DNA of 64,000 bases from Candidatus Thioglobus pontius (GTDB lineage: Bacteria > Pseudomonadota > Gammaproteobacteria > PS1 > Pseudothioglobaceae), in assembly GCA_014384345.1 (NCBI GenBank), contig JACNGB010000049.1, positions 16,742 to 80,741 on the forward strand, in the 5' to 3' direction. Shown in pieces: positions 1 through 64,000 of this stretch (its first letter is position 1; each line of letters starts with the position of its first letter). The notes beneath the pieces are model-generated. The model did not search any database. It saw nothing but the letters and a program-made list of their open reading frames with translations, and was not told the origin of the DNA. The position numbers were made by a program, and so were the translations under genes.

Positions 1-213
1 AGATTTTCCCGCTTGCTGACATACTTGTAAATAATCAAGCGTCGCCTCAGGCCTAGTAAAGTCAATCACCACATCAAACTGATTAGTCACTGCCGCTAAG
101 TTATCACCTTTGTCTAGCGTTGCACCCAATGTTGCTTTATCGTTTTGATTAATGGACTCAATAATCGTTTGACCCATGCGCCCTGAAGCACCAACCACTG
201 CAATTTTTGTCAT
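1..213 (-). CDS. dapB: 4-hydroxy-tetrahydrodipicolinate reductase, N-terminal part (truncated by window edge)
   Basis: Reverse translation MTKIAVVGASGRMGQTIIESINQ... has the DapB N-terminal Rossmann motif; runs off the window start. Confidence 0.85.
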   Translation of the reverse strand, partial: MTKIAVVGASGRMGQTIIESINQNDKATLGATLDKGDNLAAVTNQFDVVIDFTRPEATLDYLQVCQQAGKS

Positions 214-249
214 GTTTTGCCTACCTTATTAATTCAAATCAAGCTTCAA

Positions 250-1077
250 TTATTCTGTTCTAACTCTTAAATACACCGGATATTTATAGTTACCTTTGTT
301 TGTGAAGCCATAATATTTGAAAGTAATTTTACTACCAATAGCGGGTGGATTAGCTCTGTCTTTATCTTTAAATCCTGAGCCAACTTTAAGTTGTTTGCCG
401 TTATCATCCTGACAAAGAACCGAGCCCATTTTCCCTAAATATTTACCCTTACCTGGCAGCACCTTTAACACCACACATTCGGTATCAGAATATTGTTTAA
501 CCTTTAAGGCTGAAGATAATCGCCCTGTTGCATATAAACTATCCGGATTGCGCACCACTACCCCTTCACCTTTGTTACTAACCACTTCAGCTAAAAAATC
601 CTGTAGTTTCTGTTGATCGGTAATTTCGGTTTGCTTAAGCACTTTAAGATGTGTCACAAAATTCTGGTCTAAATAAGCGTTTAATACATCTAGCCTTGCC
701 AACAAACCACCAGACTGATTTGGCACTTCAAAAATATTATGAGTAATTTGCTGCCAACGATAATTTGAATCTTTGCTGCGTACAATCGATGAAATATTTT
801 CAAAATCTCCCCGCTTAGTCCATAGCTCGCCATCAACGGAAAATGGTGGATAATTTTGAGTAAACCAGGTCGGCGGGTTGAGGCGCTTTCCACCTCGCGT
901 TAGTAATTCTTGCCCCGTCCAAAAACCTCGAATACCGTCGAGCTTTTCACTCATCACCCAGCCGACGACCTCTTTAGAGTCATCATAAGTTTTAAGTAAA
1001 AACAAGTCTGGCTTGTTCGCCAGACTATTGCAGGACAAGAACAGTGCAATGATTAACGAAATAAACCGATTAATCAT
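250..1077 (-). CDS. ATP-dependent DNA ligase, LigE-like, with signal peptide
   Basis: Signal-like N-terminus; SEKLDGIRGFWTG adenylation motif (KxDG), DGELW and GEGVVVRNP motifs. Confidence 0.85.
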   Translation of the reverse strand: MINRFISLIIALFLSCNSLANKPDLFLLKTYDDSKEVVGWVMSEKLDGIRGFWTGQELLTRGGKRLNPPTWFTQNYPPFSVDGELWTKRGDFENISSIVRSKDSNYRWQQITHNIFEVPNQSGGLLARLDVLNAYLDQNFVTHLKVLKQTEITDQQKLQDFLAEVVSNKGEGVVVRNPDSLYATGRLSSALKVKQYSDTECVVLKVLPGKGKYLGKMGSVLCQDDNGKQLKVGSGFKDKDRANPPAIGSKITFKYYGFTNKGNYKYPVYLRVRTE

Positions 1078-1089
1078 TGCACTTAGCCA

Positions 1090-1926
1090 TTAGCTTAACT
1101 GATCTTCCAAAAAACCGTTTTGTTTGGTAATGGTATCAATATCTTTAAGCGTTTTAAGCATGTCTGCCATTTTGTGAATCGGGATCATATTCGGACCATC
1201 ACTGAGTGCATTTTCAGGATCTGGGTGAGTTTCCATAAAAAAGCCACTCACACCAACGGCTGCTGCCGCTCTTGCTAATACTGGCACCATCTCGCGCTGA
1301 CCACCCGAAGTCAGACCGTTTCCACCGGGCTGCTGCACTGAATGCGTAGCATCAAACACCACTGGCTGACCAGTTGAGCGCATGGTTGACAAACCGCGCA
1401 TGTCGGATACCAGTGTATTGTAGCCAAATGAGGTGCCTCGATCACAAATGGTGATTTGTTGATTGCCTACTTCAAACGCCTTATCAACAACATTTTGCAT
1501 GTCCCATGGCGCTTGAAATTGACCTTTTTTAATATTAACTGGAATACCTTGACTACACACATTTTGAATGAAGTTTGTTTGGCGCACTAAAAAAGCCGGT
1601 GTTTGCATCATATCAACCACATCTGCCACTTCGTCAAGCGGCGTATCTTCGTGCACGTCTGTCAACACTGGCACGCCAATTTCAGTTTTAACTTTTTCTA
1701 AAATTCGTAAACCTTCTTCAATGCCCAAACCTCTAAAACTACCCGTACTAGAGCGATTAGCTTTATCGTAAGATGATTTGTAAATAAAGTTAATACCTAG
1801 TGCGTCCGTTACATTTTTTAAATGCTCTGCTGTACCAAGCGCTAGCTCTTCTGATTCAATCACACAAGGGCCGGAAATCAAGAAAAAAGGTTGATCAATA
1901 CCAACTTCAAAATCTAATAGTTTCAT
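1090..1926 (-). CDS. kdsA: 2-dehydro-3-deoxyphosphooctonate aldolase (KDO-8-P synthase); start set at MKLLDFEVG
   Basis: [40 protein letters not shown] motifs. Confidence 0.95.
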
Positions 1927-2014
1927 CGTAATAAAAATGGTTAAAAGTGATAAGGTCAATTATAAGCCAAACAATTCATTTAAAATGCTTAGCATTCAGA
2001 AATAAATTTCAATC

Positions 2015-2812
2015 ATGACAAACACACCTGACATTCTAAAAAAAATCATTGCTCGAAAAGAGCAAGAGATCAAAGAGGCACTCAAGCATGCTTCTTACGA
2101 CAAAATGATGGAAAAAGCTTACGAAGATCGCGCCACACGTGATTTTTATCAGGCACTTAAAAATAAGGCCGATCTTAAGCAAAATGCCATTATTGCTGAG
2201 ATTAAAAAAGCCTCCCCTTCAAAAGGTGTACTGCGTGAGAATTTTAATGTGGCCGAAATCGCAAAAAGTTACGAACAACATGGCGCCGCTTGCTTGTCAG
2301 TATTAACCGACAAAGACTTCTTTCAAGGTGATGACAAATACGTAACTGAAGCTAGATCTGTAGTCAATTTACCTGTGTTGCGTAAAGAATTTATTATTGA
2401 ACCATACCAAGTGTTTCAATCAAGAGTTTTGGGCGCAGATTGTATTTTGCTCATTGCTGCTTGCCTTGATGACCAACGCATGGAAGATTTAGCCATGTTG
2501 GCTATTTCTTGCCACATGGATGTATTAATTGAAGTGCACAATCTTGAAGAGCTTAAGCGCGTCCAACAATTACGCCTACCAATGGTGGGCATTAACAACC
2601 GTGATTTACGAACTTTTGATGTTACCTTGCAAACCACGATTGGCCTATTAGAAGCCATTGACGACGATACACTCGTTATTACTGAAAGCGGCATTCTAGG
2701 TGCAGAAGATGTCAAACTCATGAAAGAACATGACATTCATTCATTTTTAGTGGGTGAGGCGTTTATGCGTCAAGACAACCCAGGGCAGGCATTAGCAGAT
2801 ATTTTTGCCTAA
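2015..2812 (+). CDS. trpC: Indole-3-glycerol phosphate synthase
   Basis: IAEIKKASPSKGVLRE, VLTDKDFFQG, LPVLRKEFI, GINNRDLRTF motifs. Confidence 0.96.
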   Translation: MTNTPDILKKIIARKEQEIKEALKHASYDKMMEKAYEDRATRDFYQALKNKADLKQNAIIAEIKKASPSKGVLRENFNVAEIAKSYEQHGAACLSVLTDKDFFQGDDKYVTEARSVVNLPVLRKEFIIEPYQVFQSRVLGADCILLIAACLDDQRMEDLAMLAISCHMDVLIEVHNLEELKRVQQLRLPMVGINNRDLRTFDVTLQTTIGLLEAIDDDTLVITESGILGAEDVKLMKEHDIHSFLVGEAFMRQDNPGQALADIFA

Positions 2813-2827
2813 AATAGGAATAACAAC

Positions 2828-3241
2828 ATGAACACAACAGTTAAATGGATTGATGGCATGATGATGGTGGGCGAATCTGCCAGTGGACACGCCATTGTGA
2901 TGGACGGCCCTGAAGAGTTAGGTGGTAATAATTTAGGGGTTAGACCTATGGAGATGCTGCTACTTGGCATGGGCGGCTGCACCACGGTTGATGTGATCTC
3001 AACCCTAAAAAAGATGCGAGAAGTGGTTGATGATTGTCGCGTTGAAATTTCAGCTGAGCGTGCTGATGAACATCCTAAGGTATTTACTAAAATTCACCTG
3101 CATTTTGTTATCAGTGGCAACAACCTCAACGAGAAAAAAATAGCCAAAGCAGTTAGCTTGTCAGCTGATAAATACTGCTCTGCTTCAATCATGCTTGGAA
3201 AAATGGCTGACGTTACTCACGATTTTTCTATCAATGACTAA
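2828..3241 (+). CDS. OsmC family protein
   Basis: PMEMLLLGMGGCTTVDVISTLKKMR and C-terminal KYCSASIMLGK typical of the OsmC/YhfA fold. Confidence 0.85.
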   Translation: MNTTVKWIDGMMMVGESASGHAIVMDGPEELGGNNLGVRPMEMLLLGMGGCTTVDVISTLKKMREVVDDCRVEISAERADEHPKVFTKIHLHFVISGNNLNEKKIAKAVSLSADKYCSASIMLGKMADVTHDFSIND

Positions 3242-3455
3242 CAACTGGGGCTGGCTCGGCACCATTACTGGTATAACCGGAGGTTTACTAGTGGCGCTCA
3301 ATTTTGAGTATTCTAAATTTGGCTACCTATTTTTCATGGTATCAGCCATTAGCTGGATCATTCAAGGCGCTAAAAATAACGACAAATCGTTAGTGCTACT
3401 AAATGCTGTTTTTGTTTGTGTCAACACTCTAGGACTTTATCATTGGTTTCTTTAA
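3234..3455 (+). CDS. Small membrane protein of unknown function; start probably MTNNWGW, overlapping the OsmC stop
   Basis: ORF with two to three hydrophobic segments, translationally overlapping the upstream CDS. Confidence 0.6.
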   Translation: MTNNWGWLGTITGITGGLLVALNFEYSKFGYLFFMVSAISWIIQGAKNNDKSLVLLNAVFVCVNTLGLYHWFL

Positions 3456-3871
3456 AGCAGCTTAGTAAGGCGTTACTATTATTATCGCTTGGATTCGCAC
3501 AAGTAGCATTTGCTGAAAATACAACCAATGAAACCATTAACGTTGCTGATGAGATTGAATCCATTAACTATGAAATCCTAGATTTAGAAGTCAGCTATGA
3601 AATGGGTGAAGATGTGTACGATGTCAATCTTGAAGCAACGGATATTCAAAACGAGCTCTTGTTTCATGAATATCAACTTGGCACCCCTAAAGATGAAAAC
3701 AGCAATTGGAATGAATCAGAGCAAGCCATTCTTGATGCAAAAATTAAACTTCAGGCCTTGCAAGAGAAAATTAAACTAGAAGGAGACTGGGGTCAACTGC
3801 GCTTTAGAATGATTGATTTTAAAGGAGATGACCCTGGCGCACTCAAACTTCGCTATAACTACGGTTTTTGA
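3416..3871 (+). CDS. Secreted hypothetical protein (start possibly TTG at 3443)
   Basis: ORF with signal-peptide-like segment LSKALLLLSLGFAQVAFA; acidic mature part. Confidence 0.5.
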   Translation: MCQHSRTLSLVSLKQLSKALLLLSLGFAQVAFAENTTNETINVADEIESINYEILDLEVSYEMGEDVYDVNLEATDIQNELLFHEYQLGTPKDENSNWNESEQAILDAKIKLQALQEKIKLEGDWGQLRFRMIDFKGDDPGALKLRYNYGF

Positions 3872-3920
3872 AACTGGCTATTTAAATTTAAAATATTTAG
3901 CGTATAATATTTTTTTTCAT

Positions 3921-4012
3921 GGAGAGTTGGCCGAGTGGCTGAAGGCGCGCCCCTGCTAAGGGTGTATAGGGTTTATCCCCTATCGAGGGTTCAAATCCCT
4001 CACTCTCCGCCA
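3921..4012 (+). tRNA. tRNA-Ser(GCT), CCA encoded
   Basis: GGAGAGT/ACTCTCC acceptor stem, long variable arm, anticodon loop containing GCT, GGTTCAAATCC T-arm, terminal GCCA. Confidence 0.95.
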
Positions 4013-4034
4013 TAATTAATAAACCTTTATCATT

Positions 4035-4814
4035 ATGACTGATGCACCTCTAGTAATTGCCGGAAAAACTTATAATTCTCGCTTACTGGTTGGCTCAGGA
4101 AAGTATAAGGATTTAACCGAAACAAAACTCGCAACTGATGCAGCTGAAGCTGACATTATTACTGTTGCCATTCGTCGTACTAACATTGGCCAGGATGAAA
4201 ACGAACCGAATTTACTTGATGTTATCTCGCCAGATAAGTACACCATTTTGCCAAATACAGCAGGCTGCTACACGGCTAAAGATGCTGTGCGCACTTGCCA
4301 ATTAGCGCGCGAATTATTAGGCGGGCACAACTTAGTGAAGCTTGAAGTGCTGGGCGATGAAAAAACCCTATATCCAAACATTGTTGAAACACTAGCAGCC
4401 GCAAAAACACTAGTTAACGACGGCTTTGATGTCATGGTTTACACCAGTGACGACCCAATTGTTGCTAAAGAGCTTGAGAATATCGGTTGTGCCGCCGTAA
4501 TGCCACTCGCCTCACTGATTGGCTCAGGCCAAGGCATTGCCAACCCTGCCAACATCAAATTAATCAAAGAACAAGCTAAAGTGCCTGTATTGGTTGATGC
4601 AGGTATTGGCTGTGCCACGGATGCAGCGCGCGCAATGGAGCTTGGTTGTGATGGCGTCCTAATGAACTCTGCTATTGCCAATGCGCAAGACCCTATTTTG
4701 ATGGCCAGTGCAATGAAACATGCAGTGATTGCTGGCAGAGAGTCCTACCTAGCAGGAAGAATGATGAAAAAAGCTTACGCTTCTGCCTCCTCACCGATGG
4801 AAAACTTAATCTAA
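4035..4814 (+). CDS. thiG: Thiazole synthase
   Basis: [55 protein letters not shown] motifs. Confidence 0.96.
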
Positions 4815-4834
4815 AAAAACTTAAAGATTCAAGT

Positions 4835-4866
4835 AAAAAATACCGATAAATTAGCGGTATTTTTTT
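4835..4866. terminator. Rho-independent terminator, AAAAAATACCG...CGGTATTTTTT, between convergent genes
   Basis: Inverted repeat with A/T tracts on both sides, directly downstream of thiG. Confidence 0.8.
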
Positions 4867-4876
4867 TCAATTCAAA

Positions 4877-5197
4877 TTACTCTAAAAAGCTTTCAGGCTC
4901 TTTTTCTGATTCTGGCTTTTTAGTTCTTTTGGCAGGTTTGGCCAACACCTCTAAGTAAAACGTATCCAGGCCTTCATCATGCGCCTCTGCAATAACTTTG
5001 TTAATTTCTGACACATGAATAAAACCAGCAGAGGCTTCATCCGCACCAAAGCGGCAGTCAAAATCCCAAAAGTCCGTATCATTAGGTAATTTTTTATTGC
5101 GTTCACGCTTAATATATTTTTTTAACTCATGCTTAATGGCATCTGCCACTCTAGGTCTTTGTTTTTTAGGATGGGAAAAGCTGAATGTCTTTTTCAT
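4877..5197 (-). CDS. DUF6172-like conserved hypothetical protein
   Basis: MKKTFSFSHPKKQRPRVADAIKHELKKYIKRERNKKLP resembles this family; assignment from memory. Confidence 0.6.
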   Translation of the reverse strand: MKKTFSFSHPKKQRPRVADAIKHELKKYIKRERNKKLPNDTDFWDFDCRFGADEASAGFIHVSEINKVIAEAHDEGLDTFYLEVLAKPAKRTKKPESEKEPESFLE

Positions 5198-5257
5198 GGC
5201 GCTTAGATAATAATAATTAAGTTGTTATTTTAAGCGAGACTTAAAACAGTATTTAAG

Positions 5258-6589
5258 TTAATCCAACTCTTTCAATTCAGTGGTGTTGTTTATAAAGATA
5301 AAACCATCGTAACGTCTCGGCAAAATACTGGGCACATAGTGTTTTGACTTTTCATGGTCTGGATCGTAAACAACGCCAATAGCTCGGTGTTGACGATATT
5401 GGTTAAGCAATAAATTTGCCCGATCTTTGTTGTTAAACAATAAGTAAAAACTAGGTTTGCTGATCTGACTTAATATTTGCTCATAACTCCCATCAACACC
5501 AATAGGAACAGTCATTACTTGCATGGGCTCACCCCAACTATGTGCCGCAGACACTTTTCCTTGATTCGTGCCAAACCCTAGAATAAACACTCGGCGTTCT
5601 CCAAATTCGGCTCTGCTCAAATGACCAATATTATTTAAACCACTTGAATACATGGGCGTAGCTCTTGCATCGCCCACATGTGTATTATGTGCCCAAATAA
5701 TACCCTTAGATTGATCGCCGTGCAAAGCTAGCAATCGCTTGATTGATAACCACATGTGGCCGGCACGACTATTCCAGGAGTCGGTATTTTTATCAAGATC
5801 ACTTAAACGGTAAAAAGATTCGGCATTTTTAACAATTAGTGCATTTTGCTCAGCCTGAAAAAAATCAAATTCTTTAAAAGTATTATTAGTCGCAACAAGA
5901 TAATGCAGAAGATTAGCAACAGCAGTCAAACCCTGTTGACATGAAAAATCGCCACGTGCTATGTTTTGCTCCCAATATTGGCGATACCTCCTGGTAAAGC
6001 ACTTAAGATTTTGATTAACTTGGGTGTAATAATGAGGAAAATATTGATCGATAAATACCAACAGCCCGTCAATAGCATCCTGTTGTTCGTATACGTCCAT
6101 GCCATAAATACCCACTTTTTCATGATCAGGCAAATTAAAGTTATATTTTCTTAGCCACTCGGCAAGATTTTCAATATAACTATTTTTCCACATCCACTCT
6201 GGCCAACGGTTAAAAGTGTGCAAAACCTCTCTAGCCGATGATAAAGAATTTGAGGTATTTTTAACATACTGATTTAAACGAGCAATTGAAGCCCAATCAC
6301 CCTCCACAACAATAAAATTAAATTTCTTTTCACGGATTAGACGCTTGGTAATTTCCAGACGCTTAGCGTAAAACTCTGCACTGCCATGCGATGATTCTCC
6401 CAGCATTACTAATTGACGATCACCCATTAACTCAATCATTTCATTCAGACTGCTTGTAGTGATTAATGGCTTCGCCTTAGATGAAAAATATCCAAGCAGG
6501 TAATCGTCTGAAGGTACTGCATTAGCAAAAGTGACTGATGAAAACAGAATGATGAAAAATAGCCTTATCTTTTTCATAGTGATCAGCAA
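5258..6589 (-). CDS. Erythromycin esterase family protein, exported
   Basis: LGESSHGSAEFYAKRLEITKRLI, VVEGDWA, WAHNTHVGDAR motifs; signal peptide. Confidence 0.88.
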   Translation of the reverse strand: MLITMKKIRLFFIILFSSVTFANAVPSDDYLLGYFSSKAKPLITTSSLNEMIELMGDRQLVMLGESSHGSAEFYAKRLEITKRLIREKKFNFIVVEGDWASIARLNQYVKNTSNSLSSAREVLHTFNRWPEWMWKNSYIENLAEWLRKYNFNLPDHEKVGIYGMDVYEQQDAIDGLLVFIDQYFPHYYTQVNQNLKCFTRRYRQYWEQNIARGDFSCQQGLTAVANLLHYLVATNNTFKEFDFFQAEQNALIVKNAESFYRLSDLDKNTDSWNSRAGHMWLSIKRLLALHGDQSKGIIWAHNTHVGDARATPMYSSGLNNIGHLSRAEFGERRVFILGFGTNQGKVSAAHSWGEPMQVMTVPIGVDGSYEQILSQISKPSFYLLFNNKDRANLLLNQYRQHRAIGVVYDPDHEKSKHYVPSILPRRYDGFIFINNTTELKELD

Positions 6590-6655
6590 GTTTTACCAAA
6601 GAATAAGTTAATTCTACACTCATACAACGAACAAATAAATATTAAAATAAGGCTT

Positions 6656-7762
6656 ATGAATTTTTCAGAAAAATTATTAGCCATTAAAAAAAGCCATCTT
6701 TATCGATCAAGAAAAGTGTCTGAGAGTGCGCAAGATACACAAATAATAATCAATGGAAAATCACTGATTAATTTTTGTTCAAATGATTACCTGTCATTGG
6801 CTAACCACACCCTTGTTAAAGAATCACTCAAACAAGGGGTTGATAAGTTTGGTGTCGGCTCTGGCGCTTCCCATTTGGTCAGCGGACATTCTCGTGCCCA
6901 TCACGATCTAGAAGAGGCATTAGCCGACTACACGCAACAGGAGCGAGCCTTGCTATTCTCAACGGGCTATAGTGCTAATTTGGGTGTTTTTTCAGCGCTT
7001 AGCGATGAGCTAGACTGGGTATTACAAGACAAACTCAACCACGCATCACTCATTGATGCCAATCAGCTCATTGGTTTACCATTACAACGATATTTGCACA
7101 ATAATATCGAATCACTCAATAAAAAAATTAGCAAACAATCAGGTCAAGGCATGATTGTGACCGACAATATCTTTAGTATGGATGGTGACCAGGCAAATAT
7201 CGATGATTTACAAAAAATCTCAAATTTTTCTAATGCAGTTTTAATGCAGGATGATGCGCATGGATTTGGCGTATTTGAGCCAAATATTCCGAAAAATTCT
7301 ATTTATATGGCCACTTTAGGCAAAGCTGCAGGCACAATGGGCGCTTTTGTAGCTGGAAACGCTGATTTTATTGAATTTTTAATCCAAAAATCGCGCCCGT
7401 ACATCTACACCACCGCCATCTCGCCTGCCATTTGTACAGCAACACTCAAAAGTCTAGATTTAATCAAACAAGGTGAGCAAAAAGCTAAATTACTCGCCAA
7501 TATTGATTTTTTCCGAAATTTTTCCGAAGCTATCGGTCTGCCAATTTCCAAATCTAGTAGTGCCATTCAACCACTCATTATTGGCAATAGTGAAAAATCC
7601 CTAAAAATTAGTCAACAATTATTTGAACAGGGATTTTATGTCGGTGCCATCCGCCCACCAACTGTACCCAAAGGCACAGAGCGATTGAGAATCACCCTGA
7701 ATGCTAATCACTCTCAAAGTCAAATCGAACAGCTACTAGCTTGTATTAAAAATGCTCTATAG
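6656..7762 (+). CDS. bioF: 8-amino-7-oxononanoate synthase
   Basis: PLP alpha-oxoamine synthase motifs CSNDYLSLANH, GSGASHLVSGH, DDAHGFGVF, LGKAAGTMGAF. Confidence 0.92.
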   Translation: MNFSEKLLAIKKSHLYRSRKVSESAQDTQIIINGKSLINFCSNDYLSLANHTLVKESLKQGVDKFGVGSGASHLVSGHSRAHHDLEEALADYTQQERALLFSTGYSANLGVFSALSDELDWVLQDKLNHASLIDANQLIGLPLQRYLHNNIESLNKKISKQSGQGMIVTDNIFSMDGDQANIDDLQKISNFSNAVLMQDDAHGFGVFEPNIPKNSIYMATLGKAAGTMGAFVAGNADFIEFLIQKSRPYIYTTAISPAICTATLKSLDLIKQGEQKAKLLANIDFFRNFSEAIGLPISKSSSAIQPLIIGNSEKSLKISQQLFEQGFYVGAIRPPTVPKGTERLRITLNANHSQSQIEQLLACIKNAL

Positions 7763-8450
7763 TCAAACCACAGGCGTTGGCCCCAATCTTGTACTGCTTC
7801 ATGGTTGGGGCTTTAATTCAGATTTATTCGATAGTCTGATTGAAAAATACAAACATCAATATCGAATTACTAAAATTGACCTACCTGGTCATGGCAGAAG
7901 TGATGATGTTGCTGGAGGACTGGATGAATGGTGTGATGAAATTATTAAACTATTACCCAAAAAGCCAATTCTATTAGGCTGGTCATTGGGTGGATTGCTA
8001 GCCATTAATCTGGCTAAAAAAATCAAATTATCAAAATTAATTCTTGTAGCATCTACCCCAAATTTTGTACAGAATTCTCATTGGCAATACGGTATTAATG
8101 CTGATAATTTTCAACAGTTTTCTAATGCATTGTCACTTAATTTATCAAAAGGATTAAAGCGCTTTGTTAGTTTACAAACTCAAAATAAAAATCAGCTGAA
8201 AACTTTAAGTCAGTCAATTGATGCGCTGCCAGCAAGTGCAAGTGCGCTCAATCAGGGTTTGGAAATTTTATTAACCAGTGATTTAACCAAGCACTTTAAA
8301 CATCTATCAATTCCTATTGAAGCAACTCTAGGTAGTCGTGACACGCTCGTGCCACATGCAATCAAACAATGGTACTCAAATCAAAATATATCGGTATCGT
8401 TATTGGATACTGGCCACCTGCCTTTTTTACACAACGACTTTAAACTATGA
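7752..8450 (+). CDS. bioH: Pimeloyl-ACP methyl ester carboxylesterase
   Basis: Alpha/beta hydrolase LLHGWGFN, GWSLGGLLAI, TGHLPFLH; overlaps the bioF end. Confidence 0.88.
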   Translation: MLYSQTTGVGPNLVLLHGWGFNSDLFDSLIEKYKHQYRITKIDLPGHGRSDDVAGGLDEWCDEIIKLLPKKPILLGWSLGGLLAINLAKKIKLSKLILVASTPNFVQNSHWQYGINADNFQQFSNALSLNLSKGLKRFVSLQTQNKNQLKTLSQSIDALPASASALNQGLEILLTSDLTKHFKHLSIPIEATLGSRDTLVPHAIKQWYSNQNISVSLLDTGHLPFLHNDFKL

Positions 8451-9046
8451 ATAAAACTAAATCAATTGCACCAACTCTGCTAATTATATTTTTAGTATTT
8501 TGGGGTATTTTAGCGATCAATCCGATGTATCGAAATATCTGGTTTGCGGAAAATATTATTTTAATTATTTGTATTTCTTACTTAATATTTCATTATCCGT
8601 CCTATCAATTCTCTAATACTGCCTACTGGCTTATATTTATTTTTTGCATATTGCAAACTATTGGCGCGCACTACACCTATGCACAAGTGCCATTTGGATT
8701 TTGGGTGGCAGAACTGTTAGATTTACAAAGAAACCATTTTGATCGACTTGTGCATTTTGCATTTGGATTTTTAATTATTCTTCCATTTAAAGAAAAATTT
8801 GATCGCGTTGTTAGTTTTTCAAATCATCGTATTGAAACTTTTACGCTGGTTATGATTTTTATTGGCATTGGTGCCAGCTATGAAATACTAGAATGGTGGT
8901 ATGCAGAAATCTATGAACAAGACAGCGCATCCAACATGTTTCTCGGTTCTCAAGGTGATATTTGGGATGCTGAAAAAGATGTGTTTCTGTCAGGCTTAGG
9001 CGCTTGGCTTTTTCTAACCATATTCAACAAAGTTAAAAAACTATAA
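8447..9046 (+). CDS. DUF2238/YjdF-like integral membrane protein
   Basis: RNHFDRLVHFAFGF, ASYEILEWW, LGSQGDIWDAEKD motifs. Confidence 0.8.
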   Translation: MNKTKSIAPTLLIIFLVFWGILAINPMYRNIWFAENIILIICISYLIFHYPSYQFSNTAYWLIFIFCILQTIGAHYTYAQVPFGFWVAELLDLQRNHFDRLVHFAFGFLIILPFKEKFDRVVSFSNHRIETFTLVMIFIGIGASYEILEWWYAEIYEQDSASNMFLGSQGDIWDAEKDVFLSGLGAWLFLTIFNKVKKL

Positions 9047-9628
9047 TTTTTTAACTTTGTTTTGCTGCTCTTTTAAATTGCCGACATAAGTATCAGCATC
9101 ACCGTAATCAATAAAGTCCCAATACCGATCATGTGGATTTTTCACTCTTCTTGCATGTTTTATAGGGCAAAAATACTGCTCTGTCATAGAGGCTATCTCA
9201 CCTACATAACTCAACAAGCCATTTGCATAACCACAATACATGCAGCCGATTTTTTCAATAGTATTGAGATAACCAAGCTTATGCCTGTCAATCACAATAT
9301 AGTCACTTCTTTTAATTTTTTGCACTTTGTAAACTGGAAAACAAATAGCTTGATACAAAGATACAAATAAGTCCAATAAAAGTAATGGCACAATCAAAAT
9401 ATAAATAAGAGGCGCGGTAATGATAATTAACGGATTGGCATCAAATAAATAGCGCAAAGAACCTGTTTTTAGCTTCTTATGAGCTTTAAGCAAAGTTCTT
9501 TCAAAGGTAATCCGTTTTTTACTAAATTGATAATTAAATTGTTTTCGCTTGGATTCAACATTTGTTTCTAAGTTTTTCTTAATTTGGTTAAATTGATCAA
9601 TAAGATCTTGAATGGCTGAATTTGACAT
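9041..9628 (-). CDS. Hypothetical membrane protein with a cysteine motif (GCMYCGYANG)
   Basis: Long ORF with a hydrophobic hairpin segment. Confidence 0.65.
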   Translation of the reverse strand: MSNSAIQDLIDQFNQIKKNLETNVESKRKQFNYQFSKKRITFERTLLKAHKKLKTGSLRYLFDANPLIIITAPLIYILIVPLLLLDLFVSLYQAICFPVYKVQKIKRSDYIVIDRHKLGYLNTIEKIGCMYCGYANGLLSYVGEIASMTEQYFCPIKHARRVKNPHDRYWDFIDYGDADTYVGNLKEQQNKVKKL

Positions 9629-9750
9629 AATTAGTCACTAGTTAAAATAAACAATACCTTGATTTTAACCGACTATATCCATCCCATTGCTATCTATGTA
9701 GATGCTATTTGAGTATAATTTCCATAAAGTTACAAACCTTGGAGAAGGCA

Positions 9751-10239
9751 ATGAGTGTAGTTGTTGGTGTTATTATGGGGTCTAAATCAGATTGGCCAAC
9801 CATGAAAAATGCAGTAGAGATGTTGGAAGAATTTGGCGTAGCGCACGAGGTTGAAGTAGTTTCTGCACATCGCACCCCAGACAAAATGTTTGACTACGCT
9901 GCTAGCGCCGAAGATCGAGGCTTAAAAGTAATTATTGCGGGTGCAGGTGGTGCGGCGCATCTACCTGGTATGGTGGCCGCCAAAACCATTGTTCCCGTAC
10001 TCGGTGTGCCAGTACAATCGCGCGCGCTGAGCGGTCAAGATTCACTATTGTCAATCGCACAAATGCCAGGTGGTATTCCTGTTGGAACGCTTGCTATTGG
10101 TGAAGCAGGTGCTAAAAATGCCGGTATTTTAGCTGCACAAATTATTGCCAATCATGATGATAATGTCAAAGCAAAAGTTGCCGCTTTTAGAGCGAAACAA
10201 ACTCAAGACGTTTTAGATAATCCAAACCCTGCAGGCTAA
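9751..10239 (+). CDS. purE: N5-carboxyaminoimidazole ribonucleotide mutase; start set at [16 protein letters not shown]
   Basis: [32 protein letters not shown] motifs. Confidence 0.96.
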
Positions 10240-10242
10240 ACG

Positions 10243-11334
10243 ATGAAAATTGGTGTACTTGGCGCAGGCCAACTTGGCAGAATGATGGCAATTTCAGGCT
10301 ATCCTTTAAATCATCAATTTGGCTTCTCTGGCAACTCAAACAATGAGCCTTCTGCATTGCTTGGACACATGTTTGCACTGGAAGATAATGCAGACAATGT
10401 TGAATCACTAGTTGCCTTTGCTGATGTTATTACTTATGAAAGTGAAAATACTGATGTTGAGGTAGTCAGAGAAATTAATAAAGACGTTCAAGTTTATCCA
10501 GGTGAAAAATCACTATTTATTACGCAACACCGTGGTCGTGAAAAAGCTTTATTTGACCAACTAAGCATTCCTTGTGCGCCATATCAAATGGTTAACTCTG
10601 AACAAGATTTGATCGATGCGGTAGATAACATTGGCTTACCGGCTATTTTAAAAACAGCAACTGAAGGCTACGATGGCAAAGGTCAATTTCTAATTCGTGA
10701 AACGAGTCAAATTGCTGATGCTTGGAAAAGCATGAATGGTGTTGAGTCCATTCTTGAAGGTTTTGTTAATTTTAAACGTGAGCTTTCTTTGATTGCAGTG
10801 CGCGGTATTGACAATGATCATAAATACTACCCTTTGGTTGAAAATACACATCACGATGGAATTTTACGACTTACCATTGCCCCTGCACAAGCCATTAATT
10901 CTGAAGTGCAAAAAACAGCCGAACATTACATGCAAACCTTGTTAGATGAAATGGATCATGTTGGTGTGCTGACTATTGAGTTATTTGAAACTGAAGATGG
11001 TTTAGTTGTAAACGAGATGGCGCCTCGCGTTCATAATTCGGGCCACTGGAGTATTGAAGGTGCTAACACATCACAATTTGAAAACCATGTGCGCGCCATT
11101 AGCGGCATGCCGTTGGGCGATACATCACCCACTCATCCATTTAGCGCCATGATTAATATTATTGGTGAAATTGGACCAACTGATTTAGCACTTAAAATGT
11201 CAAATGCGCACTTGCATTTATACGACAAGGCCGAGCGTGCCGATAGAAAACTAGGGCATATTAACATCACTGCTAATACTCAATCTGAACTAAACGCCAG
11301 CATTGCCACCTTAACCGACTTTTTACCCAACTAA
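10243..11334 (+). CDS. purK: 5-(carboxyamino)imidazole ribonucleotide synthase
   Basis: GVLGAGQLGRMM, ATEGYDGKGQF, NEMAPRVHNSGHWSIEG motifs. Confidence 0.96.
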   Translation: MKIGVLGAGQLGRMMAISGYPLNHQFGFSGNSNNEPSALLGHMFALEDNADNVESLVAFADVITYESENTDVEVVREINKDVQVYPGEKSLFITQHRGREKALFDQLSIPCAPYQMVNSEQDLIDAVDNIGLPAILKTATEGYDGKGQFLIRETSQIADAWKSMNGVESILEGFVNFKRELSLIAVRGIDNDHKYYPLVENTHHDGILRLTIAPAQAINSEVQKTAEHYMQTLLDEMDHVGVLTIELFETEDGLVVNEMAPRVHNSGHWSIEGANTSQFENHVRAISGMPLGDTSPTHPFSAMINIIGEIGPTDLALKMSNAHLHLYDKAERADRKLGHINITANTQSELNASIATLTDFLPN

Positions 11335-11339
11335 AAACT

Positions 11340-11651
11340 ATGTCTGACGAATACAACTGGCCTGCATCCATTCTTTATCATCCAATGGGTGACCCAATTA
11401 ACATCAAGCCGATTGATGACAATCCTTCTTTTGGTGAAGATGAATTAGCAACCTTTATTGGCGGACCTATTGATCAAATTAAGCTTGATAATGGTATGCT
11501 GATAGTCAACGAACAAGGCAAAGAGATGGGGTTGGCACTCAATGATATGGCCAGTAAAAATGGTTATTCGCTATATGGTAATGTTATGTTTGTGCCGAAG
11601 ATCATTCAACCGGCACCTGAACCGATTAAGTTCGATATCAAAAATCTATAA
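11340..11651 (+). CDS. Small protein, possibly DUF3846-like
   Basis: MLIVNEQGKEMGLALNDMASKNGYSLYGNVMFV resembles DUF3846-type segments; family guess. Confidence 0.5.
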   Translation: MSDEYNWPASILYHPMGDPINIKPIDDNPSFGEDELATFIGGPIDQIKLDNGMLIVNEQGKEMGLALNDMASKNGYSLYGNVMFVPKIIQPAPEPIKFDIKNL

Positions 11652-12239
11652 CACTATTGCACTAGGCAACACAGAGATAACCAACAGGATGGCCATGGTT
11701 CGATTGAACCACTGATAGTGGGCATCTGTTTTAATCAATTTCTTCATTTGAGATCCTAGAAACAACCAAGATCCATTACATGGAAAAATAGCAACCATAA
11801 AACTTAAAGCTAATACCCACGTAGTTGACTGTATGTTAACGCTTGAGGTAAATGCACCAATTCCACTAAAAATCATCACCCAAGCTTTTGGATTGACCCA
11901 TTGAAATAATACAGCTTGAATAAAACTTAACGGTTTGATTTGGCTATTGATTGATTGCTGCTTTTTGGTCATAAATAATTTATAAGCCAAATACAGCAAA
12001 TAACCAACACCCAGTATTTTAATCATATTATGCACCAACGGAAATTTGACCACGATTGAATCTAGGCCAAAACCAACTGCCAATAACATCATTGGAAAGC
12101 CGATAGCGATGCCGAATAAGTGCGGTATAGATCGCTTGATGCCGAAATTTAATCCGGAAGCAAGAATCATAATATTGTTGGGACCTGGAGTAATAGTCAT
12201 CACCACAGCAAATAGAAAAATGGATAATAAATTATCCAT
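11646..12239 (-). CDS. LysE/RhtB family amino acid exporter
   Basis: TPGPNNIMILASGLNFG, multiple TM segments, QWVNPKAWVM. Confidence 0.92.
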   Translation of the reverse strand: MDNLLSIFLFAVVMTITPGPNNIMILASGLNFGIKRSIPHLFGIAIGFPMMLLAVGFGLDSIVVKFPLVHNMIKILGVGYLLYLAYKLFMTKKQQSINSQIKPLSFIQAVLFQWVNPKAWVMIFSGIGAFTSSVNIQSTTWVLALSFMVAIFPCNGSWLFLGSQMKKLIKTDAHYQWFNRTMAILLVISVLPSAIVL

Positions 12240-12570
12240 TGCTAAACTTAACCTTAAAGCTTTCTGCCAAACTAACTTCTAATTGGTAAGCTTCCTTTTC
12301 ACTGATAGGCTTGTCACGCAAATGCTGAATAACATGAATCATCTCATGACAAAACGCGGTGATAAACTTATCTATTGATAGGTTTTTATCAATATCGATA
12401 TAGAATTTTCCTTCGCCTTCATGATCTGTCCAAGCTTGAGCGTTTTTCACGACTTTGATTTTTAGATCAACATCAATTTGTTTCTTGATGTTTAATGCCT
12501 GGGAACAGAAAACATAAAGATCTTTTGCCAATCTTTGTTGAACACTCGACCCACCTTCAACATAGATCAT
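12232..12570 (-). CDS. Putative zinc metalloprotease-like (SprT-like) protein
   Basis: FCHEMIHVIQHLRD HExxH motif. Confidence 0.55.
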   Translation of the reverse strand: MIYVEGGSSVQQRLAKDLYVFCSQALNIKKQIDVDLKIKVVKNAQAWTDHEGEGKFYIDIDKNLSIDKFITAFCHEMIHVIQHLRDKPISEKEAYQLEVSLAESFKVKFSNG

Positions 12571-12573
12571 GAA

Positions 12574-12948
12574 CTAGCCAAATTCTTTCTCTAAATAAGC
12601 TTTAATGTCAGCTGACTCAAACATCCAGGTTACTTTGCCGTTCTCAGTAATTTTCAAACAAGGCACTTGGACTTTGCCTGTTTCTTTCATCATTTCTTCA
12701 CGATACATGCCACCACGGGTTTGTGCGTTACGCGTTACAATATTAATGTTTAAACGTCTAATAACGCGTCTAGTGATAATACAAAATGGGCAAGCGAAAA
12801 ACTGATAAAGCTCAATATCCTGTGCTTTTTTGTCAGCAACCGCTTGAGCTTCAGCGTCTCTTTTTACTTTTTTGACTGGAATTAATCGACTGATTAACGC
12901 AATCAATGCGCCCAGACCATTTCTAAATGCTTTTAATAAAATTTTCAT
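12574..12948 (-). CDS. Glutaredoxin / GST N-terminal domain protein
   Basis: YQFFACPFCIITRRVIRRLNI CPFC redox motif, VPCLKI cis-Pro, N-terminal anchor segment. Confidence 0.85.
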   Translation of the reverse strand: MKILLKAFRNGLGALIALISRLIPVKKVKRDAEAQAVADKKAQDIELYQFFACPFCIITRRVIRRLNINIVTRNAQTRGGMYREEMMKETGKVQVPCLKITENGKVTWMFESADIKAYLEKEFG

Positions 12949-12953
12949 GTTGT

Positions 12954-13787
12954 TTATTTCCTGTTTTCAAATGCCGTCAATGTATTTTCAAGTAATGTGG
13001 CGATCGTCATTGGTCCGACACCACCTGGCACTGGCGTGATCCAAGCTGCATTAACACTCGCCGCGTCAAAATCTACATCGCCAACTAATTTTCCACTATC
13101 AAGGCGATTAATACCCACATCAATAACAACAGCACCCGGCTTAATCCAGTCACCTTGAATCATCTGCGCAATACCAACAGCAGCAACCACAACATCAGCT
13201 TGACGAAGTTTTCCTGATAAATCTGTGGTTCTACTATTGCAAATAGTCACGGTTGCACGTGCATTTAACAACTCCATAGCCATTGGGCGACCCACAATAT
13301 TAGACGCACCAACGACCACACAATTTTTACCCACTAGATCAATACCCGTTGTGGCCAACATAGTCATGACACCCTTAGGCGTGCACGGGCGCAAATAAGC
13401 CTTATTTTGCATCAATTTGCCGATATTTTCACTATGAAAACCATCTACATCTTTTTCGGGAGAAATAGTCTCAATCACTAAATTTGCATCTAAATGTGCC
13501 GGCAAAGGCAGCTGCACTAAAATGCCATCAATTTTATCGTCGTTATTAAGACGTTCAATTTCATCCAATAATTGCTGTTGGGTGATATCGGCTGGTTTGT
13601 TAATTTTTTCTGAATAAAAACCCACTTCCTTGCAAGCATTATCTTTGTTACGAACATACACAGCAGAGGCAGGATCGTCGCCCACTAAAATGACTGCTAA
13701 ACCAGGTGCCCGGTCTAATTTTCCAACTTTTTTAGCAATATCATTACGCAAATCTTGGGCAATTTTCTTACCATCAATAATCTTCAT
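12954..13787 (-). CDS. folD: Bifunctional methylenetetrahydrofolate dehydrogenase/cyclohydrolase
   Basis: [47 protein letters not shown] motifs. Confidence 0.97.
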
Positions 13788-13792
13788 TTTTT

Positions 13793-14545
13793 TTAACCTT
13801 TGTTATTGGGTGCTAATGCAGCCAGCACCTTGTCTAAATCATCTTGGGTGTCCACGCCAAAACCTGTATCACCACACGCATTTTCCACATGAACATCAAA
13901 TCCTTCATTGAGTACGGTGAGCTGCTCAAGTTTTTCAACTTGCTCCAAACGTGAACTGTCCATCTTTAAATATTGTTTGATAAAAGCGCTGCGATAGGCG
14001 TAAATACCAATATGCTTGTGACATAGAGATAAATCAAAATCTTGCATTTCTCTAAAATAAGGGATGGGTGCGCGAGAAAAATATAACGCCCTACCAAATT
14101 TATCAAATACCACCTTAACGCAATTTGGATCTAGGTATTGCACCTTATCAGCAACAGGCTCGCACAAGGTGGCCATCTGCATTTGGCTTTTGTGTAAATT
14201 ATCAGCCACTTGATTAATCACTGCCGGATCCAACATAGGCTCATCACCCTGAACATTAACAACAATCTCATCATCGTCAATATTAAGCGTTGTTAGCACC
14301 TCAGCAATTCTCGAAGTGCCCGAGGTATGTTCATTGTTTGTCATACAAACAGTGGCGCCAAATGCCTCACAAGCCTGCGCAACGCGCTGATCATCAGTGG
14401 CGACAATAACCTGCGATGCACCACTTTTTATGGCATTTTCATAAGTCAGTTGAATTAAAGGCTTGCCATGAATATCTTTTAGTAGTTTTGCAGGCAGTCT
14501 GCTGGAAGCATAACGAGCTGGAATGATGACGCTAAAGCTCATCAA
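13793..14545 (-). CDS. kdsB: 3-deoxy-manno-octulosonate cytidylyltransferase
   Basis: [36 protein letters not shown] motifs. Confidence 0.96.
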
Positions 14546-14707
14546 TCAATCTAGCTTTCTAGCTTCTTCTTCTAACAGCACTGGAATGCCGTCTTCAATT
14601 GGATAAGCCAAACCACTAGTTTTACAAATAAGCTCATCACCCACTTGTTCTAGGGGTGCTTTAGATTTTGGGCATACTAATAATTTTAATAATTCTTGAT
14701 CGATCAT
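14546..14707 (-). CDS. Trm112/YcaR family small protein (not in the ORF track)
   Basis: Reverse translation [53 protein letters not shown]; sits between kdsB and lpxK. Confidence 0.92.
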
Positions 14708-15651
14708 AATTTTGCGTCTAGCTTAGTCAGAAAATCTTCGCTCAAATTGACTTCAACATGTAAATACCACATACGGTCATTAGCGAACTCACTACATTTT
14801 ACACAATCCTTTGCCGTCATAATAATCGGATGCTCGTCATCAAATGCCAAATCCTTATCCACATAAGGGTGATGATCTTTAAATTCATGGCGATACAAAA
14901 TAGCGCAAAGATGTTTAATAACATCAAAAAACCTTTGTGGATGGCCAATACCGGCCACACCATGACACACCTTTTTAATGAAAAAATCTAGCGGCTGTTG
15001 CTCACCTGTTAATACATTGACAAAAAATTTAGGCTCTAATCTTGCGGTAATTTCACCTGCTTGTATTGCGCCATTATTGATCACAAAATCCACCTCATTA
15101 AGTCGTGATTGTGACTCCCTGAGTGGTCCAGCCGGCAAGAAAAATCCATTGCCAAATCGACGTCTACCATCAACCACTGCTATCTCAACATCCCTACCCA
15201 TGGCGTAATGCTGTAAGCCATCATCACTAACAACAACGTCTGGCTGATGCTGCTCAATAAGATCATAAACCGCCTTGGAGCGATCCTTATTAACCATTAC
15301 AGGCGCGCCTGTTTGCGTGACAATCAACAAGGGTTCGTCACCTGATAAGATGGCGTTCGTATCAACATCCACCAGCAAACTACCAGACACATGTGAACCG
15401 CCATAACCTCTAGATACCACACCTACTCGCTTTCCTTGTTGTTGAAAATGCTTGACCAGTTTAATAACAATTGGTGTCTTGCCACTACCGCCAACGGTAA
15501 TATTACCCACTACCACGACGGGAACCTTAAATTGATTAGTCGTAAAAACCCCAATTCGATAGAGCATTCTACGCAAGCTACTTAATGCATAAAAAACACC
15601 GGAGATCGGCAACAGTAAATAATTAACAACCCCCCGAGTATTTAAATCCAT
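14704..15651 (-). CDS. lpxK: Tetraacyldisaccharide 4'-kinase
   Basis: [15 protein letters not shown] Walker [26 protein letters not shown] motifs. Confidence 0.96.
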
Positions 15652-15657
15652 TTAGAT

Positions 15658-16089
15658 TTATTTAAAACACTCATTTGAATTTTCAAATTTCTTCTCGGTA
15701 AATCTTAAAAATCCTGCGGCAATGGTTAATATCAAAATTGCAACAACCATAATTAACACATTGAACTTATCTGCAGAAACTAATTCTTTCATGTCAATGA
15801 CTAGGAATCTAGTGATGGCTGTGATGGCAATAAAGATTAAGAAAATAACTGGCAGTCGATGAGTTTTAAAATAAATACCCGTCATCGCGCCTAATTCTAA
15901 ATAGATGAATAATAGCAAGATATCTTTAAGTGATGCAAAGCCAGACTCATGTTGCATGATGATTAGGTATTCACCAATGGCTGACCAAACAATCGTACCC
16001 CCAATAACAAACAAACCGACAACATGAAAAACCTCAATTAAAAAATCTCCCAACTGATCAATCCGATCTTTTGCTGTTAACTTCTCCAT
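15658..16089 (-). CDS. PsiE-like phosphate-starvation-inducible membrane protein
   Basis: Four TM segments; LLLFIYLELGAMTGIYFKTHRLPVIFLIFIAITAITR. Confidence 0.75.
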   Translation of the reverse strand: MEKLTAKDRIDQLGDFLIEVFHVVGLFVIGGTIVWSAIGEYLIIMQHESGFASLKDILLLFIYLELGAMTGIYFKTHRLPVIFLIFIAITAITRFLVIDMKELVSADKFNVLIMVVAILILTIAAGFLRFTEKKFENSNECFK

Positions 16090-16149
16090 TCCCTTCCCCT
16101 CATTATTTAGTTATTTACAAAGTGCTAATTATGACAAAATATCAGCACC

Positions 16150-17385
16150 ATGAGTATCGAATTTGACATTTCTAACCAGTATTTGCGATCAAATCGCAAA
16201 AAAGGCTTTGTATCCTTTATTTCTGGCGTGTCAATGATAGGGTTGATTTTAGGTGTGATGACACTAGTGACGGTTTTATCGGTCATGAATGGCTTTCATC
16301 AGGAGCTTCGAGATCGAGTATTAAGCGCCATATCGCATTCATACATTAGTGATTATGATGGCGCTCTATCCAACTGGAAAGCTGCACAAACAACCATCAA
16401 TCAAACACCTCATGTTATTAACTCTGCCCCTTATATTGAAAAATACGCCCTACTCAACACCGCCAGTGGTGCTCAAGGAATTAGCATTCGAGGTGTTATC
16501 CCTGAGCTAGAAACACAAACCTCGGTACTATTAGACAATATGAAGCTGGGTGATAGTAACCTCACCAAATCTGACATATTGCTCGGATCTGGATTAGCAA
16601 CACAATTAGGTGTTACGCTTGGCGACAAGGTAACATTGCTCACCCCACAACTTTCCTCAAGCATTATTGGCGTTCAGCCGCGCTTTAAGCGCTTTAATGT
16701 CTCGGGCATATTTGATGCTGGCGTCAATGAGTACGATAACAATTTGGCGTTTATTCAGCTTCATCAAGCACAAGTGCTTTACTCAATGAAAGATAAGGTG
16801 AGTGGCATTCGACTCAAAGTGGATGACCTATTCAATGCCAAGTCTATTACCCAAACAGCGGTTAAACATTTAGGCGATCATCAATACTACGGCATTGATT
16901 GGACACAGCAAAAAGCTAATTTTATTAAAGCGCTAAATCTTGAAAAACAAATGATTGGTATTGTTCTGTCACTCATTATTGCTGTTGCTGCCTTTAACAT
17001 TGTTTCAATGATGGTGATGGTGGTAACCGACAAAACCGCAGATATTGCTATTTTACGTACCCTAGGTATGACCCCAAAACGCATTGTTAAAGTGTTTTTC
17101 TACCAAGGGCTCACCATTGGTATTATCGGTATTGTGATTGGCTTGATATTAGGTGTATTGCTGGCTTTAAACATTGAAGCTATTGTGAGTGGTATTGAGG
17201 CGTTACTAGGGTTTGAATTCTTTCCAAAAGATGTATTCTATATCAACCGATTCCCTTCTGACATACAGCTCAACGATATTATCATGATTGCCTTAGGTGC
17301 TTTTATATTGGTAATACTCGCCTCTATTTATCCTGCCAAACGTGCTGGCAAAGTGGCGATTGCCAAGGTGTTAAATCATGAGTAG
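16150..17385 (+). CDS. lolC: Lipoprotein-releasing ABC transporter permease
   Basis: SRLSV-type MacB/FtsX permease; GVMTLVTVLSVMNGFHQELRDRVL, DIAILRTLGMTPKRI; followed by lolD. Confidence 0.9.
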   Translation: MSIEFDISNQYLRSNRKKGFVSFISGVSMIGLILGVMTLVTVLSVMNGFHQELRDRVLSAISHSYISDYDGALSNWKAAQTTINQTPHVINSAPYIEKYALLNTASGAQGISIRGVIPELETQTSVLLDNMKLGDSNLTKSDILLGSGLATQLGVTLGDKVTLLTPQLSSSIIGVQPRFKRFNVSGIFDAGVNEYDNNLAFIQLHQAQVLYSMKDKVSGIRLKVDDLFNAKSITQTAVKHLGDHQYYGIDWTQQKANFIKALNLEKQMIGIVLSLIIAVAAFNIVSMMVMVVTDKTADIAILRTLGMTPKRIVKVFFYQGLTIGIIGIVIGLILGVLLALNIEAIVSGIEALLGFEFFPKDVFYINRFPSDIQLNDIIMIALGAFILVILASIYPAKRAGKVAIAKVLNHE

Positions 17386-18049
17386 TATTATCCACTGCAG
17401 AGGTCTCAACTATCGCTATGAGGATGGATCTCAACAAAATCAAATTATCAATAATCTTAATCTTGAAGTGCAAGCACAAGAATCAATTGCGATTTTAGGC
17501 CAGTCAGGCTGTGGCAAATCCACTTTGCTAAATTTATTGGGTGGCATTGATCGGCCTAGTAGTGGTCAAGTAATTATTAACAACACAGACCTATCAACCC
17601 TAAATGAGACTCAAATTACACAGCTTAGAGCTGACAACTTAGGCTTTGTTTATCAATTTCACCATTTACTTAAAGATTTCAGCGCGATCAACAATGTCAT
17701 GATGCCACTGCTCATTCAAGGCATTGATAAAAAATCCGCCCAACAAGCAGCAACAAAAATGCTAACCAGTATCGGTCTTGAGCATCGTTACAACCACCTT
17801 CCTAGTGAATTATCAGGCGGTGAAAGACAACGCGTTGCTATTGCTAGAGCGCTGATTACACAGCCAAAATGCTTGTTGGCGGATGAGCCAACTGGCAATC
17901 TTGATCGTCAAAATGCTGATGAGGTATTGAATTTAATGATTAAACTTAATCAAACGCACAATAGCGCCTTGGTTATTGTTACTCACGATGAGCGAATTGC
18001 AGAAAAAATGCAACGAGTATTGGTATTGGAAAATGGTCAGTTTAGCTAA
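17378..18049 (+). CDS. lolD: Lipoprotein-releasing ABC transporter ATP-binding protein
   Basis: [42 protein letters not shown] motifs. Confidence 0.95.
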
Positions 18050-18410
18050 TGGACGAACTCTTTCTCGTCAGCACGTTGTTTTCATCAACGTAACATAAAG
18101 TTGGCGCAAAATTTTTAACTTCTTCTTCATCATAGCTTGCATAGGAAGCAATAATCAACAAGTCGCCAACCGCTGCTTTATGAGCAGCTGCACCGTTAAC
18201 TGAAATAACCCCGGTATTTTCTTTGCCACGAATGGCGTACGTGGTAAAACGATTACCATTTGCAATGTTATAGATTTGAATTTGCTCAAAAGTACCAATG
18301 CCGGCTGCATCTAATAACGCACCATCAATTTCACACGAACCTTCATAATCCACCTCAGAGGCAGTAGCAGTTACTCGATGAAGCTTGGCCTTTAAAAATG
18401 TTCTTTGCAT
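18042..18410 (-). CDS. panD: Aspartate 1-decarboxylase
   Basis: [21 protein letters not shown], ending in [14 protein letters not shown] self-processing site. Confidence 0.95.
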
Positions 18411-18515
18411 AATCGTTTATTTTAGATAATTAAAGATGTTCTTTGACAAAAATTACAAGATTGATATTTTTATTTTTTACAAGGTAAATTATTTTTACAC
18501 TGTTAAAACAAAAGA

Positions 18516-19646
18516 TTAGCCTAACAATTGGATCATAATACCTGCTGCAATAGCAGAGCCAATAACACCCGCCACATTAGGACCCATAGCATGCATTAAC
18601 AAGAAATTATGCGGATTTGACTCTAGCCCCACTTTGTTAGAGACGCGCGCTGCCATTGGTACAGCGGACACACCGGCCGAACCAATTAACGGGTTAATTT
18701 TATTCTTGCTGAATAGATTCATGGCTTTAGCCATTAACAAGCCACTAGCTGTACCAATCGCAAATGCAACCATACCTAACAGCAAAATACCCAAGGTTTC
18801 TGGTTGCAAGAACTTATCTGCCATAAGCTTTGAACCAACTGCCAAACCTAAGAAGATTGTTACAATATTGATTAGCGCGTTTTGAGTAGTATCGCTTAAG
18901 CGATCAACCACGCCAGATTCTTTCATTAAATTACCAAAGGCAAACATACCCAATAATGGCGCCGCGTCTGGCAATAGCAACGCAACCAACATTAACAACA
19001 TAACCGGGAAAATGATTTTTTCTGCTGTTGACACTTCACGCAATTGCACCATTTCAATTTGGCGTTCTTTTTCAGTGGTTAATGCGCGCATGATTGGCGG
19101 CTGAATTAATGGCACTAATGCCATGTATGAATAAGATGCCACAGCAATTGCACCTAATAATTCTGGTGCCAGTTTACTAGCCACATAAATACTGGTTGGG
19201 CCGTCTGCACCACCAATAATACCAATGGCGGCGGCATCAGTTAAACTGAAATCAAACACACCAGCTGCAGTTAATGCCATAGCGCCAAGTAGTGTTGCAA
19301 AAATACCAAATTGTGCCGCTGCACCGAGTAACAAGGTTTTAGGATTAGCCAATAGTGGACCAAAATCGGTTAATGCACCAACACCCATAAAAATGATCAA
19401 CGGAAAAGCGCCTGACTCAATACCGATCACATAAAACAAGTGCAATATGCCATTACCTTCAGCAATACCCGCACCTGGAATGTTAGCTAAAATCGCACCA
19501 AAGCCAATCGGCAATAGCAACAAAGGCTCAAAATTCTTAATAATGGCAAGATACAATAACAACATGCCAACTAACAACATGAGCCCCTGACCCCATACCA
19601 TTTGGTACAGGCCTGTATTAAACCAAAGTGAATTTAACTGTTCCAT
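18516..19646 (-). CDS. oadB: Oxaloacetate decarboxylase beta subunit (Na+-translocating)
   Basis: [64 protein letters not shown]. Confidence 0.95.
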
Positions 19647-19662
19647 ATAAAACTCTAATTAA

Positions 19663-21492
19663 TTACGCTAATGATAATAACGTTTGACCTACAGTTACCG
19701 CATCACCCTCTCTAACACTAATATCTGTTACCACGCCACTTCTGGCCGCCTTAATTTCTGTTTCCATCTTCATAGCTTCAAGAATAACTAATACATCACC
19801 CTCATTCACTTTTTGATTGGCAGAAACCATAATTTTCCAAATATTTCCAGACAATGGCGCACCAATTGCTTCGCCACCTGTAGCTGGCGCCTCACTGACG
19901 ATTTCTTTTTGCGCAGTAGGTGCTGCAACAGGCTCGGCAGAAGCAGGCTGCATAGAAGTAATATCACCACCTGCTGACACATCAACCGTATAAGAATTAC
20001 CCTTGAATGACACAGTGTAAGTACCTTCTTCACTATCTGGTGCTGAGCAATTATCACTCTCTTGAGGTATAGGCTCAAAGAAACCTGGATTATTACGATT
20101 TTCTAAGAATGAAATACCTACTTGCGGGAATAAAGCATAGGTCATTAAATCATCAATCTTATTAGCAGCTAGCTGAATATTCTTTTCAGCAACAATTTTG
20201 TCAAATTCTTGCTCTAGAATATGCATTTCCGGGGCAATATTGTCCGCTGGACGACAAGTAATTGGTTTTGAGCCCTCTAATACTTTAACTTGCAAAGCTT
20301 GATCAACATCAGCTGGCGTAGCGCCATACTCACCTTTTAAAACACCAGCAGATTCTTTAGTAATAGTTTTATAGCGCTCACCCGTTAATACATTAAGTAC
20401 TGATTGTGTACCCACAATCTGTGACGTTGGCGTTACTAATGGAATATAGCCTAAATCTTTTCTAACACGCGGAATTTCGGCTAATACTTCATCCATCTTA
20501 TCAGCAGCATTTTGCTCACGCAATTGATTTTCCATATTAGTCAGCATGCCACCAGGCACTTGGGACAACAAGATGCGTGAATCCACACCCTTTAATGAGC
20601 CTTCAAATTTAGCATATTTACAACGAATCGGACGGAAATAGGCATCAATCTCTTCCAACTTTTCTAAATCCAATCCAGTCTTTCTAGGGCTGTTTTCTAA
20701 AATAGAAACCACTGAATTGGTCGCAGAGTGGCCGTAAGTCATACTCATAGAGCCAATCGCTGTATCAACACGATCAATGCCCGCTTCAACCGATTTAATA
20801 ATGGTCGCTGTAGAAAGACCTGTCGTTGCATGTGCGTGCAGCTGAATCGGAATGTCAATGGTTTCTTTAAGTTGTTTGACTAAATCATAGGCAACATATG
20901 GTTGCAACAAACCAGCCATATCTTTAATACACAAAGAATGTGCGCCCATGTCTTCAATACGCTTAGCCATGTCTAGCCAGGTTTGCGTATTATGCACTGG
21001 GCTAACTGTGTAAGAAATAGTGCCTTGAGCATGTTGATCTAACTTAACTGCCTGATCTACAGCAGTTTTTAGATTTCTAACATCATTCATGGCATCAAAA
21101 ATTCTAAACACACCGACGCCATTTTCTGCACAACGATCTACAAATTTACGCACCACATCGTCACTATAGTGACGATAACCTAATAGGTTTTGACCACGCA
21201 ATAACATTTGTTGTGGGGTGTTTGGCATTACCGCTTTAATCTCACGAATGCGGTCCCACGGATCTTCGCCTAAATAGCGAATACATGAATCAAACGTCGC
21301 ACCGCCCCATGATTCTACAGACCAGTAGCCAATTTTGTCTAGCTTGTCAGCAATCGGCAACATGTCGTCAATGCGCATGCGGGTTGCAAAAAGGGATTGG
21401 TGTGCATCTCTGAAAACAAGCTCAGTAATTTCTACTTTTTTGCCTTCAGTATTGGTTGATTTTTTAGTCATATTCCTTAAAAAATTTAGCAT
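19663..21492 (-). CDS. oadA: Oxaloacetate decarboxylase alpha subunit with biotinyl domain
   Basis: ITELVFRDAHQSLFATRMR, C-terminal VILEAMKMETEI biotin site. Confidence 0.95.
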   Translation of the reverse strand: MLNFLRNMTKKSTNTEGKKVEITELVFRDAHQSLFATRMRIDDMLPIADKLDKIGYWSVESWGGATFDSCIRYLGEDPWDRIREIKAVMPNTPQQMLLRGQNLLGYRHYSDDVVRKFVDRCAENGVGVFRIFDAMNDVRNLKTAVDQAVKLDQHAQGTISYTVSPVHNTQTWLDMAKRIEDMGAHSLCIKDMAGLLQPYVAYDLVKQLKETIDIPIQLHAHATTGLSTATIIKSVEAGIDRVDTAIGSMSMTYGHSATNSVVSILENSPRKTGLDLEKLEEIDAYFRPIRCKYAKFEGSLKGVDSRILLSQVPGGMLTNMENQLREQNAADKMDEVLAEIPRVRKDLGYIPLVTPTSQIVGTQSVLNVLTGERYKTITKESAGVLKGEYGATPADVDQALQVKVLEGSKPITCRPADNIAPEMHILEQEFDKIVAEKNIQLAANKIDDLMTYALFPQVGISFLENRNNPGFFEPIPQESDNCSAPDSEEGTYTVSFKGNSYTVDVSAGGDITSMQPASAEPVAAPTAQKEIVSEAPATGGEAIGAPLSGNIWKIMVSANQKVNEGDVLVILEAMKMETEIKAARSGVVTDISVREGDAVTVGQTLLSLA

Positions 21493-21497
21493 GATCC

Positions 21498-21743
21498 TTA
21501 TGCTCCCCTATGCATCTTGATTGCCTGTTCAATCACAAATTTTGTCTCCTCGTCAATCTCTTGTTCGAGGGTTGTTGTGCTGTTATCTTGCTCAGATTCA
21601 TTAGTTGATTTGACCTGAAGCTTTTGAATAATAGCTGACATTGACTTAGTTACAAAAACCAACAACGTCAAAAACAAGAAAACAAAGCCCATACCAAACA
21701 TGGTTAGGTTTAAAGCTTGTGCTAATAAGTCTGCTTGTTCCAT
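21498..21743 (-). CDS. oadG: Oxaloacetate decarboxylase gamma chain
   Basis: Short single-TM protein directly upstream of oadA/oadB; MFGMGFVFLFLTLLVFVT. Confidence 0.88.
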   Translation of the reverse strand: MEQADLLAQALNLTMFGMGFVFLFLTLLVFVTKSMSAIIQKLQVKSTNESEQDNSTTTLEQEIDEETKFVIEQAIKMHRGA

Positions 21744-21764
21744 ACTATTACTCTTTTATTAATT

Positions 21765-21849
21765 TGGTACCGATGGACGGGGTCGAACCGTCACTCCGTG
21801 AGGAACCGGATTTTGAATCCGGCGTGTCTACCAATTCCACCACATCGGC
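21765..21849 (-). tRNA. tRNA-Leu(CAA), CCA encoded
   Basis: Reverse complement GCCGATGTGGTGGAATTGGTAGACACG...GGATTCAAAATCC...GGTTCGACCCC...CATCGGTACCA; anticodon CAA. Confidence 0.95.
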
Positions 21850-21860
21850 AATAAACTGTG

Positions 21861-22079
21861 TTACTTGTGTCTAAAAGTAATTCTACCCTTAGTTAAATCA
21901 TACGGTGTCATCTCAACGGTTACTTTGTCACCTGGAAGAATTCGAATATAGTGTTTACGAATCTTGCCCGAGATATGCGCCAGAACACTATGGCCATTTT
22001 CCAATTCAACCGTAAAAGTTGTATTAGGTAGCTTTTCCTTGACCACGCCTTCTAACTCAATGTAATCGCTTTTTGACAT
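21861..22079 (-). CDS. infA: Translation initiation factor IF-1
   Basis: [66 protein letters not shown]. Confidence 0.98.
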
Positions 22080-22214
22080 AAATATTTTTAAATTTAAACT
22101 TAGTAAATTGGAACATTTTACCCGAATGTCGCGCCGTTAACAAATAAAGGGAAAGACACTTCGAGTTTTTAAATAAGCTATAATTAGCCTATTTTTAGCC
22201 AACGTTACAAACAA

Positions 22215-23036
22215 ATGCAGTTAAGTTTTGAATTTTTCCCGCCTAGAACCGAACAAGGTAAATTAAATCTTAAGCAAGTTCGTCAAGAATTATCTGCCAT
22301 TAACCCGCATTATTTCTCAACCACTTTCGGCGCTGGCGGCACCACACAAGATGCCACACTTGAAACAGTTTTAGATATCCAGGCTAATGACGGCGTATCG
22401 GCAGCACCACATCTTTCTTGTATCGATTCGGATAAATCAAATATTTTGGCGCTATTAAATCAATACAAGGCTGCTGGCATTAATCGCATCGTTGCACTAC
22501 GTGGCGACATTCCTTCAGGTGTTCGAGACATTGGCGATTTTCATTACGCCAATGAACTGGTTACTTTTATTCGTCAAGAATTTAATGATCATTTTCATAT
22601 TGAAGTAGCAGCCTACCCTGAAATGCATCCGCAAGCAAAAAATATGAATGCCGATATTGAGCACTTTATCAATAAAGTTAAAGCGGGTGCAGATGGTGCT
22701 ATTACTCAATATTTTTACAATGCTGATGCCTACTTTCGCTTTGTTGACGAAGTGCAAAAACAAGGCGTTGATACGCCAATTACCCCGGGCATTATGCCAA
22801 TTACCAATTATGATCAGTTGTTGCGATTTTCTAATATGTGTGGCGCCGAAATACCTCGTTGGATTGAGAAGCGCTTAGCTGCTTTTGGCGATGACAATGA
22901 GTCACTAAGCGCTTTTGGCTTTGATGTTGTTGCGCAACTGTGCGACCAATTAAAATCTCAAGGGATTGATCATTTTCATTTTTATTCAATGAACAAAAGC
23001 CAGCCTACTTTACAGCTGGCTCAAACGCTAATTTAA
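22215..23036 (+). CDS. metF: 5,10-methylenetetrahydrofolate reductase
   Basis: SFEFFPPRTEQG, ALRGDIPSG, AAYPEMHP, TPGIMPITNY motifs. Confidence 0.95.
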   Translation: MQLSFEFFPPRTEQGKLNLKQVRQELSAINPHYFSTTFGAGGTTQDATLETVLDIQANDGVSAAPHLSCIDSDKSNILALLNQYKAAGINRIVALRGDIPSGVRDIGDFHYANELVTFIRQEFNDHFHIEVAAYPEMHPQAKNMNADIEHFINKVKAGADGAITQYFYNADAYFRFVDEVQKQGVDTPITPGIMPITNYDQLLRFSNMCGAEIPRWIEKRLAAFGDDNESLSAFGFDVVAQLCDQLKSQGIDHFHFYSMNKSQPTLQLAQTLI

Positions 23037-23039
23037 AAA

Positions 23040-23477
23040 CTAGTGCGTCTGCTGATCAACCCAACTTTGCAACTCGTTAAGCGGTTGTTTGTCTTGTTGG
23101 TGACAACATTTCTCCAATAACTCTAAACGCTCGCCCAGCTCCAAAAACACCAATTGATAATGCTTGTTCTTGAGCTCTTCTTTATAAAGTTTAGATTTTA
23201 ATGAAGCAATAATTGTCATTAATGCTTGCTCATTTTCTTGTTTAATGATGTCAGCTGCGCCTGCTTTATACATTGCATCAGCCTTAATGCGCTGCATTTT
23301 TTGCAAATGTAAATCACGCTCTGAATGTAGGCTATGATTTGGATAAGCCAGGCGAATACTGTCCGTGGTTACGTAACCTTCATGGGTTTGCAATTTGCCC
23401 GAATTGATTTGCTCTTGAATATTAGCACGGCTTAAGCCTAATCGACGAGCCGCTTGTGAAACGCTAAGTTTAACCAT
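23040..23477 (-). CDS. HTH/helix-turn-helix-containing hypothetical protein
   Basis: LSVSQAARRLGLSRANIQEQINSGKLQTHEGYVTTDSI excisionase/MerR-like HTH. Confidence 0.65.
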   Translation of the reverse strand: MVKLSVSQAARRLGLSRANIQEQINSGKLQTHEGYVTTDSIRLAYPNHSLHSERDLHLQKMQRIKADAMYKAGAADIIKQENEQALMTIIASLKSKLYKEELKNKHYQLVFLELGERLELLEKCCHQQDKQPLNELQSWVDQQTH

Positions 23478-23530
23478 GTTATTCCCTCTCCCCAGAAAAA
23501 TATCATTTATTACTGACTAAATTAATCAAC

Positions 23531-24268
23531 TTATGATTGTTTGTCAAGTGTATCAATGGTTGCTAATACATCGACAATTGCTTGATTACCAATATCAGCG
23601 GTAACCAATACCTGTAAGAATCCCTTAGATAATGCATATTGACGAATACGTTGACTCAATACAATCAGCGGATAAGCTGTTATTTTTTCTAGCTGATTGA
23701 GCTGGCTAGCCAACGCTATCAAGCCATCCAAATTTTCATTACTAGTCACGCTAATCACACCTTGATCGTTGGCAAGAAATGTTGTTAGTGCTTGCTTATG
23801 GACACTTGTTTTCTCGCACACCACTCGATCATACACCTGAGCATATTCAACCTGATTATGGTTTTTTTCCAAACCTAATCTTAGCGTTTCACGACCACCC
23901 TTACCTCTAAAAATTAAGATATTTTTATGGCGTAACTGCGCAACTGATTTAAGTGCCAACAGTGTCTCACTTGAGGCTTTTTCTATAGGAAATCCGTCAA
24001 CTATGATAGCTTGATCGGTTAAGCGTTTAGCTGTTGCTGAGCCAACTGCATACACAGCCGAATAGTCTAGCGTGTTTAGTAATTCCAACCCATGATCAAC
24101 CGCATTGGCACTGATAAAAATCACTGCATCATAATGTGCTCGTTGAACACTTTCCTGTAGTGTAACAACCTCCAAAGTTGGAAATAATAAAGGCTGCCAA
24201 CCTTGATTGGCTACCAATACTTCAAGTGATTTAACTTGAGCGAGTGGACGTGTTAATAAAACATTCAT
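23531..24268 (-). CDS. hemD: Uroporphyrinogen-III synthase
   Basis: MNVLLTRPLAQVKSL, FISANAVDHGL, YAVGSATAKRL, FRGKGGRETLR. Confidence 0.9.
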   Translation of the reverse strand: MNVLLTRPLAQVKSLEVLVANQGWQPLLFPTLEVVTLQESVQRAHYDAVIFISANAVDHGLELLNTLDYSAVYAVGSATAKRLTDQAIIVDGFPIEKASSETLLALKSVAQLRHKNILIFRGKGGRETLRLGLEKNHNQVEYAQVYDRVVCEKTSVHKQALTTFLANDQGVISVTSNENLDGLIALASQLNQLEKITAYPLIVLSQRIRQYALSKGFLQVLVTADIGNQAIVDVLATIDTLDKQS

Positions 24269-24272
24269 TAAT

Positions 24273-24866
24273 CTAACAGCCTAAAATTTCTGCAATCACT
24301 CTAATTTTGTTTAACGCCTCACTTTCAGCATTTTGACAAATAAGAACACTCTGCTTGTTAATGGTTGAAACCGATTCAATATAATTGCGCATTTGAGCCT
24401 CATCCCAGCTTTCACGTGTGTACAAGACCGGGGTGTGATTGTAATACAGCCATTGTCCAGCCAACGCTTCAACCGACAAAGTACAGACTAATTGTTTGGT
24501 CGATTGAAAAGATAATCGATACTCTGCCAATAGCGCCATAATAGCCTGACTAGGTGCCTGCTCTAATTCACAAAATAAAGTGAAATCCGCTTTATAATCT
24601 GACACCGAATCTAACAATGAATTCAGTGTATTGATATCATTGAGCTGCTCATTGGTAATGCTCAACACCAATTCAAACACTTCTTCTGAATCACTTAATT
24701 CATCAAAAATCAACTCCAAATCTTCTTGGGTATCAATGGGCAGACATAGTGCTTTAAATTGGGTTGCGTAATAATCAAAACGCCACTCATTAGGCAAATC
24801 ATCCGGATAAAAATCATCCACCAAATCAAGGCCACAACGACCAATTAAAAACTCTGTTTCGTTCAT
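24273..24866 (-). CDS. Hypothetical protein
   Basis: Intact 197-aa acidic ORF adjacent to hemD; family not recognised. Confidence 0.6.
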   Translation of the reverse strand: MNETEFLIGRCGLDLVDDFYPDDLPNEWRFDYYATQFKALCLPIDTQEDLELIFDELSDSEEVFELVLSITNEQLNDINTLNSLLDSVSDYKADFTLFCELEQAPSQAIMALLAEYRLSFQSTKQLVCTLSVEALAGQWLYYNHTPVLYTRESWDEAQMRNYIESVSTINKQSVLICQNAESEALNKIRVIAEILGC

Positions 24867-24916
24867 CTTCTATTGCCTGGGCTTTATAATAAGCAAAAAT
24901 TTAACAAAAAATCAAT

Positions 24917-25870
24917 ATGCCCGATATTCTACTACCAATTATCGCCTTGCTATCAGGTTTTGCACTTTTAATTTGGAGTGCGGATGAGTTCACTGATAAC
25001 GGCGCCAAAATAGCGAATATATTTAATGTTTCACCGCTGATTATCGGTCTGCTTATTTTTGGTTTTGGTACTTCTGCACCAGAGATGTTGGTGTCTGGAT
25101 TGGCTGCTATGGATGGCAATACTGGGCTAAGTATTGGTAATGCAGTCGGCTCCAATATTTTCAATATTGCTTTGGTATTAGGCGTTAGCGCAATCATTGC
25201 ACCCATTGAAGTACATAAAGATATTTTGAAAAAAGAATGGGTGTTTTTAATGATTGCCACCTTATGCGCAGGACTGTTGTTAATGGATCAACAGCTAGAT
25301 CGCGTAGATGGATTAATTTTACTCACCCTGTTGATATTGTTTTTAACTTACACTTTTAAAGAGTCTAAAAACTCCTCTCATCATGAGTTTGACGACCTAG
25401 CGCAAACGGTTGATAAAAACCAAACCACTAAAGCCTGGTTAATGCTGTTAGTTGGGTTAATTGTATTAATATCAAGTGCAAAATTAGTGGTTTGGGGTGG
25501 TGTTGAAGTGGCGAAAGCTTTCGGTGTCTCTGATCTCATTATTGGACTAACCGTAGTTGCCCTAGGCACTAGTCTGCCAGAGCTGGCAGTTTCAATTGCC
25601 AGTGTACTTAAAAAACAATTTGAGATGGTGGTGGGCAATGTGATTGGATCAAACCTATTTAATACCATTGCAGTACTTGCTATTCCTGGCTTAATTCACC
25701 CTTCAGACGTACCACTAGAAGTTATGCAGCGTGACTATCCAATCATGCTATTACTCACGGTCTTGCTGTTTATCGTCTCTTATAAATTTGGCAAAAAGCA
25801 TATTATTAACCGATTTGAAGGCGGGATTTTAGTGGCTGTGTTTAGCCTATACATGTGGCAATTGTTTTGA
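24917..25870 (+). CDS. Calcium/sodium antiporter (CaCA family)
   Basis: FGTSAPEMLVSGLAA...GNAVGSNIFNIALVLG and LGTSLPELAVSIAS...GNVIGSNLFNTIAVL alpha repeats. Confidence 0.94.
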   Translation: MPDILLPIIALLSGFALLIWSADEFTDNGAKIANIFNVSPLIIGLLIFGFGTSAPEMLVSGLAAMDGNTGLSIGNAVGSNIFNIALVLGVSAIIAPIEVHKDILKKEWVFLMIATLCAGLLLMDQQLDRVDGLILLTLLILFLTYTFKESKNSSHHEFDDLAQTVDKNQTTKAWLMLLVGLIVLISSAKLVVWGGVEVAKAFGVSDLIIGLTVVALGTSLPELAVSIASVLKKQFEMVVGNVIGSNLFNTIAVLAIPGLIHPSDVPLEVMQRDYPIMLLLTVLLFIVSYKFGKKHIINRFEGGILVAVFSLYMWQLF

Positions 25871-26325
25871 TTATTGAGCTAGAAAACGTCAATCAAACCC
25901 AGGCTTTTGCCAGCCAATTGGCCAACTGTGCAATTAGCTTAAAACAAGGTTTGATTATTTACTTGGATGGCGATTTGGGCGCTGGAAAAACAACGCTAGC
26001 TCGTCAATTTATTCAACACTTTGGGTTTGACCGGGTTAAAAGCCCAACTTATTCTTTGGTTGAAAGCTACATCAATGAACAAGTCAGCATTCATCATTTT
26101 GACTGCTATCGCCTGAGCGATCCTGAAGAACTAGAATATATTGGCATTCGTGAATATTCAGGTGCAGGACACATACAGTTAATTGAGTGGGCTGAGTTAG
26201 GCCAAGGTATGATCGAACCTGCCGACATGGTGATTAACCTCAAAGGTGAAGATGATCATCGTACCCTAACCATCAGCACACATAGTGACGCCGGCGAACA
26301 GCTTTTAGCATGCATCGATACTTAA
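25855..26325 (+). CDS. tsaE: tRNA threonylcarbamoyladenosine biosynthesis ATPase TsaE
   Basis: LDGDLGAGKTTLARQFIQ, SPTYSLVESY, HHFDCYRL, IEWAE motifs. Confidence 0.94.
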   Translation: MAIVLIIELENVNQTQAFASQLANCAISLKQGLIIYLDGDLGAGKTTLARQFIQHFGFDRVKSPTYSLVESYINEQVSIHHFDCYRLSDPEELEYIGIREYSGAGHIQLIEWAELGQGMIEPADMVINLKGEDDHRTLTISTHSDAGEQLLACIDT

Positions 26326-26333
26326 TATCACTA

Positions 26334-26714
26334 TTATTGTTGACCACTTTCCTTCAAACGCCAGATAAAAAATAACAAAATAGCGGCAATTATAAGCAAC
26401 ATCCATTGCAATAAGAACACCTCTCTAACCAAATAAATCGATATTGAAAAACTAGCAACTGTTAACAAACTGGCGCGAATTTTAACTTGTCGAGTGACGG
26501 TTTTAGTTTTCTCCCATTGTCTTAACAAGTCACCAAACCAAGGATGATTGAGTAACATTTGATGGAATTTTGTCGAGCTTTTGGCAAATAAGGCTAATGC
26601 CAAAATCAGAAAAGGTGTGGTTGGCAACACGGGTAGTAGGGCACCAATTGCCGCTAGAATAACAAATATCCAACCCAGTGAGATGAATAGATTTTTTTGT
26701 ATGATCTTTTTCAT
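26334..26714 (-). CDS. YbaN/DUF454 family inner membrane protein
   Basis: LGALLPVLPTTPFLILALALFAKSSTKFHQMLLNHPWFG typical of DUF454. Confidence 0.9.
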   Translation of the reverse strand: MKKIIQKNLFISLGWIFVILAAIGALLPVLPTTPFLILALALFAKSSTKFHQMLLNHPWFGDLLRQWEKTKTVTRQVKIRASLLTVASFSISIYLVREVFLLQWMLLIIAAILLFFIWRLKESGQQ

Positions 26715-26745
26715 GCAATTAGTTTAAATTGCATAGGCTAGCTAC

Positions 26746-27078
26746 TTAAGCTTTGGCTGGCGCATGACCTTGTTCAGGCTCAGTGTAATCTGGATCATTC
26801 GGATTCATAAATACAAAACTATAATCTTCGCCTGCTTGTAGTTGATCAAAATCTACTACCATACCCTCAAGTAAGGCCTTTTGCTCATAAGCAAGAATAT
26901 ATTCAACCCCATTGGATTCAAGATGGATATCACCATCACGACGCTCGTCAAAACCCATTAAGTATTGAAAACCATTATCGGTTTGGTCAACAGCAAAGCG
27001 AATGATTAACCCCTGTGTTTCAGGATTATGGGTTGATAGAGAGATCTCTTCCGCTGCTTTTTTAGTAATAGTGATCAT
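26746..27078 (-). CDS. dsrR: DsrR, IscA/HesB-like protein of the dsr cluster
   Basis: HesB-like fold sequence without the canonical Cys triad; follows dsrN as in established dsr operons. Confidence 0.88.
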   Translation of the reverse strand: MITITKKAAEEISLSTHNPETQGLIIRFAVDQTDNGFQYLMGFDERRDGDIHLESNGVEYILAYEQKALLEGMVVDFDQLQAGEDYSFVFMNPNDPDYTEPEQGHAPAKA

Positions 27079-28430
27079 AATGAATTTTTCTTAGTTTTGA
27101 TAAAATCAACAAATTGTACAACCCACTGATTACCAGCAAGATTACGTAGATGTGTATAGCAGGCTAGTAAATTATACTTAACAATACCATCACGCTTATT
27201 ATCCACACCTACGCCACGCAAAACCTCAAAAGCGTAGCGTGTATTGAGATCAATATTTTCTAAAGTCGAATAATGAAATTCATGCGCTTTAATGGTGCTG
27301 GCAACTGATTGCCAAGGGTGTGCTGCAAGTGGCGCTAATTGCACATATCCACGGCCAATTGGTTTGGGCGTCATTTTAGTATCTGCATCAATAACACCAA
27401 CCATTGGATAACACTCGTCTTTACTGGTAATTTGATTGGTTAAGTACATCAAGCCACCACATTCTGCATAAGTAGGTAGACCTTGTTCGATTTTGCTTTT
27501 AATATCACTTAATAGTGATTGATTACCACTGAGTGACGATAATTGCATTTCTGGAAACCCACCACCAATAAATAGCCCATCACACTCAGGCAGTTGTTGA
27601 TCGCTCAAGCTATCAAAATAGCTAATCTTAACACCAAGCGCTTCAAATTTATCTAAGTCATCTTGATAATAAAAACCAAAACACTGATCTTTTGCTACAG
27701 CAACAGTTAGTTTGGGCTCAACTAGGTTAATTGCTGCTTGACTAGTTTTTTCTGCTTCAACTTGACAATCAACCATACGCTCAAGATTAACCTGATCTGC
27801 AATTAGGCGTGATGCGGTATTAATAAATGCTTGTGATTGCGGGGTTTCATTGGCAGGCATTAAGCCTAGGTGACGCTCATCAATGATTAACTCTTTAGAG
27901 CGTCGCACTGAGCCAATCACCTCAAGATCTGTGTAATGCTCAATAGCTTGAATCAGTTTTGACTGATGGCGCTCACCCGCTACTTTGTTAAGAATAACAC
28001 CAGCAATATTAACTGCCGGATCAAAATCTTGATAGCCTTTTACCAACGGTGCCACACCCCGAGTAATGCCGGTTGTATCCACCACCAAGACCACAGGAGT
28101 ATTTAATAGTTTAGCCAGGTCAGCATTAGCATCACCACCAGCAACACTCATGCCATCATACAAACCCTTATTACCTTCAATAATAGAGACATCAGCTAAT
28201 GAATGTTTAGACTGATACAGCTCAATAATCTCGGCCTCAGTCATGTTATAAAAATCAAGGTTATAACAAGCTTGTCCACTGGCTTGAGTCAGCCAAATTG
28301 GGTCAATGTAATCTGGGCCTTTTTTAAATGGCTGAACGGTTAGTTTTTGAGCGCTCAGAGCGCCACAAATCCCCAGACTAACAACGGTTTTGCCTGAGGA
28401 TTTGTGTGCTGCAGATAAATAGACAGACAT
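27075..28430 (-). CDS. dsrN: DsrN, cobyrinic acid a,c-diamide synthase-like (siroheme amidation)
   Basis: KSSGKTVVSLGICGAL, KKGPDYIDP, AECGGLMYL amidotransferase domain; in dsr operon. Confidence 0.92.
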   Translation of the reverse strand: MSVYLSAAHKSSGKTVVSLGICGALSAQKLTVQPFKKGPDYIDPIWLTQASGQACYNLDFYNMTEAEIIELYQSKHSLADVSIIEGNKGLYDGMSVAGGDANADLAKLLNTPVVLVVDTTGITRGVAPLVKGYQDFDPAVNIAGVILNKVAGERHQSKLIQAIEHYTDLEVIGSVRRSKELIIDERHLGLMPANETPQSQAFINTASRLIADQVNLERMVDCQVEAEKTSQAAINLVEPKLTVAVAKDQCFGFYYQDDLDKFEALGVKISYFDSLSDQQLPECDGLFIGGGFPEMQLSSLSGNQSLLSDIKSKIEQGLPTYAECGGLMYLTNQITSKDECYPMVGVIDADTKMTPKPIGRGYVQLAPLAAHPWQSVASTIKAHEFHYSTLENIDLNTRYAFEVLRGVGVDNKRDGIVKYNLLACYTHLRNLAGNQWVVQFVDFIKTKKNSL

Positions 28431-28452
28431 GAATGCCCTGCCCTAATGGCTA

Positions 28453-29655
28453 TTAGCCCTTATGATGGGGATCAGCCACATCATCTGCCAAACTCTCTGG
28501 CAAGAACGGTAAGAACTTAATTAGATAAGTTACTGCAATTAACGATACTGCAATACCACCCAAGCCTAACATTAGCTCAGCCAATGTTGGTGTATAAGCA
28601 GCAATGCCACCGTAGCCTTCAAGAATTTCTTTACCTGGGAATAGCTCCATTGGGTAAGCCTGGCCACCAATAATAATGACGTATAACTGCACAAGACCAC
28701 CAATAATAATCAATACTGAAGCCAGTCCAAGCATTGTACGGTTGCCTCTAGTTGCGGGCGAATACAATAAAGCTAAGGGTACCAAGCTACCTAAGATGAT
28801 TTGACCGTACCAGAATAATTGTGTGTAGATACCGCCATCAACTAAGAAGAAATTCTCAACACCTGAATTTTCTGCAAGATATAAATTACCCACATGGTAT
28901 ACCGCAACAAAGTAAAGTACTGCTGCTACAAATACACCCAAAAGATTACTTAAACGATTGACAATAGCGTCGCCTAACTGACGCTCAGTCCATTTGTAAC
29001 TTGCCATTAAAATCAAGATAAAGAATGCCAAACCAAATGCAAAAGACATAATCACAAACATCGGTGCCATCATAACTGCATCATAAGCTTGTCTAGCTAC
29101 CAAGAAGCCGAAAATTGAACCAGTACCAGTAGTTAAAATTAAACGCCAAGTAAAGGCGGCAATACCTACAGTACGACTATATTTATTCATACGACGCTCG
29201 AACATCATCCATAAATAAACACCGACAATTGCAAAGAAACCGTTATATAAAATAATATTCCAAGCGAAAATTGAATTGAAGTTATACTCAGTCATCGCTA
29301 CAATTAAACGATCTGGGCGACCCAGGTCAAGTACCAACACCATCAAACCACCCGCAAGCAACGCCAAAGCGACTAAGCCTGATAAGCGTGATAACGGTTT
29401 ATAAATTTTCTTTTGAAACACCGATGCAATTGACGCGACATTCAGCGCACCCGAAGCGGCGACAATCAAGAATAAGGCAAATACATGCGGCAAACCCCAA
29501 ACAATACGATTACTCATACCAGTCACGTGGTGACCATTATGTTCCATGTAGTAAACACCAGCCAGAGCGGCCAAAATAAAAGCGCCCAAGCCAGCAATAA
29601 ATGCATAAAAACCAAGACTCTTACCCTGCGTTTGTTCGTAACGAATAATACTCAT
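28453..29655 (-). CDS. dsrP: DsrP, NrfD/PsrC-like membrane subunit
   Basis: Polytopic NrfD-like protein, GLPHVFALFLIVAASGALNVASIASVF; between dsrO and dsrN. Confidence 0.94.
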   Translation of the reverse strand: MSIIRYEQTQGKSLGFYAFIAGLGAFILAALAGVYYMEHNGHHVTGMSNRIVWGLPHVFALFLIVAASGALNVASIASVFQKKIYKPLSRLSGLVALALLAGGLMVLVLDLGRPDRLIVAMTEYNFNSIFAWNIILYNGFFAIVGVYLWMMFERRMNKYSRTVGIAAFTWRLILTTGTGSIFGFLVARQAYDAVMMAPMFVIMSFAFGLAFFILILMASYKWTERQLGDAIVNRLSNLLGVFVAAVLYFVAVYHVGNLYLAENSGVENFFLVDGGIYTQLFWYGQIILGSLVPLALLYSPATRGNRTMLGLASVLIIIGGLVQLYVIIIGGQAYPMELFPGKEILEGYGGIAAYTPTLAELMLGLGGIAVSLIAVTYLIKFLPFLPESLADDVADPHHKG

Positions 29656-29664
29656 AATCTACTC

Positions 29665-30399
29665 TTAAATTCCACTGTAACGTACGCCCGTATTCAGATT
29701 TAGATCTGCACGGATTTGTGTACTTTGAACTTTCTTTAATGTCTGATTGATCTTGCTAGTTGGATCGTACAAATCACCAAAAACAACTGCGTCACTGTTA
29801 ACACTGGCAACACAAGCTGGCGCCTCGCCTTTGTCTACTTTGTGTACACACATAGTACAAGCTTCAACCGTACCCTTGCCACGTGGCATATGGGTTTTTT
29901 GATCTGTTAATGTTTCGTGCACAAACGAACGTGCATCGTATGGACAAGCCATCATACAATAACGACAACCAATACATAGGTGACGATCAACTAATACAAT
30001 GCCATCTTCACGCTTCATTGAAGCGTTAGTTGGACATACATCAACACAAGGTGGCTCTTCACAATGCTGACACATTAATGCCAAATTACTAATACGTTCA
30101 GTTGCCTTATCTTTGACTTTAACCTTTTTAATCCAGCCGGCTTTCTGATCACCGGTTGAGTGAGTTTCATTGCCCCAGCCATGCTCTTCTTGACAGGCAT
30201 TAACCATATCGTCAATATTAGACTCAGTTAACTTATTAGTGTCAATTAACATACCCCAGCGTTTTTCATTGGTTACCGGATCAGATTCTTTAGGTCGTGC
30301 TGCGTAGGTTGTTAATGTAATACCACTGGCAATAGTTACCACACCAGCCGAAGTTGCTGTAGTGGTTTTAATAAAATCACGACGATTTAATTCTTTCAT
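29665..30399 (-). CDS. dsrO: DsrO, periplasmic ferredoxin-like subunit (start MKELNRRDFIK)
   Basis: Tat signal NRRDFIKTT and multiple 4Fe-4S Cys clusters (CQHCEEPPCVDVCP, CIGCRYCMMACP). Confidence 0.94.
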   Translation of the reverse strand: MKELNRRDFIKTTTATSAGVVTIASGITLTTYAARPKESDPVTNEKRWGMLIDTNKLTESNIDDMVNACQEEHGWGNETHSTGDQKAGWIKKVKVKDKATERISNLALMCQHCEEPPCVDVCPTNASMKREDGIVLVDRHLCIGCRYCMMACPYDARSFVHETLTDQKTHMPRGKGTVEACTMCVHKVDKGEAPACVASVNSDAVVFGDLYDPTSKINQTLKKVQSTQIRADLNLNTGVRYSGI

Positions 30400-30809
30400 T
30401 ACATTTCCTCCGCAGGTGTTGTACGATGACAAGAGAAACAATCTAGGCTAGTTCCTACCTTCTTATGACAAGTAGAACAGAATTGATCTGGCGCATTAAC
30501 CGGGATAAACTCACCGTTTTTATCAACTGACGTATGACATTCCACACATTTATTCAGCTGAATAACGCCACCACGCACACCTTGGCGCAATGTTTTATCA
30601 CGCTTGTGTGACAACAGCTCAGGATGCATTTTACGTTGCAAAATTAAGCTTGCCGCATGGCTCATGCCATCACGCTTATGCGCTTCTTTACCCTCATCCT
30701 TAAACTCAGTAGCTTTCTCACCAAGATTAGGAATGTGGTGATCAGCCTGTGCAACAACACTGCTTAACATCACACTTAAGAACACAATCAATAAACGACT
30801 CATAATCAC
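30399..30809 (-). CDS. dsrJ: DsrJ, triheme cytochrome c
   Basis: Signal-anchor and three CxxCH motifs (CVECH, CSTCH, CFSCH). Confidence 0.94.
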   Translation of the reverse strand: MIMSRLLIVFLSVMLSSVVAQADHHIPNLGEKATEFKDEGKEAHKRDGMSHAASLILQRKMHPELLSHKRDKTLRQGVRGGVIQLNKCVECHTSVDKNGEFIPVNAPDQFCSTCHKKVGTSLDCFSCHRTTPAEEM

Positions 30810-30833
30810 TCTCTTTAAAAAAATTAAATCGTA

Positions 30834-32792
30834 TTACTCACCAAGACCCATCTGAATGTAGCCTGTAGGACATACGTCAGCACAAATATGACAACCAACA
30901 CACTTATTGTAATCAGTATCTACGTAACGACCTAAAGTAGCTTTGTCAGCTTTCACTTTAAATACTGCATCCTGAGGACAATACATGACACAGTTATCAC
31001 ACTCAAAACATAAGCCACATGACATACAACGCGCCGCTTCTGTTTGCACTTCTTCTTCTGTGTAACCAATTAAACGCTCTTCAAAATTACCCAATACGTT
31101 TTCAGTATCAACCACTTTATGATTACGCGTATTACGCTCTTCGTTATCAAAGTGACCTAGGAATAATTCAGTGTGAGAAATGATTGATGCATACGCACGA
31201 TCTTCGTAGTTGTGGATTGCATACTCAGCTGTATCTGTACCTTCACCTGCAGTACCACCCGCTTCATAACCTTCTGGAGATAAATCCCACTCATCAAGCT
31301 TCTTAGCCAAATCAAAGTAATGTACGTCAACCTTGTTACGAGCTTTTTGATCATTGCCTGATAAGTAATCATCAATACTTTCTGCAACGATTGCCGCTTG
31401 ACCAATAGCAGTTGTTAATAAGTGAGGGCGAACCACATCACCACACACGAAGTAGCCAGGTTTGTTAGGCACTTGGTAGTTCTTGTCAGCATCAATAAAG
31501 CCGTACTCATTAAAGAATGAATCATCCATACCTTCAGAATCAACACCTTGACCAATCGCTGATACGATTAACTCACACTCAATGTCAAATTCAGAGCCTT
31601 CAATTGGTGTATTACCGTCTTCTTCGAGGCGAACAAAACGTAATGCGGTTGCGCGGCCTTCGCCATCAGTAATCACTTCAACTGGGCTTAATTGGCCTTG
31701 AATATCAACACCTTCGCGAGTTGCATCATCAATTTCTTCTTGTGCCGCAGGCATGTCTTCTAGAGTAGAACGTGTTGTTAATAATACATCCGCACCTAAA
31801 CGCTTAGACGTATCAACCACGTCGTGCGCCGTGTCATCAAAGATGATGTGCTCTGGACGATCCTTATCAGCAACATTAGTAATATTACCCAAGCGACGAG
31901 CAACTGACACAACGTCAATTGACGTATCACCACCACCAATACAAATTACTTTACCGGTAATATGCTGTAAGCGACCTTGGTTGTAAGCTTCAAGGAAAGC
32001 CACACCAGACACACAGTTAGAAGCGTCGCCACCTGGAATTGGTAGCGTACGACCACTCATTGCGCCGATTGCAAATAACACAGCATCATATTCTTTTTCT
32101 AATTCTTCAACGGTTACATCAACACCCACTTTAGTGTTCATCTTGGTTTCAACACCGGTTGCAATAATACGATCAATTTCGTGACCTAATACATCACGTG
32201 GAACACGGTAATCAGGAATACCGTACATCATCATGCCACCTAATTGGTCGTATTTTTCAAATACTGTTACTGCATGACCACTACGACGCAATTGCAATGC
32301 AGCCGCAAGACCGCCACAACCACCACCGATGATAGCAACTTTCTTGCCTGTATCTGCTGCATCGATTTCAAATGTGTAACCTTCTTTCTTAGCGTTATCA
32401 CCAATAAATTGCTCAACCGCATTAATACCAACCGTGTCTTCAACTTCATTACGGTTACAGCCATCTTCACAAGGTGCTGGACATACACGACCCATAACCG
32501 ATGGGAATGGATTTGCAGATGTAGAACGACGGAAAGCGTACTCTTGCCATGACATATCGCCTGATGGCTTTTCCATACCGCGAACGATATCTAACCAACC
32601 ACGGATATCATGACCAGAAGGACATGAACCTTGACAAGGAGGCGTTTGAGTTACGTAAGTAGGACACTTGTGAGTAGTATCTTCTTTAAAGATCATCTGA
32701 TTCCAAGGTACTGCACCCTGTTCATCATCTTTATATAATCTAAACGTATGGTTTTCACCTTTAGTGGATTGTCCGTAAGCATTCTTTTGCAT
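30834..32792 (-). CDS. dsrL: DsrL, iron-sulfur flavoprotein NAD(P)H oxidoreductase
   Basis: GltD-like FAD/NAD domains plus C-terminal ferredoxin domain (CMSCGLCFECDNCVMYCP, CVGCHICADVCP). Confidence 0.95.
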   Translation of the reverse strand: MQKNAYGQSTKGENHTFRLYKDDEQGAVPWNQMIFKEDTTHKCPTYVTQTPPCQGSCPSGHDIRGWLDIVRGMEKPSGDMSWQEYAFRRSTSANPFPSVMGRVCPAPCEDGCNRNEVEDTVGINAVEQFIGDNAKKEGYTFEIDAADTGKKVAIIGGGCGGLAAALQLRRSGHAVTVFEKYDQLGGMMMYGIPDYRVPRDVLGHEIDRIIATGVETKMNTKVGVDVTVEELEKEYDAVLFAIGAMSGRTLPIPGGDASNCVSGVAFLEAYNQGRLQHITGKVICIGGGDTSIDVVSVARRLGNITNVADKDRPEHIIFDDTAHDVVDTSKRLGADVLLTTRSTLEDMPAAQEEIDDATREGVDIQGQLSPVEVITDGEGRATALRFVRLEEDGNTPIEGSEFDIECELIVSAIGQGVDSEGMDDSFFNEYGFIDADKNYQVPNKPGYFVCGDVVRPHLLTTAIGQAAIVAESIDDYLSGNDQKARNKVDVHYFDLAKKLDEWDLSPEGYEAGGTAGEGTDTAEYAIHNYEDRAYASIISHTELFLGHFDNEERNTRNHKVVDTENVLGNFEERLIGYTEEEVQTEAARCMSCGLCFECDNCVMYCPQDAVFKVKADKATLGRYVDTDYNKCVGCHICADVCPTGYIQMGLGE

Positions 32793-32809
32793 AATAAATC
32801 TCCTTGTTT

Positions 32810-34393
32810 TTATTCAGTTTCTGCTTCCTGAGCCTCTTCAGCGTCAGTTGCATCAGTTTGTGGTTTGTCCAGAACAATTGCATTACTCACCAGCTGGTGA
32901 ACACTGACAATCATGTATGGATCAAAATCAAATTTAGGTAATACTTTAGTAAATTGTGACTTACAAATTGCACAGATTGCGGCTAAAGTATCAACACCAT
33001 TGTTCTTTTCTACTTCTTTCAGTGCTTGCATTCTTGGCATAGCACCCTTAACACGAATCTCCATTAAGTCATCGGTTAACAGGCCACCGCCACCGCCACA
33101 ACAGAATGTAGATTCTTTAATTGTTGATCTTTCCATGTCAACGTAATTATTACAAACCGCTTTAATTACCTCACGTGGAAGAATGAATTGACCGCCTTCA
33201 ATACCACCCATGTTCGTTGCACGCGCAACATTACACGAATCATGGAAAGTAACGGTACGGTCGTCATTTTCTGACTTATCGAATTCCAACTTATCTCTTT
33301 GGATTAGATCGTAAGTGTATTCAATAATATGTTGTGGTTGTGGGTATCTGTGATCCAATTGATTTTGCAGTTTCGCCGCATATTCATCACTTGAGTCTGC
33401 ACCTGCACCAACACCACTTAACGTGTTCCAGAAGCTGTAAGCCACACGCCAAGCATGGCCACATTCGCCAACCATCACACGCGACACTTCCAGATCTAGT
33501 GCTGCTTTACGAATTCTTAATGCTGCTTTACGCATCACGTCATAAGAACCGATAAACATACCAAAGTTTGCACCTTCAGAAGCGTATGAACTCAATGTCC
33601 AGCTAACGCCATCTTGATAGAAAACCTTACCATAACCAATCAAACCATCAATGTGTGGCTCAGCAAAAAAGTCCGCTGAAGGGGTAATAAGTAAAATTTC
33701 AGAGCCTTTAACATCTAGTGGGTATTTAACCGGCGCCTCAAAATCCTCTTCAACTTCCTCTTCTAAATCTAGCAAGGTATCTTTCAGTGCTGGCTCAGGA
33801 AGACCAAGGTTATTACCAACAGTAAGTGCCTTACCTAAAATTTGATTACAGTATTTTTGACCAAGGCCAACGGTATCTAATACTTCACGAGCTGCCATTG
33901 AAATTTCAGCCGTATCAATACCGTACGGACAAAATACCGAACAACGACGACACTGTGAACACTGATGGAAGTAGTTATACCAATCATCCAGCATGTCATC
34001 ATCAAGCTCCTTAGCGCCAACCAACTTAGGAAAATATTTACCCGCAAAAGTAAAGTGACGGCGATAAACGCTACGGAATAAATCTTGACGCGCAACTGGC
34101 ATATTTTTAGGATCAGACGAGCCTAAGAAATAATGACACTTATCAGTACACGCACCACATTTAACACATGAATCTAGAAATACCTGAACTGAACGGTATT
34201 TAGATTTAAGCTCACCCATTTTGGCAATGGCAACTTCTTGCCAATTGTCAACCTTTTCACCTGGGAAACCTAATGGATTCTGAAATTCTTCAGAAGATTT
34301 AAACGGACCCTCACCCTCCATAACACCTGGATTTAACTCAGGAATCTCAATGTAAGTGGGTAATTTAGGGATATCAAATTCTTTAGCAGCCAT
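32810..34393 (-). CDS. dsrK: DsrK, HdrD-like iron-sulfur protein
   Basis: CVKCGACTDKCHYF, CSQCRRCSVFCP, and CCGGGGG CCG-type motif. Confidence 0.95.
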   Translation of the reverse strand: MAAKEFDIPKLPTYIEIPELNPGVMEGEGPFKSSEEFQNPLGFPGEKVDNWQEVAIAKMGELKSKYRSVQVFLDSCVKCGACTDKCHYFLGSSDPKNMPVARQDLFRSVYRRHFTFAGKYFPKLVGAKELDDDMLDDWYNYFHQCSQCRRCSVFCPYGIDTAEISMAAREVLDTVGLGQKYCNQILGKALTVGNNLGLPEPALKDTLLDLEEEVEEDFEAPVKYPLDVKGSEILLITPSADFFAEPHIDGLIGYGKVFYQDGVSWTLSSYASEGANFGMFIGSYDVMRKAALRIRKAALDLEVSRVMVGECGHAWRVAYSFWNTLSGVGAGADSSDEYAAKLQNQLDHRYPQPQHIIEYTYDLIQRDKLEFDKSENDDRTVTFHDSCNVARATNMGGIEGGQFILPREVIKAVCNNYVDMERSTIKESTFCCGGGGGLLTDDLMEIRVKGAMPRMQALKEVEKNNGVDTLAAICAICKSQFTKVLPKFDFDPYMIVSVHQLVSNAIVLDKPQTDATDAEEAQEAETE

Positions 34394-34394
34394 C

Positions 34395-35168
34395 TTATTC
34401 GTCCTTACCTAATGTTTGTTCAAGCTTTACCGCATGCTCTTTTTCTTGTTGCAATGCCCAAGGAGAAATATGACGCTTCTTACGCGCATCATCAACTTGG
34501 TTACGCGTCGGACTAAAGAAAACACCTGGTACGTGCAATAATTTAGAAATTGGAAATACTGCCAATAATACAAAAACCAAGAATAAATGCACTAAGAAAT
34601 GTATTTCAGTTGGTAGATTAGCCCAATCAAAAGTTACCAGACCACTGGCAAATGCTTTAACTGCCATCACGTCTGTATGGTTATCAGTAAACGTCATAAC
34701 CACGCCACTCACGCCAATCACAATTAGCATCAACAACATCAAGTAATCACTTGGTGCAGAAATGTAGCGAATACGCGGTACAAAAATACGACGCGCTAAC
34801 AAACCAGCTAAACCAATAACCATGGCAAAGGCGGCATATTTAAAGGGTTGCATTAATAAGAAAATCTCAGGTAAATCACCTGGGATAAAGTAACGCAAAT
34901 GGCGTACTAATACTAGTAGCAAGCCAAAATGAAATAGGAATCCGAATAACCAGATCCACTTATTTGAACGGAAAAGACTTTCAAATAAAGTCACTTCACG
35001 AATCATTCTAAAAACCACACCTGTTTGTGTTAATTGGGTTGGTGCAGTTGGAATTTTTAACGGTGCCGGGGTGATCCAAAATTGATAGATCTTCTTACCC
35101 ATGCCCACGATAAAAACGAATAGGGAAATGTAAAATAAAGCGGTAAAAATAATGCTTAATGTTGACAT
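34395..35168 (-). CDS. dsrM: DsrM, cytochrome b-like membrane protein (start MSTLSIIF)
   Basis: NarI-like membrane protein with His pairs; located between dsrC and dsrK. Confidence 0.93.
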   Translation of the reverse strand: MSTLSIIFTALFYISLFVFIVGMGKKIYQFWITPAPLKIPTAPTQLTQTGVVFRMIREVTLFESLFRSNKWIWLFGFLFHFGLLLVLVRHLRYFIPGDLPEIFLLMQPFKYAAFAMVIGLAGLLARRIFVPRIRYISAPSDYLMLLMLIVIGVSGVVMTFTDNHTDVMAVKAFASGLVTFDWANLPTEIHFLVHLFLVFVLLAVFPISKLLHVPGVFFSPTRNQVDDARKKRHISPWALQQEKEHAVKLEQTLGKDE

Positions 35169-35193
35169 ATTGCTCTCAAACTTTATGTTTAAA

Positions 35194-35229
35194 AAATAAA
35201 AAAACACCTGCAAAAGCTGCAGATGTTTT
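35194..35229 (-). terminator. Intercistronic stem-loop with U tract between dsrC and dsrM (terminator/attenuator or processing hairpin)
   Basis: Minus strand AAAACATCTGC-AGCTTTT-GCAGGTGTTTTTTTATTTTTT: 11-bp stem with one G-U pair followed by a T tract. Confidence 0.65.
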
Positions 35230-35247
35230 TCAATTAGTTATATCTAT

Positions 35248-35571
35248 TTAGATACAACCAGTCGGCTTAGGAAGGCCAGCGAAACGACAACCTTGCTTAC
35301 CAGGACCGTAAGGGAATAAAGAGTAAAGGTACTTAGAGTTACCCTTGTCTTTACCCATTCTCTTAGCGACTGCTTTTGTTAATACACGTACTGCTGGTGC
35401 AATTTGGTACTCTTCAAAATACTCACGTAAGAAATTAATAACGTCCCAATGCTCGTCTGTTAACTCAACATCATCGTCTTGAGCCATTTGCTTACAAATG
35501 TCCTCGTTCCAATCTTTAAGGTCTACTAAGAAACCTTCTTCATCTACTTCAGCGCCACAAATTTGTGCCAT
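35248..35571 (-). CDS. dsrC: DsrC, sulfur carrier protein with both C-terminal cysteines
   Basis: C-terminus GKQGCRFAGLPKPTGCI with the two canonical cysteines. Confidence 0.97.
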   Translation of the reverse strand: MAQICGAEVDEEGFLVDLKDWNEDICKQMAQDDDVELTDEHWDVINFLREYFEEYQIAPAVRVLTKAVAKRMGKDKGNSKYLYSLFPYGPGKQGCRFAGLPKPTGCI

Positions 35572-35598
35572 AATCGTACTCCTATATAAAAATTTTAG

Positions 35599-35895
35599 TT
35601 AAACCCAAGAAACCGCAGTTCCGTGTTCAACAACTAGATCAACAAAACCAGCATAATCAACTAATTTGATATTATCTGCTAATTTTGAAGAAATTCCTCT
35701 TGCCTCAACATCGCCTTGCAATGCAAATACACGGCCATTAGCGGCAAGATCTGCAATCATTGATGAATTAGCGTTATTCGCTGCATTAATCACACCATCT
35801 TCAATAAATAAAATAACGCTAGTGTCGTCAATTGTATTTAAACAAGATTGTAGTGAATTACGCTCGAAAGATGATTTGTTTACTGTATGTAACAT
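35599..35895 (-). CDS. dsrH: DsrH/TusB-like sulfurtransferase subunit
   Basis: Small DsrH-like protein MLHTVNKSSFERNSLQSCLNTI; operon context. Confidence 0.94.
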   Translation of the reverse strand: MLHTVNKSSFERNSLQSCLNTIDDTSVILFIEDGVINAANNANSSMIADLAANGRVFALQGDVEARGISSKLADNIKLVDYAGFVDLVVEHGTAVSWV

Positions 35896-35907
35896 ATTAA
35901 ACCCCTC

Positions 35908-36312
35908 TTAGAAACTTAAGCAAACGTCTTGTTCAGACATGATTGCTTTAAGTTCATCATTAGTAACAACTCTGATAGAAGGCTTTTCTTCCCAGTCGTC
36001 ATCTTCATCTTCATACACCAAAGGCATTAGATCAGATTCAGACAAGCCTCTTTCTTCTAAAGACTCTTTAGAAACATAAAGTTTGTTGATATCGTAATCA
36101 CCTAGTGCGTGAAACGTTTTAGAAAAGTTTTTCATGCCAATGCCATCAGTTTCTTGACCTTCAACGATTTGGTAAACACCATCGTCCATAAAGGCTAAAG
36201 ATACATCTTGCTCAAAAGCAGCAGCGATCAACACCACTTCTAATGATTCAATAGCATACACCGTACCAAATGAAGATCGGCGATTTAAATACATAAATTT
36301 CTTTGTAGCCAT
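35908..36312 (-). CDS. dsrF: DsrF/TusC-like sulfurtransferase subunit (start MATKKFMYL)
   Basis: YLNRRSSFGTVYAIESLEVVLIAAAFEQDVSLAFMDDGVYQI. Confidence 0.94.
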   Translation of the reverse strand: MATKKFMYLNRRSSFGTVYAIESLEVVLIAAAFEQDVSLAFMDDGVYQIVEGQETDGIGMKNFSKTFHALGDYDINKLYVSKESLEERGLSESDLMPLVYEDEDDDWEEKPSIRVVTNDELKAIMSEQDVCLSF

Positions 36313-36313
36313 A

Positions 36314-36715
36314 TTAATCTCCAAATACTACTAAACGATCACACTGAATACCCGCTTCGATTAGCTGACCTAAGCCAGAAATACGGAATGCAGGGTGAAT
36401 GTTGTTACCATCAATAGAGTTCTTTGATGCTTCAGACTCGTCAAGCATACCTCGACGTAGTGCAGCAGCAACACAAACTACTAATTCAGGATTTCCCTCA
36501 GCATCTTTAATATCTAAAGATGCCCAGTTATTCACAACATGACGATCATCTTGAGGTGGTAAAGTGAAACGAGATGCATTATTCACACCGTCATGGTAGA
36601 AAAATACACGCATAATTTCATGTCCATTTTCAATCGCCGCTTTAGCGAATTGAAAAGCCGTATCAGCAGCTTGGTGCTGGTACGGACCTTCGTTAACTTG
36701 AATAGCAAACTTCAT
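36314..36715 (-). CDS. dsrE: DsrE/TusD-like sulfurtransferase subunit
   Basis: FAIQVNEGPYQHQAADTAFQFAKAAIENGHEIMRVFFYHDGV with VVCVAAALRRG. Confidence 0.95.
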   Translation of the reverse strand: MKFAIQVNEGPYQHQAADTAFQFAKAAIENGHEIMRVFFYHDGVNNASRFTLPPQDDRHVVNNWASLDIKDAEGNPELVVCVAAALRRGMLDESEASKNSIDGNNIHPAFRISGLGQLIEAGIQCDRLVVFGD

Positions 36716-36727
36716 CGTAAACTAACC

Positions 36728-37801
36728 TTAGAAACGGATGTGTGCTGAAGAGTTTAACTGGTGACGTGAACCTTTCCAATCATTGATGTGGAATTTAGTA
36801 AACGGTAAGCCAGTCTTCTCAAAGAATGATGGCCAGCCAATACGATCAACCCATTCACCAACTCTTTCCCAGTCTTTTGCATCTTCTTTGTAAACACTTA
36901 AGATATTCTTAACAACCGCACCAACTTCCGGCCATCTTGGCGGGTTGTTAGGTAGGTTAGAAGCAACCAGCTTATGGAAAGAAGGCTTAGATCTCGCATT
37001 AGAGTTCTTACCACCGATCCACAAAGCAATCTTAGAGTTTTCAGGATCGTTAATTTGCATTGGCGGACATGGTGGGAAACATGCACCACAACAGATACAT
37101 TTCTTCTCATCAACTTCCAATGTAGGCTTGCCGTTAACCATTGCAGGACGAATCGCAGCAACTGGACAACGAGCAACAACCGTAGGACGCTCACAAACCA
37201 TTGATACTAGATCATGGTTAATCTTAGGTGGCTTAGTGTGTTGAATGTTTAACGCGATATCGCCTTGACCACCACAGTTAATCTGACAACATGAAGTTGT
37301 CATGTGAACACGGTTAGGCATTTCTTCACGAGTGAATTCTTCATGCATCTCGTCCATCAATGATTTAACCACACCCGATGCGTCAGTACCTGGAATATCA
37401 CAGTGTAACCAACCTTGAGTGTGTGAAATCATAGTAACTGATGGGCCAGTACCACCTACAGGGAAGCCAGCTTCAGTTAACGCATTAACTAATGGCTCAA
37501 CTTTAGCTTCATCAGCAATCATGAATTCAACGTTTGAACGCATGGTGAAACGAACGAATCCATCAGCGTAGTCATCAGCAATATCTGCTAATTTTTTAAT
37601 GGTGTAAACATCCATTTGACGAGCAGTACCACAACGAACAGTGTAGATATCTTCATTGTTCTTTGAAGTGTGCTTTAAAACGCCTGGACGTGGACGGTTA
37701 TGGTATGCCCATTGACCGTAGTTACGAATCATTGTTGGGTGCATGTATTGGAAAGGATCCGGAATTCCAGACTCAATTGGCATTACAGGTGCTTGTGCCA
37801 T
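36728..37801 (-). CDS. dsrB: Dissimilatory sulfite reductase beta subunit
   Basis: Siroheme/FeS motifs TTSCCQINCGGQGDIA and ferredoxin KKCICCGACFPPCPPM. Confidence 0.97.
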   Translation of the reverse strand: MAQAPVMPIESGIPDPFQYMHPTMIRNYGQWAYHNRPRPGVLKHTSKNNEDIYTVRCGTARQMDVYTIKKLADIADDYADGFVRFTMRSNVEFMIADEAKVEPLVNALTEAGFPVGGTGPSVTMISHTQGWLHCDIPGTDASGVVKSLMDEMHEEFTREEMPNRVHMTTSCCQINCGGQGDIALNIQHTKPPKINHDLVSMVCERPTVVARCPVAAIRPAMVNGKPTLEVDEKKCICCGACFPPCPPMQINDPENSKIALWIGGKNSNARSKPSFHKLVASNLPNNPPRWPEVGAVVKNILSVYKEDAKDWERVGEWVDRIGWPSFFEKTGLPFTKFHINDWKGSRHQLNSSAHIRF

Positions 37802-37841
37802 AATTTTCTCCTAATTTATAATTTATTAATTTATTGTTGAA

Positions 37842-39146
37842 TTAAGCGTTAGCTTCGGCTTTATTTTCAAACCACTTAACCGCTTCTTCATCCCAGTCAT
37901 CCATACGAACGTATGACGAAGTACGAGTAGAGTTGATCATATTTGGATCAACATTGATACCGATACCTTCAAGGAAGTTTACTAAGCCAATACGCTCAAT
38001 CATTTCACCAGTTCTTTCGTGCTCTAATGCATTCTCAGCAAAGAAGTCGATTACTTCACCAGCTAAATCTTCGATTGCTTCTCTATCATCTTCAGTTTCC
38101 ATTTTCATGAATGGAACTACTACTGAACCGAATAAGTCACCAATCTTCAACGTACGCTTACCACCCATAATAACCATCACACCTTTATCGTCGCCAGTAG
38201 CTAAGATAGGCTCAACATCACCTTCAGCAATGTAGTTGTGAGTTAATGGAGAAGTAACATTTAAACAATGCATACATTTAACACAGTTCTTGTTGTCAAT
38301 TGACAATGAGTTGTCGTCGTTTAATGTCATACAGCTAGTAGGGCAACGAGAAGTAATGTTGTCAACTACATACTGAGTACCTTTATCTGCAACCATTGCT
38401 TTCCAAAGATCTTGGTTGATTTTAATATCATCTCTCCAAGTACCAATAGTAGCAAAATCAGCACGCTGTACTGAGTTCATACAGTCGTTAGCACAACCTG
38501 AAACCTTAAATTTCATTTTGTATGGTAATGCTGGACGGTGCATGTCGTCAAGGAATGCATTAACAAGAGTTCTTAATACTGCTTGTTCGTTAGTGTTTGA
38601 CATTTCACAACGTGAAGCACCAACACATGACATACCAGTACGTACCGCAGGACCCGCGCCACCCATGTCAAAACCGTAAGCGTTAAATTCGTTAAAGATC
38701 TTTTGCGTCGTTTCTTCAGTTGCACCTTGTAACATAATGTCACCAGATTGACCGTGTAAACCGATCAACCCCGATCCACCATTCTCAGTAAACATGTCAC
38801 ACATATCTCTTAATAGAGTAGATGTGTAGTGCATACCTGCTGGCGGTTGAATACGTAACGTGTGGAACTCACCTGCTGCAGGGAATTTGTAGTCACCGTT
38901 ATCATCTTTTAATTCGTTAAAACGTGGAATTACGCCACCACCGTAACCAATTACACCAACTGTACCACCTTTCCAGTAACCTTTCTTAGTTACGTAAGAT
39001 GTTTCAAGCGTACCTAGTACATCGCGTGCCATGTCAGCACCTTCGTGGGTATCGTTTGCTAATCTTTTAAGACCTGTTACAAACGAAGGCCATGGACCAT
39101 TTTCCAACTCATCAAGGTTGGGTGTGTTATATAGCTCTTTTGCCAT
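37842..39146 (-). CDS. dsrA: Dissimilatory sulfite reductase alpha subunit
   Basis: GLHGQSGDIMLQG, TGMSCVGASRCEMSNTNEQA, KVSGCANDCMNSVQRADFA, CVKCMHCLNV. Confidence 0.98.
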   Translation of the reverse strand: MAKELYNTPNLDELENGPWPSFVTGLKRLANDTHEGADMARDVLGTLETSYVTKKGYWKGGTVGVIGYGGGVIPRFNELKDDNGDYKFPAAGEFHTLRIQPPAGMHYTSTLLRDMCDMFTENGGSGLIGLHGQSGDIMLQGATEETTQKIFNEFNAYGFDMGGAGPAVRTGMSCVGASRCEMSNTNEQAVLRTLVNAFLDDMHRPALPYKMKFKVSGCANDCMNSVQRADFATIGTWRDDIKINQDLWKAMVADKGTQYVVDNITSRCPTSCMTLNDDNSLSIDNKNCVKCMHCLNVTSPLTHNYIAEGDVEPILATGDDKGVMVIMGGKRTLKIGDLFGSVVVPFMKMETEDDREAIEDLAGEVIDFFAENALEHERTGEMIERIGLVNFLEGIGINVDPNMINSTRTSSYVRMDDWDEEAVKWFENKAEANA

Positions 39147-39172
39147 TTTATCTCTCCGATATATTTATATAA

Positions 39173-39279
39173 ATCTTTAAAACCATCTGCTTTAAAGATG
39201 TGAACGGGACAAATTATACTTAAATGCAAGCGAAAACCACCGTTTTATAGTGGTATCACCATCTATCCCTTAGGGGATA
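39173..39279 (-). promoter_or_regulatory. dsrA promoter/leader: palindrome (39263-39279), inverted repeat (39236-39254), -10 TATAAT (39213-39218), leader hairpin (39173-39199)
   Basis: Minus strand TATCCCCTAAGGGATAG-N8-ACCACTATAAAACGGTGGT-N17-TATAAT-N13-ATCTTTAAA-N9-TTTAAAGAT upstream of dsrA; same layout recurs at 50761-50864. Confidence 0.82.
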
Positions 39280-39332
39280 TAAATGAGATTTTTAAGAAAA
39301 AACCGGCTGCTAATGACCGATTTAGATTGATA

Positions 39333-40769
39333 TTATGACGCTAAATATTCGTCAACACGTTGAGCAACACCGCGACCTTCGTTAATCGCCCATACCACTA
39401 ATGATTGTCCGCGACGACAGTCACCCGCAGTAAAAATGCCCGCTTGTGACGTTTGGTATTGATCATACTCAGCTTTGTAGTTACCACGATCATCCAGCTC
39501 AATTTGCGCATCGTCACTTAAATAATGCTCTGGCGAGACAAAACCCATAGACAGCAACACCAATTGCGCATCCCAAGTCTTTTCACTGCCAGCAATTTCA
39601 GTTAACTGGCCGTCATTAAATTCTACATTAATGGTATTTAAGCCGACTAGTTTGCCTTGGTCATCTTTGATGAATGACTTGGTCATTAATTGATATTGTC
39701 TTGGATCTTTACCAAAAACACTTTGTGCCTCAGCATGACCATAATCAACCCGGTAGATTAATGGCCAGAGAGGCCACGGGTTATCTTCTGAGCGCTCAAC
39801 AGGTGGTTGTGACATTAACTCAAAATTAACCACTGATTTAGCACCTTGGCGCACAGCCGTACCGATACAATCCGTGCCTGTATCGCCGCCACCAATCACA
39901 ATCACATCCTTACCTTTTGCCGATAGATCCGACTGATCTTCATGACCAGTATCTAACAAGCTCTTAGTATTTACCGTTAGATATTCCATGGCCATGTGCA
40001 CACCCTTGGCGTCACGATTATCAACTGGTAAATCTCTGGCTTCACTGGCACCCGTGGTAAAAACAAGCGCATCAAAATCTTTTTGTAAAGCTTGCGTAGT
40101 AATATCTTTACCAACATTAACATTAGTAATAAATTCAATACCGCAATCTTTCATCAAATTAATACGGCGATCAATCACATCCTTGCCTAATTTCATATTT
40201 GGAATACCGTACATTAGCAAGCCACCAATACGATCATCACGCTCAAACACGGTGACACCATGACCTAATTTATTCAACTCTTCAGCAGCAGCCAAACCAG
40301 CTGGGCCAGAGCCAATAATAGCGATCTTCTTGCCTGTTCTGTATTCCACGCTACAAGGCTTAATCCAACCTTGCTCATAACCCTTGTCAATAATTGCTTG
40401 CTCGATATTTTTAATGGTAACTGCTGGGTTATTCATACCCAATACACATGAGCCTTCACAAGGCGCTGGACAAACACGACCGGTAAATTCAGGGAAGTTG
40501 TTGGTCTTTAATAAACGTGTTAATGCTTCTTTCCATTTGTCGTTATAAACCAAATCATTCCATTCAGGAATTAGGTTATTAATAGGACAGCCATCGTCTG
40601 ATTGACAAAAAGGCACGCCACAATCCATGCATCGTGCACCTTGCTGCTTTAAATTCGCCTCATCATGAGTGCCGGTAAAAATCTCACCATAGTCTTTAAT
40701 ACGCAACTCAACAGAGCGATAATCCTCTGTTTTTCTATCAAATTCTTTAAAGCCAGTTACTTTTCCCAT
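39333..40769 (-). CDS. gltD: Glutamate synthase small subunit-type oxidoreductase
   Basis: [50 protein letters not shown]; lacks the C-terminal ferredoxin domain of DsrL. Confidence 0.93.
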
Positions 40770-40924
40770 CTCTCAAAACGTGTCAATCTAAAGCGCTTAA
40801 TTATGCCATATTTGCCTTGAAAATGCATCTATAAAAAAAGATGAAATAGTTTGCTTGAACGCTTCAAGGTTTGACTGTATAATTGCCCTTTTTTATAGAA
40901 ACAAATATTTAAGGATACGTTCAA

Positions 40925-41275
40925 ATGAATTTAATTGATCAAATCGAAAGCGAACAGTTGAGAAGTGATATTCCTGAGTTCGGCGCAGGCGACACAGTAA
41001 TCGTACAAGTTAAAGTGCGTGAAGGCGACCGTGAAAGATTACAAGCATTTGAAGGTGTTGTGATTGCTAAGAAAAACCGTGGCATCGGCTCAGCATTTAC
41101 TGTTAGAAAAATCTCTCACGGCGAAGGCGTTGAAAGAGTTTTTCAAACACACTCTACAATGATTGATTCAGTTGAAGTTAAGCGTCGCGGTAAGGTTCGT
41201 CAAGCGAAACTTTATTACCTTCGTGAGTTGACTGGTAAGAAAGCAAGAATTAAAGAAAAGTTGGCTAAGAAGTAA
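40925..41275 (+). CDS. rplS: 50S ribosomal protein L19
   Basis: [73 protein letters not shown]. Confidence 0.98.
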
Positions 41276-41293
41276 TCTCAGCTTAATTCTTTT

Positions 41294-41322
41294 AAAAATA
41301 CCGGCTACTAGCCGGTATTTTT
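41294..41322 (+). terminator. Rho-independent terminator after rplS
   Basis: AAAAATACCGGC-TACTA-GCCGGTATTTTT. Confidence 0.9.
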
Positions 41323-41340
41323 TTGGCTAAAATTTAAGCA

Positions 41341-42222
41341 ATGAATAACGACACGTTAATTAATCAATTTTTAGATCATTACTGGCTTTCATCGGGTGCA
41401 ACTGACAACACACTTAAAGCTTATCGATCTGATCTTGTTATGTTTGCAAAATGGCTTGGTCACTCATTAACAAAAGTCAGTGATCAAACTATTGCACAAT
41501 ATTTTGATTATCGTCAACAAAGCCAATTTAGTAGTGCTACTCAGGCGCGAGTATTGACTTGTCTTAGGGTTTTTTATCAATATTTATTAACTCAAGATAG
41601 TATTCAAACAAACCCTACCAACAAACTCAACCATCCTAAGCAAACACAAAAATTACCTGTTTTTCTAGCCATTGATGAGGTGAGTAATTTGTTAGATGCA
41701 CCCGATACAAACACTTTGTTTGGCTTGCGCGATCGCGCCATGCTTGAACTTTTGTATTCCTGCGGATTGCGTGTTAGCGAATTAATTAAACTTGATCTCC
41801 AACATTTAAATTTGACCGAAGAATACATTCGTATTATCGGCAAAGGTGAGAAAGAAAGAATCCTGCCCTTGGGTGAGCTTGCTATTGAGCATTTACAGAA
41901 TTATGAGCAAAAATCTCGCCCTCACTTGCTTAAAAAAGGCCAGACAAATGGTTATTTTTTAACTAACCGCGGCAGTAGCATGAGTCGACAAAATTTTTTT
42001 TATATCATTAAAGCTTATGCGCTTAAAGCTGGTATTGACAAGCCGCTTTCTCCTCATACGTTGCGTCATGCATTTGCCACCCATTTAGTACAACAAGGTG
42101 CTGATTTACGCTCTGTTCAATTGATGCTGGGGCATAGTGATATTGCCACTACGCAAATTTACACACACATTCAAAATGTGCAGCTTAAAGCGCAGCATAG
42201 CAAACACCATCCTCGCGGCTAG
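41341..42222 (+). CDS. xerD: Site-specific tyrosine recombinase XerD-like
   Basis: LELLYSCGLRVSELIKLDL, IGKGEKERILPLGE, SPHTLRHAFATHLVQQGADLRSVQLMLGHSDIATTQIYTH. Confidence 0.93.
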   Translation: MNNDTLINQFLDHYWLSSGATDNTLKAYRSDLVMFAKWLGHSLTKVSDQTIAQYFDYRQQSQFSSATQARVLTCLRVFYQYLLTQDSIQTNPTNKLNHPKQTQKLPVFLAIDEVSNLLDAPDTNTLFGLRDRAMLELLYSCGLRVSELIKLDLQHLNLTEEYIRIIGKGEKERILPLGELAIEHLQNYEQKSRPHLLKKGQTNGYFLTNRGSSMSRQNFFYIIKAYALKAGIDKPLSPHTLRHAFATHLVQQGADLRSVQLMLGHSDIATTQIYTHIQNVQLKAQHSKHHPRG

Positions 42223-42226
42223 CCCT

Positions 42227-42342
42227 TTACTGCGTCTTTTTGCCTACTGCTGTGTTGCACTTGTCTTTCACTCAGTCATATAGCTACATCTATACTCCTT
42301 CGCTCAATCTGTCGTGCGCCTTGCATTAGGCAAAAATACTTG
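42227..42342. repeat. Structured repeat element, copy 1
   Basis: TTACTGCGTC...TACTTG boundaries; outer stem TTTTTGCCTA/TAGGCAAAAA; inner hairpin TATAG-N6-CTATA. Same layout as 51528-51644. Confidence 0.7.
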
Positions 42343-42544
42343 TAAATGTAAAAATAGTGTGTAAAAAATTAGGAAATTTTAAGAATCTGTTGATTTTTAA
42401 CTAAATTTATCGTTTTTTAATGACTTTTAACCACTAAATATTACTTTTTATATGCTTTTAGCGCATTTTGTCGACAAGTTTTAGAAAATTTCGTAAATTT
42501 TCACTTTCGTCAATACTTTGTTATTTTTGTGTGATTTTTTGATG

Positions 42545-42630
42545 TTTTGCAAGGCAAATCTATTTTTATCTTTTAGGAGTGCACAATCTAGTGCATGACT
42601 GAAAATAAAAATAGATTTAACAAAGCAAAA
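42545..42630. other. Long imperfect hairpin between convergent xerD and greA
   Basis: TTTTGC...AAATCTATTTTTAT...TGCAC-N6-GTGCA...ATAAAAATAGATTT...GCAAAA nested inverted repeats (14-bp perfect arms). Confidence 0.7.
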
Positions 42631-42650
42631 TGCGAAAACTCGCGCAAAGA

Positions 42651-43127
42651 CTACAAATACTGAACTTCGAGTATCTCGTAGACGATATCACCCGCCGGCG
42701 CTTTGACTGTCACCTCATCACCTTCTTCATTGCCCATCAGTGCAGCGGCAATCGGCGAATGACAAGAGATTTTATTGAGATCGATGTCTGCTTCATCTTC
42801 GCCCACAATTTGATAGGTGATTTCACTATCATCTTCAATGTTCATCAAGCTGATGGTGGTACCAAAGACGCAGCGGCCATTTTGTGCAAGCTTAGTAACA
42901 TCAATCACTTGCATGCGTGACAACTTAGACTCTACCTCTTTAATACGACCTTCAATAAAACCCTGCTCTTCTTTAGCGGCGTGATACTCTGCATTTTCTT
43001 TCAGATCGCCGTGCGCTCTTGCGGTGGCAATTTCTTCAACGATGCGCGGTCGATCTTCGTCTTTAAGTTTTAGTAATTCAACTTCAAGTGCCTTGGCACC
43101 TGCGACTGTCATTGGAATGTTGTCCAT
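42651..43127 (-). CDS. greA: Transcription elongation factor GreA
   Basis: MTVAGAKALEVELLKLKDEDRPRIVEEIATARAHGDLKENAEYHAAKEEQGFIEGRI. Confidence 0.97.
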   Translation of the reverse strand: MDNIPMTVAGAKALEVELLKLKDEDRPRIVEEIATARAHGDLKENAEYHAAKEEQGFIEGRIKEVESKLSRMQVIDVTKLAQNGRCVFGTTISLMNIEDDSEITYQIVGEDEADIDLNKISCHSPIAAALMGNEEGDEVTVKAPAGDIVYEILEVQYL

Positions 43128-43135
43128 ACTAAACC

Positions 43136-46100
43136 TTAAGCATTTAAAGATTGTACAGTTCTAACCGTAATCTCTTCGTGAGTTTTAAGCCCGTCAAGCA
43201 TGGCAAAGGCTGCAGCAACCGTTGTAGTGAATGGCACTTTGTGCACCAGCGCTTGACAACGAATCGCAGCAGCATCTTCCACACCTTGTGTGTCTTCGGT
43301 TGAATTAATGATTAAATCAATGTCGTCATTTTTAATCATATCCACAATGTGCGGTGAACCTTCTGAGACCTTGTTAACCATCTCACACTCAAGGCCAGCA
43401 TCCATTAACGTTTCTCTGTTACTGCGAGTAGCAACCAAGCTAAAGCCTTGTTGTGTTAATTGCTTACCTAAATCAACTAAATCGTTACGATCAAGCTTTC
43501 TAAGACTGACAAATACTTTACCGTTTTCTGGTGCACGCGAGCCTGCTGCTAATTGCGCTTTATCAAACGCTGAAGCAAAATCATCACCCACACCCATCAC
43601 TTCACCGGTTGAGCGCATCTCAGGGCCTAAAATTGGATCTACGCCTAAGAATTTATTAAACGGGAACACCGCTTCTTTAACGCTGTAATGTGTTGGAATA
43701 ACCTCTGTTGTAAAACCGAGCTCTTTTAGAGTTTTACCCGACATAACGCGCGCTGCAATCGCAGCTAATGGCTCACTAATTGCTTTTGATACAAATGGCA
43801 CAGTACGTGAGGCGCGTGGGTTAACCTCAATGACATAAATTTCGCCATCTTGATAAGCCAGCTGTGTATTCATCAAACCAACCACACCAAGTTTTTTCGC
43901 CATGGCGATAACCTGTGCTCGCATTTGATCAAGTACCTCGTTATCTAACGAATATGGTGGCAATGAACAAGCTGAGTCACCTGAGTGAATACCTGCCTGT
44001 TCAATATGTTGCATAATACCGCCAATAACCACATCTTCACCATCACAAATAACGTCAATATCAACTTCAATGGCATGATCTAAAAATGAATCAAGTAGCA
44101 CTGGGGAGTCATTTGACACTTGTACAGCGGTATGCATGTAGTGGTCTAGAGAATCTTTATCGTATACAATTTCCATTGCTCGACCACCCAATACATAAGA
44201 TGGGCGAACTACCAATGGGAAACCAATTGCATCAGCAATATCTTGCGCTTGTTCTAATGAGCGCGCCGTACCATTAAGCGGCTGTTTTAACCCTAACTCT
44301 TGCAACATGGCTGAGAAACGCTCACGGTCTTCAGCCAAATCAATGGCATCTGGCGTTGTGCCAATAATTTTCGCACCACTCTTTTCTAGAGCGTCAGCCA
44401 ACTTAAGTGGCGTTTGACCGCCATAATGCACAATAATGCCATCTGGATTTTCAATATCAACCACGGCCAATACATCTTCAAGTGTTAGCGGTTCAAAATA
44501 CAAACGATCCGAAATATCATAATCGGTTGAAACCGTTTCAGGGTTGCAATTCACCATGATGGTTTCAAAGCCATCTTCGCGTAACGCTAAAGAAGCGTGT
44601 ACACAGCAGTAGTCAAATTCAATACCTTGACCAATACGATTTGGGCCGCCACCTAGAATCATGATTTTTTTCTTATTAGTTGGATTGGCTTCACACTGCT
44701 GCTGATAGGTGGAATATAAGTAGGCTGTTTCTGTGTCGAACTCAGCTGCACAACTATCCACTCGCTTAAATACTGGCTTAATGTTTAATACCTTGCGACG
44801 CTCTCTAACCGATGACTCATTACAATGCAGTAATTGACTCAAACGTGCATCTGAAAAGCCTTTGCGCTTAAGATTAAACATTTGAGCTGCATCTACATCA
44901 GAAATACTACCGCCATTAATTTGCATCTCAGTTGACACAATATCTTCTATTTGAGCCAAGAACCAAGGGTCAACTTTTGATAAATCAAACACTTCTTCAA
45001 GACTCATACCTAATCTAAAGGCATCAGCTAGGTAAAAAATTCGCTCACTACGTGCAGTAATACATTCAGATTTAATCTTATTGCGTGCATCATCAGCACT
45101 CAAATCAACCACAGGGTCAAGGCCAACTTTATCTGTTTCTAGCCCGCGCAAGGCTTTTTGTAAAGACTCTTGGAAGGTTGAGCCCATAGCCATTACCTCG
45201 CCCACAGATTTCATCTGTGTGGTTAAGCGGTCATCCGCTTTAGGGAACTTTTCAAACGCAAAGCGTGGAATTTTAGTAACGACATAATCAATACTAGGCT
45301 CAAATGAAGCGGGCGTTTTGCCGCCAGTAATATCATTATCAAGCTCATCAAGCGTATAGCCTACCGCTAATTTCGCTGCCACTTTAGCGATCGGGAATCC
45401 GGTCGCTTTTGAGGCCAATGCTGACGAGCGTGATACACGTGGATTCATCTCAATAATAGTCAAGCGACCGTTTTCAGGATTAAGTGCAAACTGCACGTTT
45501 GAACCACCCGTGTCCACACCAATTTCACGCAATACTGCTAATGATGCATTGCGCATCACTTGATACTCTTTATCCGTCAAGGTTTGTGCCGGTGCTACGG
45601 TAATTGAATCACCGGTATGTACACCCATTGGATCAAAATTTTCAATCGAACAAATAATAATACAATTATCTTTTGTGTCTCGAACCACTTCCATCTCGAA
45701 CTCTTTCCAGCCTAAAATCGACTCTTCAACTAATAATTCGTTGGTTGGCGAAAGATCCAGACCGCGTTCACAAATTTCAATAAATTCATCTTTGTTAAAA
45801 GCAATACCACCGCCTGAGCCACCCATGGTGAAAGATGGGCGAATCACCGTTGGATAGCCGACTGTTTCTTGTATGGCGAATGCCTCTTCCAAGGTATGTG
45901 CGACGGCTGCTTTAGGCATATCCAGGCCAATTTTAAGCATGGCTTCACGGAATAAATCACGGTCTTCTGCTTTGTCAATGGCTTCTTTTCTGGCACCAAT
46001 CATCTCCACGCCGTGTTTCTTAAGCACACCATGGCGCTCTAAATCTAGTGCGCAGTTAAGCGCTGTTTGACCACCCATGGTTGGCAATAGCGCATCAGGC

Positions 46101-46345
46101 TGTTCAACTTCAATAATCTTTTCAACCGTACGCCACTCAATTGGCTCAATGTAAGTTGCATCCGCCATTTGCGGATCCGTCATAATAGTGGCTGGATTAG
46201 AGTTAACCAAAATAACGCGGTAGCCTTCTTCACGCAACGCTTTACAAGCTTGCGCACCTGAATAATCAAATTCACAAGCCTGGCCAATTACAATGGGGCC
46301 AGCGCCGATAATTAAAATACTTTTAAGGTCTTGTCTTTTTGGCAT
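43136..46345 (-). CDS. carB: Carbamoyl phosphate synthase large subunit
   Basis: [30 protein letters not shown]; duplicated ATP-grasp domains; 1069 aa. Confidence 0.98.
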
Positions 46346-46368
46346 TATTTTTTAACTGTTAATGGGTG

Positions 46369-47055
46369 TTAGAAGTCATCATCTGATACTGGCACATTGC
46401 CATCATAGATATCATTTTCTCGTTTCTGCAAATAAGAAGATCGCATAGTAATGTACGGATCATCAGAATTATCTAATAGATCAGTAATTGGTAGTAGTTC
46501 AACACGCTTATCAATGACATTCATAGCACTAGCACTAAGAGCACCAACATCATCCAATTCATTAACCAAGTTTGCATCTGAGGTCATATCAACATACATA
46601 CCTGCGCCATCTCTAAGAGTCGATGGGCCCATCAAAGGCAGCATAATAAAAGGTCCGCTATCTACGCCCCAAACTGCAAGTGTTTGACCAAAATCTTCAT
46701 TTTCGGTTGTTAGACTCATATCGGTAGCAACGTCAAATAATCCATACAAACCAATAGTAGAGTTCACAAGGACACGGCTTAATGTGATCGCACCTTGCTC
46801 AATTTTAAATTGTAATATTTGATTAGCTAGTGTTGACACATCACGTAAATTACCAAAAAAATGACGGACTCGATTTTGTAAAAAATCAGGCATATGGTCT
46901 TTATAGGCACGTGAAACTGGCTCTAGTAAATTATCATCGATGGTCTCATTAAACTCATAAACTACTCTATTCGTTTCTTCAAATGGATCCACTTCTTCTG
47001 CTATCGTAACTGTGCTGAATGCCAACAGTAACAAACTTATTAATAATTTTTTCAT
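46369..47055 (-). CDS. mlaA: MlaA/VacJ family lipid-asymmetry protein
   Basis: [49 protein letters not shown] motifs. Confidence 0.92.
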
Positions 47056-48212
47056 AAATTCATCTCCTCAATAAAGGTGTCAAACAAACCACTTACATCA
47101 TGTGGGCCAGGGGATGCTTCTGGGTGACCTTGAAAACTAAATGCTTTTTTACCTTTAACGCGCACACCTTGAATGGTGTTGTCAAATAATGAGCGATGAG
47201 TCACCTCAAGGTTAGCCGGCATACTTTCTTCAGCCACAGCAAAACCATGGTTTTGTGAAGTAATCATCACTTGTTTAGACGCTAAATCTTGCACTGGGTG
47301 ATTAGCACCATGATGACCAAACTTCATTTTTTCTGTTTTGGCGCCACTGGCCAAAGACAACAATTGATGGCCTAAACAAATACCGAACATCGGCATATTC
47401 TTTTCTAACAAAGCTTCAATATTAGCAATGGCGTAATCACACGGCTCAGGATCACCCGGACCATTGGATAAAAATACACCATCTGGATTCATGGCTAACA
47501 CGTCCGCTACTGGCGTTTGTGCATTAACCACAGTTAAATCACAACCGCGATCAACCAACATTCTTAAAATATTAGTTTTAACGCCGTAATCATAAACCAC
47601 GACATTAAATTTTTCATCAAGCTGAGTAAATTCGCCTGTTTCTAAAAAATAAGAACCGGTGTTAAACTGGTATTGCTCAGGGGTTGAAACCACCTTAGCC
47701 AAATCCATATTCTTTAAACCAGCAAATGATTGCGCCTTTTCAATAGCAGCCGTTTCATCAATGTTGTCACCTGCTACAATACAGCCTTTTAGAGAGCCAT
47801 GCTCACGCAAATGACGCGTTAATGCACGCGTGTCAATATCGCTAATAGCAACAATATTGTTGGTTTGTAAGTATTCATCTAATGGCATTTCATTACGCCA
47901 GTTGCTATGCAAAAGTGGCAAGTCACGAATGATTAAACCTGCAGCATAAACCTTGGCAGATTCTTCGTCAACATTGTTAGTACCTGTGCTACCGATATGA
48001 GGGTAAGTTAGCGCAACAATTTGCTGTGTGTATGAGGGGTCAGTCAGGATTTCTTGATAGCCAGTCATCGAAGTGTTAAATACCACCTCACCCAGTGTAT
48101 CTCCACTAGCGCCAATAGATTTTCCATGAAAAATCTGACCATCTTCTAATGCTAATAAGGCAACTTGTGACACCGGACACTCCTGAATGAAAAACTTCGG
48201 GAATTTTACCAT
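47052..48212 (-). CDS. carA: Carbamoyl phosphate synthase small subunit (true start possibly GTG at 48173)
   Basis: [56 protein letters not shown]. Confidence 0.95.
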
Positions 48213-48288
48213 ATTGTCTTAACACCCTGAAGAGCAAATACTCAAATCTAAGGGTATAATTAATCACAAATAATGATGGGAAAATATC

Positions 48289-48558
48289 ATGCAAATTACT
48301 GTAGACAACATTAAATGTGGCGGTTGCGCCGGCTCGATTACTAAAAAACTATCCGCTGCTTTTAATACAGATACAATCGATGTTAATATTGAACAAGGCG
48401 TTGTTACTATCGATCTTGATGACTCAAAAAAAGAAGAATTGGTCCAGGTATTGCTTGATCTAGGTTATCCAGAAACTGATTCGGTTCATGGCTTTGACTC
48501 TGCCAAAGCAAAAGCTAAGTCATTTGTTTCTTGTGCGATTGGCAAAATGGACAAATGA
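48289..48558 (+). CDS. Heavy-metal-associated (HMA) domain protein
   Basis: MQITVDNIKCGGCAGSITKKLSA with CGGC metal-binding motif. Confidence 0.82.
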   Translation: MQITVDNIKCGGCAGSITKKLSAAFNTDTIDVNIEQGVVTIDLDDSKKEELVQVLLDLGYPETDSVHGFDSAKAKAKSFVSCAIGKMDK

Positions 48559-48755
48559 TTGTAATTGTTAACGGCAAAGAATTAGATATTGATAATTCAT
48601 CAACTGCTGAGAGCTTGATCATTCAACTTAATTACCAAGACCAGCGCATTGCACTCGAAGTCAATGAAGCGATTATTCCAAAATCCAAGCACGCTGATTT
48701 TGGCTTGAACGCTGGTGATAAAATAGAAATTATTAAAGCGGTTGGTGGCGGTTAG
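48555..48755 (+). CDS. thiS: Sulfur carrier protein ThiS
   Basis: MIVIVNGKELDIDNSSTAESLIIQL...IEIIKAVGGG with terminal GG; ATG overlaps upstream stop. Confidence 0.92.
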   Translation: MIVIVNGKELDIDNSSTAESLIIQLNYQDQRIALEVNEAIIPKSKHADFGLNAGDKIEIIKAVGGG

Positions 48756-49795
48756 ACAAACCAGTTTTTTGGAATTTCATCCACCCCAAATGGTTTAATA
48801 CTCAACTGCTGAACAACACCTGCTGATAGTTTAACTTCAATATCCACACTACTTTCTTCTCGACCCTGAGAATAACGCGCCAACACTTGGGCGGCAATTT
48901 TAAGATCCTCTTGATTCGGCTCCCCGTCAATTAACGCAATGGGGCCGTTGCAGCTAACCGGATATAAATTAGCGTATTGATTACGATAGCCTTCTAAGAA
49001 TTTAACCTCGCCCTCTTCCCTGGCAACAATCATCTTAAAACGTTGATTAGGTCTAATGTGGCGCCCTACTTTAAGCATCATTAAATCATCCAGTTGATAA
49101 TCACGATTACCGCGAGCCTGCCACATATCAACCAATTTATCTGAATATTGTTTATCGGTTAAGAAGCAACAACCGCCAGCAGGCGTGGCGTAATCTTCAA
49201 ATCCGTATTCTTTGGCCAGGGCCATTTGCGGCTTGCGCGTACGCCCTGAAAAATCCAGCAATTGTTCACGATCAACCCAACCTTCTTTTTCCGCTTTACT
49301 TGGTGGCAGGTGCTTAGCGCACAATGGGCGCAATAATAAATCATCGGCGCCTGATTCTTCTTGCACAACTGGCATGGTGTCTTTACGTTGTGACATTGGA
49401 CGCTGACCCATTACTTCGCCAGTAATAATGAAATCAAACTCATTTTCTTCCATCCACTGCTTGGCTTTTTTCACCATAAAGCCTTTACAGTCCAAACAAG
49501 GGTTCATGTTTTTGCCGTAACCATGTTTTGGATTTAATAAAACATCGCGATATTCCTCAATCACATCAATAATGTGTAATTTAATACCTAATTGCTCCGC
49601 TACCCATAGTGCGTTATTACGTTTTTGTTTGTCGCTCTTTTGCTTGCGAATGGCGTGTGTATGCCCTTCTACGCAAAATCCAGTAAAAAAGTTAATACCT
49701 TCAACATGAATGCCTTGATCCAACATTAACTTAGTGCTTAATAGTGAATCTAATCCGCCTGATATTAACGATACTGCTTTAACTTGTTTACTCAT
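48752..49795 (-). CDS. PP-loop (ThiI/MnmA-like) tRNA thiolation-type protein
   Basis: VSLISGGLDSLLSTKLML PP-loop, NPCLDCKGFM, PAGGCCFLTD. Confidence 0.85.
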   Translation of the reverse strand: MSKQVKAVSLISGGLDSLLSTKLMLDQGIHVEGINFFTGFCVEGHTHAIRKQKSDKQKRNNALWVAEQLGIKLHIIDVIEEYRDVLLNPKHGYGKNMNPCLDCKGFMVKKAKQWMEENEFDFIITGEVMGQRPMSQRKDTMPVVQEESGADDLLLRPLCAKHLPPSKAEKEGWVDREQLLDFSGRTRKPQMALAKEYGFEDYATPAGGCCFLTDKQYSDKLVDMWQARGNRDYQLDDLMMLKVGRHIRPNQRFKMIVAREEGEVKFLEGYRNQYANLYPVSCNGPIALIDGEPNQEDLKIAAQVLARYSQGREESSVDIEVKLSAGVVQQLSIKPFGVDEIPKNWFV

Positions 49796-49834
49796 AATTC
49801 TCTCATATAACTGTTATAGGTCTTGCCTATAACA

Positions 49835-50713
49835 TTATTTCTTAATGCCATCAATACGACACCACTCATCTTTTTGAACAACGTGTAAATTTTTAAAAAA
49901 TTCACCATACGTATCAAGAATCATAGGCAATTGATCCGTCATAATGCCTGATAACGCAAGATGTCCGTTCGGCTTGACCAAACCAGCAAAATGTTCACAT
50001 AAGCTAACTAAAGGATTGGCCAAAATATTAGCAATGAGTAAATCTACTGGATCCAGCTTACTTTCATCATCCGTATGCAATACCTTGATTTTATCTTGGC
50101 AATTGTTAGTCTTAATATTATTACTCGTAGCAATAACCGCCTGTGGGTCATTATCAACAGCAATAGCATGCTTGGCGCCAAGCTTAATTCCAGCAATAGC
50201 CAAAATACCCGTACCCGAGCCATAATCAATGACTGTTTGATTTAGGGGCGGGTTTTCATCTAAATATTGCAAACATAAATCTGTAGTTTGGTGAGTGCCC
50301 GTGCCAAATGCCAAACCAGGATCCATGTCAATGATGATTGCGTCTTTTGGCAATTGAGACGAGTCCTCCCAAGAAGGGCAAATCCAAATCCGCTTGCCAA
50401 ACTGCATAGGATGAAAATCCTTTTTACATTCATCCTCCCACACCCTGTCTTTTAATAATTCGAAAGTTGATTGCTCTATTTTGCAAATTTGTTTAAGCAT
50501 TTGCTTGACGTGCATTTGGTCAACTGCCAAATCAAATAAGGCAGTAATAGTAATATCTGGCCATAGTGGGGTTTCACCCACTGGCAGCTCATAAATAGCA
50601 TCATCTTTAGAGTCACTAAACGTGACTGACACACTACCCAGCCCCATTAGTATTTCACTAACAAAATCAGCCTGATCTTCGGTGGTTTTTAAGGTTAATT
50701 GCATCCAATCCAT
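49835..50713 (-). CDS. prmA: Ribosomal protein L11 methyltransferase (start MDWMQLTLKT)
   Basis: DPGLAFGTGTHQTTDLCLQYL, VIDYGSGTGILAIAGIKLGAKHAIAVDNDPQAV. Confidence 0.95.
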   Translation of the reverse strand: MDWMQLTLKTTEDQADFVSEILMGLGSVSVTFSDSKDDAIYELPVGETPLWPDITITALFDLAVDQMHVKQMLKQICKIEQSTFELLKDRVWEDECKKDFHPMQFGKRIWICPSWEDSSQLPKDAIIIDMDPGLAFGTGTHQTTDLCLQYLDENPPLNQTVIDYGSGTGILAIAGIKLGAKHAIAVDNDPQAVIATSNNIKTNNCQDKIKVLHTDDESKLDPVDLLIANILANPLVSLCEHFAGLVKPNGHLALSGIMTDQLPMILDTYGEFFKNLHVVQKDEWCRIDGIKK

Positions 50714-50760
50714 AGCGTGCAGATTATACCTAGGTTCATTATCCAACATTAAGCCCCGTA

Positions 50761-50864
50761 TACCCCCTTAGGGATAGTTCAAAATATCACTATAAAATGG
50801 TGATAAAAACTTAAATTTCAGTATAATTCCCCTGGTTCGTACCTTTAACTTCAAACTTAAAGGT
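50761..50864 (+). promoter_or_regulatory. dsrA-like promoter/leader in front of the 55-aa ORF
   Basis: TACCCCCTTAGGGATAG-N8-ATCACTATAAAATGGTGAT-N17-TATAAT-N13-ACCTTTAA-N8-TTAAAGGT; spacings match the dsrA upstream region. Confidence 0.82.
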
Positions 50865-50886
50865 TTATTAATTATTAGGAGATATC

Positions 50887-51054
50887 ATGGCTAACGGCAT
50901 TACAAAAGGCAACAGACCACCATTACAAGGCAATTTAGACTCATTAAGCAAAGCTAACCCTTTAAATTCTAGAAGCGGCAACGAAACTGTTACTGCAACT
51001 CAAGATTACAAAAAAGGTATGAAGTCTGCTGAAGAGCTAGAAGAGTACAGATAG
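50887..51054 (+). CDS. 55-aa hydrophilic small protein of unknown function (not in ORF track)
   Basis: MANGITKGNRPPLQGNLDSLSKANPLNSRSGNETVTATQDYKKGMKSAEELEEYR*; good RBS (TAGGAGATATC), strong promoter upstream, terminator downstream. Confidence 0.78.
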   Translation: MANGITKGNRPPLQGNLDSLSKANPLNSRSGNETVTATQDYKKGMKSAEELEEYR

Positions 51055-51079
51055 TCAACTAACGACTTACGTAACTCAT

Positions 51080-51105
51080 AAAAAACCCTCGTCAGAGGGT
51101 TTTTT
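51080..51105 (+). terminator. Rho-independent terminator after the 55-aa ORF
   Basis: AAAAAACCCTC-GTCA-GAGGGTTTTTT. Confidence 0.92.
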
Positions 51106-51234
51106 ATTGCCCAGCGCTTTACTATATTGTTTTGCGCAATAAGCATACACCTACAAATAAAATGTGTATTTATAAAACTTGACTTCTATCAATCTTATAT
51201 AATATACCCAATTAAATTACTATGGTATTAAAAA

Positions 51235-51525
51235 ATGGCATTAGATAGAACAGGAAACGGCTACTTAGTAGACCCATCAATTTGGACAGAAGAAATCATG
51301 CATGAAATGGCTTCAGAAGATGAAATTACACTATCAGATTCTCAAGTTGAGCAAATTCGCTCAGCCAGAGAATACTTTGCAGATAACTCATCGGTTCCGC
51401 CAATCAGAACATTTTCTAAATACGTTGGTATTGATAAAAAAATATTATTTAAGGAATGGCTAACCGGCCCGATGAAGCCGATCACGAAGTATGGCGGGAT
51501 GCCACAGCCAACCGGTTGCGTCTAA
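51235..51525 (+). CDS. DsrC/TusE family protein with only the terminal cysteine
   Basis: Aligns to DsrC (GYLVDPSIWTEEIMHEMA; REYFADNSSVPPIRTFSKYV; GGMPQPTGCV); position of the upstream C-terminal Cys is Thr. Confidence 0.9.
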   Translation: MALDRTGNGYLVDPSIWTEEIMHEMASEDEITLSDSQVEQIRSAREYFADNSSVPPIRTFSKYVGIDKKILFKEWLTGPMKPITKYGGMPQPTGCV

Positions 51526-51527
51526 AA

Positions 51528-51644
51528 TTACTGCGTCTTTTTCACGAGTATTTTGTTAAATTCATAACTCTCTCAGTTGCATAGATTTAACTATGCGCCT
51601 TTGTTCGTTATTTCATTTGCCTCATTCTCGTAAAAAAATACTTG
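51528..51644. repeat. Structured repeat element, copy 2
   Basis: TTACTGCGTC...TACTTG boundaries; outer stem TTTTT-C-ACGAG/CTCGT-AAAAA; inner hairpin CATAG-N6-CTATG. Confidence 0.7.
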
Positions 51645-51657
51645 CAATTAGTAAGAT

Positions 51658-51684
51658 AAAAAAACCCTCGAAAGAGGGTTTTTT
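51658..51684 (+). terminator. Rho-independent terminator
   Basis: AAAAAACCCTC-GAAA-GAGGGTTTTTT, nearly identical to 51080-51105. Confidence 0.9.
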
Positions 51685-51845
51685 AATGCCTAAGATTTAC
51701 AACAATCTTTCTATAGCTACCTATTGAGATGTGATTTTTTCACAGATTAAGGCGTAAGGAATTTGAAAATCAGGAGTTTATAATTTAATAAATGACTGAT
51801 TTGATAATTCTGACAACGAAAATATATGGAAAAAGCACACTCAAC

Positions 51846-54443
51846 TTATAATAGACCATTGACTGAAGTGAGAGCTTCAGTTAGCTTAGACGGATCTGTG
51901 CCACCGCCCTGAGCCATATCTGGCCTACCACCACCTTTGCCACCCACTTGCTGAGCAACATGGTTAAGAATCTTCCCTGCTTGATATTGCTTAGTTAAAT
52001 CTTTAGTTACACCAGCCACTAACGACACCTTGTCACCACTCACTGCGGCCAGCACCACAACGGCAGATCCTAGCTTGTCTTTTAGCTTGTCAGCAATATC
52101 GCGCAGATCTTTGCCGCTCACGCCATCAACCACAGTAGCAAGCAATTTAACCCCATTAACATCTTGCGCTTGATTAACTAAATCATCACCTTGGTTACTG
52201 GCCAACTGCTTTTGAAATGTAGCAATCTGCTTTTCTAATTCTTTTTGCTGTTTAATCAGTTGCGCTACTTTCTCTACGGCTTGCGCATTGCTCGATTTAG
52301 TCATTTGCGCAATTTCACTCAAACTGTCTTCAGTTTGCTTATCAAACTGATAAGCGTCATAGCCGGTCATTGCTTCAATACGACGCACGCCAGCAGCAAT
52401 ACCACCTTCTGAGGTAATTCTAAACAAACCAATATCGCCCAATTGATTAACGTGTGTACCGCCACAAAGCTCCACTGAAAAATCACCCTTGCCCATGCTT
52501 AATACGCGTACCGTATCGCCATATTTTTCACCAAACAGTGCCATGGCACCTTTCTTTTTGGCAGTTTCAATATCGGTTACATCCGTATGAACAATTGAAT
52601 TCCCTAAGATGCGACGGTTAACCATCGCTTCAATCTTATCTAGATCCGCTTTAGCAATCACCTCATCATGAGAGAAATCAAAACGTAATTTATCACCATC
52701 TACCAACGAGCCCTTCTGGGTAACCGTTTCACCCAAAACACCACGAAGCGCAGCATGCAATAAGTGTGTTGCTGAGTGATTTCGAGCGATACGCTTACGC
52801 CTACGCGCATCAACTTTAGCTTCAAGCACAACACCGACTTTAATCACGCCACTTAGTGCAATACCATGATGCTCAAATGCACCTGTTTTTTGTTTTTGCG
52901 TATTGGTAACTTCAAATTCAACACCTTTCGCGCTCAATGTGCCACTGTCGCCCACCTGGCCACCTGACTCGCCATAAAAACTAGATTGCGCCAATACAAT
53001 AATGCCGTGATCGCCCGCTTCAATCGAATCAACCAATTCGCCATTTTTAATCAACGCTTGCACTGATGAGTTATTTTCTAATTGCTCATAGCCTAAAAAT
53101 TCTGTCACCTCACCAACATCAACACCTTTTTGTGTGGTTTTAAAATCACCGGCTGAACGCGCTCTGTCACGTTGTTTGGTCATTTCTGCTTCAAAGCCTG
53201 GCATGTCAATGGTGAGGCTACGCTCACGAGCAACATCAGCCGTTAAATCAACTGGGAAACCGTAAGTATCATAAAGCTTAAACACGGTTTCGCCGTCAAT
53301 TTCACTGCCTGTTAGATCGGCAATTGCAGCTTCTAAAATACCCATACCCTGGTCTAGTGTTTGCGCAAAGCGCTCTTCTTCACGTTTCAAGACTTTTTCA
53401 ACATTCGCTAAAGATTTCTTAAGCTCTGGATAAGCCTCTTTAAACTCTAATGCCAATACCGGCGCCAAACGATAGAAGAACGTTTTCTCAATACCAATTT
53501 TATGACCGTGGCGAATCGCACGACGAATAATACGGCGCAGTACATACCCACGTCCTTCGTTTGATGGAATCACGCCATCAACAATCATAAAGGCCGTTGA
53601 GCGAATATGATCAGCAATCACACGAACTGAAGCGTTATCAGTTTTAATACCCGCCTCTTTAGGGGTTAGCTCAACCACTGCTTTAGTTAGACTGTTAAAG
53701 CCATCGGTATCGTAGTTATTGTTTTCATGTTGTAATACAGCGGCTAAACGCTCAAGTCCCATACCGGTATCCACACAAGGTGCATCAAGTGGTTTTAAAT
53801 AGCCATCTTCTTGTTTATCATACTGAGTAAACACCAAGTTCCAAATTTCAATATAGCGATCACCATCTTCATCCGCGTGTCCTGGCGGACCACCAGCAAT
53901 CTCTTCACCATGATCATAAAAAATTTCACTCGATGGCCCACACGGGCCGGTATCACCCATTTGCCAAAAGTTATCTTTAGCGCCACAACGAGAGATACGA
54001 TTTTTAGGAAAACCAATTTCATTTACCCAAATAGCTTCAGCTTCATCATCTTCTTCAAAGACACTGACCCAAAGTTTTTCCTTAGGCAGGCCAAGCTCTA
54101 CTGTTAAAAATTCCCAGGCATATTGAATAGCTTCACGTTTGAAATAATCACCAAACGAGAAATTGCCCAGCATCTCAAAAAAAGTATGGTGGCGCGCGGT
54201 ATAGCCGACATTTTCAAGATCGTTATGCTTGCCACCAGCACGCACACAACGCTGACAACTGACTGCACGTGTGTATGGGCGCTTTTCTACACCACTAAAC
54301 ACATCCTTAAACGGCACCATTCCAGCATTTACAAATAACAAGGTTTTGTCATTATGCGGAATAAGTGACGAGCTCTTTTCAACGGTATGGCCTTTTGAGG
54401 CGTAAAAATCTAAGAATTTTTGTCTAATTTGTGCAGTTTTCAT
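51846..54443 (-). CDS. alaS: Alanyl-tRNA synthetase
   Basis: [44 protein letters not shown]; 865 aa; C-terminal [15 protein letters not shown]. Confidence 0.98.
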
Positions 54444-54494
54444 GCGCGTAAAACATTGTATAAAAAGGCTTTATTATACTGATTAACTCACTAC

Positions 54495-55106
54495 TTAGAC
54501 GATAAGCGAGGTATCGCCAGCTCCTTGTCGGATAATTTCAACCTGTCCAGAAGTTAGGTTAATTACCGTGGTTGGCTGTGGCGGACAATAGCCATCATCA
54601 ACAATCACATCGACTAATTTTTCAACCGCATCACGCACGTCATCAATATCGTAAAATTCACATCCGGGCAATATCAGTGACACACTCATCAATGGCTCAT
54701 CAAGTGAGGCTAGCAAGGCTTGCACCACACCGTGTTCAGAAATACGCAGCCCAATGGTTTTTTTCTTATCATGCAACAGACGCTTAGGCACATCTCGTGT
54801 ACCTTCCAGGATAAATGTATAAGGACCAGGTAAAATTTTCTTTAGTAGGCGAAAGGCATTATTATCTAATTTGGCGTACTCACCAATATGCGCCAAATCA
54901 CGCATCATCAAGGTGAAATCATGGCGCTTCGAGAGTTGTCTAATTTGACGAATGCGCTCCAATCCAGCTTTATTACCCAAAGCTGTGCCAAGTGCATAGC
55001 CTGAATCTGTTGGATAAACAATAACACCACCAGATTTAAGCTCGCTCACCACTTGATCAATTAAGCGTTGCTGAGGGTTTTGTGGGTGAATTTTCAATAG
55101 TTTCAT
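54495..55106 (-). CDS. YciO/Sua5-YrdC family protein (start MKLLKIHPQ)
   Basis: VSELKSGGVIVYPTDSGYALG, RHDFTLMMRDL. Confidence 0.9.
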   Translation of the reverse strand: MKLLKIHPQNPQQRLIDQVVSELKSGGVIVYPTDSGYALGTALGNKAGLERIRQIRQLSKRHDFTLMMRDLAHIGEYAKLDNNAFRLLKKILPGPYTFILEGTRDVPKRLLHDKKKTIGLRISEHGVVQALLASLDEPLMSVSLILPGCEFYDIDDVRDAVEKLVDVIVDDGYCPPQPTTVINLTSGQVEIIRQGAGDTSLIV

Positions 55107-55108
55107 TA

Positions 55109-55933
55109 CTACCAATTTCTCCATATTGTAGTTTCTGGATTGGGCATTTCTAGTAGTTTTCCAATCACCACACGTTGGTTTGGCCAGCCATGATAATCAG
55201 AACCCTGAGAAGATAATAAATTAAACTCCTTTGCCCATTGGCCCACTAACGTTATTTCATCAGCACTACTAGATCCTGTAACTACTTCAACACCATCTAA
55301 TCCCGCGCCAGCCAAATGGCTCAATAGTCGTTTAACTTTTGTATTGGTCATATGATAACGCAACGGGTGCGCTAAAACAGCTTGACCGCCTGCCGCATGT
55401 ATCCAAGAAATTACCTCATCATACTCAGCCCACTTGCCACCCACGCCGCCGGGTTTTTTACCGGTTAAAAAACGCTTAAACACGCTACGCATATCTTTGC
55501 ACACACCTTCTTGAACCAACATTTGAGCAAAATGTGTTCGAGTAATCATGTCGGTTTTAGCGATAGCCTGAGTTTTTTCCATGGCATTAAACACACCGGC
55601 ACCACCCAAACCTCGCGCTATCTTCTCGGCGCGAACTCGTCGAAATTCTTGATGCCGCTTAAGCCCATCTTGGAGTGTTGCATTATTAATATCAACCCCC
55701 AAACCCACGATATGAACCGTCATATTACTCCACATGGCTGACACCTCAACACCATGGATTAGTCTTAAACCGACCTTATCTGCCTGTTGTTGCGCCTCGA
55801 TCAATCCATCAGTCGTATCGTGGTCAGTTAGTGCAAATATATCACACTCCTGCGCTTTGGCTAAATTGACCACTTCAGTGGGTGATAGAACACCGTCAGA
55901 ATAATAAGAATGGTTATGCAAATCAATAATCAT
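55109..55933 (-). CDS. PHP domain phosphoesterase (RNase AM/YciV-like)
   Basis: IDLHNHSYYSDGVLSPTEVV, ALTDHDTTDGL, QGSDYHGW. Confidence 0.9.
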   Translation of the reverse strand: MIIDLHNHSYYSDGVLSPTEVVNLAKAQECDIFALTDHDTTDGLIEAQQQADKVGLRLIHGVEVSAMWSNMTVHIVGLGVDINNATLQDGLKRHQEFRRVRAEKIARGLGGAGVFNAMEKTQAIAKTDMITRTHFAQMLVQEGVCKDMRSVFKRFLTGKKPGGVGGKWAEYDEVISWIHAAGGQAVLAHPLRYHMTNTKVKRLLSHLAGAGLDGVEVVTGSSSADEITLVGQWAKEFNLLSSQGSDYHGWPNQRVVIGKLLEMPNPETTIWRNW

Positions 55934-56187
55934 TATTTATATACATTTTTACGATGTTTGACTTTAACGATAATAATCATTAATTTATTTTCAATAATCT
56001 CATACAACACTCGATAATCTCCCGCCCTTAATCGATAATAAGGTGACAAATCCCCTACTAATTTCTTTCCCAAATATGGATTTTCAACGAGTTTGGTTTT
56101 TATTGCAATTAATATTTTTGCACGCCAATTGTGATCAATTTTCTTTAGATCCTTAACAACCTTATCATCGATCAATAACTTATACAT
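55933..56187 (-). CDS. RelE/ParE-type toxin
   Basis: KLIDDKVVKDLKKIDHNW...YYRLRAGDYRVLYEIIENKLMIIIVKVKHRKNVY. Confidence 0.9.
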   Translation of the reverse strand: MYKLLIDDKVVKDLKKIDHNWRAKILIAIKTKLVENPYLGKKLVGDLSPYYRLRAGDYRVLYEIIENKLMIIIVKVKHRKNVYK

Positions 56188-56389
56188 TTAATGCTTTTTC
56201 TAATTCCTCGACGCTAATTAAGTTTCTAGAACTATCTTGAGAGCGGCTCTGCACTTCATAATAATCAACCATATCATCTAAATAATTTTCCAAAGCTTCT
56301 TTTACAAAAAAGCTTTTAGGGCGCTTAGTAGCGTCTGCTAATCCATCTAATTTAGATTGCATTTCCTCATTAAGTCTGACAGACAACAT
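56180..56389 (-). CDS. RHH (RelB/StbD-like) antitoxin
   Basis: MLSVRLNEEMQSKLDGLADATKRPKSFFVKEALENYLDDM; overlaps the toxin start. Confidence 0.88.
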   Translation of the reverse strand: MLSVRLNEEMQSKLDGLADATKRPKSFFVKEALENYLDDMVDYYEVQSRSQDSSRNLISVEELEKALNV

Positions 56390-56522
56390 ATTTAACTCCT
56401 AATTTATTTTGTATTATATGTATGACAAGTATAACACTCTTAATAGAGCCAGATAACAAGATTTCGGAAAAGTCTTCAAAAAGCAAAAAAAAAAAACGAT
56501 TTTAAGTTTATAATGAGCCACT

Positions 56523-56996
56523 ATGAAAAAATGGTACTTACTCAAAACCAAACCTCAACAAGAGGCGATTGCTACACTTAATCTAACTAATCAAGGCTTT
56601 GAAGTGTTTCTCCCAAAAGCCGTAATTAAAAACAAAACCCAAGCGCTATTTCCAGGGTATTTATTCATTGAACTTGATGATAAAGCCCAGAATTGGGCGT
56701 CGATTCGCTCTACCAAAGGGGTAGCCAACTTTGTTAGATTCGGCTTAAGTTTTGCCAAAGTGCCTAATCAAATCATTAATCTGATTAGAATCCAACAACA
56801 GCAAACCATTGAAAAATTGATTAACATTTGCTCACATCAAAAAGGTGATGCGATTGAAATTCAAAGTGGCGCTTTTAAAGGTCAACAGGCTATTTTTCAA
56901 AACTATAGTGCCCAAGATCGAATTATTGTACTGCTTAAACTTATTGGTCAACAACAAGCGATAAGTCTAAAAGAAAAAGAAGTTGTTGCAGTCTAG
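56523..56996 (+). CDS. rfaH: Transcription/translation regulator RfaH (NusG paralog)
   Basis: KKWYLLKTKPQQEAIATLNLTNQGFEVFLPKA...LFPGYLFIEL...GVANFVRFG. Confidence 0.9.
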   Translation: MKKWYLLKTKPQQEAIATLNLTNQGFEVFLPKAVIKNKTQALFPGYLFIELDDKAQNWASIRSTKGVANFVRFGLSFAKVPNQIINLIRIQQQQTIEKLINICSHQKGDAIEIQSGAFKGQQAIFQNYSAQDRIIVLLKLIGQQQAISLKEKEVVAV

Positions 56997-57055
56997 ACCA
57001 CTAGCAACCATACAAAGTTTATAATTCCACCAAATCTTAACAATAAATAAATCTT

Positions 57056-58909
57056 ATGTGTGGAATCGTTGGCGGTATTTGCAATAATAACATCACACCC
57101 ATCCTTGTCGATGGATTAAAAAAACTTGAATATCGCGGTTATGATTCTGCTGGCGTAGCGGTTTTGTCAAAAGACAATCAGCTCAATCGCGCCAGAGCGG
57201 TCGGTAAAGTGGTTAATCTTGAAAATAACATCAAAGAAAAATCCACGCCACTAGACGGCACGATTGGTATCGCTCATACTCGTTGGGCGACGCATGGTGA
57301 ACCCTCTTCTTGCAACGCACACCCACATATTTGCAATCACAGCGTTAGCGTGGTGCATAACGGTATTATTGAGAACTTTCTTGAATTAAAAACCGAACAG
57401 CAAACACAAGGTTACAGATTCACTTCAGATACTGATACTGAAGTAATCGCCCACGCCATTCACCAAGCTTTAGAAACTAGCAACACCTTGCTTGAAGCCA
57501 CACAAAAAGCAATTACTACTTTTGAAGGGGCTTATGGTGTTGGTGTTATCTCACCCAAAGACCCAGGTCGTATCATTGCTGCGCGCAGTGGCTCACCTTT
57601 AGTGATTGGTGTAAGCGATAAAGGTAATTTTATTGCTTCTGATCAAATGGCATTGCTAGATATCACCAAAGATTTTATCTTTTTAGAAGAAGGTGATATT
57701 GCCGATATTACTCTCAATAAGGTCACTATTTATGACAAAGATGGCAAACAAGTAGAACGAGCAATTAAAACCTCAAATCTTAAATCTGGTCAAACCTCTA
57801 AGCGTGGCTACGACCACTACATGCTTAAAGAAATCTTTGAGCAACCACAAGCCATTCGTGATACGTTAGAATCTCGTGTCACCAAAGATACAGTGTTATC
57901 ATCCGCTTTTGGTCACAAGGCGGCAGAGATCTTTAAAAACACCAAACACATTCAAATTATTGCCTGCGGCACTAGTTATAATGCTGGCTTAGTGGCTAAA
58001 TATTGGCTAGAAGACATTGCCAAAATCCCCACTCACATTGAAGTGGCGAGTGAGTATCGCTATCGCAATCCAATTATTCTAGACAATACACTGTTTATTA
58101 CCATCTCTCAAAGTGGTGAAACAGCGGACACATTAGAAGCGCTAAAAGCCGTTAAAAAACGCAGTAAAGATAAAAATATTCATACACTGACAATCTGTAA
58201 CTCAGCTGAGTCAAGTTTGACTCGAGAGTCAGAACTAACCTTTTTAACTCACGCCGGCCCTGAAATTGGCGTAGCCTCTACCAAAGCTTTCACCACTCAG
58301 CTAGTATCTCTCGCACTACTCTCAGTAGCAGTTGGCAGATGCCACAAGCAAGTCTCTAAACAGCAAGAGGCTAAAATTGTTGACGGGCTAAATCGCCTAC
58401 CTGGATTGATTGCAAAAACACTTGAACAAGAAGATCAAATTAAACAACTTGCCAAAACCTTTAAAAATAAATTTAATGCGCTGTTTTTAGGGCGTGGTAC
58501 TATGCATGCGATTGCTATGGAAGGCGCACTTAAACTTAAAGAAATCTCATACATCCATGCTGAGGCCTACCCCGCAGGTGAACTTAAACACGGGCCAATT
58601 GCTCTAATTGATAAAGACACACCTGTTATTGCTATTGCACCAAACGATCAATTGCTTGACAAGCTTAAATCCAACCTTCAAGAGGTTAAGTCACGCGGCT
58701 CTGAGATGATTGTCTTTGAAGACGAAGCTGCACAAGTAGCGCCAATGAAAGGCATGACTATCGTGCCCACGACAACAGATTTGGGCCGTATCACCGCACC
58801 CATTATTTTCACCATCCCGCTACAATTACTCAGCTACCACGTGGCCCTTATCAAAGGCACCGATGTAGATCAGCCGCGTAATTTGGCAAAATCAGTGACG
58901 GTTGAATAG
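57056..58909 (+). CDS. glmS: Glutamine-fructose-6-phosphate aminotransferase
   Basis: MCGIVGGICNNN, RGYDSAGVAV, HTRWATHGEPS, C-terminal DQPRNLAKSVTVE. Confidence 0.98.
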   Translation: MCGIVGGICNNNITPILVDGLKKLEYRGYDSAGVAVLSKDNQLNRARAVGKVVNLENNIKEKSTPLDGTIGIAHTRWATHGEPSSCNAHPHICNHSVSVVHNGIIENFLELKTEQQTQGYRFTSDTDTEVIAHAIHQALETSNTLLEATQKAITTFEGAYGVGVISPKDPGRIIAARSGSPLVIGVSDKGNFIASDQMALLDITKDFIFLEEGDIADITLNKVTIYDKDGKQVERAIKTSNLKSGQTSKRGYDHYMLKEIFEQPQAIRDTLESRVTKDTVLSSAFGHKAAEIFKNTKHIQIIACGTSYNAGLVAKYWLEDIAKIPTHIEVASEYRYRNPIILDNTLFITISQSGETADTLEALKAVKKRSKDKNIHTLTICNSAESSLTRESELTFLTHAGPEIGVASTKAFTTQLVSLALLSVAVGRCHKQVSKQQEAKIVDGLNRLPGLIAKTLEQEDQIKQLAKTFKNKFNALFLGRGTMHAIAMEGALKLKEISYIHAEAYPAGELKHGPIALIDKDTPVIAIAPNDQLLDKLKSNLQEVKSRGSEMIVFEDEAAQVAPMKGMTIVPTTTDLGRITAPIIFTIPLQLLSYHVALIKGTDVDQPRNLAKSVTVE

Positions 58910-58918
58910 ATTATAAAA

Positions 58919-59215
58919 CTAACTGATAAATTGCTTTATTTGGTGCATGCGTTCATGCAACACTGTCACAATACCAATATCACCACTATTTAGATATTTC
59001 CAATAGACATAATGTTTTTCGTATTGAAAATAAAAACCATCAATGCCAAAATCCGCAGGTATTGGATGAGATATAACTAAATTATTGCCAATATTGTTAA
59101 AAGATTCAAACAAACCGTTGATGTAGGCCTTGGCTTGTTTTTCTCCCCAATTTCTTACTGTGTATCGATATATTTCATCTATTTTTAACGAAGCAGAATT
59201 TTGTACGTTAATCAT
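58919..59215 (-). CDS. ParE-type toxin
   Basis: ASLKIDEIYRYTVRNWGEKQAKAYINGLFESF...YFQYEKHYVYWKYLNSGDIGIVTVLHERM. Confidence 0.9.
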   Translation of the reverse strand: MINVQNSASLKIDEIYRYTVRNWGEKQAKAYINGLFESFNNIGNNLVISHPIPADFGIDGFYFQYEKHYVYWKYLNSGDIGIVTVLHERMHQIKQFIS

Positions 59216-59224
59216 ACAATTTGC

Positions 59225-59473
59225 TTAACTGTTTCTGCTAAATATATCTTCAACACTTAATACTGAATAAGAAGAATCTGGGGTAGAGAAGGCTAACGTC
59301 AATTCTGCCTTCAACCTTTCAAAAGCTTCTTTTTCAAATCGATTTTTATCATTACGAATCAGGCTACGTACATATTCGCTTATATTTTCATAAGAACCGT
59401 TTTTGTCAACATTATTTGCAACAAAATCACTTAACTCACCACTTAGTCTGACTGTCATTGTAGTTTGAGACAC
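59225..59473 (-). CDS. ParD-type RHH antitoxin
   Basis: MTVRLSGELSDFVANNVDKNGSYENISEYVRSLIRNDKNR. Confidence 0.9.
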   Translation of the reverse strand: MSQTTMTVRLSGELSDFVANNVDKNGSYENISEYVRSLIRNDKNRFEKEAFERLKAELTLAFSTPDSSYSVLSVEDIFSRNS

Positions 59474-59552
59474 ATTAACCTCTAATCATTACTTTGTATT
59501 CATTATAATTAATATTAAATACAAAGTCAATATTCTAAGCCTTTAAAAGGAG

Positions 59553-60419
59553 TTAAATCAAGCCCTCTGATTTAGCGAAAGCGTTAGTGGCTTCAACAAA
59601 ACCTTTAACATTGCCACAGTCGTATCTAATACCTTCAAATTTATAAGCAATGACTTTACCTTGCTTGGCCAATGTCATCAGCGCATCAGTAATTTGAATT
59701 TCACCATTTTTATCTTGTTTAGTGTTTTCAAGCACATTAAATATTTGTGGCGTTAAGATGTATCTACCGATAATGGCAAGATTGGTTGGCGCTTCTTCTG
59801 GACTTGGCTTCTCAACCATAGAGCTAACCTGATAAGCATTAGTAGAACCTTTCAACAATTTGCCGTCAATCACGCCATATTTATCAACTTCAGTCATAGG
59901 TACTTCTTCAATAGCCACAATACAACAATCGGGATGCTGCACATAAAGAGCGGCCATTTGCTTAAGTATCGAATCGCCATTACTTGTACATAGGTCATCC
60001 GGTAAGATAACCGCAAATGGCTCATCACCAATCAGTGGCTTGCCCGTATAGATCGCATGACCAAGACCAAGCATTTCTTGCTGCTCAATATAGCTGAAAT
60101 CGCATTGTTCAGAAGCGTAGTTCACCTCATCAAGCAACGCCTCTTTAGCTGTACCTTTGATGCTAGTTTCAATATCAGTATGTGGTTCGAAGTGATTTTT
60201 AATGGCTTGCTTATATTTGCTAGTCACCATAGCCATGGTTGTCATGCCAGCACTCATGGCTTCTTCTACACCATATTGAATGAGTGGCTTGGTAAGAATT
60301 GGCAGCATTTCTTTTGGGATGGCTTTAGTGACAGGTAAAAAACGCGTACCGTAGCCTGCCACAGGAAACAAGCACTTATTAATTTTGATGAATGATTCAA
60401 GGTTAAACATTGATTTCAT
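59553..60419 (-). CDS. galU: UTP-glucose-1-phosphate uridylyltransferase
   Basis: KCLFPVAGYGTRFLPVTKAIPKEMLPI, MVEKPSPEEAPTNLAIIGRYIL. Confidence 0.96.
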   Translation of the reverse strand: MKSMFNLESFIKINKCLFPVAGYGTRFLPVTKAIPKEMLPILTKPLIQYGVEEAMSAGMTTMAMVTSKYKQAIKNHFEPHTDIETSIKGTAKEALLDEVNYASEQCDFSYIEQQEMLGLGHAIYTGKPLIGDEPFAVILPDDLCTSNGDSILKQMAALYVQHPDCCIVAIEEVPMTEVDKYGVIDGKLLKGSTNAYQVSSMVEKPSPEEAPTNLAIIGRYILTPQIFNVLENTKQDKNGEIQITDALMTLAKQGKVIAYKFEGIRYDCGNVKGFVEATNAFAKSEGLI

Positions 60420-60452
60420 TAGACTTTCCTTTGATAGTTATATCGCAATGGT

Positions 60453-61661
60453 TTAGTTTTTCAAACTTTCTTTAAGAATAAGCTTGCCATCTTCAACCCC
60501 AGGCTGATCATAAGTGTTAATTTGCAAAAATTGGCCAATGGTGGACACCATAAGCTGATAACTGAACATCAACTTAGCGATATTATATTCATCCACAGTG
60601 CGAATGGTTACCACATCACATGGAATGTCTTTTTGCGCTTCTACCGATTTAATCGTGGCATCCGCTTGTTTATTAAGCAACTCATTAAAACTCAAACCAT
60701 TGACATAATCCAAGCCCAAATTTGTAAATTTATCATCGTCATCCGTAGGAATTGTGGCGTTATCTTTGAGGTCGCCCACCTTGATAAAGGTGACTGTTTT
60801 GTCACGCACACCATCCATAATTAGCTGCAAAAAACTGTGCTGATCAACCGGACCAACTAACGCTACTGGTGTCAGCGCTTGACGCGTATCATTAATATTT
60901 TTCTTGCCCAAGGATTCTGCCCAAAGCTGCACATACCACTTGTTAAAACTCTCAAGTGTTGATGAATAAGAAAACACCGCATTAATATTAAAACGCGACT
61001 TATTTTCAACCAAAAATCGCGCTTTTCTAATAATAGGCTTGTAATAAGCGCCTTGCTCAAAAAAGCTATCTGATACACGCTTACAGCCATTAAGAAGATT
61101 GTCAATATCCACACCCACCATCGCCAAAGGCACCAAGCCCACCGCACTAAACACCGAAAAACGCCCACCAACATTTTCAGGCAAATCAAAGGCTTTAATA
61201 TTGTTATCGTTAGCAAACTGAGTTAATTTACTTTTAGTTTCTGAAACAATAGTACAGTTGCTACTATTAATTTCAACCAATGAATTAAGGTATTTAAATA
61301 AACTAATGGTTTCGATAGTATCGCCAGATTTGGAAATAACCACAAATTGGGCATCCTTTAGATCAACTTTTTTTAAGCATTGTTTGATTTTAAGTGGATC
61401 AATAGTTTCTAGAAATAACAGGTCTTTCGTGTAATTACTAGAAGGCAATAAAAACTCATAAATAGCTCTTGCGCCCAAGCTAGAGCCGCCAATGCCCAAA
61501 ACAACAATATGTTTTTTATTAATGCTTTTGGCGTAATCTTTAATTTCAGCTGTATCTTGATAGGGCAAATTGTAATAGCCAATGCCTTTACGCTCAGCTA
61601 TTAGCCGCTCAAAAATCTCTGTATTGGATTTTATTTGATAGAAATTTTTGTTGTATTCCAT
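60453..61661 (-). CDS. pgi: Glucose-6-phosphate isomerase
   Basis: VVLGIGGSSLGARAIYEFL, VISKSGDTIETISLF, VGGRFSVFSAVGLVPLA, GPVDQHSFLQL. Confidence 0.94.
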   Translation of the reverse strand: MEYNKNFYQIKSNTEIFERLIAERKGIGYYNLPYQDTAEIKDYAKSINKKHIVVLGIGGSSLGARAIYEFLLPSSNYTKDLLFLETIDPLKIKQCLKKVDLKDAQFVVISKSGDTIETISLFKYLNSLVEINSSNCTIVSETKSKLTQFANDNNIKAFDLPENVGGRFSVFSAVGLVPLAMVGVDIDNLLNGCKRVSDSFFEQGAYYKPIIRKARFLVENKSRFNINAVFSYSSTLESFNKWYVQLWAESLGKKNINDTRQALTPVALVGPVDQHSFLQLIMDGVRDKTVTFIKVGDLKDNATIPTDDDDKFTNLGLDYVNGLSFNELLNKQADATIKSVEAQKDIPCDVVTIRTVDEYNIAKLMFSYQLMVSTIGQFLQINTYDQPGVEDGKLILKESLKN

Positions 61662-61765
61662 GCTAATATTAAATGTACCAGATTGAGTTGATTATACTGA
61701 ATGTTTAATTTTAAATAGGTTTTCGTTTAACATGGTGCCTATAGTAGTTTAAGAAAAAATTTACC

Positions 61766-62770
61766 ATGGTTTATAACAATATTGACTTTAATAATAAAAC
61801 AATCTTAATCACCGGTGGCGCCGGATTTATTGGCAGCAATCTAGCCTTTTATTTTCAAGACAACTATCCCAATTCACAGGTAGTGGTATTTGATTGTTTT
61901 AGAAGTGAGGCCACTTTTGCTAATGGCAACCTGCAAAGCTTTGGTCATTACAAAAATCTTATTGGATTCACTGGCGATGTGGTGTGTGGCAATATTAACA
62001 GTAAAGCCGATTTGGCATTATTAAATGATTATAAGTTTGATTATATGTTCCATCAGGCAGCAATTTCAGACACGCGTGTATACGATCAAGAAATTGTAAT
62101 GCAAACCAATGTTAATTCGTTTTATGATTTTCTTAACAAAGCTAGAGATGATGATGCAGTAATGGTATATGCAAGCTCTGCAGCTACTTATGGCAGCCTA
62201 CCTTCACCACAAACTGTCGGCAAAGAAAATCCTGAAAACCCTTATGGCTTTAGTAAATATATGATGGATCAAATTGCGTATCGCTATAGTCGTGAAAACC
62301 CAAATATGACAATTGTGGGTTTAAAATTCTTTAACGTATACGGCCCGCGCGAATACTACAAGGCAAAAACTTCCTCAATGGTGATTCAGCTTGGGCACCA
62401 AATTTTAGATGGCAAAGCACCAACTTTATTTGAAGGCTCTGATCAGATTTTGCGTGATTTTATCAACATCGAAGATGTCGTTCAAGCAAACATTAAAGCC
62501 TGTAACCCTAAAGAAAACGGCACTTATAACGTTGGCACTAGCAATCCAAGAAGCTTTCAAGACATTGCTGATATTTTACAAACTGAACTTAACACAGATT
62601 TAGGTACTGAATACATTCCCAACCCATATGATGGCTATCAAATGCATACCCAAGCTGATATTAGTACTTCACAAACTAACTTAGGCTTTGAGCCTGTTGT
62701 GAGCTTAGAAGAAGGCATTAAAGCCTATATTGCTGATATTAAACGCCTGCACGGTACTGATATTTCATAA
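61766..62770 (+). CDS. hldD: ADP-L-glycero-D-manno-heptose-6-epimerase
   Basis: ILITGGAGFIGSNLAFYFQDN, YASSAATYGSLPSP, NPYGFSKYMMD, FNVYGPREYYK. Confidence 0.93.
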   Translation: MVYNNIDFNNKTILITGGAGFIGSNLAFYFQDNYPNSQVVVFDCFRSEATFANGNLQSFGHYKNLIGFTGDVVCGNINSKADLALLNDYKFDYMFHQAAISDTRVYDQEIVMQTNVNSFYDFLNKARDDDAVMVYASSAATYGSLPSPQTVGKENPENPYGFSKYMMDQIAYRYSRENPNMTIVGLKFFNVYGPREYYKAKTSSMVIQLGHQILDGKAPTLFEGSDQILRDFINIEDVVQANIKACNPKENGTYNVGTSNPRSFQDIADILQTELNTDLGTEYIPNPYDGYQMHTQADISTSQTNLGFEPVVSLEEGIKAYIADIKRLHGTDIS

Positions 62771-62851
62771 AATACTTACTTTGATCGCCTTATAAAAGCA
62801 GAGTTAGTTACCGCGCCTAAATACCAAACAACTAAGATACTCGCTGATCTA

Positions 62852-63096
62852 CATACCTCTAAAGATCCTGCACTGATCACTAAGCATTGCACTGCTTCAG
62901 ATTATTTAATTAATGCTAATGATTACGAGCTAACAAAAAGGTGTATAGAAATTCTTGAAGGTGTTGCTCATGGTGAAACCTCAATTCTTGAAAAGCAACT
63001 GTACTCACAAGAAGAAGCTGAGAAAAAAATGGAAAAATGACTCAAGTAATTTGGACTGAACCTGCCCTATCAGAACTTACAGGGAGTATTGGTTGA
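62852..63096 (+). pseudogene. Degraded toxin-antitoxin remnant: antitoxin C-terminus (stop at 63040) plus truncated ParE-like toxin start (63037-63096)
   Basis: Frame reads ...KHCTASDYLINANDYELTKRCIEILEGVAHGETSILEKQLYSQEEAEKKMEK* then, overlapping, MTQVIWTEPALSELTGSIG*, resembling the N-terminus of ParE toxins. Confidence 0.65.
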
Positions 63097-63163
63097 TTAG
63101 CCTGCATTGTTATATTTTTACCAATGTGTTACAATTCAACAAAAGACAACATAGGGTAATAAA

Positions 63164-63457
63164 ATGACAACAACCATTGGAATACGAGATTTAGCCAGAA
63201 GTGCTGACATATTAAAGAATTTTGATTATCTGCGCATCGAGGATAAGAAGACTCATGAACGTAAAGGGCTTGTCGTATCAAGCGAATACGCTGATCAAAT
63301 AGAAAAAATTTTAACAAAAATCATCGCTAAAAAGAAAAAAGAAAAGGTTAATAAAATAATGCAGCTTGCTGGCACGGTAAAAATTCATTCGAGATTTAAC
63401 GATTTAACTTCAAGAGAAATACGCGAAAAAATTGCACACGAAAAATATGGCGAATAA
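63164..63457 (+). CDS. Putative antitoxin (Phd-like) partner of a PIN-domain toxin
   Basis: IGIRDLARSADILKNFDYLRIEDKKTHERKGLVVSSEYADQIEKIL; immediately upstream of PIN protein. Confidence 0.72.
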   Translation: MTTTIGIRDLARSADILKNFDYLRIEDKKTHERKGLVVSSEYADQIEKILTKIIAKKKKEKVNKIMQLAGTVKIHSRFNDLTSREIREKIAHEKYGE

Positions 63458-63859
63458 ATGAAAATATTTTTAGACACTAATATTGTTCTTGATTTTTTGA
63501 ACGCCGATAGAGTTAAGCATAAAATTAGCGTACGACTCATTGAAACACTTGTAAGTAACAACTATCAAATTATTATTAGTGAAGATATGCTGAGCACCAT
63601 TTTTTATCTTTCAAAAAATAAACAACAAACACTGAGTAATTTAAACGTTATTCAACAGGAGTGGTATATTTCAGTTTTTGGTGAAGAGGTTATTAAAAAT
63701 GCAATCGATTTATCGATCACGAACAACCTTGATCTAGAAGATACCTTGCAATGTCTATGCGCCAAACAAAATAACTGTGATGCATTAATCACCAGTGATA
63801 AATATTTTTACGATTGCGGAATTAAAATACAAACTGCGGATGAGTTCTTAAATGCTTAA
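63458..63859 (+). CDS. PIN-domain protein (VapC-like toxin)
   Basis: MKIFLDTNIVLDFLNADR, LDLEDTLQCLCAKQNNCDALITSDKYF; conserved acidic PIN positions. Confidence 0.88.
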   Translation: MKIFLDTNIVLDFLNADRVKHKISVRLIETLVSNNYQIIISEDMLSTIFYLSKNKQQTLSNLNVIQQEWYISVFGEEVIKNAIDLSITNNLDLEDTLQCLCAKQNNCDALITSDKYFYDCGIKIQTADEFLNA

Positions 63860-64000
63860 TTTACAAAACAAAACACCCAAACTATTAGTCATTGGCGATT
63901 TGATGATTGATCATTATTTATGGGGATCGTGCGAACGAATTTCTCCTGAAGCACCTGTGCAGGTTGTTAATGTTAAAAGCGAAAGTGCAGTGCTTGGTGG
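63852..64000 (+). CDS. hldE: Heptose-7-phosphate kinase/adenylyltransferase, N-terminus (truncated by window end)
   Basis: MLNLQNKTPKLLVIGDLMIDHYLWGSCERISPEAPVQVVNVKSESAVLGG. Confidence 0.92.
   Translation, partial: MLNLQNKTPKLLVIGDLMIDHYLWGSCERISPEAPVQVVNVKSESAVLG

Follow-up and report, generated by a model that had tools for sequence, protein, structure and literature searches.

Our analyses identify, on the evidence of sequence comparison, a new family of small proteins that is tied by gene context to dsrC_1, a known and unexplained viral sulfur gene. Its member in Candidatus Thioglobus pontius, a 55-aa protein encoded upstream of dsrC_1 in the window (the whole stretch of 64,000 nucleotides analysed here), is best read, with a probability of about 0.5, as a small, hydrophilic and mostly disordered protein that would act as a dedicated partner of the single-Cys sulfur carrier DsrC_1. 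We regard this role as the likeliest because a weak structure model and variable N-termini are combined with a C-terminal motif that is conserved beside dsrC_1 in hosts and phages. dsrC_1 is among the best-known sulfur genes of ocean viruses, yet it is unexplained and lacks a cysteine that DsrC needs, and a conserved partner encoded with it would offer a concrete handle on the function of DsrC_1 and on its acceptor. The first-pass annotation of this DNA had proposed an accessory or regulatory protein of sulfur oxidation, of which the accessory part is partly supported by a dsrA-type promoter and by the link to a DsrC-family protein, while a regulator survives only as a rival explanation; it had missed the strongest clue, namely the adjacent dsrC_1 and the phage-borne pair of this ORF and dsrC_1. 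The features of the locus are collected in Table 1.

Table 1. Features of the 55-aa gene, its neighbours and the related dsrA promoter (window coordinates)
Feature	Position	Strand	Basis or remark
55-aa small protein gene MANGITKGNRPPLQGNLDSLSKANPLNSRSGNETVTATQDYKKGMKSAEELEEYR	50887..51054	+	12/12 genus genomes, dN/dS ~0.2, 14 phage contigs
RBS AGGAGA	50877..50882	+	directly 5′ of ATG; kept in 12/12 genus genomes
intrinsic terminator of 55-aa gene	51078..51107	+	-17 kcal/mol, z -6.9; present 12/12
prmA, flank of conserved locus	49835..50749	-	synteny
alaS, flank of conserved locus	51846..54443	-	synteny
dsrC_1, 96-aa DsrC/TusE-family protein, single C-terminal Cys	51235..51525	+	PF04358 8.5e-19
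-10 box of separate dsrC_1 promoter TATATAATATA...	51198..51203	+	strongly conserved 5′ of dsrC_1 in genus
upstream partial dyad CCCCCTTAGGGATAG, common with dsrA promoter	50763..50777	+	sequence comparison
dyad TCACTATAAAATGGTGA, operator/activator-like, overlaps -35 position	50787..50803	+	exact core at 2 genome sites
dsrA-side dyad CCACTATAAAACGGTGG	39237-39253		before dsrA; counterpart of TCACTATAAAATGGTGA
-10 box TATAAT	50822..50827	+	position conserved with dsrA
leader hairpin common with dsrA leader	50841..50864	+	compensatory changes
dsrA promoter and leader, parent-like copy	39147..39292	-	sequence comparison
dsrA, first gene of dsr operon, shared promoter type	37842..39146	-	

Although a length of 55 aa is by itself nothing special for an ORF, this one is a real gene and chance is ruled out, because its product occurs at full length in 12/12 Candidatus Thioglobus species genomes (65-98% identity; 94 relatives searched), is under purifying selection (medians over the 12 genomes: dN 0.10, dS 0.55, dN/dS 0.20) and has phage homologues at 58-64% identity. 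No indels separate the 12 genus proteins. Several statements of the first-pass annotation held on closer analysis: in the window the protein starts with ATG and contains neither Cys nor a hydrophobic segment, its strong RBS is conserved throughout the genus, its own strong terminator (a 13-bp stem) recurs as a CCCTC/GAGGG-type hairpin with a T-run in all 12 genomes, and the dN/dS comparison that it had recommended gave the purifying selection just described. The terminator was missed by a generic scanner because its T-tail forms part of the stem. The order prmA, 55-aa ORF, dsrC-like gene, alaS, with the two flanking genes on the minus strand, recurs in the genus wherever contigs are long enough; in L018 and L019 further genes intervene or follow beyond the dsrC-like gene, on its distal side.

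The failure of the first-pass annotation to recognise a family was confirmed, as no matching family was found among the Pfam, NCBIfam and PHROGs profiles and the best match in the PDB was at chance level (E 0.35). Outside the genus, a single weak match, in genus g6, was all that the 94 relatives yielded, and when 369 genomes of the class were searched with a profile, only chance matches came back. With the window protein as the query, tblastn found nothing in 50,697 phage records or 72,556 plasmids; two phage forms of the protein likewise gave nothing credible in the 50,697 phage records, and a literature text search with peptide strings produced no match.

The product of the neighbouring gene belongs to the DsrC/TusE family (PF04358, 68.4 bits against a cut-off of 24.9; TIGR03342, 57.4 against 53.5). 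It falls outside canonical DsrC, having neither the second C-terminal Cys nor the 7-8 residue insertion, whereas in the alignment the canonical DsrC of the window (35248-35571) has the second Cys and a 7-residue insertion. We assign it to dsrC_1 because it lacks both features and shares 81% identity with the DsrC of Lau218 phages; the definition applied (the penultimate Cys alone, absence of the insertion and closeness to the SUP05 phage DsrC) is that given for SUP05 viruses in PMC4164917. It is thus of the same family as the dsrC_1 that SUP05 phages carry (Roux et al. 2014, PMC4164917; Lau218, KJ183191-KJ183193), whereas the 55-aa protein itself is unrelated to DsrC; the available portions of PMC4164917 and PMC8190135 make no mention of a conserved small gene upstream of dsrC_1. 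Single-Cys DsrC-like proteins are treated as TusE-like in PMC8190135. As DsrC_1 shares the TusE-type single cysteine with the TusE/TusBCD relay, the pair may belong to a persulfide relay of a similar kind. To our knowledge, no Tus component corresponds to a 55-aa Cys-free protein. The accessory proteins of the dsr operon, DsrR, DsrS and DsrN, are comparable insofar as the 55-aa gene has a dsr-type promoter in the clade of the window, but the 55-aa protein differs from them in having no Pfam or NCBIfam match, in lying outside the dsr operon and in its narrow distribution.

In the sister genera g2, g4, g6 and g10, prmA and dsrC_1 mostly stand at this place without the small gene, which was therefore either inserted within the genus or lost elsewhere. 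The suggestion that its presence would track dsrAB is not supported in its simple form. dsrA does occur in 12/12 genus genomes, as does the 55-aa ORF, but outside the genus the gene has only weak relatives in g6, and sister genera of the same family lack it while having canonical-dsrC-like matches, on which the sister-genus evidence rests. The g6 relatives (69-79 aa) lie elsewhere in the genome, not adjoining dsrC_1, and have in common with the small protein its N-terminal MFEKPxN...NRPP part in some cases and its C-terminal part in others. Genome G010 codes, at L035:6617-7240, for a second, longer relative (83 aa) directly upstream of a DsrE-like gene. The kinship of these proteins to the 55-aa protein, drawn from short motifs, is tentative.

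The small protein family was also found in 14 IMG/VR phage contigs, as four sequence types, each directly upstream of dsrC_1. A scan with an alignment of the 55-aa protein, made independently of dsrC, recovered eight contigs (seven full-length, at 61-63% identity), in 8/8 of which the ORF abuts or overlaps the dsrC-like start, the overlap being 14 nt in L106 and L108; a single-sequence scan with the 55-aa protein recovered nothing from IMG/VR. Scanning with the DsrC-like protein of the window gave 38 contigs (71-83% identity), and upstream of those dsrC-like genes a small gene was present in six further contigs, as three further types that start with MSNGVTRGNRP... (L149), MTNGEILK... (L115/L125) and MFEEGMNE... 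(L141/L143/L144) and all end in K-S-x-E-x-L...R. These six are ascertained, as they were found by looking next to dsrC, and scans with each further form, which reach close relatives only, revealed no copies away from dsrC_1.

The phage dsrC_1 genes that have a small ORF fall in at least three places in the dsrC_1 tree, in which phage L115 groups with the hosts of the genus, phage L141 with g6, and the host genes of G003 and G005 inside a phage clade (97/97 in the DNA tree; 95/82 in the protein tree). Because of this nesting of hosts and phages, dsrC_1 has probably been exchanged repeatedly between them. At the prmA/alaS locus of G003 and G005 (L168 and L163), the host dsrC_1 allele looks to have been replaced by a phage allele. 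Such exchange is also what would be expected if the small protein were an independent passenger with a job of its own, for example binding another abundant host protein, that merely moves between phages and hosts together with dsrC_1, the two genes forming a mobile cassette. That explanation would fit the related phages L108 and L116, which have the upstream gene in common and differ in the small ORF, present in L108 only, as well as the g6 relatives and the second copy of G010 beside a DsrE-like gene, all away from dsrC_1. Against it stands the position of the phage copies, 14/14 of which, across the four sequence types, directly precede dsrC_1, and we consider it unlikely, though the strongest of the rivals.

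The upstream region of the gene in the window offers a further link to sulfur oxidation. The dsr operon occupies 27-39 kb of the window on the strand opposite to the 55-aa ORF (gene names assigned by eye from translations), and the regions upstream of dsrA and of the ORF are 69% identical over 133 nt (z 16.8 against shuffles), having in common a CCCTWAGGG dyad, the dyad YCACTATAAAAYRGTGR, a -10 box GTATAAT and a leader hairpin. The exact dyad core CACTATAAAAYRGTG occurs at exactly two sites in the 1.25-Mb genome, before dsrA and before the 55-aa ORF, and the CCCCCTTAGGGATAG-type partial dyad is nearly identical 5′ of dsrA in every genome of the genus whose upstream sequence is long enough. The dsrA-like promoter reported by the first-pass annotation is therefore well founded for the window, but it is not universal: membership of the dsr regulon, as defined by the dsrA promoter element, extends to the window and three related genomes (4/12), where promoter and leader are 69-84% identical to those of dsrA in the same genome (z 15-38 in G000, G004, G010 and G011). 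The other eight have the ORF under a different promoter, and in the five of these that allowed scoring it resembles that of dsrA no more than expected by chance (z -0.3 to 1.6).

As only four of the 12 genomes have the dsrA-type promoter, a copy of it was probably captured once, and since the homology runs through the 5′ leader, duplication of a promoter segment is likelier than convergent gain of sites. A six-gene DNA tree allows a single promoter origin (one change, with 0/500 shuffles as low), the branch uniting all four dsrA-type genomes being weak (56/31). The 55-aa gene is, on this comparative evidence, older than its clade-specific dsr promoter, and the captured promoter would be a clear example from nature of how a metabolic regulon gains a gene. 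Between promoter and RBS lies the leader hairpin, seen in the window at dsrA (39165-39205, minus strand) and at the ORF; 5/10 of its pairs carry compensatory changes across dsrA and dsrA-type leaders, and the window copy taken alone is no more stable than shuffles (z 0.2).

Pattern matching was used to look for members of the regulon. A longer pattern, from the dyad through the -10 box, matched 17 times in the 12 genomes and never in controls, the matches lying before dsrA in 11 cases, the 55-aa ORF in four and a phosphoribulokinase-type gene (PF00485; L090 and L091, around 1480-1620) in two Thioglobus genomes, G002 and G009; this last location suggests that sulfur oxidation and carbon fixation share a regulon. 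A scan of IMG/VR for the dyad gave one match, which looks like chance. The sharing of the dyad among dsrA, the 55-aa ORF and, in two genomes, phosphoribulokinase would be compatible with the 55-aa protein being itself a small transcription factor or anti-activator of the dsr regulon that feeds back on the shared promoter. We find this improbable, given that neither a DNA-binding domain nor a confident fold was recognised in the protein, that the gene predates its dsr promoter, and that the gene accompanying it in phages encodes a sulfur carrier and not a regulator.

The 55-aa gene is probably highly expressed, as the first-pass annotation had supposed, because its median dS is as low as that of dsrA (0.55 and 0.68, against 1.34 for dsrC_1, 1.43 for carA, 1.69 for alaS and 1.92 for prmA) and its codon adaptation (0.70; reference set dsrA, dsrB, dsrC and rplS) is the highest among 17 window genes tested. 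Constraint on the sequence at the RNA level could be an alternative cause of the lowered dS. dsrC_1 has no such signature (dS 1.34, CAI 0.53). The earlier description of the gene as monocistronic is consistent with its terminator and with the next gene having a promoter of its own. In phages, where the frames overlap or abut, coupled translation of the small ORF and dsrC_1 is suggested. It could be that translation of this ORF, rather than its product, controls dsrC_1 in phages and that the host copy is a relic, as the overlapping phage frames might indicate; protein-level selection in hosts, despite a terminator between the genes, and the high codon adaptation make this very improbable. Finally, that the locus is not a protein gene at all, but a small RNA or a chance ORF of short length absent from curated family libraries, is excluded by the conservation in 12/12 genomes, a dN/dS of 0.2, the lack of indels, the conserved RBS and the in-frame phage homologues.

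Partnership with DsrC_1 thus remains our preferred reading, and it is favoured by the gene order, constant in the genus wherever contigs allow it to be read, the 14/14 phage copies beside dsrC_1, the spread of these dsrC_1 genes over at least three places of the tree, the high-expression signature and the dsr-type promoter. The AlphaFold model of the 55-aa protein is poor (pLDDT 64, pTM 0.25), with short helices at 17-23, 36-43 and 48-54; N-termini vary across the family, and the C-terminal motif NPxN...YKxxMKSxEELxxLR is common to the 55-aa family and the phage proteins upstream of dsrC_1. In Allochromatium vinosum, DsrEFH donates sulfur to DsrC at its penultimate Cys (PMC3397948), a residue that DsrC_1 retains. 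The C-terminal helical motif might dock on DsrC_1, on a DsrEFH or Tus donor, or on the acceptor served by DsrC_1, and the docked protein would govern how the DsrC_1 persulfide passes between such a donor and the acceptor. The dsr promoter would tie the amount of small protein to the sulfur-oxidation machinery, and by carrying the pair, phages may seize or maintain this sulfur flow during infection.

Several observations count against partnership: the structure model is poor, the weak g6 relatives lie elsewhere in the genome, and in sister genera and many phages, Lau218 among them, no such ORF adjoins dsrC_1, so that DsrC_1 does not seem to need the small protein. Nor is a 1:1 complex implied, since the host pair has separate promoters with a terminator between them and dsrC_1 shows no high-expression signature. 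The broader proposal, that DsrC_1 and a small disordered partner deciding the fate of its persulfide form a two-protein sulfur-carrier module of SUP05-clade bacteria and several phage lineages, the host version being wired to dsr through the captured dsrA promoter and leader, is possible but somewhat less probable than partnership itself. If true, it would help to explain why phages keep a DsrC without the second cysteine.

The phage genes flanking the pair include T4-type gp32, a helicase loader, GroES, the RNR small subunit and the terminase small subunit. In two phages dsrC_1 is followed by a gene (L108:5487-5837, L187:559-972) for a protein of 116-137 aa (MxCHSKWCST...) that contains Cys and a hydrophobic stretch, the L108 copy having no match in Pfam or PHROGs. 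Genes that look porin-like by eye, with no Pfam match, lie just 3′ of dsrC_1 in phage contigs L183 (4362-5237) and L186 (2034-2882), and a tryptophan-halogenase-type gene (PF04820; L108:6115-7563) lies near the small gene and dsrC_1 on a T4-like phage contig.
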